A DNA stretch of 43,248 bases, taken from Methanobacteriota archaeon. GTDB taxonomy: Archaea; Thermoplasmatota; Thermoplasmata; RBG-16-68-12. Both the position numbers and the translations under genes were made by a program. The notes under the pieces are model-generated. The model did not search any database and had not been told where the DNA came from. It saw only the letters and a program-made list of their open reading frames with translations. Shown one piece after another: positions 1-43,248 of this stretch. The stretch lies in the NCBI GenBank assembly GCA_005879065.1, contig VBLU01000005.1:1-43248 (forward strand), read 5' to 3'. How positions within the stretch are numbered: position 1 is the first letter of the stretch; the number at the start of each line of letters is the position of its first letter.

Positions 1-1
1 C

Positions 2-454
2 CTGGCCTTCTACGACGCTTGGGCCGTATACCGGACGAAGCACATGATCACCCTCGCGGACGAACTGACGAGCCAGCGACTGCCGATCCTCCTGGTGATT
101 CCGAAGAAGGCCGGCTATTCGTTTCGCCAACAAAAGAGCCTCAAGGAGCAGGTCGCCTCCGGCGAGGAACGTGAGGCGATGTTCGTCGGTTTGGGAGACC
201 TCATCATCCCGGGGATCTTGGCGGTCTCCGCGTTCACGTTCTCGAGCGCCGCGGGCCGATCGTTCCTCGGCGTCCTGCCGAACGGGATCATCGCGTTTGG
301 CACCGTCCTCGGGAGCCTCGTGGGTTTCATGGTCTTGATGCGCTACGTCCTGAAGGGGAACCCGCAGGCGGGTCTCCCCCTCCTGAACGGCGGCGCACTC
401 CTCGGCTTCATCATCGCCAGTTTGCTCGTGTACGGGACGGTCCACATCGGTTGA
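2..454 (+). CDS. Presenilin/signal-peptide-peptidase-like intramembrane aspartyl protease, C-terminal part (truncated by window start)
   Basis: Frame is open from base 2 (LAFYDAWAVYRTKHM...), giving a YD motif, then GLGD (GxGD) and a PAL-like GLPLLNGG motif in hydrophobic segments. Confidence 0.8.
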   Translation: MAFYDAWAVYRTKHMITLADELTSQRLPILLVIPKKAGYSFRQQKSLKEQVASGEEREAMFVGLGDLIIPGILAVSAFTFSSAAGRSFLGVLPNGIIAFGTVLGSLVGFMVLMRYVLKGNPQAGLPLLNGGALLGFIIASLLVYGTVHIG

Positions 455-496
455 CCCGGAACGGTCAAATACGCCCACCCCTTTGGCTCAGCTCCC

Positions 497-889
497 ATGG
501 CCCTATGGCAAGGACGATCCCGACGAAAGCCCACAGGCGGGCGGTACCGTCCCTTCCGGAAGAAACGCCGGCGGGAGATCGGCCGCGAGCAACAATGGGC
601 GTTCATCGGACCCCAACGTCTCAAGCTCTATCGCACGAAAGGCGCGAACCGCAAGGTCCGCGTGTTGAGCGCGGAGTTCGCGAACGTGCTGGATCGAAAA
701 ACCTCCGTGACGAAGAAGGTCAAAATCGTCACCGTCAAGGCGAATCCGTCGAACCCGAACTTCGTGACGCGGAACATCATCACCCGCGGCGCGACGATCC
801 AGACGGATCTCGGCCTCGCACGGGTCACCTCCCGTCCTGGCCAAGACGGCGTCGTGAACGCAGTCCTGGTCGAGGCGCCCGCGATCTAG
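497..889 (+). CDS. rps8e: 30S ribosomal protein S8e
   Basis: 130 aa; N-terminus MALWQGRSRRKPTGGRYRPFRKKRRREIG and ..NPSNPNFVTRNIITRGA.. are characteristic of S8e. Confidence 0.95.
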   Translation: MALWQGRSRRKPTGGRYRPFRKKRRREIGREQQWAFIGPQRLKLYRTKGANRKVRVLSAEFANVLDRKTSVTKKVKIVTVKANPSNPNFVTRNIITRGATIQTDLGLARVTSRPGQDGVVNAVLVEAPAI

Positions 890-895
890 GTCCGC

Positions 896-2209
896 CTACT
901 GGTTCGACGTCGTAATCCCGACGTCTTTGATCAACGCGTACGGAACGAAATTCGGCACGGAGACCTCGCCCCACCACATCATCTGCTCCGCCTCGTCGCT
1001 CAAGGCGACGATGTTCTTCATCAGATGAAGCAGATTGTCCGTGACGCGGATGTCCTTCCAGGCTTCGACGACGTCCCCGTTTCGGATGTGGAAGATCCCG
1101 TCTCGCGGGATCGTGGACAAGTCGCCGGTCACATAGGACTGGTATCGAGTGTACCAGGTGTTCGTGAGCCATAGGCCGTCCTTGACCTCCGAGAAGATCT
1201 CGTCCCGCGACCGATCCCCGGGCTTCACGAAGACCGCGTGGGAATCCGGTGCCACGAGGCCCGCGTTCCCTGTCGTCTTCGTCTTGAACTTCTTCGCGGT
1301 CGACGTGTTGTGCAGGTAGGTCTTCAGAATCCCTTTGTTGACGAGGAGGTTCCGGCGGGTGGGCACCCCTTCCGCATCGAATCGCTTGCGCGCGATCGAA
1401 TCCGCGGAACCGTCGTCGTAGAGGGTGAGCTGCGACGACGCAACCCGCTTGCCGATCTTCTTGCCGAACGGTGAGAGACCCGCGAGGACCGCCCAGGCAC
1501 TGAGACGGCCGCCGACCTGATCGGTCAGCGAACCGAAAATGAGTGGGTCGAAGAGGACTGTGTATCGGCCCGCCTTGGCCGGCTTCGGGGTCCGCGCCAG
1601 AGCTGCGATTCGTCCGGCTTTCTGTCCGGCCTTCTCCGGCTGGAACTGGGAGAGCTTCGAGGCACAAGCGATCCCATGGCCGCTCGATTCGAGCGACACG
1701 AGGGCGCGAATCGAGAGGTAGAGGCTCGCCCGGTGGTCGTGGCCCTCCGCGCCGTTCGACGTGGCAAGGAAGTGCTCGTCCTCGTACTTCCAGAAGGAGC
1801 CCGCACACTCCTTCGCGCCTTGGTCGAGCGCTCCGCCGACCGCGGCCTCCACGTACTTGCCGCCCTCGTGCAGGGAGAGGACCTTCGGGTCCGGGCGTGT
1901 GCGTGCATACCGGAACGGGCCTTTCGCAATCCCCGCGTAGTCCGGGTTGGCCTGGGATGTCTTCGCAATCTTCACAAGCCGTTCGACCGCCTCGTCCGTC
2001 TTGGATAGGTCTCTAACGTCGCTCGCGACGACCCGCTTACCGTGGACGACGAACACGGACGCGTTCGATTCGCGCCATTGGTTGCTAATCACGGCCTCGT
2101 TCCGCGCGAAACGAATCTGGTAGGACCGGTTCTCAACGACGTCTGCGACGGCGTCCTGACATCCGAGGGCGATCGCCTTGTCGACAATCCGGGATGCGAC
2201 ATCTTCCAT
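896..2209 (-). CDS. tldE: TldE/PmbA-type metalloprotease subunit
   Basis: 437 aa; TldD/PmbA family pattern, adjacent to and downstream of TldD. Confidence 0.85.
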   Translation of the reverse strand: MEDVASRIVDKAIALGCQDAVADVVENRSYQIRFARNEAVISNQWRESNASVFVVHGKRVVASDVRDLSKTDEAVERLVKIAKTSQANPDYAGIAKGPFRYARTRPDPKVLSLHEGGKYVEAAVGGALDQGAKECAGSFWKYEDEHFLATSNGAEGHDHRASLYLSIRALVSLESSGHGIACASKLSQFQPEKAGQKAGRIAALARTPKPAKAGRYTVLFDPLIFGSLTDQVGGRLSAWAVLAGLSPFGKKIGKRVASSQLTLYDDGSADSIARKRFDAEGVPTRRNLLVNKGILKTYLHNTSTAKKFKTKTTGNAGLVAPDSHAVFVKPGDRSRDEIFSEVKDGLWLTNTWYTRYQSYVTGDLSTIPRDGIFHIRNGDVVEAWKDIRVTDNLLHLMKNIVALSDEAEQMMWWGEVSVPNFVPYALIKDVGITTSNQ

Positions 2210-2213
2210 CCGA

Positions 2214-3629
2214 TCACCTCAGATGCACGTTCCGGAGGCGGATCGGCGGTCCCCCCATGCTCGCGTCGAGCGCTTGCCCCGGATCCGACTTGCCGCAGAA
2301 CCCGGCCTCGAAGTCGAGGTCCTTCCCGACCGCATCGACGGCGGACCAGAAGGCGGGCGTCGTGAGCTCGACGATCGTGTTCCTCACGGGGTGCTTCACC
2401 TCGCCGTCCTCAATGAGGTACGCTTCGCGTCCCGCATATTTCGCGTTGTATCGCTTGTCGTCGATGTTCCATTCCATGAAGCTCTTCATGTAAACGCCGA
2501 ACTTCACGTCCTCGAGGAGCTCTTCTAAGGTGTGGTCCTTCGGCTCCACGAACGTGTTCGCCATCCGCACGATGGCCTCGACGTTGTAGTTCACGGCGCG
2601 CGAGGCCCCGTTGCTGTGCGTCCCGAGGGCCGCAGCGGTCTCGCGGTTCTGGAGGAATTCCGTCACTCGGCCTTCCTTGTACAGGTATCGCCGGCGGGCC
2701 TTCACGCCTTCGTCGTCCGTGAGATAGTACGCGATCGCATGCTCGACCGTCGGATCGTCGACGACGGTCACTAGTTCGGAGCCGACCCGCATGCCCAAGC
2801 CGTCCGGCGGGATGAATGACTTACCGGCCTGCGCTGCCTCGCGGCCGAGCACCCGATCGGCCTCCGTCGGGTGGCCACACGATTCGTGGGAGGCGATGCC
2901 GGCCACCTGGGGGCCGGCCACGAGGTCCATCTTCCCCTCGGGGGACTTCTTCCCCTCCGTGAGGGACCGATGCATCGACCGGGCCTCTTCGACCACCCGG
3001 TCGCTGAGGCCCCAGGTGGAGATGCCTTCCCACCCGCCGGACCACCCGTAGTTCCGGCTGGTCTGTTCGACGCCCGCACCCTCAACGACCGTGAGGAAGT
3101 AGAAGACCCGGAGGCGCGGACTGTACGATTCAATCCGCGACCCCTCCGAGTTCGCGAAGAACTTCCGGATCCGGTTGTCGCTGAGATTGAAGAAACGGGC
3201 CGCGATCTTGAACCCGAGCTGCATCACGTCCCGGTCGACGCCCTGAATCTCGGCGATCTTCTCCTCGACCGAGACGTCGGCGAGCTTCTTCGACTCTGGG
3301 ACCGACCAGTTCATGGCGATCGAGTCTTCCTGGGCGAACGTGATCTTCGTCTTCCGCCGCGAGGCTTTCGCGATCTTGATCGCGTCGTCCACGATTGCGC
3401 GCACGCCGTCTTTCGACAACGAGTTCGTCGCGGCGAATCCGAGCGCGCCGTTCACCAAGACGCGGACGCCGATGCCCTGGTCGTGGCCCACGTACAGCGC
3501 GTCCAACACGCCGTTCTTGAGGATGAAATTCTCCGGATCCTGCTTCTCGTATCGCGCCTCCGCATAGGTCGCTCCCTTCGATCGCGCTTGGTCAACGGCA
3601 AAATCCACGAGGTCCATTTCGGCGTTCAT
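2214..3629 (-). CDS. tldD: TldD-type metalloprotease
   Basis: The ORF extends to 3983, but the likely start is Met at 3629 (MNAEMDLVDFAVDQARSKGATYAEARYE). Contains the zinc motif HESCGHPTEADR. Confidence 0.9.
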   Translation of the reverse strand: MNAEMDLVDFAVDQARSKGATYAEARYEKQDPENFILKNGVLDALYVGHDQGIGVRVLVNGALGFAATNSLSKDGVRAIVDDAIKIAKASRRKTKITFAQEDSIAMNWSVPESKKLADVSVEEKIAEIQGVDRDVMQLGFKIAARFFNLSDNRIRKFFANSEGSRIESYSPRLRVFYFLTVVEGAGVEQTSRNYGWSGGWEGISTWGLSDRVVEEARSMHRSLTEGKKSPEGKMDLVAGPQVAGIASHESCGHPTEADRVLGREAAQAGKSFIPPDGLGMRVGSELVTVVDDPTVEHAIAYYLTDDEGVKARRRYLYKEGRVTEFLQNRETAAALGTHSNGASRAVNYNVEAIVRMANTFVEPKDHTLEELLEDVKFGVYMKSFMEWNIDDKRYNAKYAGREAYLIEDGEVKHPVRNTIVELTTPAFWSAVDAVGKDLDFEAGFCGKSDPGQALDASMGGPPIRLRNVHLR

Positions 3630-3739
3630 GTCTCGGCTCCCCCGGACGGGCTCGGACAAAGCGGTTACGGGAATGAAGGTATCGTCCCGCGGGACTCCGA
3701 CCAAACCCTTATGGCGTCGGCGAGATTCGGACCGCGTCC

Positions 3740-4024
3740 ATGCCGAAGGGAGACCGACCCATCGTCCTCTATCCCGCCTACTTCGACGTCGGTCGATCCC
3801 GGCACGAGGGACGCCGCGTCGCGAAGCGGTGGGCCGTGGAGTCGCCGACCGCACAGGAAGTCGCGAGTGCCGCGAAGGCGCTCGGCCTCGAGCCTCAGGT
3901 GGAGGATGGCAAGGCGTTCCCCTCGACGCCTTGGCGGAAAGACGGCCGGGTCCTCGTCCGCGCCGACTACTACAAGACGTCAATTGTGCAGAAGGTCGCG
4001 AAGCACATCAAGGAGTCCCGCTAA
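3740..4024 (+). CDS. srp19: Signal recognition particle 19 kDa protein
   Basis: 94 aa; IVLYPAYFDVGRSRHEGRRVAKRWAVESPT is SRP19-like. Confidence 0.88.
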   Translation: MPKGDRPIVLYPAYFDVGRSRHEGRRVAKRWAVESPTAQEVASAAKALGLEPQVEDGKAFPSTPWRKDGRVLVRADYYKTSIVQKVAKHIKESR

Positions 4025-4040
4025 TGGAATCTCGATCGAA

Positions 4041-4334
4041 TCATCGATGGTCTTGCGGGGTCCGGACATCTTCGACGAGGCGCTTGCCGGTCGACACCAA
4101 GTCGACGGAATGGATCACCGCGCCCATCTCCCGCAAGGTCTCCTCCACGCTCGGGTAGGTGATCGACGTGCCCTCGATCGTAACCTTGACGCTCTCCGTC
4201 TCCTGATCGACTTCGTGGAGGGTCAAGTTCACGCCGTCCACGCCCTTCAGTCCGCTCAGACGGAGCGACATGTCGACCAAGGATGGCTTGTGGGGTTTCA
4301 GCACATCCAACACGATGCGTTTGATGTCGCTCAC
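4041..4334 (-). CDS. DUF211 family protein
   Basis: 97 aa; IKRIVLDVLKPHKPSLVDMSLRLSGLKGVDGVNLTLHEVDQETE matches the archaeal DUF211 pattern. Confidence 0.85.
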   Translation of the reverse strand: MSDIKRIVLDVLKPHKPSLVDMSLRLSGLKGVDGVNLTLHEVDQETESVKVTIEGTSITYPSVEETLREMGAVIHSVDLVSTGKRLVEDVRTPQDHR

Positions 4335-4403
4335 GGGAGGCCGGCTCCGAGGGCTCAGTCCATAGGGGCGTTCGATGATAACGTTTGCGGCCTTCGGACC
4401 CCG

Positions 4404-5291
4404 CTACGCGGTCGTGACTTCCGCTCCACCGCTCCCGACGATCATCGTGTGCTCCGTTTGAGAGACGATTCCGTTCCCCAGATCTAGGAGGGCTGGATAC
4501 GACATCACGGCCCCGGTCCGGAGGAGCGAATTCAGGAGCGTCGGAGTCCGCGGTTCGAGACGGAAAGCCCATCGCTCGGCGAACGGTAGCGTCTTGAATT
4601 CCCGCGAGAGGAGCGCGAGAAAGTCGTTCAGCTCCGGCTGTTTCGTGGGCTTCGTACGGACCACCCGGTAGATGTTCCCGGTCCGGCGGCCGTCCACCTC
4701 TCCCGCGCCGGACGAGGCGAACGGCTCGATGGCGACCACCTCTCCCTCTTCGAGGACGTCGTGGCCGTGCGCGATGTTGGGGACGCTTTTGCCCGCATGG
4801 AGCAGGTACCGCTCCACCGAATGCCCGGTCAGGTTTCGGATCGGCCGAAACCCGTGCGACTCGATCGCCCGCTGGATCCCCTCGCCGATCGTACGCGTGG
4901 ACACCCCCGCATGCACGGCCTCGACCGCAGTCTGAAGTGCAAGCTCGGAGGCCCGGATGAGAGCGGTCCAGTTCCGCGTGCCGACCTCGACCGTCTGGGC
5001 GGTGTCCGCGATCCAACCCTCCTGTTGCGCCCCCAGGTCCAGCTTCACGACGTTCCCCCGACGGAACCGGAGGTCGTCGTCGTGGGTGGGCGAGTAATGA
5101 GCCGCCACCTGGTCAATCGAAATGCACGTCGGGAAGGCGGGTTGGAGACCCCTCCGGGCCATGAGTCCCTCAACCTCCTCGGCGAGCTCCCGGAGGAGCC
5201 CACCTTCGTGGACGAGCTCGACCGCGCGTTCGCGGGCTTCTCGGGACACCTTTCCGGCGTGGAGCAGCGCATCGTGCCGGTCCGGATCCAT
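4404..5291 (-). CDS. map: Methionine aminopeptidase, type II
   Basis: 295 aa; GNVVKLDLGAQQEGWIADTAQTVEVG, LTGHSVERYLLHAGKSVPN and a C-terminal QTEHTMIV. Confidence 0.93.
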   Translation of the reverse strand: MDPDRHDALLHAGKVSREARERAVELVHEGGLLRELAEEVEGLMARRGLQPAFPTCISIDQVAAHYSPTHDDDLRFRRGNVVKLDLGAQQEGWIADTAQTVEVGTRNWTALIRASELALQTAVEAVHAGVSTRTIGEGIQRAIESHGFRPIRNLTGHSVERYLLHAGKSVPNIAHGHDVLEEGEVVAIEPFASSGAGEVDGRRTGNIYRVVRTKPTKQPELNDFLALLSREFKTLPFAERWAFRLEPRTPTLLNSLLRTGAVMSYPALLDLGNGIVSQTEHTMIVGSGGAEVTTA

Positions 5292-5295
5292 TCCT

Positions 5296-5916
5296 CTACG
5301 CTCCCAGAGGCGACGTCCCCCGTCTCAGGACCTTGGCTTGCTTCCCGGAGAGATCGACGACGGATGACTCGCCGCCGAGCGGCGTGGCCCCCCCATCGAT
5401 GTACAGGTCCACGTGGTCCCCGAGTTGCTCTCGGGCCGCCTCGCACGTGCGGGGAGCGGGCTGTCCATGCCGGTTCGCGCTCGTCGAGGTAATCGGACCG
5501 ATGGCCTTGGCGAGCAGGCGCGGAATCGGATGTCCCGGGATGCGCAGCGCGACTCGCCCGTCCCTCGACACCATCGGGGGTGGTGCTTGCGCGGTCGCCC
5601 GGAGGACGACCGTGAATGGCCCCGGCAAATTCTTCGCGCAAAACGCCTGCGCGATCGGAGTCGGATCTCCGAACCGAAAAATGTCGGCGATGTCCGCGAC
5701 GGCCATGGACACTGGCTCGTCGCGCGGCCGCGACTTCGCCGCGAACAGGCGGTCTACCGCTTTCTCCTGGAACGGGTCCGCACCGAGGCCGTAGGCGGTG
5801 TCCGTCGGGTACACGACGAGTCCGCCTCCCCGGAGCACGTCCCGAATTCGGTCCAGCGCGCGCGCCTCGAGCAGATACTTGGTGCCCAACGACTGCGCCA
5901 CGATTGTGGTCGCCAC
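5296..5916 (-). CDS. Sua5/YciO/YrdC family threonylcarbamoyl-AMP synthase
   Basis: 206 aa; GGLVVYPTDTAYGLGADP, KSRPRDEPVSMAVAD, STSANRHGQPAP. Confidence 0.93.
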   Translation of the reverse strand: MATTIVAQSLGTKYLLEARALDRIRDVLRGGGLVVYPTDTAYGLGADPFQEKAVDRLFAAKSRPRDEPVSMAVADIADIFRFGDPTPIAQAFCAKNLPGPFTVVLRATAQAPPPMVSRDGRVALRIPGHPIPRLLAKAIGPITSTSANRHGQPAPRTCEAAREQLGDHVDLYIDGGATPLGGESSVVDLSGKQAKVLRRGTSPLGA

Positions 5917-5955
5917 GCCGCTGCACAGTCGCGGTGCCCCTAAAGGCTTTCGCGG

Positions 5956-6441
5956 TCACAGGTACAGGAGGTACGCGCGCAGGTCCTTCGGGTCGGGAGG
6001 CGGTTGGTAGGGGTCGAGATGCATGCCGTCGGCGTGGGTCAGTTTCGCGACGATCGCCCGGGTGAACGAGGCGGATTCCGCCGAGATCGCGAGCTCCTCG
6101 AGGGGGACGAAGGCCGCCTCGCTCACCTCGTCATGGTCCGGCTCGGGTCGGCCGGATATGTACGCCAGACGAAAGACGAGGAACGTGTCGTTCGCGGCTT
6201 CCGTGACGCGATTTCGGACCGCGAGGAGCGAGCCGGTCCGACCGACGATGTTCGTCTCCTCTTTCACCTCTCGCTCCACGGACTGCACGATCGACTCGTG
6301 TCGCTCGACATACCCGGACGGGATCGTCCACTGCCCCTTCGAAGGGCCGTAGGTCTTTCGGACGACCAGGAGCCCTCGTTCGCGGACCAGAAACGCACCT
6401 ACGCCGACCGTGATGGGAAGGGTCGCGACGTTCGGCAACAT
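5956..6441 (-). CDS. Nudix hydrolase
   Basis: 161 aa; Nudix box GYVERHESIVQSVEREVKEETNI. Confidence 0.9.
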   Translation of the reverse strand: MLPNVATLPITVGVGAFLVRERGLLVVRKTYGPSKGQWTIPSGYVERHESIVQSVEREVKEETNIVGRTGSLLAVRNRVTEAANDTFLVFRLAYISGRPEPDHDEVSEAAFVPLEELAISAESASFTRAIVAKLTHADGMHLDPYQPPPDPKDLRAYLLYL

Positions 6442-6509
6442 GCCTCCTGAGAAGACCTGGAACGAGATGGCTTTTTGTCCCCGCCGACCTTCCCCACGGA
6501 CAGGGTTTC

Positions 6510-8309
6510 ATGGGTCGCAAGGTCACGTTCACGCCCGGGCGGTTCCTGAAAAAAATCTGGCAATTGGGCAGCTTCGACGTGTCCCCCGACGGACGACGCC
6601 TCGCCTATTCGGCGAACAAGGGCGAACAGTGGTCCGTTTTCATCCTGGACATCCGGACGAAGCGGGAGAAGCCCCTCCTCCGCTCCGATCAGTCGATCCT
6701 GCAACCGGAGTTCTCGCCGGACGGACAGTGGCTCGCGGTCCAATCGGACTTCGAGGGCGACGAGAACTTCAACATCTACGTGACGCCCGCCGCCGGCGGC
6801 ACGGCCCGTAAGATTACGGACACGACGTGGGACAGCGCCTCCCCACGTTGGTCTCCGGACGGTCGGAGGATCGCGTTCACTTCAAACCGGGATGGCGACC
6901 GAGACAATGTCTTCGTCGTCGAGGCGACGGGAAGCGAGACGAAGCAACTCACGAACGTGGACGAGATCGTGACAGAAATCGCATGGCGGCCGGATGGGAA
7001 GAGCGTCGCCTTCTCCGCCGGGGTCGGGCTCCACGACTACGTAGGGCTCGTGGATCTCGCCGGCCACATGCAGAAAGTGGTCGACTTCCCGGATTCGGAG
7101 AGCTCGATCGGTGGCGACCTCGGGGCTCCCAAGCCGTGGTCTCCGGATGGCCGTGAGCTCGCCTTCGTGTCGAACGTCCATGATCACCAGGATATCGGAG
7201 TCCTCGACATCCGGACGCGCCGTGTACGATGGCTCGTCGAGAGCAAATGGGACAAAACCCGGCCCCTGTGGTCCCCCGATGGGAAAGCGATCGCGTTCCT
7301 GGAGAACCGGGACGGAAACATCCAGCTCAAGACCGTTTCCACCGCAGGAAGGAGTCCGCGCGGCATCTCTCGCCCCAAAGGGACCGCGAGCCGTGCGCTC
7401 TGGCAGCCGAGCGGTCGCGGCCTGGTCTTCCTCTATTCCACATTCACAACACCGGACCGTCTCGTGGCCGCCTCGGGCAAGAGTGGGCGGGTCCTGGTCG
7501 ATAGTCTCCGCGGCAAATTGCCTACGGGCGAATTCGCCGACGGGAAGCTCGTCAGGTATCGCACGTTCGATGGGCGCCGGATCCCGGCCTGGTTGTTTGT
7601 CCCGCCGAAGAAACGGTCCCGCCACGCGGCCCTCGTCTCACCGCACGGCGGCCCGGAGGCGCAGACCGTGAACGAATGGATCATCAAGTATCAGTTCCTC
7701 GTCGCCCAGGGGTTCACCGTCCTCGCGCCGAACTACCGGGGCGGCACCGGATACGGCCGCGCTTGGCGGCGTCTGAGCGACCACGACCTGGGTGGCGCAG
7801 ACATGCAGGACATCATCGCGGGCGGCCGATGGCTCATGAAAGAGGGACACTGTGCCCCCGATCGACTCGGAGCCATCGGCACCAGCTACGGCGGGTATTC
7901 CGTCGCGCACGTGCTCGAGAAGGCCCCGGACCTCTGGGCCGTCGGCGTGAGCATCGTCGGATACTTCAACTGGATGACCGCGACGACGAACGAACGCGGG
8001 TATCTGCAACAGTACGATCGACAGAAGATGGGGCACCCGGATACGGACCCCGACCTGTTCCGGAAGTACTCGCCGATCTACTTCTTGGACAGCATCCGGG
8101 CGCCGGTCCTCTTCACCGGCGGAGCGCACGATCCTCGATGCCCGGTCACCGAGGCACGGGCGATGGTCGAGGAGATGAAGAAGATGGGCAAGACGGTGGA
8201 CTACCTCGAATTCCCGGACGAAGGCCACTCGCCCCGCAAGATGTCGAACCAGATCCGGCTCCACGAACGCGCGATCGGTTGGTTGACTCGATACCTACCC
8301 GACGTCTGA
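6510..8309 (+). CDS. S9 family prolyl oligopeptidase / acylaminoacyl-peptidase
   Basis: 599 aa; TolB/WD40-like SPDGR repeats, catalytic GTSYGGYS, C-terminal DEGHSP. Confidence 0.93.
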   Translation: MGRKVTFTPGRFLKKIWQLGSFDVSPDGRRLAYSANKGEQWSVFILDIRTKREKPLLRSDQSILQPEFSPDGQWLAVQSDFEGDENFNIYVTPAAGGTARKITDTTWDSASPRWSPDGRRIAFTSNRDGDRDNVFVVEATGSETKQLTNVDEIVTEIAWRPDGKSVAFSAGVGLHDYVGLVDLAGHMQKVVDFPDSESSIGGDLGAPKPWSPDGRELAFVSNVHDHQDIGVLDIRTRRVRWLVESKWDKTRPLWSPDGKAIAFLENRDGNIQLKTVSTAGRSPRGISRPKGTASRALWQPSGRGLVFLYSTFTTPDRLVAASGKSGRVLVDSLRGKLPTGEFADGKLVRYRTFDGRRIPAWLFVPPKKRSRHAALVSPHGGPEAQTVNEWIIKYQFLVAQGFTVLAPNYRGGTGYGRAWRRLSDHDLGGADMQDIIAGGRWLMKEGHCAPDRLGAIGTSYGGYSVAHVLEKAPDLWAVGVSIVGYFNWMTATTNERGYLQQYDRQKMGHPDTDPDLFRKYSPIYFLDSIRAPVLFTGGAHDPRCPVTEARAMVEEMKKMGKTVDYLEFPDEGHSPRKMSNQIRLHERAIGWLTRYLPDV

Positions 8310-8312
8310 GTC

Positions 8313-9398
8313 TCACACGCTCGCGCGGACGGCCTTCAGGAGCCAATCGATAGACTCCGGGTCCGCTTGGGTGCCCATCGTCCCGACCCGGATCGTCTTC
8401 CCGCGCAGCGGACCGAGTCCGCCCGAGATGTAGATATCATGCTCGTCCTTTAGGCGCCTCACGAGACGGGCCGGGTCGACCCCGGGAGGAGGGGTGAAGC
8501 AGCCCACCGTGTTCGAGAGGATCGCGGACGGCCCGACAGGCTTGAATCCGAGCTCGGCCAGGCCGGCCCGCAATCGAGCCGCGACCTTCGCATGTCGAGC
8601 GAAGCGCGCCTCGAGGCCTTCCTCCCGCAGGAGCTTGAGCGCCCGGTGGAAAGCATAGAACAGGTTCGAGGAAATCGTGGTCGGGGTCGGATGCCAGTCG
8701 CCCCACTCCCGCTCGTACCGGTCCCAGGTGTACAGGTTCAGGTACCATCCTTCCACGGATTTCGGGTCCGTCGATTCCCAAAGCGACCGCGATACGGCGA
8801 CGGGGGCGATGCCCGCGGGGGCGGCGATGCACTTCTGGGACGCCGAGAACCCGGCATCGATCCCGAGCTTCGCGAACGGAAGCGGGAGCCCGCCGAGGGA
8901 AGAGACAGCGTCCACGATCACGAACGCGTCAGCGGCATGGGCGGCCTCGACGATCGGGTCGAGGGAGTTCGTCACCCCGGTCGAGGTCTCGTTGTGGACT
9001 ACGACGACGGCCTTCGCGGGCGTCTTCAACGCCGTCCGTAGGGCCGCGAGATCCGGGGCGGACCCCCACGCCGATGAGACGAGGTCCGCTTTTACCCGAT
9101 GCGTGAGCAGGACCTCGTGCGTCCGGTCGCCGAAGAAACCGTTCGACACGACGACGATTCGGTCGCCCGGTCGGAGGAACGTGTATCCGATCGCCTCCAG
9201 GGCGGCATGACCAGGTCCCGCGATCGGGAACACGTGCGCATCTGGGGCGGACCAGATGTACCGCATCATCTCCCCCGTTTCGGAGTGGGCCTTCACCCAG
9301 GCGTCGCCGTAGTGCGGTGCCGCGGGCTTCGCAAGTTCCTCGCGCACTTGCCGAGGAAGAGGGACGGGCCCGGGAATGAGAAGTAGACCCGGCTCCAT
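8313..9398 (-). CDS. Class V aminotransferase (Ser-pyruvate / Ala-glyoxylate type)
   Basis: 361 aa; LLIPGPVPLP start, VHNETSTGVTN, FVIVDAVSSLGGLP, GFSASQKCI. Confidence 0.9.
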   Translation of the reverse strand: MEPGLLLIPGPVPLPRQVREELAKPAAPHYGDAWVKAHSETGEMMRYIWSAPDAHVFPIAGPGHAALEAIGYTFLRPGDRIVVVSNGFFGDRTHEVLLTHRVKADLVSSAWGSAPDLAALRTALKTPAKAVVVVHNETSTGVTNSLDPIVEAAHAADAFVIVDAVSSLGGLPLPFAKLGIDAGFSASQKCIAAPAGIAPVAVSRSLWESTDPKSVEGWYLNLYTWDRYEREWGDWHPTPTTISSNLFYAFHRALKLLREEGLEARFARHAKVAARLRAGLAELGFKPVGPSAILSNTVGCFTPPPGVDPARLVRRLKDEHDIYISGGLGPLRGKTIRVGTMGTQADPESIDWLLKAVRASV

Positions 9399-9464
9399 GG
9401 AACCCCGTCCTTCAATGGATTCGACGATACTTCAAGCTGCCCCGACACGAATTGACACGCGACC

Positions 9465-10451
9465 TCAGTCGCGGATCCCGTCCTCGGAGACGCTGAAGAC
9501 GGCCTCGGCCTCCGGCAGGCTCGGCGAGTCAATCAGGCGCGCGATCCGCTTCCCGCCTTTCGATTTGCGCAGATAGACGCGGAAGGTCGCGCTGTGCCCG
9601 ACAATGTGCCCGCCGACCGGGCGCGTCGGGTCCCCGAAGAACGCGTCCGGCTTCGCGTGGACCTGATTCGTCACGTACACGACGGCGTTATGGATGTCCC
9701 CGAAACGCATGAGCTCGTGAATGTGCTTATTCAGCAGCTGCTGCCGTTCCGCAAGGACCCCGCGACCGATGAATTCGGCCCGAAAGTGGGCGGTCAGGGA
9801 GTCGATCACGATCAGCCGAATCGGGAAGTCCTGGGTCAGCTCTTGCGCCTTCTCGACGAGCAGCATCTGGTGGTGGCTGTTGAACGCCCGGGCGACGTGG
9901 ATGCGTTTCAGGATGGCGTCCGCATCGAGATCCAGCGCGTCCGCCATGTGACGAATCCGCTCGGGTCGGAAGGTCTGTTCTGTGTCGATCCAGACCGTGT
10001 CCCCGTTCATCCCGCCGTCGTCCTCCGGGCGGGTCACGTTCACCGCAAGCTGATGCCCGATTTGGGACTTCCCCGATCCAAATTCGCCGTACATTTCGGT
10101 GATCGCTTGAGTTTCCAGGCCGCCCCCGAGGAGTTCGTCCAGAGCTTTCGAACAGGTCGTGAGCTTCGCGACGGACTTCCGACGTTCCAAGATCACGTCG
10201 CCGGTCTCGAAGCCCCCGATGTCGACGGCTTCGCGGGCCGCAATGATGATCTTCTGGGCCACGTTCGTGCCGATCTCGGCGGCGTCCGCAACCATCGTGG
10301 GGGAGGCGACGGCCAGCCCCATGAGGTCCGTGAACCCGGCCTCTTTCAGCTTCTCCGCAGTCGCGGGTCCGACGCCGGACAGCTCTTCAATCGACTTGAT
10401 GGCCTTGACTGCTACTGCCACCTTGTCACCTTTCTTCTCATCCCTGGCCAT
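9465..10451 (-). CDS. radA: DNA repair and recombination protein RadA
   Basis: 328 aa; N-terminal HhH, Walker [57 protein letters not shown]. Confidence 0.97.
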
Positions 10452-10536
10452 AGTTAAGGCGGTAACACAGGGGGGTGGGTGAAACTATCGCTTTTCACGC
10501 GCACGCGATGGAGAAATATCGCTCGATTTCGGGCCG

Positions 10537-11697
10537 TTAGTGGAGCCGAGTCGTCACGTCGGGAGCCTCGAGAAAACGCCCCAGGTCGTTGGCTTCCTCC
10601 TTCGCCTTCGCTCGCGTTTCCTTGCTGAACGGAGTGAACATCTTGACATCCACGCCGAGCTTCCCCCGGCCGCGCTGATACGACCACGTCCCGGTGACAC
10701 GACCGTCCAGCAAGACGACCGGAGCAAGCCAGCCCTGATCCTTGTACACCTGCTTGTAGCGGGATCGGTCCACAAGGTGGTCTCTACGACGATGGCCTTG
10801 CAAGAACGGGTCGAAGCTCGGAAGGAGCCGCACGGCCCCGCGATCGGTCGCTGCCTTTTCCAGGTCCCGGAGGTCCTTCTTCAAGAGGTATGCGTGCCGG
10901 TCTCCCTGATCCACCTCGACAAGCTCCTCGCGGAGCCGGTCCAAGATGACCCGAAGTCGTCGAACGTACACGCCGGACCAAGCCCAGAGATCGGCGACAT
11001 CGGCCGGGCCGAAGGCGCTCAGGTGATGCCGGACCAACGCGTCCTCGGCCTTGTCTTCCGTCGGCATCGACGGCGGCTCGCGAAGCCAATCATCCACGCG
11101 CGTGAACGTGATCTGTTGTCCCTGGCTCGGACCGAAGCACACGAGGCCCCGAATCACGGCCGGCCGGACAAGCTGCCACGCGGTGTTGGACCCCTCCGTC
11201 TTGTGTCCCCACCCTCCGTCCATCCAGTCTTTCGTCTTCGTCCCAAGCCTCTTCGCCAAATAGCCCACGAGCTGGGCCCGGGTCAGCGGGCCGCCCTTGA
11301 GGGCGTCGAGGATCATCGCCGTGGTCTCGTCCTCCTTCAAACCCGATCGCTGGATCCACTTCTGCTCGCGCGGCAGCCTCGTCGGCATGAGACCGCGGAG
11401 GTACAGGAGGAGTTCGTTCGAGGCTAGCAAGTGCAGCGCCCCCCGCATGGACCACGTTTTGACGATCGTCCGCTTCTGTTCAAGGGCCCGCTCGACGTCG
11501 TCGACGGTCAGATCCCGGAGGCGAGACCACAGGGCGATCCGCGCCATGGCGGTGACCTGGGCCTGGACCCCGCACACGTCGCGGACGACGTTCGGGAGGT
11601 GGCTGCTCGGGACTCGGACGTCGAGGTGGTGCCGGTGCAAACGGAACGCGGCAATCTGGGCTTCGGTGAAGGATGCCCTATCCGTTCGGTCGGTCAC
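10537..11697 (-). CDS. HTH_42 (AlkZ/YcaQ-like) winged-helix DNA glycosylase-family protein
   Basis: 386 aa; VCGVQAQVTAMARIALWSRL (QxQ), FGPADVADLWAWSG, VRLLPSFDPFLQGHR. Confidence 0.85.
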   Translation of the reverse strand: MTDRTDRASFTEAQIAAFRLHRHHLDVRVPSSHLPNVVRDVCGVQAQVTAMARIALWSRLRDLTVDDVERALEQKRTIVKTWSMRGALHLLASNELLLYLRGLMPTRLPREQKWIQRSGLKEDETTAMILDALKGGPLTRAQLVGYLAKRLGTKTKDWMDGGWGHKTEGSNTAWQLVRPAVIRGLVCFGPSQGQQITFTRVDDWLREPPSMPTEDKAEDALVRHHLSAFGPADVADLWAWSGVYVRRLRVILDRLREELVEVDQGDRHAYLLKKDLRDLEKAATDRGAVRLLPSFDPFLQGHRRRDHLVDRSRYKQVYKDQGWLAPVVLLDGRVTGTWSYQRGRGKLGVDVKMFTPFSKETRAKAKEEANDLGRFLEAPDVTTRLH

Positions 11698-11826
11698 GTT
11701 CCTCGAACGCGAGAATTGTGCTCACGGTCCTAAGGGTTTGGGATTCGCCGCGTCCGATGCCCGAGAGACGAACGCGCTCGCAACTTGTTCCGACCGGGTA
11801 CGAAACCCCTTTTCCCTCGGGCTGCG

Positions 11827-12600
11827 ATGCTCCGCACGGTGCCGGGCCGCCTCTCGTTCGACCGCGTTGCGACGATTTACGACGAGACGAGGAGCCTCGC
11901 GCCGCGGGCGATGGCCCGGTTGCTCGCGGTCCTCGTGGACGAGCTCCACCGCAAGCGGGTCCTCGAGATTGGCGTCGGGACGGGCCGGTACGCCGTTCCG
12001 CTCCAGAAGAGCGGGATCCGCGTGGTCGGGGTCGACATCTCGCGACTCATGGTCGAATTTGGCCTCGCGAAAGGCCTTCGAGACGTCGTCTTCGCGGAAG
12101 GCGCGCACCTTCCATTCGGCCCACGCTCCTTCGACGTCGCCACGACGAACCACGTGCTTCACCTGGTCCCAAACTGGCGCGAGGTGTTCGCGGAAATCGC
12201 GCGCGTCACGCGGGAGACGTACTTCACCGTGATCGAGCGATCGCAGCGGGTCGATTCGATCCAGCGCGACTACGACGACCTCCTGCGCGAAGCAGGCTAC
12301 GAGTATCATCATCCGGGGATCCACGAACGCGATCTTCCCAGCCTCGTGAAACCGGATATGGTGATTCCGGTGGGTCCGTTCCATGAGACGGTGCCCGCCG
12401 ACACCATCCTGAAGGAGTTTGCGGGTCGTGCGTACTCGGGTCAGTGGGACGTCCCGGAGCCGATTCATCGGGAAGCGATGACGCGCCTCCGGCAGCAATG
12501 GGGAGGCAAGGACTATTCCCGATCCTACGCCCTCGAGGTGACGTTCTGGCGAATCGACCGGATCCCGGAACTCGCGAAGGCGACCGTTCAGAGGTCGTGA
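11827..12600 (+). CDS. Class I SAM-dependent methyltransferase
   Basis: Start at MLRTVPGRLSFDRVATIYDETR; VLEIGVGTGRYAVPLQ motif I; MTTNHVLH-like region. Confidence 0.85.
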   Translation: MLRTVPGRLSFDRVATIYDETRSLAPRAMARLLAVLVDELHRKRVLEIGVGTGRYAVPLQKSGIRVVGVDISRLMVEFGLAKGLRDVVFAEGAHLPFGPRSFDVATTNHVLHLVPNWREVFAEIARVTRETYFTVIERSQRVDSIQRDYDDLLREAGYEYHHPGIHERDLPSLVKPDMVIPVGPFHETVPADTILKEFAGRAYSGQWDVPEPIHREAMTRLRQQWGGKDYSRSYALEVTFWRIDRIPELAKATVQRS

Positions 12601-13367
12601 GGCGCCCCGGCGAAGGCAATCAGCGCCTCCTTCTCGAGGAAATGCAGGCGCCCCGGGATCACGATGCAGTGCAACGGCGGTCCCAAGTCTCGATCCGAAA
12701 GCATGCCCATGGGCCCGCCGGTGGCGCGGACCTCCGGCGAGCCGACCCGGCTCAGGACGCAGGCCAGCGTCTCCGGGCCGAAGTCGGACGTGCCCATCTT
12801 CACCGCCATCCGCAGGAGGAGCGCGAGCGCGTCCTGAGGGGTCAGGAACGAACCACCCTCCCGCAGATCCAGCAACACGAGCGAGTGGAGGCCGGCCCGA
12901 CGGTTCTCGAGGATCGCCTCAAGCGGACTCGTCGGGCCGAATCCTGCGGCCGGAAAAGGAACCGTCGTGGTCCTTCCGAACTTGTACACCTGGAGCCCGA
13001 GGGCACCCGCAGCCGCGGTGAGGATCGAAACTCCGTGAACGATTCGGGTCGGAATCTTCGCTGCAGCGGCCCGCAGACGGAGATCCACATGGGTCGTCGC
13101 GGCCATCGGATCACCGACGACGAGGAACGCGACCTTCTGTTTCGCAGCCGCCTCCAGAATCGTCCGACCGTCCTCCACGTCGTTCCTCGAGAGCACTCGA
13201 ATTTTCTTCCCGACGAGCTGCTCTACGGAAGCGACCGTGGCGCCCGCCAAGCCCGACGTGTAGAGCTCCGCGAAGACGACGTCGGCCGAGCGCGCTTCAT
13301 CGAGGCCGCGCAGCGTGATGCCTTTCTCGTCGTGGAGGCCCAGGCCGATGAACACCAGTTCACCCAT
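12588..13367 (-). CDS. dphB: Diphthine synthase
   Basis: 259 aa; GELVFIGLGLHDEKGITLRGL, FLVVGDPMAATTHVDLRLRA, HGVSILTAAAGALGLQVYKFG. Confidence 0.95.
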   Translation of the reverse strand: MGELVFIGLGLHDEKGITLRGLDEARSADVVFAELYTSGLAGATVASVEQLVGKKIRVLSRNDVEDGRTILEAAAKQKVAFLVVGDPMAATTHVDLRLRAAAAKIPTRIVHGVSILTAAAGALGLQVYKFGRTTTVPFPAAGFGPTSPLEAILENRRAGLHSLVLLDLREGGSFLTPQDALALLLRMAVKMGTSDFGPETLACVLSRVGSPEVRATGGPMGMLSDRDLGPPLHCIVIPGRLHFLEKEALIAFAGAPHDL

Positions 13368-13461
13368 GGCGGCGGTGGGAGCCGCATGAGAGGCTTAGAC
13401 CCTTCCCTCGGACTCCACGAGCCTCGAAAACCCTTTAGCACCCGCGCTTATCGCAGCTCCC

Positions 13462-14472
13462 ATGCGAGCTTGGGCGGTCGTCGTTCCGCGCGAACGCGCG
13501 GAGGAAGTTCGGCGGACCCTCCTCGAACGCGGCGTGCTGCTGAAACAAGTTCGGATCGCCCACGAGGACGACTCGATTCTCCTCCCGACCCGAGAACACG
13601 TGGACCTCGGCTTTCCCACGAAGGAAGGAGAGTTCGAGGAAGGATTCGTGGCCGTCCGGAGTTACAAGGATGTCATTGAGGTCCCGGCCTCGGCCCGCCG
13701 GCTGTTGCCGAGCTCCTTTGACGTCGTCGGCGACATCGCGATAATCAAGATTCCGGAGGAATTGCGGGCGCGCCGGATGGCCATCGGCGACGCCATCCGG
13801 AGGTGGAATCCGAAAATCGGTGTGGTCCTCGAGGATCGCGGTGTGAAGGGGGAGCACCGGATCCGGGAGATCGACGTCATCGCGGGAGAGCCGCGGACCA
13901 CCACCGTTCACACGGAGCACGGCCTGCACTATCGCGTGGACCTGTCGCGCGCCTATTTCAGTCCCCGACTCGCGTCGGAGCGAAAACGGATCGCGGATCT
14001 GATCGAAGCCGGCGAAACGGTCGCGGACCCCTTCGCGGGGGTCGGGCCGTACTCGATCCTCATCGCGAAGCGGCGCCGACCGAGCGAGGTTCACGCTTCG
14101 GATGCGAATCCAAGGGCGGTACGATTTCTTCGAGAGAACGTCGCAGCGAATCGGGCGGACCGTGTCACGGTACGTCAAGGGGACGCGCACGCCATCCTCA
14201 GGCAGGTCGCCCCCGTGGACCGGGTCATCTTGGATCTTCCTCATTCCGCGATGGACTACCTCGGAGCCGCGTTCCGGGCCCTCGGGGCTCGCGGCACCGT
14301 CCACGTCTACGGCATCCTCGAGGCAGCCGAGGAAGGCGAGGCCCGCGATCGGATCCAATCCGCCGCTCGAACCGCGGGGTTCCGGATGAAAGGCCTCTCG
14401 CAGCACCATGTGCGTGCCTACTCGCCGACGAAATATCAGACGGCGTTCGATGTTACCGTCGTTCGAGGGTGA
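13462..14472 (+). CDS. tRNA (guanine37-N1)-methyltransferase Trm5 type
   Basis: 336 aa; HGLHYRVDLSRAYFSPRLASERKRIADLI, VADPFAGVGPYSI, DLPHSA motif. Confidence 0.93.
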   Translation: MRAWAVVVPRERAEEVRRTLLERGVLLKQVRIAHEDDSILLPTREHVDLGFPTKEGEFEEGFVAVRSYKDVIEVPASARRLLPSSFDVVGDIAIIKIPEELRARRMAIGDAIRRWNPKIGVVLEDRGVKGEHRIREIDVIAGEPRTTTVHTEHGLHYRVDLSRAYFSPRLASERKRIADLIEAGETVADPFAGVGPYSILIAKRRRPSEVHASDANPRAVRFLRENVAANRADRVTVRQGDAHAILRQVAPVDRVILDLPHSAMDYLGAAFRALGARGTVHVYGILEAAEEGEARDRIQSAARTAGFRMKGLSQHHVRAYSPTKYQTAFDVTVVRG

Positions 14473-14929
14473 CGCCCCTCTGGCCCTGATAGGTCCCGGA
14501 TCGCCGCGCATATGTCTCCGACGCGGGCGAATCCAGCGTCAGGAAGACGACTTGGGCGAAGCGTTCGCCGATCGGCAGATCGAGGGCGTCAGAAGAGGCG
14601 TTGAACGCGCCGAACGTGAGGGTCCCGGAGAAGCCGGCATCGATCATGCCGAACGAGGCGATGATGCCTCGCCGCGCCCAGGTGGTCCGAAGCCAGATTT
14701 GGCCCGCGACATGACGCCCGAGACGAATCGTCTCGCGGGTGCTCACCGCGAACCGGGTCGCGGGCGGAATCCGATTCTGTGGCGCGCCCTTCTTCGCGGC
14801 CGGGATGACCACCTGATCGATGGAGACGTCGTATCCGTTCGGTGTCAGATTGCTCGGATCGAAGGGATCGATCTCGATTTCGCCCTTTCCGAGATATTGC
14901 AACACGTCGGCATCGGAAAGCAGGCCCAC
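14453..14929 (-). CDS. dcd: dCTP deaminase
   Basis: 158 aa; MGLLSDADVLQYLGKGEIEIDPFDPSNLTPNGYDVSI, FGMIDAGFSGTLTF. Confidence 0.92.
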   Translation of the reverse strand: MGLLSDADVLQYLGKGEIEIDPFDPSNLTPNGYDVSIDQVVIPAAKKGAPQNRIPPATRFAVSTRETIRLGRHVAGQIWLRTTWARRGIIASFGMIDAGFSGTLTFGAFNASSDALDLPIGERFAQVVFLTLDSPASETYARRSGTYQGQRGVTLERR

Positions 14930-15300
14930 GTCGCGTGGTAAGGAGTGGCGCGGATTAATTCTTCCTTCGGGAATCAGGAATGAAACGCTGGCCCGAGACT
15001 ATTTGAACGGGGCGCCCCCAAGAAGGGTCGTCAAGAAACGATAGGAGAAAATCCAATGTGCGCCCTGCTACGAGACCGGAAGCCCGTCGAAGAGAGCGGT
15101 GATCATGCCGACCCGAAACCGCGAAGGTTCGGTTGGAACTCGGAACGTTCCCAAGTCGGCCCGCAGGTCGTCGGGTTTCCGATCTGGCGTGCTTGGCTCC
15201 TTCGTTGATGGGACCGCACGCCCCGAATTCCCCCCGTCGAAGCAGGTCCGTTCCGAAGGTTTAAGGGATTTGTCCAGTTAGACCGCGGGAGGCACTCCCG

Positions 15301-16461
15301 ATGGACTTTCGGCTCACAGACGAGCAGAAGCTCATTCAGGAGACGGCCCGCAAGTTCGTCGACGCAGAGCTCGTCCCACACGTGCGGCAGTGGGAGGAGA
15401 AAGGCGAGATCCCGCGGTCCTTCTACGCGAAGATGGCCGACTTAGGCTTCCTCGGGGCTCCCGTCCCGGAGAAGTACGGTGGCGCGGGCATGGACTACGT
15501 CGCCTTCATGCTCCTGGTGGAGGAACTGAGCCGGGGCTCGTCGTCCGTCCGCACTACGGTCTCCGTGCAAACGTCCCTGTCCGAGACCTCCCTCCTGTGG
15601 TTCGCCTCCGAGGAACAGAAAAAGAAATGGCTCGTTCCGCTCGCGAAAGGGACGAAGTTCGGGGCATGGGCTCTCACGGAGCCGCAGGCGGGAAGTGACG
15701 CCGGGAGTCTGCAGACGACCGCGCGCCTCGACGGCAACGAATGGGTCCTCGACGGCCAGAAGCGATTCATCTCGAACGGGAGCATCGCGGATCTCGTCCA
15801 GGTCTACGCCCGGGAGCCGGGGACGAGCCGGCACGAGGGGATTTCCTTATTCATGGTGCCGAAGGACGCACCCGGGTTCAAGGTCACCCACGTCGAGACG
15901 ACGACGAAACTCGGATTGCGGGCGAGTCCGACAGCCGACCTGGCCTTCGAGCACTGCCGGATCCCAAAGGAGAACCTGATCGGGAAACGGGGCGACGGCT
16001 GGGCCCAGGCCATGAAGACGCTGAATAGCGGCCGCATCGGGATTGCCGCCGGGGCCGTCGGCGTCGCCCGCGCGGCGTTGGAGGCCGCCGTGAAGTACGT
16101 GAAGGAACGGAAGGCCTTCGGCCGGCCAATCGGAGACTTCCAGCTTGTCCGCGAGATGATCGCGCAGTCCGCCCTGGAGGTCGACGCGGCACGACTCCTC
16201 ACGCTGCGGGCGGCCCACATGCGGGACCTCGGCCTCGACAACACGCTCGAGGTGTCCATGGCGAAACTGTTCGGCGCGCAGATGGCCCAGCGAGTGACGG
16301 ACTGGGCCGTCCAAGTCCATGGCGGATACGGATTCAGCGGGGACTTCGACGTCGAGCGGTACTACCGCGATGCCCGGATCCTCGGCCTGTACGAGGGAAC
16401 GAACGAGATCCAGAAGCTGATCATCGCGGACCACACCCTCGGACCGACGACGAAGACATGA
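15301..16461 (+). CDS. Acyl-CoA dehydrogenase
   Basis: 386 aa; MDFRLTDEQKLIQETARKFVDAEL, ALTEPQAGSDAGSL, QVHGGYGFSGDFDVERYYRDARI. Confidence 0.96.
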   Translation: MDFRLTDEQKLIQETARKFVDAELVPHVRQWEEKGEIPRSFYAKMADLGFLGAPVPEKYGGAGMDYVAFMLLVEELSRGSSSVRTTVSVQTSLSETSLLWFASEEQKKKWLVPLAKGTKFGAWALTEPQAGSDAGSLQTTARLDGNEWVLDGQKRFISNGSIADLVQVYAREPGTSRHEGISLFMVPKDAPGFKVTHVETTTKLGLRASPTADLAFEHCRIPKENLIGKRGDGWAQAMKTLNSGRIGIAAGAVGVARAALEAAVKYVKERKAFGRPIGDFQLVREMIAQSALEVDAARLLTLRAAHMRDLGLDNTLEVSMAKLFGAQMAQRVTDWAVQVHGGYGFSGDFDVERYYRDARILGLYEGTNEIQKLIIADHTLGPTTKT

Positions 16462-16916
16462 GGGCGCGCTCCTTGCCCGTCTCGGTCCCGGACTGCATCT
16501 TCTGCAGGATCGTCAAGAGAGAGGCACCCGCGAGCATCGTCTACGAGGACGAGACTACGCTCGCATTCTTGGACATCCGCCCGATGATCACGGGCCACAC
16601 CCTTGTGATTCCAAAGTCCCATGCCGCATACCTCGAAGACCTTTCGAAGGACAGCTCTGGACCCATCCTGGAAACCGCCCGGAAGGTCGCCGCGGCGCTC
16701 CGGCGCAGCGGACTGCCGTGCGAGGCGGTGAACCTGTGGCTCGCGAACGGGAAGGCGGCCGGCCAAGAGGTCTTCCACGTGCACTTCCACGTGTTGCCGA
16801 GATTCGGCGGGGACGGATTCGGGATCCGGGCTGGACGCGGCTACGGCAGGACGCCGGAACGAACAGAACTCGATGGCACGGCGGAAAAAATCCGTCGGGC
16901 GCTCGAGGATCAATGA
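16458..16916 (+). CDS. HIT family hydrolase
   Basis: 152 aa; CIFCRIVKREAPASIVYEDE, HVHFHVLPR HIT triad. Confidence 0.95.
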   Translation: MRARSLPVSVPDCIFCRIVKREAPASIVYEDETTLAFLDIRPMITGHTLVIPKSHAAYLEDLSKDSSGPILETARKVAAALRRSGLPCEAVNLWLANGKAAGQEVFHVHFHVLPRFGGDGFGIRAGRGYGRTPERTELDGTAEKIRRALEDQ

Positions 16917-17407
16917 GCAAAGCGCGTCCGAATCGATTCTAGCTCGGTCTCGGGGAGCCGCTCGCGGGCTGTGGGAAAGAGGCTCGTCCGCTCCTTGCGG
17001 AAGTGGTCCCATAGGAATTGGACGAGGAAGATGCCATGGCGGTTCGTCTCTTGGATCGCGGCCCAGGATGGATGGGCTTCCAAGTCTCGGCGGGCCGCCT
17101 TGAATTTCTCCACGCCGCGGCGAATCTCGTCGTGTTCGTAGGCGACCACGTTCACTAAGGTTCCATACCGGCCGATCGCCGCCTCGAGCGGCGGGAGGAT
17201 CGTCTCGTCCTCCGCCGCAAGGACCGGCAGCAGTTCGTCCTCGAAGAACCGAATCGATTCGTCCAGGATGATTCGATTCGCTTCGCGGGCCTCCCGCGTC
17301 GCGATCATCTCGTCGAGGGTCGCCTCGAGTTCCGTGAGCTTATCGACGAAGTCGGCGTGATCCCCGAGGAGTGTGTAGAAGGGATCGTCGTCGGAACCGT
17401 CGCCCAT
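16910..17407 (-). CDS. Hemerythrin domain-containing protein
   Basis: Starts at MGDGSDDDPFYTLLGDHADF within the long ORF; His/Glu spacing ..YEHDEIRRG.. and ..DHFRKERTSLFP. Confidence 0.75.
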   Translation of the reverse strand: MGDGSDDDPFYTLLGDHADFVDKLTELEATLDEMIATREAREANRIILDESIRFFEDELLPVLAAEDETILPPLEAAIGRYGTLVNVVAYEHDEIRRGVEKFKAARRDLEAHPSWAAIQETNRHGIFLVQFLWDHFRKERTSLFPTARERLPETELESIRTRFAH

Positions 17408-17445
17408 CGATGCGGCTAGCCGATGGGGGCGTAATAAGGGTGCGC

Positions 17446-18637
17446 CTATGGGGAAAAGCGCCCCGGAGTCCGCGGGAACGGCACCGCATCGCGGATGTGC
17501 CCGAGCTTGCAGATCCACTGAATCAACCGTTCCATTCCCATCCCGAAACCCGCGTGCTGCACGCTCCCGTATCGGCGGGAATCGAGGTACCATTCGTAGG
17601 CTCTCGGGTCCTCGCCTTGTTCCACCAGGGCCTTCTTGATCGCCTCCAGGTCCGTCTCTCGTTCGCTCCCGCCGACGATCTCGCCGACCCCGTCGCCCCC
17701 GATCACGTCGAACCCGAGGACGAGATCGGGATGCTTCGGGTCCCTCGCCTTGTAGAACGCCTGGGAGATCCGCGGATAGTGCGTCACGACGATCGGCTTC
17801 GACTTTCCTTCCGTCAGGGCGCGTTCCTCGAGGGTCCGAAGGTCCTTGCCCCACTCGAGATCGATCCCCTTCGCCTTGAGCAATTTCAGCGCTTCGTCGT
17901 AGGTCATCCGCTCGAAGGGAGGCTTCACGGCTTTCAGGAAGTCCGGCGTCCGGCCCATCGCGACGACATCGTCCGGACGTTCCTCCGCGACGCGCTGGCA
18001 CGTGTGGGAGATCACGCCCTCCGCGTGCTGGGCCGAGGTAGTAGATCTTCTCCATGGCGAGGACGAGGGCCTCCGCATAGAGTTGCCACGACTGGGTCAG
18101 GTAAGCCTTGCGGCCGAAATACTCCACCTCGAAGAGGGTGGCGCCGCCCTCGCTCCCCGCGGGCGTGATCATGGGTGGGGAGACCTCCCAGAATCCGTGG
18201 TCGCGGAAGTACTGGTGGACCGCGCCGAAGACCGTGTGACGGATCCGGAAGATCGTCGTCATCCTCTGGGAACGGACCCACAGATGGCGGACGTCGAGGA
18301 GGAATTCTTCGCTCTGATCCTCCTGGATCGGGAACTTCTCCGCGAAGTGGACGACCTGGAAATCCTCCGCCCGGACCTCGTAGCCTCCGGGCGCTCGCTT
18401 GTCCGCGACGACCTTCCCGCGGACGATGACCGCGGATTCGATGAGCGACTTCTCCGCAGCCTTGAAGGCCTCCGGGGAGACCACGTCCCGAGCGATCGCG
18501 ACCTGGATGGTCCCCGTCGCGTCCCGAACGACGACGAAGGCCTTCCCGCCGACCGTGCGCGTCCGGTAGATCCAGCCTCGCAGCTCGACGGCCTTGCCAG
18601 TATGGCGTCCCTTTAGGATTTCCTCGATGGAGACCAT
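17446..18637 (-). pseudogene. asnS: Asparaginyl-tRNA synthetase disrupted by frameshift plus missing motif 2 segment (pseudogene or assembly error)
   Basis: N-terminal part (MVSIEEILKGRHTGKAVELRGWIYRTR...MEKIYYLGPA) lies in one frame. The remainder (..EGVISHTCQRVAEE...GFGMGMERLIQWICKLGHIRDAVPFPRTPGRFSP) lies in another frame. The expected FRAE...RRHL.EF segment is absent at ~18030-18050. Confidence 0.82.
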
Positions 18638-18757
18638 GAACCCGGGTCCCATCCCGGTGGGTCTAGATTACTCTTTCGCGGTCTACCGAGGACGACACGG
18701 CGGCTGTAGGGGAGACCCGTGAAACTTCATAGATTGCGAGACTTACCCGGTCGGGGG

Positions 18758-19522
18758 ATGCCGACGCTTTACGGCTCCGATTTCGCGGAGGTCTACTCGA
18801 AGTACGGATACAACCAGTTCAGTGCGCGAGTTGCCGAGCTGTTGCCGCGCGTCCTCCGCGCGCTTCACCTGACCCCCGATCGAGTCCTTGACGTCCCGTG
18901 CGGAGAAGGGACATTTGCCCTGGAGATGGCGAGGAAAGGCTACCTGACCACGGGCGTGGACCGATCCTCCGCGATGCTTGGAGTGGCCCGACGCAAAGCC
19001 CGCGAGGCCCATTCGAAGATCCGTTTCGTCGAACGTGACATGCGCGCTCTGCGTTTCCACGATGAGTTCGATCTCGTGACCTCGTGGTACGACAGCCTGA
19101 ACTATCTCCTGCGGCTTGAGGATTTGAACAAAACGTTCGCCGGCGTGTTCCGATCCCTCCGTCCCGGTGGCTCGTTCCTGTTCGACATGAACACTCTGGA
19201 GACCCTCTCCAAAGGATGGCAGAGGCATCCGAGTTTCCTGGAAGTGGACACCCGAGACGCGTTTGCGCTTCACCGTTCTACCTGGGACGCTCGACGGAAT
19301 TTGGCAACCCTCAAGGTAACCTGTTTCGTGCGCCGTGGCCAACACTGGGCCCGAACCGACGAATTGCACCGTGAACGCGCATACTCCCTGCCGCAGATCC
19401 GCGCGGCTCTGCGTAAGGCAGGTTTCACCGATGTTGCTTCCTGGGGCAGTATCCGACGGATGACTCCCCCGCGGCGAGGGGATCGAAAATACTGGTTCGC
19501 CGCACGACGGCCGTCTCGATGA
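18758..19522 (+). CDS. Class I SAM-dependent methyltransferase
   Basis: ORF opens at 18719 (GTG); likely ATG at 18758 (MPTLYGSDFAEVYSKYGYNQFS). VLDVPCGEGTFALEMARKGYLTTGVDRS. Confidence 0.85.
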   Translation: MPTLYGSDFAEVYSKYGYNQFSARVAELLPRVLRALHLTPDRVLDVPCGEGTFALEMARKGYLTTGVDRSSAMLGVARRKAREAHSKIRFVERDMRALRFHDEFDLVTSWYDSLNYLLRLEDLNKTFAGVFRSLRPGGSFLFDMNTLETLSKGWQRHPSFLEVDTRDAFALHRSTWDARRNLATLKVTCFVRRGQHWARTDELHRERAYSLPQIRAALRKAGFTDVASWGSIRRMTPPRRGDRKYWFAARRPSR

Positions 19523-20106
19523 AGATGCGCCGCGTCAGGTCTTCAGAAGTGCAATCCGAGTCGAAAAGGACAACTACTTGCGCTGCGTCCTCGCATTCTG
19601 TGCTGCGTGTCGCAGGGCCGGCGGACCTTGAATCGCTCTACTCCTTCGAGGTCTCTTGCTTCCAAGAACACCCCTTCCGTCGAGATCACGTCGCGTGGAT
19701 CCTCGGCAACAATCACGCTCTGACCCTCGTTCAGGACGGGGTCGCCGGCTTCGCGGCGGTGATGATGCTCCTGTTCGAAGGGCACACGTGTCGGGTCCTT
19801 TCCGTCGGGGTGAACCCGCAGGCTCGCCGACGTGGCATCGCGACCCGCATGATGGCGGCAGCGGAAGCGATTAGCCGAGAACGAGGGGTCTCGACGATCC
19901 GGCTGGAAGTAAGCACGCGGAACTTCGCGGCCATCGAACTGTACCGCGGGCTCGGGTATCGCACGGACGGCGTGCTGTACGGGTACTACTCCTGGGGCGA
20001 GGACGCGTACAGTATGGGGAAGAGCGTGCCTGTGGAATTTCCCTCACGACCTTCTCGTGAACCGAAGCCGGTCAGTCCATCCAGCCTAATACATATTAAT
20101 CAGTAG
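19519..20106 (+). CDS. GNAT (RimI-like) N-acetyltransferase
   Basis: VLSVGVNPQARRRGIATRMMAAAEA, NFAAIELYRGLGYRTDGVLYGYY. Confidence 0.88.
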   Translation: MKMRRVRSSEVQSESKRTTTCAASSHSVLRVAGPADLESLYSFEVSCFQEHPFRRDHVAWILGNNHALTLVQDGVAGFAAVMMLLFEGHTCRVLSVGVNPQARRRGIATRMMAAAEAISRERGVSTIRLEVSTRNFAAIELYRGLGYRTDGVLYGYYSWGEDAYSMGKSVPVEFPSRPSREPKPVSPSSLIHINQ

Positions 20107-20186
20107 ATATTAGTCGGCGAGAAACCCGCATCCGTTTTGCAAATCCTTAAGTCCCGCCCGACAATGCGGCGTGCTCGCAGGGTTGC

Positions 20187-20654
20187 ATGCTACCGATCCC
20201 GACGAAGTTTTTCGTCACGTCCGGCAAGGCGGTCTCCAAGGTCTCGGACTTGAACGCCTTCGACGAGGCCCTCCAGAACGCGGGCCTCGCGGAGCAAAAC
20301 ATCGTGTCGGTCTCTTCCGTGCTGCCGGTCGGCATCAAGCCCGTGCGCAAGAGGGACCTGCCGATGGGCGCCATCACGCATTGCGTCCTCGCCCAGCAAC
20401 GGGGCGGGGAAGGCGAGACGGTCTCGGCCGGCATCGCATACGGATTCCGGGACGACGGCTTCGGCGGCTATGTCGCGGAAGGCCACATGCACGGCACGAA
20501 GAACTCCCTCCGCGAGGTCATGGAGTGGAAGATGGGAGAGATGGCCAAATTGCGGGGTATCAAGTTCCGACGAATCGACTACCGCATCGAAGAACTGAGC
20601 ATTCCCATGGATCACTACGGCGCCTGCCTTGCCGCGCTCGTGTTCCTCGCGTGA
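20187..20654 (+). CDS. pdaD: Pyruvoyl-dependent arginine decarboxylase
   Basis: 155 aa; KFFVTSGKAVSKVSDLNAFDEAL, NIVSVSSVLPVGIKP (Ser-Ser self-cleavage region). Confidence 0.93.
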   Translation: MLPIPTKFFVTSGKAVSKVSDLNAFDEALQNAGLAEQNIVSVSSVLPVGIKPVRKRDLPMGAITHCVLAQQRGGEGETVSAGIAYGFRDDGFGGYVAEGHMHGTKNSLREVMEWKMGEMAKLRGIKFRRIDYRIEELSIPMDHYGACLAALVFLA

Positions 20655-20657
20655 CGA

Positions 20658-21134
20658 ATGTACGGCGTCATCGTCTGCCCTCGATGCAAACGGGCCAAGG
20701 GCGTGGACCTGAAACAGAAGACGACGACCTGCGCGTGTGGATTTGAGATCCGAATCGCCCCGTCCCGGGTGCGGGCGCGAGCCGACACGGCGCGTGAACT
20801 GGCGTCGTTGGTGGGGCAAGTGAGCGCGGAGCTCGCCGGCGGACTCGCCGCATATCGGAAAGCCGCCACGCCCGCGCGCCGAAGGCGGTCCAGGGACGTC
20901 CACCTCCGGATCGTGGGCGTCGCATCAAAGCCGCACGATCGTGCGAGCCGGCTCCGGGCCGCCGCCGTCGAACTGACGAGAGAACTCGAGGTCTTCTCCC
21001 TCGAAGATTGGACGCGGGTTCTGGCGGGCCTGGGAATCGCGGACGCCGAAGGAGCCTTGGCCACGTTGATCCGTGCGAATCTGGTGATGGAACCGAAGGA
21101 CGGGTTCTACCGCGCGGTGAGCCTCAGCCCCTAG
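20658..21134 (+). CDS. Small zinc-ribbon archaeal protein with putative C-terminal winged helix
   Basis: 158 aa; N-terminal CPRCKRAKGVDLKQKTTTCACG. Confidence 0.65.
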   Translation: MYGVIVCPRCKRAKGVDLKQKTTTCACGFEIRIAPSRVRARADTARELASLVGQVSAELAGGLAAYRKAATPARRRRSRDVHLRIVGVASKPHDRASRLRAAAVELTRELEVFSLEDWTRVLAGLGIADAEGALATLIRANLVMEPKDGFYRAVSLSP

Positions 21135-21858
21135 GCAGGGACGCTCGGCGCCGTTCGCGGCGCAACTCGCGGCGGAGCTCCTCGGGCAGCGTGCCCGGGA
21201 GGATCCGACGGTAGACGTAGTAATAGACGAGCAAGCCAAAGCCGGCCGCGGTGGTCACGGAAAGGGCCGCGTAGACGTCGGGGATGCCCGGAAGGATGAA
21301 CGGGAACAGGAACGCGCCGTAAGCGAAGCGAACTGCAATGGCGCGCAGGAAATAGCGCCACATCTCGCCCCGCGAGGCTCCGAACCCGATGAGGGCGCCA
21401 GTGTCTGCGTTGATGAGCCCGAGTCCGATCGAATAGAGGACGAGCAAGGCGAAGGTCTCCGGGACGTACAGGACATCGCGGGAGGCCCACGCAGCCGCGA
21501 CGACCCCGCTCGCGGCGATGCCGGTTCCCAGCGGGACGCCGTAGAAGGTCGTGTCGAAGCGCCCCTGGTACCTTCGACGGTTCAGCCAGACGAGCTTGAA
21601 CGATTCCTCGAACAAGAAACTCGCCGAGACCGCGACGAGGACCCCGACGATATCGGTTCGCGGGATGGACAGGGCGAAGACGCTCGCGATGGTCCCGAAC
21701 ACGAGGCCCACGGCCAGGCTCCCGAACACCCGGCGGTCGTCGAATAGTGTCCGGTCGACGTACGGCCGGTCGAACCGGCGGAGGGACGTCCACAGGATCC
21801 CGATGGCCGGGAGAATCCCCAGGAGGAAAGCGACGAGGAAATCGACGTTCGATGCCAT
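21124..21858 (-). CDS. Multi-pass membrane protein, PrsW-like (putatively inactive)
   Basis: 244 aa hydrophobic; FLFEESFKLVW (EExxK-like), FDTTFYGVPLGTGIAASG, INADTGALIGFG align by eye with PrsW segments. Confidence 0.6.
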   Translation of the reverse strand: MASNVDFLVAFLLGILPAIGILWTSLRRFDRPYVDRTLFDDRRVFGSLAVGLVFGTIASVFALSIPRTDIVGVLVAVSASFLFEESFKLVWLNRRRYQGRFDTTFYGVPLGTGIAASGVVAAAWASRDVLYVPETFALLVLYSIGLGLINADTGALIGFGASRGEMWRYFLRAIAVRFAYGAFLFPFILPGIPDVYAALSVTTAAGFGLLVYYYVYRRILPGTLPEELRRELRRERRRASLPRG

Positions 21859-21964
21859 CGCAGGCGGACCAAGCGAGGGGCGATACTTAAGCGCGCGTCC
21901 GGCCCGGTATCGGAGATGACAACGGGAAGGGTGAGTTTATGCGGCTCGGGACGACTCGAAGCCA

Positions 21965-23968
21965 ATGTCGATGCCCGGGAAACAGCCCCGGGTTCTTTGT
22001 CCCGTCTGCCAGGAGCCCATCCCTCCAGACGAGACGGAGTGCAGGAACTGCGGGGCCTTCGTGATCGACGAGGCCGTCGTCCGGCTCAGCCGAGCCTTCG
22101 GGCTCGACCGGGAGAAAGCGCTCAAATTGTTCGAGGCGGGTTTCCGCCATCCGAAACAGTTGCGGGACCGCGATCCGAACCGTGTCCTCGAGAAGGGCGA
22201 AGTCGGCCTCTTGTTCATCTGCACGAATTGCGGCGGATTCGTCGGCGCGGGGGACTCGAAATGTCCGCGATGCGCGGCGGAATTCGAGACGGAGGCCGAG
22301 GGACCCGCGGCGGAGGAAGAGGACATTCTCGACCTCGTCCTCTGCCCGGTGTGCGGGGCCGACAACGATCCCGAGGTCGTCGAGTGCGAAATTTGTGGCG
22401 CGGCGCTTCGCGAAGCCCCGACACCGAAGCCAGTTCCGGCAACAAGCCCCGCGATGGCGGTTCCCACTCCGAAAGCCGTGGAACGGGAACGGGCGCTCGA
22501 GAAGGTCGACATTTTCCTCGAAGAAACGGAACGGCCTTTGCTCACGCCGGCCCCTCTGACTCCGCGCGAACAGCCTCCGAAAGCAACCCCGCGCCCGATC
22601 CCGAAGTCGCCCGCTCCGATTCCACCAGCGCGCGCTCCCAGCTTCGCGTCCAAGCCGAAGGAGATGTCGTCGCCTCCCGCGGCCAAGCCCGCGATCGCGG
22701 CGAAAACGCTGGCTGTGAAACCGCCTACGACTTCCCGACCAACAGCAAGGCCGCTAGCGAATCGGATTGAACCTTCGAAAGCTCCGATCGCGATGGAGAC
22801 CCGGATGGAACCGCTCCGGGTCACGCTGCCGGCGCGACCTCCAACCAAGGCGTCGCCCATCCGAACGGTCCCCGTCCCTTCCAATCGCATCGTTCGCAAG
22901 AAGGCGAGCGCGTCCTCACTACCGAGGACAGGTCTACCCGCGGAAACGCTGGGCGGGCTCGTGCTCGCGGGCGCTGTCGGCTTGATGCTCGCCGGAGCTC
23001 TCGGGCAGCCCCTCGTGAGCGCCGGAATCGCCACGGTCCTGATCGGCATCGCGGCCTACCAGTCCATCCCGTTTCCGCGGCGAAACACCGCACCGCCCCC
23101 TCGGTTCGACGCGTTCCTTCTGGTCGCGGGCATCCTTCTCGGCCTCGGCGCCGCCATCTTCCGGAACGGGCCTTCCACCGAGGTGACGGCCCTTGCCATC
23201 GCGGCCGCATTCCCGTTTTCCTGGGCGACCCGACGGCTCCTCCGAAGCCCACATCGAGCCTGGCTCGCCATCGCCGCTGCGGTCCCGATCGCCGGCCACG
23301 GGTTCGCGGAAGCCTTGAACCCTGCCTACTGGCTGACGATCCCGTGGGTGATCGGCATCCTCGTTGGGACGCCGTGGCCGGCGGCCCTCGCCGCGACCGA
23401 GATTCTCCGCCGCCAATCGACGACCGTCCTCCGACGCCAATTGGTGCGGGCAGAACGGGACGTCCAGCGGAAGAACTACGAGCAATCGCTCGTCGAATAT
23501 GATCGGGCGATCGCCACCGCCCGGGCCGACGTTCCGGGAGCCGAGATCCCGTGGTACGGGAAAGGCGCCACGTTGATTCTGCTCGGCCGGTACGAGGAGG
23601 CGCTCCGCGCGATCGACACGGCCCTCGACATCAACCCACGGAACGAGGTGGCCTGGGTGAACAAGGGCAACGCCCTGACCCGGATGGGGCAGCTCATGGA
23701 CGCCCTGCGGTGTTTCAATGCGGCGATCAAGGTGAACCCTCTCTTCGAAGTCGCCTGGAACAACAAGGGAAACGCGCTCGCGCGGCTCGGGAAGTTCGAA
23801 GACGCGCTTCGGTGTTATGACCGCGCCCTGGAAATCGATCCGGGTTACCGCGGCGCGTGGGTGAACAAAGGCTTCGTCCTCACCAAGCTGGGGCGGTTCG
23901 ATGAGGCCGCCTCGTGCGCCGACCGCGTCCTCCTGCTGGAGAGGCGCGGGCGCGCCGAGCCCGCTTGA
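21965..23968 (+). CDS. Triple zinc-ribbon / Pro-rich linker / transmembrane / TPR protein
   Basis: 667 aa; three CxxC...CxxC ribbons, hydrophobic segments ~aa 320-500, then TPRs such as NEVAWVNKGNALTRMGQLMDALRCFNAAIKVNP. Confidence 0.85.
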   Translation: MSMPGKQPRVLCPVCQEPIPPDETECRNCGAFVIDEAVVRLSRAFGLDREKALKLFEAGFRHPKQLRDRDPNRVLEKGEVGLLFICTNCGGFVGAGDSKCPRCAAEFETEAEGPAAEEEDILDLVLCPVCGADNDPEVVECEICGAALREAPTPKPVPATSPAMAVPTPKAVERERALEKVDIFLEETERPLLTPAPLTPREQPPKATPRPIPKSPAPIPPARAPSFASKPKEMSSPPAAKPAIAAKTLAVKPPTTSRPTARPLANRIEPSKAPIAMETRMEPLRVTLPARPPTKASPIRTVPVPSNRIVRKKASASSLPRTGLPAETLGGLVLAGAVGLMLAGALGQPLVSAGIATVLIGIAAYQSIPFPRRNTAPPPRFDAFLLVAGILLGLGAAIFRNGPSTEVTALAIAAAFPFSWATRRLLRSPHRAWLAIAAAVPIAGHGFAEALNPAYWLTIPWVIGILVGTPWPAALAATEILRRQSTTVLRRQLVRAERDVQRKNYEQSLVEYDRAIATARADVPGAEIPWYGKGATLILLGRYEEALRAIDTALDINPRNEVAWVNKGNALTRMGQLMDALRCFNAAIKVNPLFEVAWNNKGNALARLGKFEDALRCYDRALEIDPGYRGAWVNKGFVLTKLGRFDEAASCADRVLLLERRGRAEPA

Positions 23969-24425
23969 CCCGCGGTCGCGTGGGTGGCTCATCCGCCGGC
24001 GGTTGTCCCTTCCAATCCCGGGTCGAAATCGGTTGCTTGAGATCGAACACATTTCCGTCCGGATCGGCGAACTGGCCGAGCCACTCGCCCCATTCCATCT
24101 TCTCGGGCGGCACGGGAAACTCGACGCCCATCTCCTGCATCCGCTCGTAGTCCGCAAGGATGTTGTCCGTGAGGAACGTGATCCCGGTTGGACCCGGTTC
24201 CGTCTCGTCCATCTGGCAGACGTGCACCCGGGCCCGCGGACGGAGAGGGCCCATCTCGATCCAGTGACCCGCGTCGTCCGGCGTCCCTTGGACGGATGGG
24301 TCCGCGTTCGAAATGCGTGGTCCGATGTACGCGACGTCGAGTCCGAGGACGTCCCGATACCATCGAATCGCCTTGTGCCGATCCGAGACGACGATTGCGA
24401 TCGTGTCGATGCCGAGGACTCCCAT
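23880..24425 (-). CDS. VOC/glyoxalase superfamily protein
   Basis: Starts at MGVLGIDTIAIVVSDRHKAIRWYRDVLGLDVAYIG; ..LGQFADPDGNVFDL. Confidence 0.85.
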   Translation of the reverse strand: MGVLGIDTIAIVVSDRHKAIRWYRDVLGLDVAYIGPRISNADPSVQGTPDDAGHWIEMGPLRPRARVHVCQMDETEPGPTGITFLTDNILADYERMQEMGVEFPVPPEKMEWGEWLGQFADPDGNVFDLKQPISTRDWKGQPPADEPPTRPRVKRARRARASPAGGRGRRTRRPHRTAPAW

Positions 24426-24486
24426 ATTCTCCCCAAGGGGCGCAACGGAATCCCGCGCTATGAACTTGCCCGCGACCTTCGGAGAA

Positions 24487-27400
24487 TCACTTGTCCCCGG
24501 CACCGCGACTGTACATCTTGGCGTACCACTCCATGACTTCGTGGTCCGAGATGCGATCGACCTGCTCCTCCACCGCGAGCTCATTCTCGGATTCCCACAA
24601 ATCGACGATCCGGCGGGCGGCCGGGTCGCCTTGGAACTCCGTGACCATGAGTTGCCACTTCCGCCGACGGGCTTTGAACGCCGCCACCATCTCGGGGCCA
24701 TCGAAGACGACGTAGCAATAGCCCATGTGGAACTTCGCGACGATCGCCTCGCGCAGATACAGGAACAGGTTGTCCATCGGCGTGAGCACGAACTTTCGGC
24801 GGAACCCGAGTTGCCCGATGCGGTCGATGTCGTCCTTCAGGATCCACATCACGGTGCGCTCGCCGCGGGCGAGGAAGCCTTTCGTGAGCCAGCCCTCTCG
24901 TTCGAACTCCCGGAGACGCTGGCGGGTCTCCCCCATGTTGTACTCGAACCGCGTGTAGGCCGCAAGGGATTCCGCCGACGTCACGCCGAGGCTCCGGATG
25001 ATCCGGCGCAAGACCTCTCGGCGGGCCTCATCCCGACCGATCTTCAGGTCCGGAACGAGGCGATAGCGGTTGTCCGCGTCCCGCGTCACGTGGAGTCCCT
25101 CGTACAGGTTCCGGAGCGCGGTCGCGGTCGAGGGGCGGCTGAGGTCCGAGAGGACGAGGAATCGTTGGCGCGAGATCGGGCCCTCCTCTTCGATCAACTT
25201 CAGGACCGTCTTCATGTCTTTGGTGAGTCGCGTTCCTTTCGCGGCCTTGAAGAGACCGAGGTCGTCCTCGGAGCAGTAGGTCCAGTATTCGGGGATCGCG
25301 AGGCCCTTGGAGAGCAGACCGTTCCGATGCAATCGGTCCAACGGTCGGAAGTCTTTCACACGCAGCCTTGCCGCGAAATCGGATCGGAGCCCACCGAGGG
25401 CTTTCGCGGCCCCGATCGGATCCGCGAACCGCGTCTCGGCCGCGATGCCTTGCTTGTGGAGCGTGTAGGCAAGAAGATCGCTCTTCTCGAAGTCGACGGG
25501 CACGATCGGCCCGTACGCGACGAAATCGGAGAACCGCACGAAGCCGGCTCGCTTCCATGCGGAGAGGTCCTCCGCCTCCGGGACGTCCTTGCCTTGGAAT
25601 CGCGTGACACGCAACACATCGACCCCCCGAAGGGCGTAGAACGACATCATCCGCACGAGGCCGTCGATCGCCTCCTTCAGCAGATCCGGAGACGCCAGGT
25701 CGAGCTCGCGGACCTCGATGCACCCGCTCATCTCCCAGACCTCCGCCATCCCGACGAGGTCCCCGTCCTTCACGAGGGGGAAGAACCAACCCTCCCCGTA
25801 GCGGCTCGCGACCTGGGCCCACAAGGGCTGCGTCCAGGGATCCAGGAGAGACAGCACGCGGACGGGATCGGAGACCGCCTTGCCCGAGGCCTTCCGCAGG
25901 GCAGGCAGATCCTGCGCGAGGACGTACATCTCGCCTTCCGCCTTCCCGGTAACCAGGATGCGGGTCACGAGGCCTTGCTCCTCGAGACGGTCTACGAGCC
26001 GCTCGAGTTCATCCCACTCGAACCGGGCCCATTCTCGGATCCCGGAAAAGGGCACCGGGCCGTACGCGGCGAGGAAGCGCTTCACGAGCGATTCGACGGC
26101 ATCCTTCACTTCCTTCGCGGGCGGGTCGAAGGCCGTATACAGGTTCCGCGCGGTCCAGCCATCGCCCTGGAACTTTCGGATCACGTACACGTCGTAGTCG
26201 AGTTTGTCGAGGGCCTCCTTCACCCGTTCCTTCTCCTCGCGCAACTTCGAAGTGATCCCCCAGATGTCAATGCCCTCCGAAGCCCGGATCACGTCGAGGA
26301 CCTTGGACTCGAATTCGGTGAGCGGACTTCGGGGGAAGGCGGAGAGGAAGAGAGGGACGTCGTGCGCGCGGACGTACCTTACGCGGCCGTTCAGGAAGCG
26401 TCCCTCGAGTATGTCCCCGGACGACCGCCTCCGCGTCCATTCCTTGTAGTCGAAGGACGTCGTGTGGTTCCAGATGTCGAGGACCATACCGGCCTCGAGG
26501 AACGTGTCGAAGAAGTCGTCGAGGGTCTCGATCTTCCGGAATTGTTTCTCCAGGAGGAAAGCCTTCACCTGCGTCTCGTCGAAGACCTCGCGGGTTTCGC
26601 CCTTCCGCTGGAGGCGCTGGAGGTCCCGCGTGAGCATGAACTGGAACTCCTTATCCACGAGGAAGTGGCCCGAGGAGACGACGCCCTCCGATTCGAGGTC
26701 GCGTAGGACCTCTTCGACGAGCTCCGCCTCGAGGCCGAGGGCCACCGCGAGCTCCGTCGCGCTGTACGGCCCGTCCACATCGAGCCGCTTCGTGAGGATC
26801 TTGTCGAGCGCCTCTTCGAACGGTCCCCGAACGGGCTCGCGCGCCGCATAGACGGTCTCCTCGACGCCTCGGCGCGCCACCAGGTACGACCGTTCGAGCT
26901 TCCGCAGGGTCTCGTTCAGCGCATCCTTCTGCCGTTTCGTCTTCCGAAGGAGTTCCTTGTGGGTGAGCGGTTTTTCCTTGAGGAGGGAGAGAACTTTCTC
27001 TTCCGGAGGCTTCAGGCGGGACCGCTGCGCGTAGACCGAGACGTAGTTCGGTACGTGGTCCTTCGGCGCCCAATGGATGCCCTGCGGCGTCCAGACACTC
27101 TCGATCAATCCTTCGTCCATAAGTTGGCCGGACCATTTTCGGACGTCGGAGAAGGATGCGGTCGCGACGTCGAACACGTTCCGACCCTTCTCCTGCAGAA
27201 GGTTCGCGTCACCTACGCGATCCAGGTAAGACAGGATGTCTTCCTTCCGGGCGACCTTCGGGAGCTTTCGTCGGAAGTACTCGACGATCTCTCCCGGTTG
27301 GAATTGGATCGAACTGATCTGGTCCGAGGGCATCACGCGCTCCAGGACCTTGCGGTGCAGCTCCCGCAGGAGGGCGGAGCGGTCCTCCATGAGGACCAGG

Positions 27401-29898
27401 TCCGAGACGCCTTGCAGGACGACGTTGTGGGCGAACGGCGAGGGCAGAGAAGCGAAGTCGCTCTCCGCCACCGTGATTTCCCCTGCCTCGATCCGCCCGA
27501 GGATTTCGCGGGCGTGGTCGAGGTCCATGACCTCGTGGAGGATCTCGTTGTACGTCTCCTTGACCACGGGGAAGTCGACGATCTCATGGAGCCAGTCGAG
27601 GACCCGCTGGGACCGGAGCTGCTGCCGTCCGATGGATACCTCGCGGCCCTTGTAGTTCCGGAGGATCATGAAGGACCGCGTGGCGCAGTGGCGGAAGCGC
27701 TGCTTGAACAACTCCGTGTTCCGGATCGCCCGGCGGAGGAGATCCTCGAGGTTCTTGCTCGTGACGAGCTTCGCGAGGCCTTTCAGCTCGATCCGCTTCG
27801 GGACCGTGATCATGAAGTTGTCGTCGGTCACGCTCACGCGGACGTTTGTCCGGTGAGTCTCCGTGACCGCGAAGGCAAAGGCACGGCTGAGCGCGTCGTT
27901 CACGCGCCGTCCGAAGGGGTAGTGGAAGATCACGTTCCGGTTTCCCTTCACGTCGATGTAGCCTTCGAGGAGGACACGCCGGTCCGTCGGGAGCTCCGGG
28001 ATCAGCGCCACTTGCTCTTGCACGTACGAAACGAGGGACTGCGCGGAGCCGGTGTCCGTGCGGTACTCCTGCTGGAGCCATTCCTTGGCGGCGGCCTCAC
28101 CGTCCTTCGCGATCTTGGCCGCGAGGTCGCGGCGGAATTCCCCGACCGCGATCGAGAGGTCGAAGGACCGCGGAAGCATTTCGCCGGTCCAAGAGGGGAC
28201 GGTCGGCTTGTGGCCGGAAGCATCCTTCACATACACGGAGGTCCCGCGGACCCGGACGAACTGGTACGTGCGCCCGCCGAGGACGAAGACGTCGCTCGGA
28301 CTCAGATACTCGACGAACTTCTCGCTCAGCTCCCCGAGCGGCGAGCCGCGTTCCGAGAAGACGTGGTAGGTCCCCTCCTCCGGAATCGTCCCGACATTCG
28401 TGTAGTAAATCATCCGGGTTCCTTTCTTCTTCCCGAAGCGCGCCTCTTCCTCGTCCAACCAGATCTTCGCGAACACCTTGATGTCCGGATTGCGGGAGGA
28501 CAGGTAGTCGAGCACGGCGAGGAAGTCCTTCTTCGTGAGATCGTGGAACGGGTACGATCGCCGCGCGAGTTCGAACGCTTCGTCGACGCCCCAGCGCTTC
28601 TCGAGGGACATCGCGACGAGCGCTTGGGCGAGCACGTCGAGCGGATTGTGAGGGATCTCCACCCGATCGATCCGGTTGTCGTAGGCGGCCTTCGCCAAGG
28701 TCGCGCATTCCATCAGGTCCCACGGTTCGAAGGCGATCATGCGGCCGGTCGCGGTCTCGCCATATGCATGGCCCGCCCGTCCGATTCGCTGGAGTCCCTT
28801 TGCGACGGACTTCGGCGAGCCGATCTGCACGACCAGGTCGATGTACCCAATGTCGATGCCGAGCTCGAGGGACGTCGAGGAGACGGCGGCTTTGAGCTTC
28901 CCCTCTTTGAGCTTCTGTTCGACGTCCAGACGAGTGACCTTCGACAAGGAGCCGTGGTGGGCCTCCAGGTCTTCCACGCCGCGTTCCTTGAGCCGGAACG
29001 AGACATGTTCCGTCCCGCTCCGCGTGTTCGTGAAGATGAGGGTCGTCCGGTGATCGTCGATCAGGCCGCTCAGGAGGTCGTACATCCGAGCGTTCGCGAC
29101 CTCCATCGGGACCGCGGTGATGTCGCGCACGGGACACAGGACCGCCAGATCGAGGGATTTCCGGGTGTCGACCTCGACGATGTGCATGTCGCGTACCTTG
29201 CCGTTCGCGAACCCGGCGAGGAACTTCGCCTCCTCTTCGATCGGGGCGATGGTCGCGCTCAGACCGATCCGGACGAAATCTTGCCCGGTCTGCTCCCGTA
29301 GGCGCTCCAAACAAATGGAGAGGAGGGACCCGCGTTTGGAAGAGCAGACCTCGTGAATCTCGTCGAGGATGACCCATTCGACCTTCGCGAAGTGCTCGCG
29401 GAACTTCGGCGTGCTCAGGATGATCGCAATGCTCTCCGGCGTCGTGATGAAAATGTGAGGCGGCCGACGGACCTGCTTCTGACGTTCCTGGGGCGACGTA
29501 TCCCCGGATCGGACACCGACCCGGACCAGCGGTTCGGGCTTGCCTTCCTTTCGGGAGAGCTCCGTGAGCTCCCGAAGCGGCTCCTCGAGGTTGCGGTTGA
29601 TGTCGTTCGCGAGCGCCTTCAAGGGCGACACGTATAGGCAGTAGATTCGGTCCTCGAGCTCGCCACGTAGCTGCTTGGCATACAGCTCGTTGATGATCGA
29701 CAGGAACGCCGTGAGGGTCTTACCGCTCCCCGTCGGCGAGGAGACGAGGACGCTCTTCCGGGCATGGATCAGGGGGACCGCGTAGGCCTGCGGCTCCGTG
29801 AGATCCTTGAACTTCGATTGGAACCAGTCCCGGACAAGGGGTTCCATCAGCCCTAGGACTTCGTCTTTGGTGGACGCGGTGCGGACCTTATGTAACAA
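24487..29898 (-). CDS. lhr: Lhr-type DEAD/DEAH helicase with long C-terminal AlkZ/YcaQ-like extension
   Basis: 1803 aa; SSPTGSGKTLTAF, VSPLKALANDINRNL, LDEIHEVCSSKRG, STSLELGIDIGYIDLVVQIGSPKSVAKGLQRIGRAGH. Further winged-helix and HTH_42-like segments follow. Confidence 0.93.
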   Translation of the reverse strand: MLHKVRTASTKDEVLGLMEPLVRDWFQSKFKDLTEPQAYAVPLIHARKSVLVSSPTGSGKTLTAFLSIINELYAKQLRGELEDRIYCLYVSPLKALANDINRNLEEPLRELTELSRKEGKPEPLVRVGVRSGDTSPQERQKQVRRPPHIFITTPESIAIILSTPKFREHFAKVEWVILDEIHEVCSSKRGSLLSICLERLREQTGQDFVRIGLSATIAPIEEEAKFLAGFANGKVRDMHIVEVDTRKSLDLAVLCPVRDITAVPMEVANARMYDLLSGLIDDHRTTLIFTNTRSGTEHVSFRLKERGVEDLEAHHGSLSKVTRLDVEQKLKEGKLKAAVSSTSLELGIDIGYIDLVVQIGSPKSVAKGLQRIGRAGHAYGETATGRMIAFEPWDLMECATLAKAAYDNRIDRVEIPHNPLDVLAQALVAMSLEKRWGVDEAFELARRSYPFHDLTKKDFLAVLDYLSSRNPDIKVFAKIWLDEEEARFGKKKGTRMIYYTNVGTIPEEGTYHVFSERGSPLGELSEKFVEYLSPSDVFVLGGRTYQFVRVRGTSVYVKDASGHKPTVPSWTGEMLPRSFDLSIAVGEFRRDLAAKIAKDGEAAAKEWLQQEYRTDTGSAQSLVSYVQEQVALIPELPTDRRVLLEGYIDVKGNRNVIFHYPFGRRVNDALSRAFAFAVTETHRTNVRVSVTDDNFMITVPKRIELKGLAKLVTSKNLEDLLRRAIRNTELFKQRFRHCATRSFMILRNYKGREVSIGRQQLRSQRVLDWLHEIVDFPVVKETYNEILHEVMDLDHAREILGRIEAGEITVAESDFASLPSPFAHNVVLQGVSDLVLMEDRSALLRELHRKVLERVMPSDQISSIQFQPGEIVEYFRRKLPKVARKEDILSYLDRVGDANLLQEKGRNVFDVATASFSDVRKWSGQLMDEGLIESVWTPQGIHWAPKDHVPNYVSVYAQRSRLKPPEEKVLSLLKEKPLTHKELLRKTKRQKDALNETLRKLERSYLVARRGVEETVYAAREPVRGPFEEALDKILTKRLDVDGPYSATELAVALGLEAELVEEVLRDLESEGVVSSGHFLVDKEFQFMLTRDLQRLQRKGETREVFDETQVKAFLLEKQFRKIETLDDFFDTFLEAGMVLDIWNHTTSFDYKEWTRRRSSGDILEGRFLNGRVRYVRAHDVPLFLSAFPRSPLTEFESKVLDVIRASEGIDIWGITSKLREEKERVKEALDKLDYDVYVIRKFQGDGWTARNLYTAFDPPAKEVKDAVESLVKRFLAAYGPVPFSGIREWARFEWDELERLVDRLEEQGLVTRILVTGKAEGEMYVLAQDLPALRKASGKAVSDPVRVLSLLDPWTQPLWAQVASRYGEGWFFPLVKDGDLVGMAEVWEMSGCIEVRELDLASPDLLKEAIDGLVRMMSFYALRGVDVLRVTRFQGKDVPEAEDLSAWKRAGFVRFSDFVAYGPIVPVDFEKSDLLAYTLHKQGIAAETRFADPIGAAKALGGLRSDFAARLRVKDFRPLDRLHRNGLLSKGLAIPEYWTYCSEDDLGLFKAAKGTRLTKDMKTVLKLIEEEGPISRQRFLVLSDLSRPSTATALRNLYEGLHVTRDADNRYRLVPDLKIGRDEARREVLRRIIRSLGVTSAESLAAYTRFEYNMGETRQRLREFEREGWLTKGFLARGERTVMWILKDDIDRIGQLGFRRKFVLTPMDNLFLYLREAIVAKFHMGYCYVVFDGPEMVAAFKARRRKWQLMVTEFQGDPAARRIVDLWESENELAVEEQVDRISDHEVMEWYAKMYSRGAGDK

Positions 29899-29993
29899 GC
29901 CTGAGACCTCGCGTGGGGACGGAAATCACGGGGCATAGGAAGGGGTCCTAAAAGAGTTTGCGGGGTTGGAATCCAGTCATCGCCCCAACTCGA

Positions 29994-30058
29994 CTATTTC
30001 ACCTCGATCAACGAGGTGGGAAAATAGTGAGGGGAACCGCGGTTCGGCCCCGCGAGTC
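29994..30058. other. Two tandem potential RNA hairpins in the AHSA1-lhr intergenic region
   Basis: CTATTT-CACCTCG-ATCAA-CGAGGTG-gga-AAATAG (29994-30027), then GGGGAaCCGCGG...CCGCGagTCCCC containing the palindrome GAACCGCGGTTC. Confidence 0.6.
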
Positions 30059-30075
30059 CCCCTTAGTTGGAAGGC

Positions 30076-31062
30076 TCACGCCTCGAGGTGCTTGACCAGC
30101 TTGTCGAACATTTCGTTCCAGCCCTGCGTGGCCCCTTCGAGATCCGGTCCCGCCGGCATCCCTGCGTGCTGCAGTGTGACTTTCGTCTGGCCCTTCTCTT
30201 TCTCGAAAGTCAACGTGACGAGCATTTCCAGCGGGAGGTCCGCGCTCATGCCGTAGTACGTCGCCGGCACCACGTTCCCCTTCTCGTCCGCAAAGCTGTC
30301 CGTGTAGACAATCCGCTTCCCGGGGACGATTTCGCGGTATACACCGGTGCCCCAGTAGTCCTTGCCCTCGGGCGACCGCATGCAGTACCGGAAGACGCCT
30401 CCGACCCGCAGGTCGACGGAGATGAAGGGGGCTGTGAATCCTTTCGGGCCCCACCACTGCTTCATCTCACGCGGGTCCGTGAGGGCTTTCCACACGCGCT
30501 CGGGCGGTGCGTCGAAGATCCTCGTGATGACGAGCTCGTTCTTCTGAGCACGACCTCTCGCTTGCTCTTTCTTCGGCCGCGCGTCGCTCTTCTTCGGTTC
30601 CTCCACCAATTCGGCGAAGCGCTCGATCGTCTCGCGGGCCCCTTCCTCCATCCCGGAGGCGAGCATCCCCTCGAGGTCCTCGACCGTCGCGAAGACGGAC
30701 CTCTGCGTGACCTTCGTCTTGCCCCGGATCTCCTCGAACACGGCGCTCTCGACGAGGACATGTCCCGGCATCCCCTCGAATTCGAAGGTTTCGACGATTC
30801 GTTCGAAAGGCACGACTTCCCGGTATTCCCCGTGGAAACCGAACTCGTTCCCCTCGGCGTCCCGCTGGACGAATCGCCAGGTCCCGCCAGGTCGGACGTC
30901 CATCTTCTCCACGACCGTGGTGTATTTCCTCGGCCCCCACCAACGAGGGATCAGCTTCGGATTCGTCCACGCCTTCCACACCAGCTCGCGAGGCGCATCG
31001 AAGACGTGCGTGCTCACGAGCTCTCGTTTCGACGTTCTCTCAGGTTTACCTATTGTGGGCAT
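30076..31062 (-). CDS. Tandem SRPBCC/AHSA1-domain protein
   Basis: 328 aa; two copies of the AHSA1 pattern (THVFDAPRELVWKAWTNPKLIPRWWGP... and TRIFDAPPERVWKALTDPREMKQWWGP...). Confidence 0.92.
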   Translation of the reverse strand: MPTIGKPERTSKRELVSTHVFDAPRELVWKAWTNPKLIPRWWGPRKYTTVVEKMDVRPGGTWRFVQRDAEGNEFGFHGEYREVVPFERIVETFEFEGMPGHVLVESAVFEEIRGKTKVTQRSVFATVEDLEGMLASGMEEGARETIERFAELVEEPKKSDARPKKEQARGRAQKNELVITRIFDAPPERVWKALTDPREMKQWWGPKGFTAPFISVDLRVGGVFRYCMRSPEGKDYWGTGVYREIVPGKRIVYTDSFADEKGNVVPATYYGMSADLPLEMLVTLTFEKEKGQTKVTLQHAGMPAGPDLEGATQGWNEMFDKLVKHLEA

Positions 31063-31423
31063 GTTTTCGTTCCTCCTTTCGTTCTTTCTTGCGGGTTTCC
31101 TCCAAGTGTTCGGCCAACCGAGCGAAACGGTCCTCCCATAGGACGCGGTAGCGCGTCAGCCAACCGAACGCCGCGCTGAGCGGCGCAGCGTCGATCTGGC
31201 AACGGCGCACGCGTCCGTCCGGCTCTTCCTTCAACAGTCCCGCCGCCTCGAGGACGCGAAGGTGTCTCGAGATGGCCGGAAGGCTGACGCCATGAGGCCG
31301 GGCTAGCTCGCTGACCGTGGCGTCACCTCCGGCGAGTCGCTCGAGCATCGCGCGCCGGATCGGATGGGACAGAGCCGCGAAGATCGCATCGAGGTCCAAG
31401 GCGACCGTTTCTCGTTTAACCAT
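31046..31423 (-). CDS. ArsR family transcriptional regulator
   Basis: 125 aa; LSHPIRRAMLERLAGGDATVSELARPHGVSLPAISRHLRVLEAAGLL. Confidence 0.93.
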   Translation of the reverse strand: MVKRETVALDLDAIFAALSHPIRRAMLERLAGGDATVSELARPHGVSLPAISRHLRVLEAAGLLKEEPDGRVRRCQIDAAPLSAAFGWLTRYRVLWEDRFARLAEHLEETRKKERKEERKHAHNR

Positions 31424-31467
31424 CTGGTTAATCGATAAGCAGGGTCAATATTTAACCTTTTTGTTAA
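31416..31467 (-). promoter_or_regulatory. Putative ArsR operator: two TTAAC-N6-GTTAA dyads
   Basis: 31416-31431 TTAACCATCTGGTTAA and 31452-31467 TTAACCTTTTTGTTAA; the first overlaps the ArsR start codon, the second overlaps an A/T-rich TATA-like element (TTAAATAT on the minus strand). Confidence 0.7.
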
Positions 31468-31479
31468 GTATTCGGACCT

Positions 31480-32214
31480 TCACGCCACAGGCCGCGGTAC
31501 GGAGGCCAATGCGACGCGGTAGCCCGCCTCGCCGTGGAGCGATAGCCCCGACATGTTCTCGAGGAGCACACCGTGACCAGGCTCGAGGCCGTGGTTCTCG
31601 ACCGATCCAATCCCGCTGAGCACGTACGCGATGCCTCGTCGGTCCCGGCCCACTCGGAGAAACGCCGTGGCTTCTTTCGCGAACCCGATGTCGATGAGCT
31701 CGAGACCGGACGAAGTGCGGGCAGGTCCGTTCGATCCGACGAGAGACGTGCGGACCGTCCCGTCCGAGCCCACAGGTGGGCGACTCGCCGTCAGGATCTG
31801 GAGCGAGGTCGAGGGAGCTTCGGTCGTCACAGGCAGGCGCACGACGATGGAAAGCCATCGGGCTGTTCGCCCTCGTTCCATCCGTAGCGCGTGCTGGACC
31901 TCGTTTCGCGCCGTGAGGACGAGGAGCGATCCTTCCGTCAGGCTCGTATGAGTCCCCGAGCCGTCTTCATGATCGATGTATCCTTCGAGGACGTACTGGA
32001 TGACTTCCTCTCCGTGATGCGGGTGCATCTCGCCTTTCCTTCGCGAGGTCGCCATGCTCTCCGCGAAGCGCTGGAACGGGAGAAAGGGTTGCTCGTCGCG
32101 GGTCGGGAACAGGAGGTGGGCCGTCGTGTCGGAGGCATCAATTTCCCCATGGACAATCGTCAGTTCCCGAGGCTCTCTAGCTGGTGTCAGGGGACCCTCT
32201 CCACCATCTGTCAC
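31480..32214 (-). CDS. Pirin-like cupin protein
   Basis: 244 aa; RRKGEMHPHHGEEVIQYVLEGYIDHEDGSGTHTSLTEGSLLVLTARNEVQHAL. Confidence 0.8.
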   Translation of the reverse strand: MTDGGEGPLTPAREPRELTIVHGEIDASDTTAHLLFPTRDEQPFLPFQRFAESMATSRRKGEMHPHHGEEVIQYVLEGYIDHEDGSGTHTSLTEGSLLVLTARNEVQHALRMERGRTARWLSIVVRLPVTTEAPSTSLQILTASRPPVGSDGTVRTSLVGSNGPARTSSGLELIDIGFAKEATAFLRVGRDRRGIAYVLSGIGSVENHGLEPGHGVLLENMSGLSLHGEAGYRVALASVPRPVA

Positions 32215-32268
32215 TTGATCGAGAAGGGTCAGGCGGGCGTTAGATATAGGTTCTCGGTCGTCCGCCCC

Positions 32269-32790
32269 TCAGGGGAAGGATCCATCCGGATCGTACGGAT
32301 CATAAGCGATCCATCTCGTCCAGAACCACATTCGAACCACGGCCATCGCAACCCACGTGAGCACGAGACCGGCTGCGTAAAGTCCGAGGTCTGAATAGCC
32401 ACCGAGGCTCGACCGGATCCTGGCCGCTGCTCCCACGACAAGGAAGACTACCGTAGAAGCCCCCAAGATGAACGAGGCGAGGACCTCGGCTTCCAGGTGG
32501 CTTGGTGCCATGTGACCCGGCATTTTCTCTGGCCGAGGCGGGTAGAGGATTTCGTGTTTCTGCGCCTTCTTGCGGACCCGGTGCACATGGAGATAAGGAG
32601 GGATGAGCAGGGCCACAACGACCGCGGTCACCAAAAAGAAGCCCGGAGCGCCCAGGAAGAAACGGGCCACGGAAGCGAAGACCACGTAAGCGAACGCGCC
32701 CATGGCTAGCAGGACGAGGAGCAAGCCGATGCTTCGCGGCTTTCGCTTTGTGACGAGGGCCACGGCATTCCCATGACTCTCGCCGCTCAA
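32269..32790 (-). CDS. Hypothetical membrane protein
   Basis: 173 aa with several hydrophobic segments; no family recognised. Confidence 0.6.
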   Translation of the reverse strand: MSGESHGNAVALVTKRKPRSIGLLLVLLAMGAFAYVVFASVARFFLGAPGFFLVTAVVVALLIPPYLHVHRVRKKAQKHEILYPPRPEKMPGHMAPSHLEAEVLASFILGASTVVFLVVGAAARIRSSLGGYSDLGLYAAGLVLTWVAMAVVRMWFWTRWIAYDPYDPDGSFP

Positions 32791-32818
32791 AGGCCTTCCG
32801 ACGGAACGCCTTCAGCGC

Positions 32819-34015
32819 TCACGGACGCTCGATGATCATCGAGACCGCATTGCCACCGCCCAGACAGAGGGTCGCGAGACCGCGCTTGGCGCCGCGGTCC
32901 TTCATCGCGTAGGCGAGCGTCGTGAGGACGCGGGCGCCGCTGCAGCCAATCGGATGCCCGAGGGCCACTGCCCCGCCGTTCACGTTGAATTTCTCGTACG
33001 GAATCCCGAGCTCGCGCATCACCGTGACGCTTGCGGCGGCATACGCCTCGTTGTGTTCGAACAAGTCGATGTCGTCGACCGAGAGGCCGGTCTTCTTCAG
33101 GAGTTTCCGGACGCCGGCGATCGGCGCCTCCATGACCAGCTCCGGCTTCACCCCGACCGTGCCATAGTCGACGATGCGCGCGAGCGGCGTCACGCCGTGC
33201 CGGTCGGCGGCCTTCTCGGACATGACGACCATCGCCGCGGCGCCGTCGCTCAGCTGGGACGCGTTCCCCGCGGTCACCTGGCCGCCCTCCCGGAAAACGG
33301 GAGGTAGCTTCGCCAGCTTCTCCATCGATGTATCCGTGCGAATCCCCTCGTCGATCTCGACCCGACCCGCGCCGGGCACGTCGACGGGGAGGATCTGCTC
33401 CTTGAATCGCCCCTCCTGCGTGGCCGAGGCCGCGCGTCGCTGGCTCTCCAAAGCGAAACGGTCCATCTCCTCGCGCGTGACGTGGAATTTCTCCGCCACG
33501 ATTTCGCCGGTGATCCCCATGTGGTACTGGTTGTAGGCGTCCCAGAGGCCGTCATTCACCATCGCGTCGAGGAACGGCACGTTGTTGATCCCAATCCCCC
33601 AGCGGGCCTCTTTCACCAGATACGGCGCGCGGCTCATCGACTCCATGCCGCCCGCGAGCAAGACCTCCGCGGACCCAGCACGAATCATGTCGGACGCGAA
33701 CATGACCGTCTGGAGCCCGGACCCGCATACCTTGTTCACCGTCACCGCGCCGACGCGGTCCGGAAGGCCACCGAAGAGCGCCGCCTGCCGCGCCGGGTTC
33801 TGGCCGAGGCCCGCGGCGATCACGTTACCCATGAGGACTTCCTCGATGTCCGCCGGCACGAGGCCCGACCGATTCACCGCTTCCGCGACCGCGAGGCTCC
33901 CGAGGCGGACCGCCTCGACGTTGCGGAACGCGCGTCCGTACTTGCCCACCGGAGTGCGGCAGGCACCCGCCAGAATCACATCCGTCAGCGCAGAAACCCC
34001 CGCGACGGATGTCAA
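32819..34015 (-). CDS. Acetyl-CoA acetyltransferase / thiolase
   Basis: 398 aa; NKVCGSGLQTVMFA, NVNGGAVALGHPIGCSGARVLTTL, CLGGGNAVSMIIERP. Confidence 0.95.
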   Translation of the reverse strand: MTSVAGVSALTDVILAGACRTPVGKYGRAFRNVEAVRLGSLAVAEAVNRSGLVPADIEEVLMGNVIAAGLGQNPARQAALFGGLPDRVGAVTVNKVCGSGLQTVMFASDMIRAGSAEVLLAGGMESMSRAPYLVKEARWGIGINNVPFLDAMVNDGLWDAYNQYHMGITGEIVAEKFHVTREEMDRFALESQRRAASATQEGRFKEQILPVDVPGAGRVEIDEGIRTDTSMEKLAKLPPVFREGGQVTAGNASQLSDGAAAMVVMSEKAADRHGVTPLARIVDYGTVGVKPELVMEAPIAGVRKLLKKTGLSVDDIDLFEHNEAYAAASVTVMRELGIPYEKFNVNGGAVALGHPIGCSGARVLTTLAYAMKDRGAKRGLATLCLGGGNAVSMIIERP

Positions 34016-34030
34016 GAGGATGCCGCGGTA

Positions 34031-34987
34031 TTAAGCTGTTGTCCGGTGGCTGCGGAACCACTCCAGGGTCCGCGGCACACCGTCCTCGTAGGGCGTCGCG
34101 GGAGGCCGGCTTCCTGTGAGCGACCGATAGAGCGTTCCATCCAGGAGAATCGGATCTTCGAAGAGATAGGCCATCTCGTATGCGGCGCGGGCCATCGGGT
34201 TGAAGAGCCCGACCAGGCGGTACATCCCGCGCCCGAAGACCCGAACGGTGGGCTCGCCCGACCCGGCGGCCCTGTAGACGAGTCGAATGAAGTCCCTTGA
34301 CACGATCGGACCTGGACCTGGGACGTGGACCGCCCGGCCGTGCGCCGCGGGCGTCCCGAGGAGTTTCAGCATCGCTTCGGCCGCGTCGTCGTTGAGAATG
34401 AATTCGTGGAGCGCGTCGGCATCGAGCGGCCATCGGCACGGCCTCCCGGTGAGCGCGCCTTCGAAGACGGGGCGGACGTCGTCATGCATCCCGCCGGGGC
34501 CATAGACGTCCGGGTATCGCGGGAGGACGAGGTCCACGCGTCCGTCCTGATGGGCCTGGAGCAACCTCCTTTCAACGGCCAGCCGAACCCGTCCTTTCAC
34601 CGTGTGCGGTTCCTGCGGATGATCTTCCGTGACGAACCGAGATCGAGGCCGGCCGTAGACGTACACGTTGCCCGGAAAAACCAGGGTCGCGCCCGTGGCT
34701 GCCGCGGCCGCGAACGCGTTGTCTGCGAGAAGCGGGACCACCCTAGGCCATTCAGGGTACGGGACCGACGCCGCATGGACGACCACCTCCATGCGGCGGA
34801 CCGCATCGACAACGGATTCCCGCGAGCGAAGGTCCGCGGCGATCACCTCGGTCCCCGCGGGGAATCCGGCCACCCCACCGCCCGGACGGACGATGGCGCG
34901 GACGTGGTGGCCCGCGAGGATGGCTCGGCGCACGACAGCCCCTCCGATCAGTCCCCTCGCGCCGAGGACCGCAACCCGCATGCACAT
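34031..34987 (-). CDS. NAD-dependent epimerase/dehydratase (extended SDR)
   Basis: 318 aa; VLGARGLIGGAVVRRAILAGHHVRAIVR, VFPGNVYVYG. Confidence 0.87.
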   Translation of the reverse strand: MCMRVAVLGARGLIGGAVVRRAILAGHHVRAIVRPGGGVAGFPAGTEVIAADLRSRESVVDAVRRMEVVVHAASVPYPEWPRVVPLLADNAFAAAAATGATLVFPGNVYVYGRPRSRFVTEDHPQEPHTVKGRVRLAVERRLLQAHQDGRVDLVLPRYPDVYGPGGMHDDVRPVFEGALTGRPCRWPLDADALHEFILNDDAAEAMLKLLGTPAAHGRAVHVPGPGPIVSRDFIRLVYRAAGSGEPTVRVFGRGMYRLVGLFNPMARAAYEMAYLFEDPILLDGTLYRSLTGSRPPATPYEDGVPRTLEWFRSHRTTA

Positions 34988-35131
34988 CGGACCATCGCGG
35001 CCACTGAAAAGGATGACGCCTTCGAAGGGGCGAACCGCCTACGTGCACGATGCATGCACGAGCCCGGCTTATGCCGCCCCTGCGACCGTCGCCGAAAGGC
35101 CCGCTTCGGTGAGGCGGGCGAGGTGTGATCG

Positions 35132-35932
35132 ATGAGAACCGGAATCAAACTGGGGCCGCGTGCGGCCGCCTTCGTGGCGGTCTTGATCGCGGCGAGCGCG
35201 GTGGGCATCCTGACGCCCACGCTGAGCAACACGGTGTCGAAGGACGTGCAGGTGACAGGCTTCGCGGTCACCCTGACGGTCGACGGGATCCCGGATTCCG
35301 TGGCCCCGGGGGGCGTGTTCCGCGTCATCGCGACGCTGGCGAACAACGCGAACCGGCCCGTTCCCGCGGTCCTGCGGATGGAAGTCCGCAATCCGAACAA
35401 CACGGTGCCGGATGAGTTGACCGTCTATTCCCAATGCGGCGCGGAGGAAGTCGTCTCGGGAACGCGGCTGATCTACTACATAGGCTGGCACGGGCCCCTC
35501 CTCGCTCCGAAGGGAGTCTCCTTCGCGGCGGGCGTGGACCTCGCGACCGTTTCGTCGGCCATCGGATCCGCCGAATACTGGCCCTCCGTCCTCCACGAAA
35601 TCCAGGACCGAGATCCCGCGGGGTACGAGTCCCTCGTGGCTCCTGGGTTGAACTCGTCCGTGGGAGTTCGGAATTCAGGCTCGTCCCTCCTGAAGACACT
35701 GAACTACTACGGCATGGTCGGCTCCGGGAACCCGGCGAGCTCGAACCTGGCCGACTGGACGCTCACGACCGTTTTCTCCGAACGGTTCGTGGCCTTCGGA
35801 GGACCGTCGCAAGACGGGTTCCTCGTGGAAGTGAATCCCCAATCCCGCGGGAGCTTCCAGTTCAAGCTCTGGGCCGAGCGACCGGACGTCCTCGGGATCC
35901 CGCACCACCCGTACACCTGTGGGCCGCTCTGA
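35132..35932 (+). CDS. Secreted/surface-anchored hypothetical protein with Ig-like domain
   Basis: 266 aa; N-terminal hydrophobic segment AAAFVAVLIAASAVGILTPTL followed by a beta-rich region (SVAPGGVFRVIATLANNANRPVPAVLRMEV). Confidence 0.6.
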   Translation: MRTGIKLGPRAAAFVAVLIAASAVGILTPTLSNTVSKDVQVTGFAVTLTVDGIPDSVAPGGVFRVIATLANNANRPVPAVLRMEVRNPNNTVPDELTVYSQCGAEEVVSGTRLIYYIGWHGPLLAPKGVSFAAGVDLATVSSAIGSAEYWPSVLHEIQDRDPAGYESLVAPGLNSSVGVRNSGSSLLKTLNYYGMVGSGNPASSNLADWTLTTVFSERFVAFGGPSQDGFLVEVNPQSRGSFQFKLWAERPDVLGIPHHPYTCGPL

Positions 35933-36014
35933 ACCGCGGCCCGTCTCTTTTTTTATTCTCACGAATAAATAGAAATGGCCATAACTTGATTTCGCGGATG
36001 GGGATGACCGCCCC

Positions 36015-37091
36015 ATGGAATTCCCGCCGTTCGAGCACCTTCGGTTTTACGAAGGCGTCCACGACGTCCGCCTGAACATTTCCTATTCGAACATCAAGGG
36101 CTTCACCCTCGGCGAGTTCCACAAGACACTTCCGAAGGACCTGGACCTGAACTGGACGGACGAGCGAGGTCCGCCGGAACTTCGACGGCTGATCGCGCGG
36201 CACGCGCAGGTGGCGATGGACCACGTGCTCGTGACCACAGGGGCCACGGAGGCGAACTTCCTCGCGAACGTAGCCCTGGTCCAGCCACGGGATCGCGTCG
36301 TCGTCGACACTCCCAACTACTCGCCCTTGCGCGATTGTGCCGTGGGTCTCGGTGCGGACGTCGTCCCGGTCGTGAGGGATTGCCACGACGGATGGTCCCT
36401 CGACCTCGATCGATTTCGGAAGACGGCCGGAGGCCGAGCGAAACTCCTCGTGTTCGCGAACCTGAACAACCCCACTTCCGTCCCCCTTGGAAGAAACGAT
36501 CTTCAAGAACTCGCGGACATCGCGCAGGAGTGCGACGGCTATGTCCTCGTGGATGAGACGTTCCGCGAACTCGCCTTTCATCATCCGCCGCCGAGCGTAG
36601 CCGAATTTGGACCGCGGATGATCGCCCTGTCCACCGTGACCAAAGTAGGCGGCCTCGGCGCCCTCCGAGTCGGATGGATCGTCGCTCATCCTCGCCTCCT
36701 GGAGCGGTTCAAGGCCGTGAAGGACTACACGACCGTGTGCGGGTCCTCCGTCTCCCAACTTCTCGCGACCTGGGCGCTCCAGCGGTGGTCCCTCTTCCGA
36801 CGTCGTGCGAAAATCATCTTGGACGGAAATCGAAAGCTGGTGGAGGAGGCGCTCACGAAGCTACCGGCGCTGCGCGGCGAAGTGCCCAAGTCCGGGAGCG
36901 TGATGTTTCCCCATTCCGACATCAGGGTGCCGAAATTGGCACAACGGCTTCTTCGTGTGTACAAGACGATCATCGCGGAAGGACGGTTCTTCGGCGTGGA
37001 CGATCATTTCCGAATCGGCCTGGGTGGAGACCCCGGCGAATTCCGTCAAGGTCTACGGAATCTCGAGAAGGCGATGCAAGAACTCGCATGA
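36015..37091 (+). CDS. PLP-dependent class I/II aminotransferase
   Basis: 358 aa; HVLVTTGATEANFLANVALVQPRDRVVVDTPNYSPL, NLNNPTSVPLGRNDL, STVTKVGGLGALRVGWIVA. Confidence 0.92.
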   Translation: MEFPPFEHLRFYEGVHDVRLNISYSNIKGFTLGEFHKTLPKDLDLNWTDERGPPELRRLIARHAQVAMDHVLVTTGATEANFLANVALVQPRDRVVVDTPNYSPLRDCAVGLGADVVPVVRDCHDGWSLDLDRFRKTAGGRAKLLVFANLNNPTSVPLGRNDLQELADIAQECDGYVLVDETFRELAFHHPPPSVAEFGPRMIALSTVTKVGGLGALRVGWIVAHPRLLERFKAVKDYTTVCGSSVSQLLATWALQRWSLFRRRAKIILDGNRKLVEEALTKLPALRGEVPKSGSVMFPHSDIRVPKLAQRLLRVYKTIIAEGRFFGVDDHFRIGLGGDPGEFRQGLRNLEKAMQELA

Positions 37092-37142
37092 TCCAGCTCG
37101 CGCGGGCGAGACACCGTTCGGTGGCTCGTGATGACCTCTCGC

Positions 37143-38105
37143 TCACGCGGGCGCGGACGTGAGGTTCTCCAAGAAGGTCGCGGACGGCACGAAGAAGAGG
37201 TTCCCGGTGACCGCACGGCTGAAGTCGAGCAGCCGGTCATAATTGCCCGGTGGATTGCCGACGAACATGTTCTGGAGCATTTCTTCGATCGTGCGGGGCG
37301 AGCGGCTGTAGCCGATGAAATAGGTCCCGAACTCCCCGCGGGCTGCCTGGCCGAACGGCATGTTGTCTCGGAGGATCTTGATCTCCGCGCCATCCTTCGT
37401 GATCTTGGTGAGTGCATTGTGCGCAAAGGTGGGCTTGACGGAGTCGTCCAGCTCGATGTCACTCAGCTTCGTACGACCGACGATTCGCTCTTGTTCTTCC
37501 GTAGGAAGTGCATTCCATCCCGTTAGATTGTGGAGATACTTCTGCACAATCACATAGCTACCCGCGGCGAACCTCGAGTCCTCTTCCCCGATGCGGGTGG
37601 CCTCGATCGCCGCCTGCCCCTTGGGGTTCTCCGTCCCGTCGACAAAACCGATGAGGTCGCGGCTGTCAAAGTAGCGGAATCCGTGGACCTCGTCCACGGG
37701 GGAGACCGCGCTTCCCAGCCGAGCCATGATCTGTGTCGCCAGCTCGAAGCACAGGTCCAGTCGCTGCGCTCGGATGTGGAAGAGTAGATCGCCCGGTGTC
37801 GAAGGAGCGTGGCGCTCTCCCGCATGGATCTCGCGAAACTTTCGCAACTCGGCCGGCCGTGGCTGCCCGAACAGCCGGTCCCACGTTTCCGATCCCACCG
37901 CCATGACGCAGGAAAGGCTTCCCTCAAGTTCACGAAACCCCGCCGAACGGACCAGCGAGCTGAGGTCCTTGCACAAGTGTCGAATGACAACTCGATTCTC
38001 GGCCCCTGGGTTGACCGTTACAACGAGAAAAATCGCAGCCCGGGTCAGCGGCGTAGCAACTGGCTGAGAGATTGCGCTCGAATTGACGGACGCTTTCGGC
38101 GTCAT
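37143..38105 (-). CDS. DyP-type peroxidase
   Basis: 320 aa; GFVDGTENPKGQAA (GxxDG motif), ..YFIGYSRSPRTIEEMLQNMFVG..NYDRLLDFSRAVTGNLFFVPS. Confidence 0.95.
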   Translation of the reverse strand: MTPKASVNSSAISQPVATPLTRAAIFLVVTVNPGAENRVVIRHLCKDLSSLVRSAGFRELEGSLSCVMAVGSETWDRLFGQPRPAELRKFREIHAGERHAPSTPGDLLFHIRAQRLDLCFELATQIMARLGSAVSPVDEVHGFRYFDSRDLIGFVDGTENPKGQAAIEATRIGEEDSRFAAGSYVIVQKYLHNLTGWNALPTEEQERIVGRTKLSDIELDDSVKPTFAHNALTKITKDGAEIKILRDNMPFGQAARGEFGTYFIGYSRSPRTIEEMLQNMFVGNPPGNYDRLLDFSRAVTGNLFFVPSATFLENLTSAPA

Positions 38106-38127
38106 AGACGGAGGTTTCCCCCTGGAG

Positions 38128-38201
38128 CGCCCGCGCCCGGATTCGAACCGGGGTCTTCGGGTCCGAAGCCCGATAGTCTGTCCGGACTAACCTACGCGGG
38201 C
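38128..38201 (-). tRNA. tRNA-Arg (anticodon TCG), no encoded CCA, no intron
   Basis: Cloverleaf read by hand on the minus strand: acceptor GCCCGCG/CGCGGGC, D-stem GGTT/GACT, anticodon stem-loop TCGGG-CTTCGGA-CCCGA, T-arm CCCGG-TTCGAAT-CCGGG. Confidence 0.93.
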
Positions 38202-38260
38202 ACTCTTTCTCCGTACTTGGTTCTGCGATAAGAAGGTCTCGCCCTCTGGGTCCCGATTCC

Positions 38261-38276
38261 TCGTCGGAAACGACGA
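38261..38276. other. GAAA-tetraloop hairpin in intergenic region
   Basis: TCGTCG-GAAA-CGACGA: perfect 6-bp stem closed by a GNRA loop on the plus strand. Confidence 0.5.
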
Positions 38277-38420
38277 TAGACGCAAAGAGAAGATCGCCAG
38301 TCGCTCCCATGCTGAATCGGGTTCATCGCTCCCGCCTCCATATTTCGGTGGCCCACTCATAGTCTCAGTACCAGTCATCATATACTACCACTCGTGTACG
38401 GAGACCCGGAGAGGGATATT

Positions 38421-39254
38421 TTGAGCAGCATCACTGTCGGCCAGGAAAACTCGGGACCCATCAAACTGTATTACGAAGACCACGGCACGGGGAAGCCGGT
38501 CGTGCTAATCCACGGGTGGCCTTTAAGCAGCGCCTCCTGGGAAAAGCAGGTGTTGGACCTACTGAAAGCGGGCAACCGGGTCATCGCCTACGACCGCCGA
38601 GGGTTCGGCCAGTCCAGCAAGCCGACGACGGGCTACGACTACGACACCTTCGCCGAAGATCTGCACAAGCTCGTGACGGAGCTCGACCTCCGCGATTTCG
38701 GGTTGGTCGGCTTCTCCATGGGCGGCGGCGAAGTGGCCCGCTATCTGGGCAAGTACGGATCCGACCGCGTAAGCCAGGCGGTGTTCATCAGCGCGGTCCC
38801 ACCGTTTCTGCTCAAGACGGCGGACAATCCGGAAGGAGTCGATGCCGGGGCCTTCGAGGGAATCAAGGCCGGGATCGCCGCAGACCGTCCGGCGTTTCTT
38901 TCGCAGTTTCTATCGGATTTCTTTAACGTGGACGTCTTCCGCGGCAAGCAAATCACCGACCAGGCCGTGCAGCTCAACTGGAACATCGCGGCGGCCGCTT
39001 CGCCCACAGGCACTCTGGATTGCGTCACCGCGTTCTCATCGACGGACTTCCGGAACGACCTCAAACGCATCGACGTGCCCACGTTGGTGATCCACGGCAC
39101 GGCCGACCGGATTGTGCCCTTCCCCGTCTCGGCGAGGCGCATGCCGGAATTTGTGAAGGGATGCAAGCTGATCACGATCGAGGACGCTCCGCACGGCCTG
39201 ATCTGGACCCACGCGAGCAAAATCAACCCGGAGCTGGCACACTTCCTCAGCTAG
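38421..39254 (+). CDS. Alpha/beta hydrolase, non-heme chloroperoxidase-like
   Basis: GTG-initiated ORF from 38394; likely TTG start at 38421 (SSITVGQENSGPIKLYYEDHG). VVLIHGWPLSSASW, LVGFSMGGGEVARYL, DAPHGLIWTH. Confidence 0.92.
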   Translation: MSSITVGQENSGPIKLYYEDHGTGKPVVLIHGWPLSSASWEKQVLDLLKAGNRVIAYDRRGFGQSSKPTTGYDYDTFAEDLHKLVTELDLRDFGLVGFSMGGGEVARYLGKYGSDRVSQAVFISAVPPFLLKTADNPEGVDAGAFEGIKAGIAADRPAFLSQFLSDFFNVDVFRGKQITDQAVQLNWNIAAAASPTGTLDCVTAFSSTDFRNDLKRIDVPTLVIHGTADRIVPFPVSARRMPEFVKGCKLITIEDAPHGLIWTHASKINPELAHFLS

Positions 39255-39275
39255 GGACCGCCCGGCGGAGAAGGC

Positions 39276-39300
39276 AGAGGTTCGAATCGCCTCGGGACTC
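39276..39300 (+). other. tRNA 3'-end-like remnant (T-arm plus acceptor 3' strand geometry)
   Basis: AGAGG-TTCGAAT-CGCCT-CGGGACT-C: exact 5-7-5-7-1 spacing, but only 3 of 5 T-stem pairs and no 5' half upstream. Confidence 0.35.
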
Positions 39301-40483
39301 ACTCTCCATGGGATGTTTCGCGGATCGGTTCACTTCGGGTCGACCCCTCGTTCCTCCGGGGGGCGAACTTGCCGGGTACGCCTAACCAGAGATTCGCGAG
39401 GGCATAGCCCGCCAACGATGGACTGATCGACGAGGACACGGTGCGCGTTGTGCTCGTGAGCCCCGCGGCCGCGGTCCGGTCCGATTCGTCGACGATCGCC
39501 ATAACGTAGGATTGTCTCGCGGGCACGTCCATTTGCGATAACGATTGACGGCAGAGGAGGAGGAGTACGGCCGTCAAAGGCGTCGACGCGAACGCGACCC
39601 CGATGAGGAAGACGTTCGAGGGCACATGAGTGAAGACCATCGTCCGCAACAGGCCGATTCTCCGGGCGATTCGTTCGGATAGGAGAAACGACAGGGCGGT
39701 CACCAACTGGGTCGCAAAGAAGATGGCCCCGAGGGTGGCCAAATCCAGTCCAAATCGGAGGAAGAAATAGTACGAGAGGATGCTCTGTCCGATGAAGCCG
39801 CCGCCGAACGCATCCACCGCGAACAGGGTCGACAACTTGGCGACAATGGGACGACCGCGGGGGGACAGCGCCGGCCGTCGCCCCGGCCTGGACTTCGGTT
39901 CGACCGCTCCGGAGAGGGAAGAGTAGAGCACCGCTCCGATCAGTCCAGAGATCATGTAGGCCAGGAACAGCGGCGGGTAGCCCATGTATCTCGGCAGTCC
40001 CGCCAAAAGCGCCCCCGCTGAAGACGCGCCGTATCCGACCAAGTTGTACACACTGAACGCAAGCGTCCTGCGATCGGCGCGGGCGGTCCGCGGAAGAATC
40101 GCCTGTTCGAGCGAGAGGAACGGTCCCACTTCTCCAGCCCCGACGGTCATGTTCCCTACGATGCCCGCGAGCACCGGAGCCCACCAGTCCGTCGAGACGA
40201 ACAACAGGGTTCCCGCGACGAAATCGGTGAGGGCGAAGAAGACGAGCGTTCTCCTCCGGCCAATCCGGTCCGCGACGAAGCTGATGATGAACGTGTAGAA
40301 TGCGCTGCTGAGCACGGTCAGGGTCAGGACGATTCCGATCGCGAAGGCGCTGAATCCGAGTTGGGCCAGGTAGACGCCGTAGATGACTCCGAGAAAACCG
40401 TAGGGAACGGTGCGGACGGACTTCTCTAGGAGGATGAGTTTGCCGTCTCGATCAATCCAGTTTCCGGAATCCGTACAAGCCAC
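39299..40483 (-). CDS. MFS transporter (apparently shortened C-terminus)
   Basis: 394 aa, multiple TM segments; SFVADRIGRRRTLVFFALTDF. The C-terminus ends WLGVPGKFAPRRNEGSTRSEPIRETSHGE with no final hydrophobic helix. Confidence 0.85.
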   Translation of the reverse strand: MACTDSGNWIDRDGKLILLEKSVRTVPYGFLGVIYGVYLAQLGFSAFAIGIVLTLTVLSSAFYTFIISFVADRIGRRRTLVFFALTDFVAGTLLFVSTDWWAPVLAGIVGNMTVGAGEVGPFLSLEQAILPRTARADRRTLAFSVYNLVGYGASSAGALLAGLPRYMGYPPLFLAYMISGLIGAVLYSSLSGAVEPKSRPGRRPALSPRGRPIVAKLSTLFAVDAFGGGFIGQSILSYYFFLRFGLDLATLGAIFFATQLVTALSFLLSERIARRIGLLRTMVFTHVPSNVFLIGVAFASTPLTAVLLLLCRQSLSQMDVPARQSYVMAIVDESDRTAAAGLTSTTRTVSSSISPSLAGYALANLWLGVPGKFAPRRNEGSTRSEPIRETSHGE

Positions 40484-40488
40484 CGCGT

Positions 40489-41112
40489 TCAGAGCGTGCG
40501 CCGCGACTGTTTCGGGGGCTGCGCGATCTTGCCCCTAGGACGTGCCGAGTGGATCGGAGTCCACTTCAGTTCCATGTGGATCTCCAGTTCGTCCTCCTCT
40601 TTGGCGTAGAGGAGCTTGAACGTCACGGGCTCGGTGGGCTGAACTAGGATCTTCTTCTGTCCCGGCAGGACCTTGGAGATATCGACCGAACGCCGTCCCA
40701 GTCCGTCCCCCAGCGCCACCAAGGACTTCGAGAGCTCGTCCTTGCTGAGGCGGCCCTTGTAACGAAAGATCGATTCGTGGACCTCTCGGTAAATTTCCAG
40801 GACTTCCATCATTTTGGTCCAATGCCTCATGGTCTGGGAAAGCTCGCCCCGTCCTTTCTCCGTGAGAGCGTAATGCTTCCGGTCGAGACCTTCATCCCGG
40901 AACTCGATTCGACTCGTCACTAGACCTCCCTCCTCGAGTTTTTCGAAGGCCGGGTAGATCGTGCCGGTCTTTGGCCTCCAGTAGCCGGAGAACCGCTTCT
41001 CGAGTTCCCTGATCACTTCGTATCCGTACATCGGTTTCTCGGACAGGAGAAGGAGCAGCCAGAGGGACACGGCTCCGATTTTCATGCCTCGCGGTGCGGT
41101 GGCAGCCATCAA
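40489..41112 (-). CDS. PadR family transcriptional regulator
   Basis: 207 aa; LLLLLSEKPMYGYEVIRELEKRFSGYWRPKTGTIYPAFEKLEEGGLV. Confidence 0.93.
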   Translation of the reverse strand: MMAATAPRGMKIGAVSLWLLLLLSEKPMYGYEVIRELEKRFSGYWRPKTGTIYPAFEKLEEGGLVTSRIEFRDEGLDRKHYALTEKGRGELSQTMRHWTKMMEVLEIYREVHESIFRYKGRLSKDELSKSLVALGDGLGRRSVDISKVLPGQKKILVQPTEPVTFKLLYAKEEDELEIHMELKWTPIHSARPRGKIAQPPKQSRRTL

Positions 41113-41264
41113 CTCACCCCGTGCCGGGCAAAGCGCATTCGGGCTTATACGCGTACATAAGCTAACTCAACGGCCCTCAACGGCCACGCCGACCAACTCG
41201 TCGGACAGATTAATATACATAGATACACTACCTGCGTAGACACTCTACCCAAGGAGGGCTTTGA

Positions 41265-41732
41265 ATGAAATGGGTAACCCGAGAGAAGGCGAAGGTAGAC
41301 CGGATCGCGTGTCCTTGGCTCATCACGAAATTCGTGGATCCGAAGTCGGAGTTCCTGTTCGTGCCGCGCGAAAAGGTCTTGGACGTCGCGAAGGAACAGA
41401 ACGCGATACCGTATGACAGCCCCGGTGCCGAGCTCCACCACTACAAGGAGGGAGGCGACGAGCGGTGCAGCTTCGACGCTATCATCAAGAAGTACAAGCT
41501 CACGGATCGAGCTCTCCTCGATATGGCGGAGATCGTGCGCGCGGCGGACGCGGGGCCTCGAAATCCTCGACCGGAGGGCGCGGGCCTGGAGGCGATGGCC
41601 CTCGGGTTCCGTGAGAACGCGAAAGACGATTTCGAGAACATGCGGCTCCAGTTCCCGGCATACGATGCGCTTTACACGTACTGTCGCCTCAAGGTCGAGG
41701 GCAAGGCCAAGTTGGAGCACGCGCCTCGATGA
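41265..41732 (+). CDS. ChrB-domain (chromate resistance-associated) protein
   Basis: 155 aa; MKWVTREKAKVDRIACPWLITKFVDPKSEFLFVPREKVLDVAKE. Confidence 0.9.
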   Translation: MKWVTREKAKVDRIACPWLITKFVDPKSEFLFVPREKVLDVAKEQNAIPYDSPGAELHHYKEGGDERCSFDAIIKKYKLTDRALLDMAEIVRAADAGPRNPRPEGAGLEAMALGFRENAKDDFENMRLQFPAYDALYTYCRLKVEGKAKLEHAPR

Positions 41733-42652
41733 GCCTCCGCCTCCTGGGCCACGTCGAGCTTCCCGCGCATGGACGGGAAGGTGGCTTCGATCACGCGGCG
41801 GTCCATCGCGAGTCCTCGCGCGTCTACGTCGCCCATACGTCCAACGATGATGTCGACGTCATGGACTCGGCGTCCGATCGCTTCCTTCGGTCAATCCACG
41901 GACTGAAGGGTGTCGCCGGCGTCCTCGTGTCGGACGAAAAGGGTCTCCTCTTCACTGCAAATCGCGGGGAGAACACGATCAGCATTTTCTCAGTCGCCCG
42001 AGAGCACGAAATGGTGAGGCTCTACTCGGGAATCCGTCCCAACGGGCTCGCCTTCGATCCGTCGCGAGGACTCTTGCTGGTGGCAAATGTCGGCGACCCC
42101 GAAATCGGCAATTCATCGACCGTTTCGATGGTGGACGTCAGTGAGAAGGCCGTGATCGGGACCGTGGTGCTCCCGGGGCGCCCCCGGTGGGCCGTGTATG
42201 ACGAGAGGACGGCCGCTTTCTACCTGAACATCGCAGATCCTCCCCTCATCCTGGAAATCGATGCGAAGACTCCCTCAAAGATGATGGAGAGATACAAGGT
42301 GCCCGCCACTGGACCGCATGGCCTCGATCTCGACCCCCAGGGGAGACAACTCTTCTGCGCTTGTGATACTGCGAAGCTAGTCGCGGTAGACCTGAACTCG
42401 AGTGAGATTCGGGCGGTCGGGGAGCTCAGCGGCCCGCCCGATGTTGTGTTCTTCAACTCGCGGCTGAACCATGTTTATGTCGCCGTCGGCACCCCGGGCG
42501 TGATTGAAGTCTTCGACGCAAGGCGAATGAAACTCCTCGAAAGGGTCACGACGGAGAAAGGAGCTCACACATTGGCGTTCGACCAAAGGAAAAACAAGGT
42601 CTACGCCTTCCTGCCTGCCACCCACAGAGCGGCGGTATATCAAGACGGATGA
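41729..42652 (+). CDS. YncE-like beta-propeller protein
   Basis: 307 aa; repeated blades such as RVYVAHTSNDDVDVMDSASDRFLRSI and HVYVAVGTPGVIEVFDARRMKLLERV. Confidence 0.87.
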   Translation: MSLRLLGHVELPAHGREGGFDHAAVHRESSRVYVAHTSNDDVDVMDSASDRFLRSIHGLKGVAGVLVSDEKGLLFTANRGENTISIFSVAREHEMVRLYSGIRPNGLAFDPSRGLLLVANVGDPEIGNSSTVSMVDVSEKAVIGTVVLPGRPRWAVYDERTAAFYLNIADPPLILEIDAKTPSKMMERYKVPATGPHGLDLDPQGRQLFCACDTAKLVAVDLNSSEIRAVGELSGPPDVVFFNSRLNHVYVAVGTPGVIEVFDARRMKLLERVTTEKGAHTLAFDQRKNKVYAFLPATHRAAVYQDG

Positions 42653-42670
42653 GGTCGAGAGGTGTCGCGA

Positions 42671-43248
42671 ATGGACCAGCACGAGATGTTCACAGAAGTC
42701 GTAGCGAACGTCGCGAAGATGTGCGCCGTCAGCGCCATGACCGCACCGAAGAGCGGAGGGCAGCTCTTCCTGAAAGGATCCAAGCCTTTCATCGAGACCA
42801 CGATCGTCCGGGACAAAGAGACCCTCCATCGCCTCGCGGAATGGCTTCGGGCCCGGGGGACGAAACTCAAGAATCCCATCTTCTTCCGCGACGCCGATAC
42901 GACCGAGAAGGTGGACCTCATCCTGTTCATCGGACTCGAGAAGTGGTATCCGCCGATGTACGATTGCGGCGCCTGCGGATATGGCACCTGTAACGAATTT
43001 CTGCGCGCGGCGCCTGTCCATCACACCGAGGAGTCTCGGGATTGGGAGTTCCTCGGACCGATTTGCCAGATCCGGTGCATCGACCTCGGCATCGCTGTGG
43101 GATCCGCCGCGAAGCTCGCGAGCATGAACAACGTGGACACCCGTTGTCAGACCCGAGTCGCCGCGGCCGCGAGGCACCTCGGAATCATTCACTCGGACCT
43201 CGCTGTTGCGCTTTCGATGAGCGTGTCCCACAAGAACATTTTCTTCGA
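42671..43248 (+). CDS. DUF2148 ferredoxin-domain protein (3' truncated by window end)
   Basis: Open frame from ATG 42671 to the window end: MDQHEMFTEVVANVAKMCAVSAMTAPKSGG...YDCGACGYGTCNEFL. Confidence 0.85.
   Translation, partial: MDQHEMFTEVVANVAKMCAVSAMTAPKSGGQLFLKGSKPFIETTIVRDKETLHRLAEWLRARGTKLKNPIFFRDADTTEKVDLILFIGLEKWYPPMYDCGACGYGTCNEFLRAAPVHHTEESRDWEFLGPICQIRCIDLGIAVGSAAKLASMNNVDTRCQTRVAAAARHLGIIHSDLAVALSMSVSHKNIFF

Follow-up and report, generated by a model that had tools for sequence, protein, structure and literature searches.

When a gene as essential as that of asparaginyl-tRNA synthetase (AsnRS) turns up in two pieces in a draft archaeal genome, one question has to be settled: was it broken in the cell or in the assembly? 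The window considered here (the whole stretch of DNA that was analysed, 43,248 nucleotides) carries such a gene on its minus strand, at 17446-18652. ORF translation of the window places the gene in two frames that part at 18029/18030, with the following features.

18030..18652, minus strand: AsnRS N-terminal part, to KIYYLGPA, with the OB-fold anticodon-binding domain and the start of the catalytic domain
18652 or 18637, minus strand: AsnRS start codon
17446..18029, minus strand: AsnRS C-terminal part, in the other frame, with motif 3 (GFGMGMERL) and the PFPRTPGR end
18029..18030, minus strand: AsnRS junction, 98 nt (motif 2 region) short as compared to all 25 aligned relatives
16910..18652, minus strand: spurious 580-aa open frame, made of the AsnRS N-terminal part, an out-of-frame translation and the downstream gene

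The N-terminal part, read from 18652 down to 18030, ends ...LAMEKIYYLGPA, and the C-terminal part, read from 18029 down to 17446, runs ...HAEGVISHTCQRVAEE...GFGMGMERLI...PFPRTPGRFSP. For both halves the closest NCBIfam family is asparagine--tRNA ligase. Specifically, the N-terminal part matches positions 4-217 of NF003037 (E 1.3e-54), with the OB-fold and the start of the class II catalytic domain present, and the C-terminal part matches positions 243-449; taken individually, the halves stay under the curated AsnS cut-off (186 and 200 bits vs 414). On the Pfam profile PF00152, the N piece covers positions 2-99 and the C piece positions 131-307, while positions 100-130 are absent. The class II motif 2 (FRAE...RHL.E[FY]), found in 25 of the 25 aligned relatives, is missing from the window, and motif 3 (GxGxGxER) is present in the C-terminal part. 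Thus, an earlier note on this DNA, which had described AsnRS as broken at motif 2 and divided between two frames, with motif 3 and the C-terminus intact, is borne out by the translations, by the profile gap and by the alignment of the relatives; the possibility that its reader overlooked a continuous AsnRS frame was ruled out by the frame translation and the same alignment. As compared to the archaeal AsnS (NF003037/TIGR00457; structure 1X54), which both halves match best, the assembled gene is shifted in frame and is short of about 33 codons, those of motif 2 and of the residues next to it, a difference that we put down to assembly. The 580-aa frame is a product of the frame shift, an annotation trap and no real fusion. 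By eye, its C-terminal part, contributed by the downstream gene, resembles hemerythrin.

The comparison with related genomes defines the gap precisely. A DNA search of 60 of them found the AsnRS gene in most, and the matches within the genus and family were interrupted at an identical query position, where the relative carries extra bases. In the DNA alignment this extra stretch is exactly 98 nt (about 33 codons, close to the roughly 35 residues that the earlier note had given) in each of the 25 aligned relatives, the open frame being continuous through the site; since 98 = 3 x 32 + 2, the change of frame is accounted for. The closest relative, the sister genome G005, is 96% identical in DNA before the junction and 99% after it. 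Its full-length AsnRS scores 458 bits against the equivalog cut-off of 414, passes both AsnRS cut-offs and can be aligned over almost its whole length to 1X54, a solved structure of AsnRS, so that the comparison with sister genomes proposed in the note favours a continuous gene. The breakpoints share 2 nt only (CC). Relocation of the missing segment was ruled out, since a search of the window's genome with the sister's segment as query matched the flank only, and a repeat collapse was rejected because the junction is devoid of long repeats, the sister's breakpoints having just those 2 nt in common with it. Here we argue that the break is almost certainly a local error in the assembly of this metagenome-assembled genome of a soil Thermoplasmata archaeon, and that the organism itself most probably has an uninterrupted gene for an ordinary archaeal AsnRS, about 434 residues long.

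The earlier note had left two branches open, a misassembly or a fresh pseudogene in an organism that uses an amidotransferase instead. In the latter case, a real and very recent deletion would have inactivated AsnRS, and Asn-tRNA(Asn) would be made by a non-discriminating AspRS together with GatCAB. The 2 nt shared at the junction are compatible with a natural deletion too, and no AspRS was found in the window's genome, which is only 74.5% complete. The amidotransferase route to Asn-tRNA(Asn) needs GatCAB. The search for it argues against this route: of 25 genomes of the order that were searched, among them nine with a completeness of 90% or more and a contamination of 5% or less, none yielded GatC, as against 12 of the 14 control genomes. 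The window's genome encodes a single GatB-like protein (a GatB_N match), and this is GatE (NF003107, 775.7 bits vs a cut-off of 456), a subunit of the Gln-specific GatDE enzyme. The same genome, at its completeness of 74.5%, yielded no second asnS, and every relative with a complete region has retained an intact AsnRS. Moreover, synonymous codon differences between the window and its sister outnumber nonsynonymous ones, by 20 to 5 in the N-terminal part and by 5 to 2 in the C-terminal part; being mostly synonymous in both halves, they indicate a gene that is not drifting. A fresh pseudogene thus appears very improbable. Most other genomes of the genus encode, in addition to AsnRS, a second full-length class II (PF00152) enzyme. 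G003, G004, G007, G009 and G011 have an additional shorter PF00152 protein, with an open frame of 337-376 aa, a size as expected for an asparagine synthetase of the AsnA/AsnRS-related kind.

How often, then, are such stretches missing elsewhere in the same draft? The window and 40 further contigs of its genome (G000) were compared with about 1.07 Mb of G014, a well-assembled relative that was used as reference in part; for the sister, 20 further contigs were taken. The count was made in a DNA-level scan, the protein-level scan being inflated by antisense-frame shadows of single deletions. Along the roughly 127 kb over which G000 aligns to G014, the scan counted ten net deletions with sizes from 74 to 115 nt (107, 104, 98, 77, 88, 74, 93, 115, 105 and 98 nt), or about one per 13 kb, eight of the ten not being multiples of three, and no insertion of comparable size was found in the same alignment. 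In coding DNA, indels of natural origin are biased towards multiples of three, comprise insertions as well as deletions, and leave essential genes untouched. Two of the ten, at or near gene starts (C12 and C38), could be natural. The 52 kb compared from the sister draft contain five net deletions, 57-125 nt in size; in the controls, G008 has one deletion (69 nt, a multiple of three) in 35 kb, and G003 has no such deletion in 16 kb. Besides the AsnRS junction, net deletions in G000 lie at the following sites.

C3: about 8906
C2: about 6110
C1: about 6071, 8220 and 8964
C7: about 11196
C22: about 5414-5440

The genes that are hit are telling. The ribosomal protein gene uS7, the sole copy found in G000, is split between frames by an 88 nt deletion and is whole in most relatives where it was found; SRP54 is broken within its GTPase domain by a 77 nt deletion, and PurL is broken twice, with losses of 104 nt and 98 nt. 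A deletion of 107 nt affects a methylenetetrahydrofolate-reductase-like gene (so named by eye) and one of 74 nt an aminotransferase gene; the gene of a long PKD-like protein is broken by a net deletion in the 74-115 nt range as well. Errors of one kind thus lie at sites where no living cell would survive them: uS7, SRP54 and AsnRS cannot all have been lost by a single organism, and if AsnRS were a fresh pseudogene, then uS7, SRP54 and PurL would have to be genuine pseudogenes alongside it. The recurrence of same-sized deletions in essential genes of the draft therefore argues strongly for misassembly, not biology, at the AsnRS locus as well. In another member of the genus, uS7 likewise lies in two frames (G007:C35 620-1113, profile positions 4-49 and 45-148).

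The likely mechanism is that two contig ends were fused by the assembler over an unassembled stretch of 98 nt, with neither Ns nor the missing bases put in. We infer such unfilled joining of contigs over a short gap from the narrow size range of the deletions, from the absence of insertions and from the fact that the AsnRS breakpoints have next to no sequence in common. Elsewhere in the draft, two contigs contain scaffold N-runs of 75 and 114 nt, which match the deletions in size range. Several of the missing stretches, as judged from G014, contain 71-78% GC against 58-64% around the junctions; for AsnRS the values are 66% and 63%, so that a GC-related loss of coverage is at most a possible contributor to the gaps. 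The close relatives of the window's genome are soil metagenome-assembled genomes (MAGs) from the Angelo reserve, and the project behind the related MAGs used single-sample assembly with IDBA-UD and k-mers up to 200 (PMC6784897); the window's genome presumably comes from the same project and assembler as its nearest relatives. Local assembly errors, in which an unsupported consensus at local joins yields incorrect protein-coding sequences, are suspected of being a prominent feature of assemblies made with IDBA-UD (Chen et al. 2020, PMC7111523). The AsnRS break resembles those errors in that a local join yields an incorrect coding sequence; it differs in that the error was deduced here by comparing related genomes rather than by mapping reads, and in that the net loss amounts to 57-125 nt per event.

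The same error class shows up in the sister draft in the opposite direction, as the window is continuous where the sister contig G005:C174 is short: the latter lacks 64 nt at window positions 21023-21086, inside the ORF 20658-21134, and about 90 nt at 32776-32864, over the C-terminus of a thiolase. These losses, lying at other places than those of the window's genome, speak against a further alternative, namely that the deletion is real in some molecules only, as a minor variant or relic DNA from dead cells or a rare lineage, and was picked by the assembler. Soil metagenomes are mixtures of strains, and a deletion in a single molecule could be assembled at low coverage; natural deletions, however, are not expected to gather in a size range of 74-115 nt and at a rate of about one in 13 kb while insertions of that size are lacking, and this origin seems even less probable than a fresh pseudogene. 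It is just as hard to credit that motif 2 of AsnRS was genuinely lost and tRNA(Asn) is charged otherwise, with the other broken genes being independent errors.

Being almost certainly an assembly error, the break is a warning about this draft and that of its sister rather than a piece of biology. In the two drafts, conserved sequence is short of a stretch of 57-125 nt about once per 10-13 kb, and as a result numerous genes in this public MAG will appear as pseudogenes, split genes or false fusions. Accordingly, claims of gene loss or pseudogenization that are drawn from such MAGs require read support.

Two further differences between the genomes concern larger pieces of DNA. At window positions 29949-29966, the sister G005 contains an additional segment of about 820 bases, which includes a small ORF and is flanked by the imperfect direct repeats AGAGTTTGC(G/A)GGGTTGGAATC, of which the window has a single copy; this is possibly a natural, repeat-mediated loss or gain. 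In G014:C1, the ORF of a Hel308-like helicase (1159 aa) contains an intein-like insert of about 390 residues, and the copy in the window's genome (C38) is free of it.
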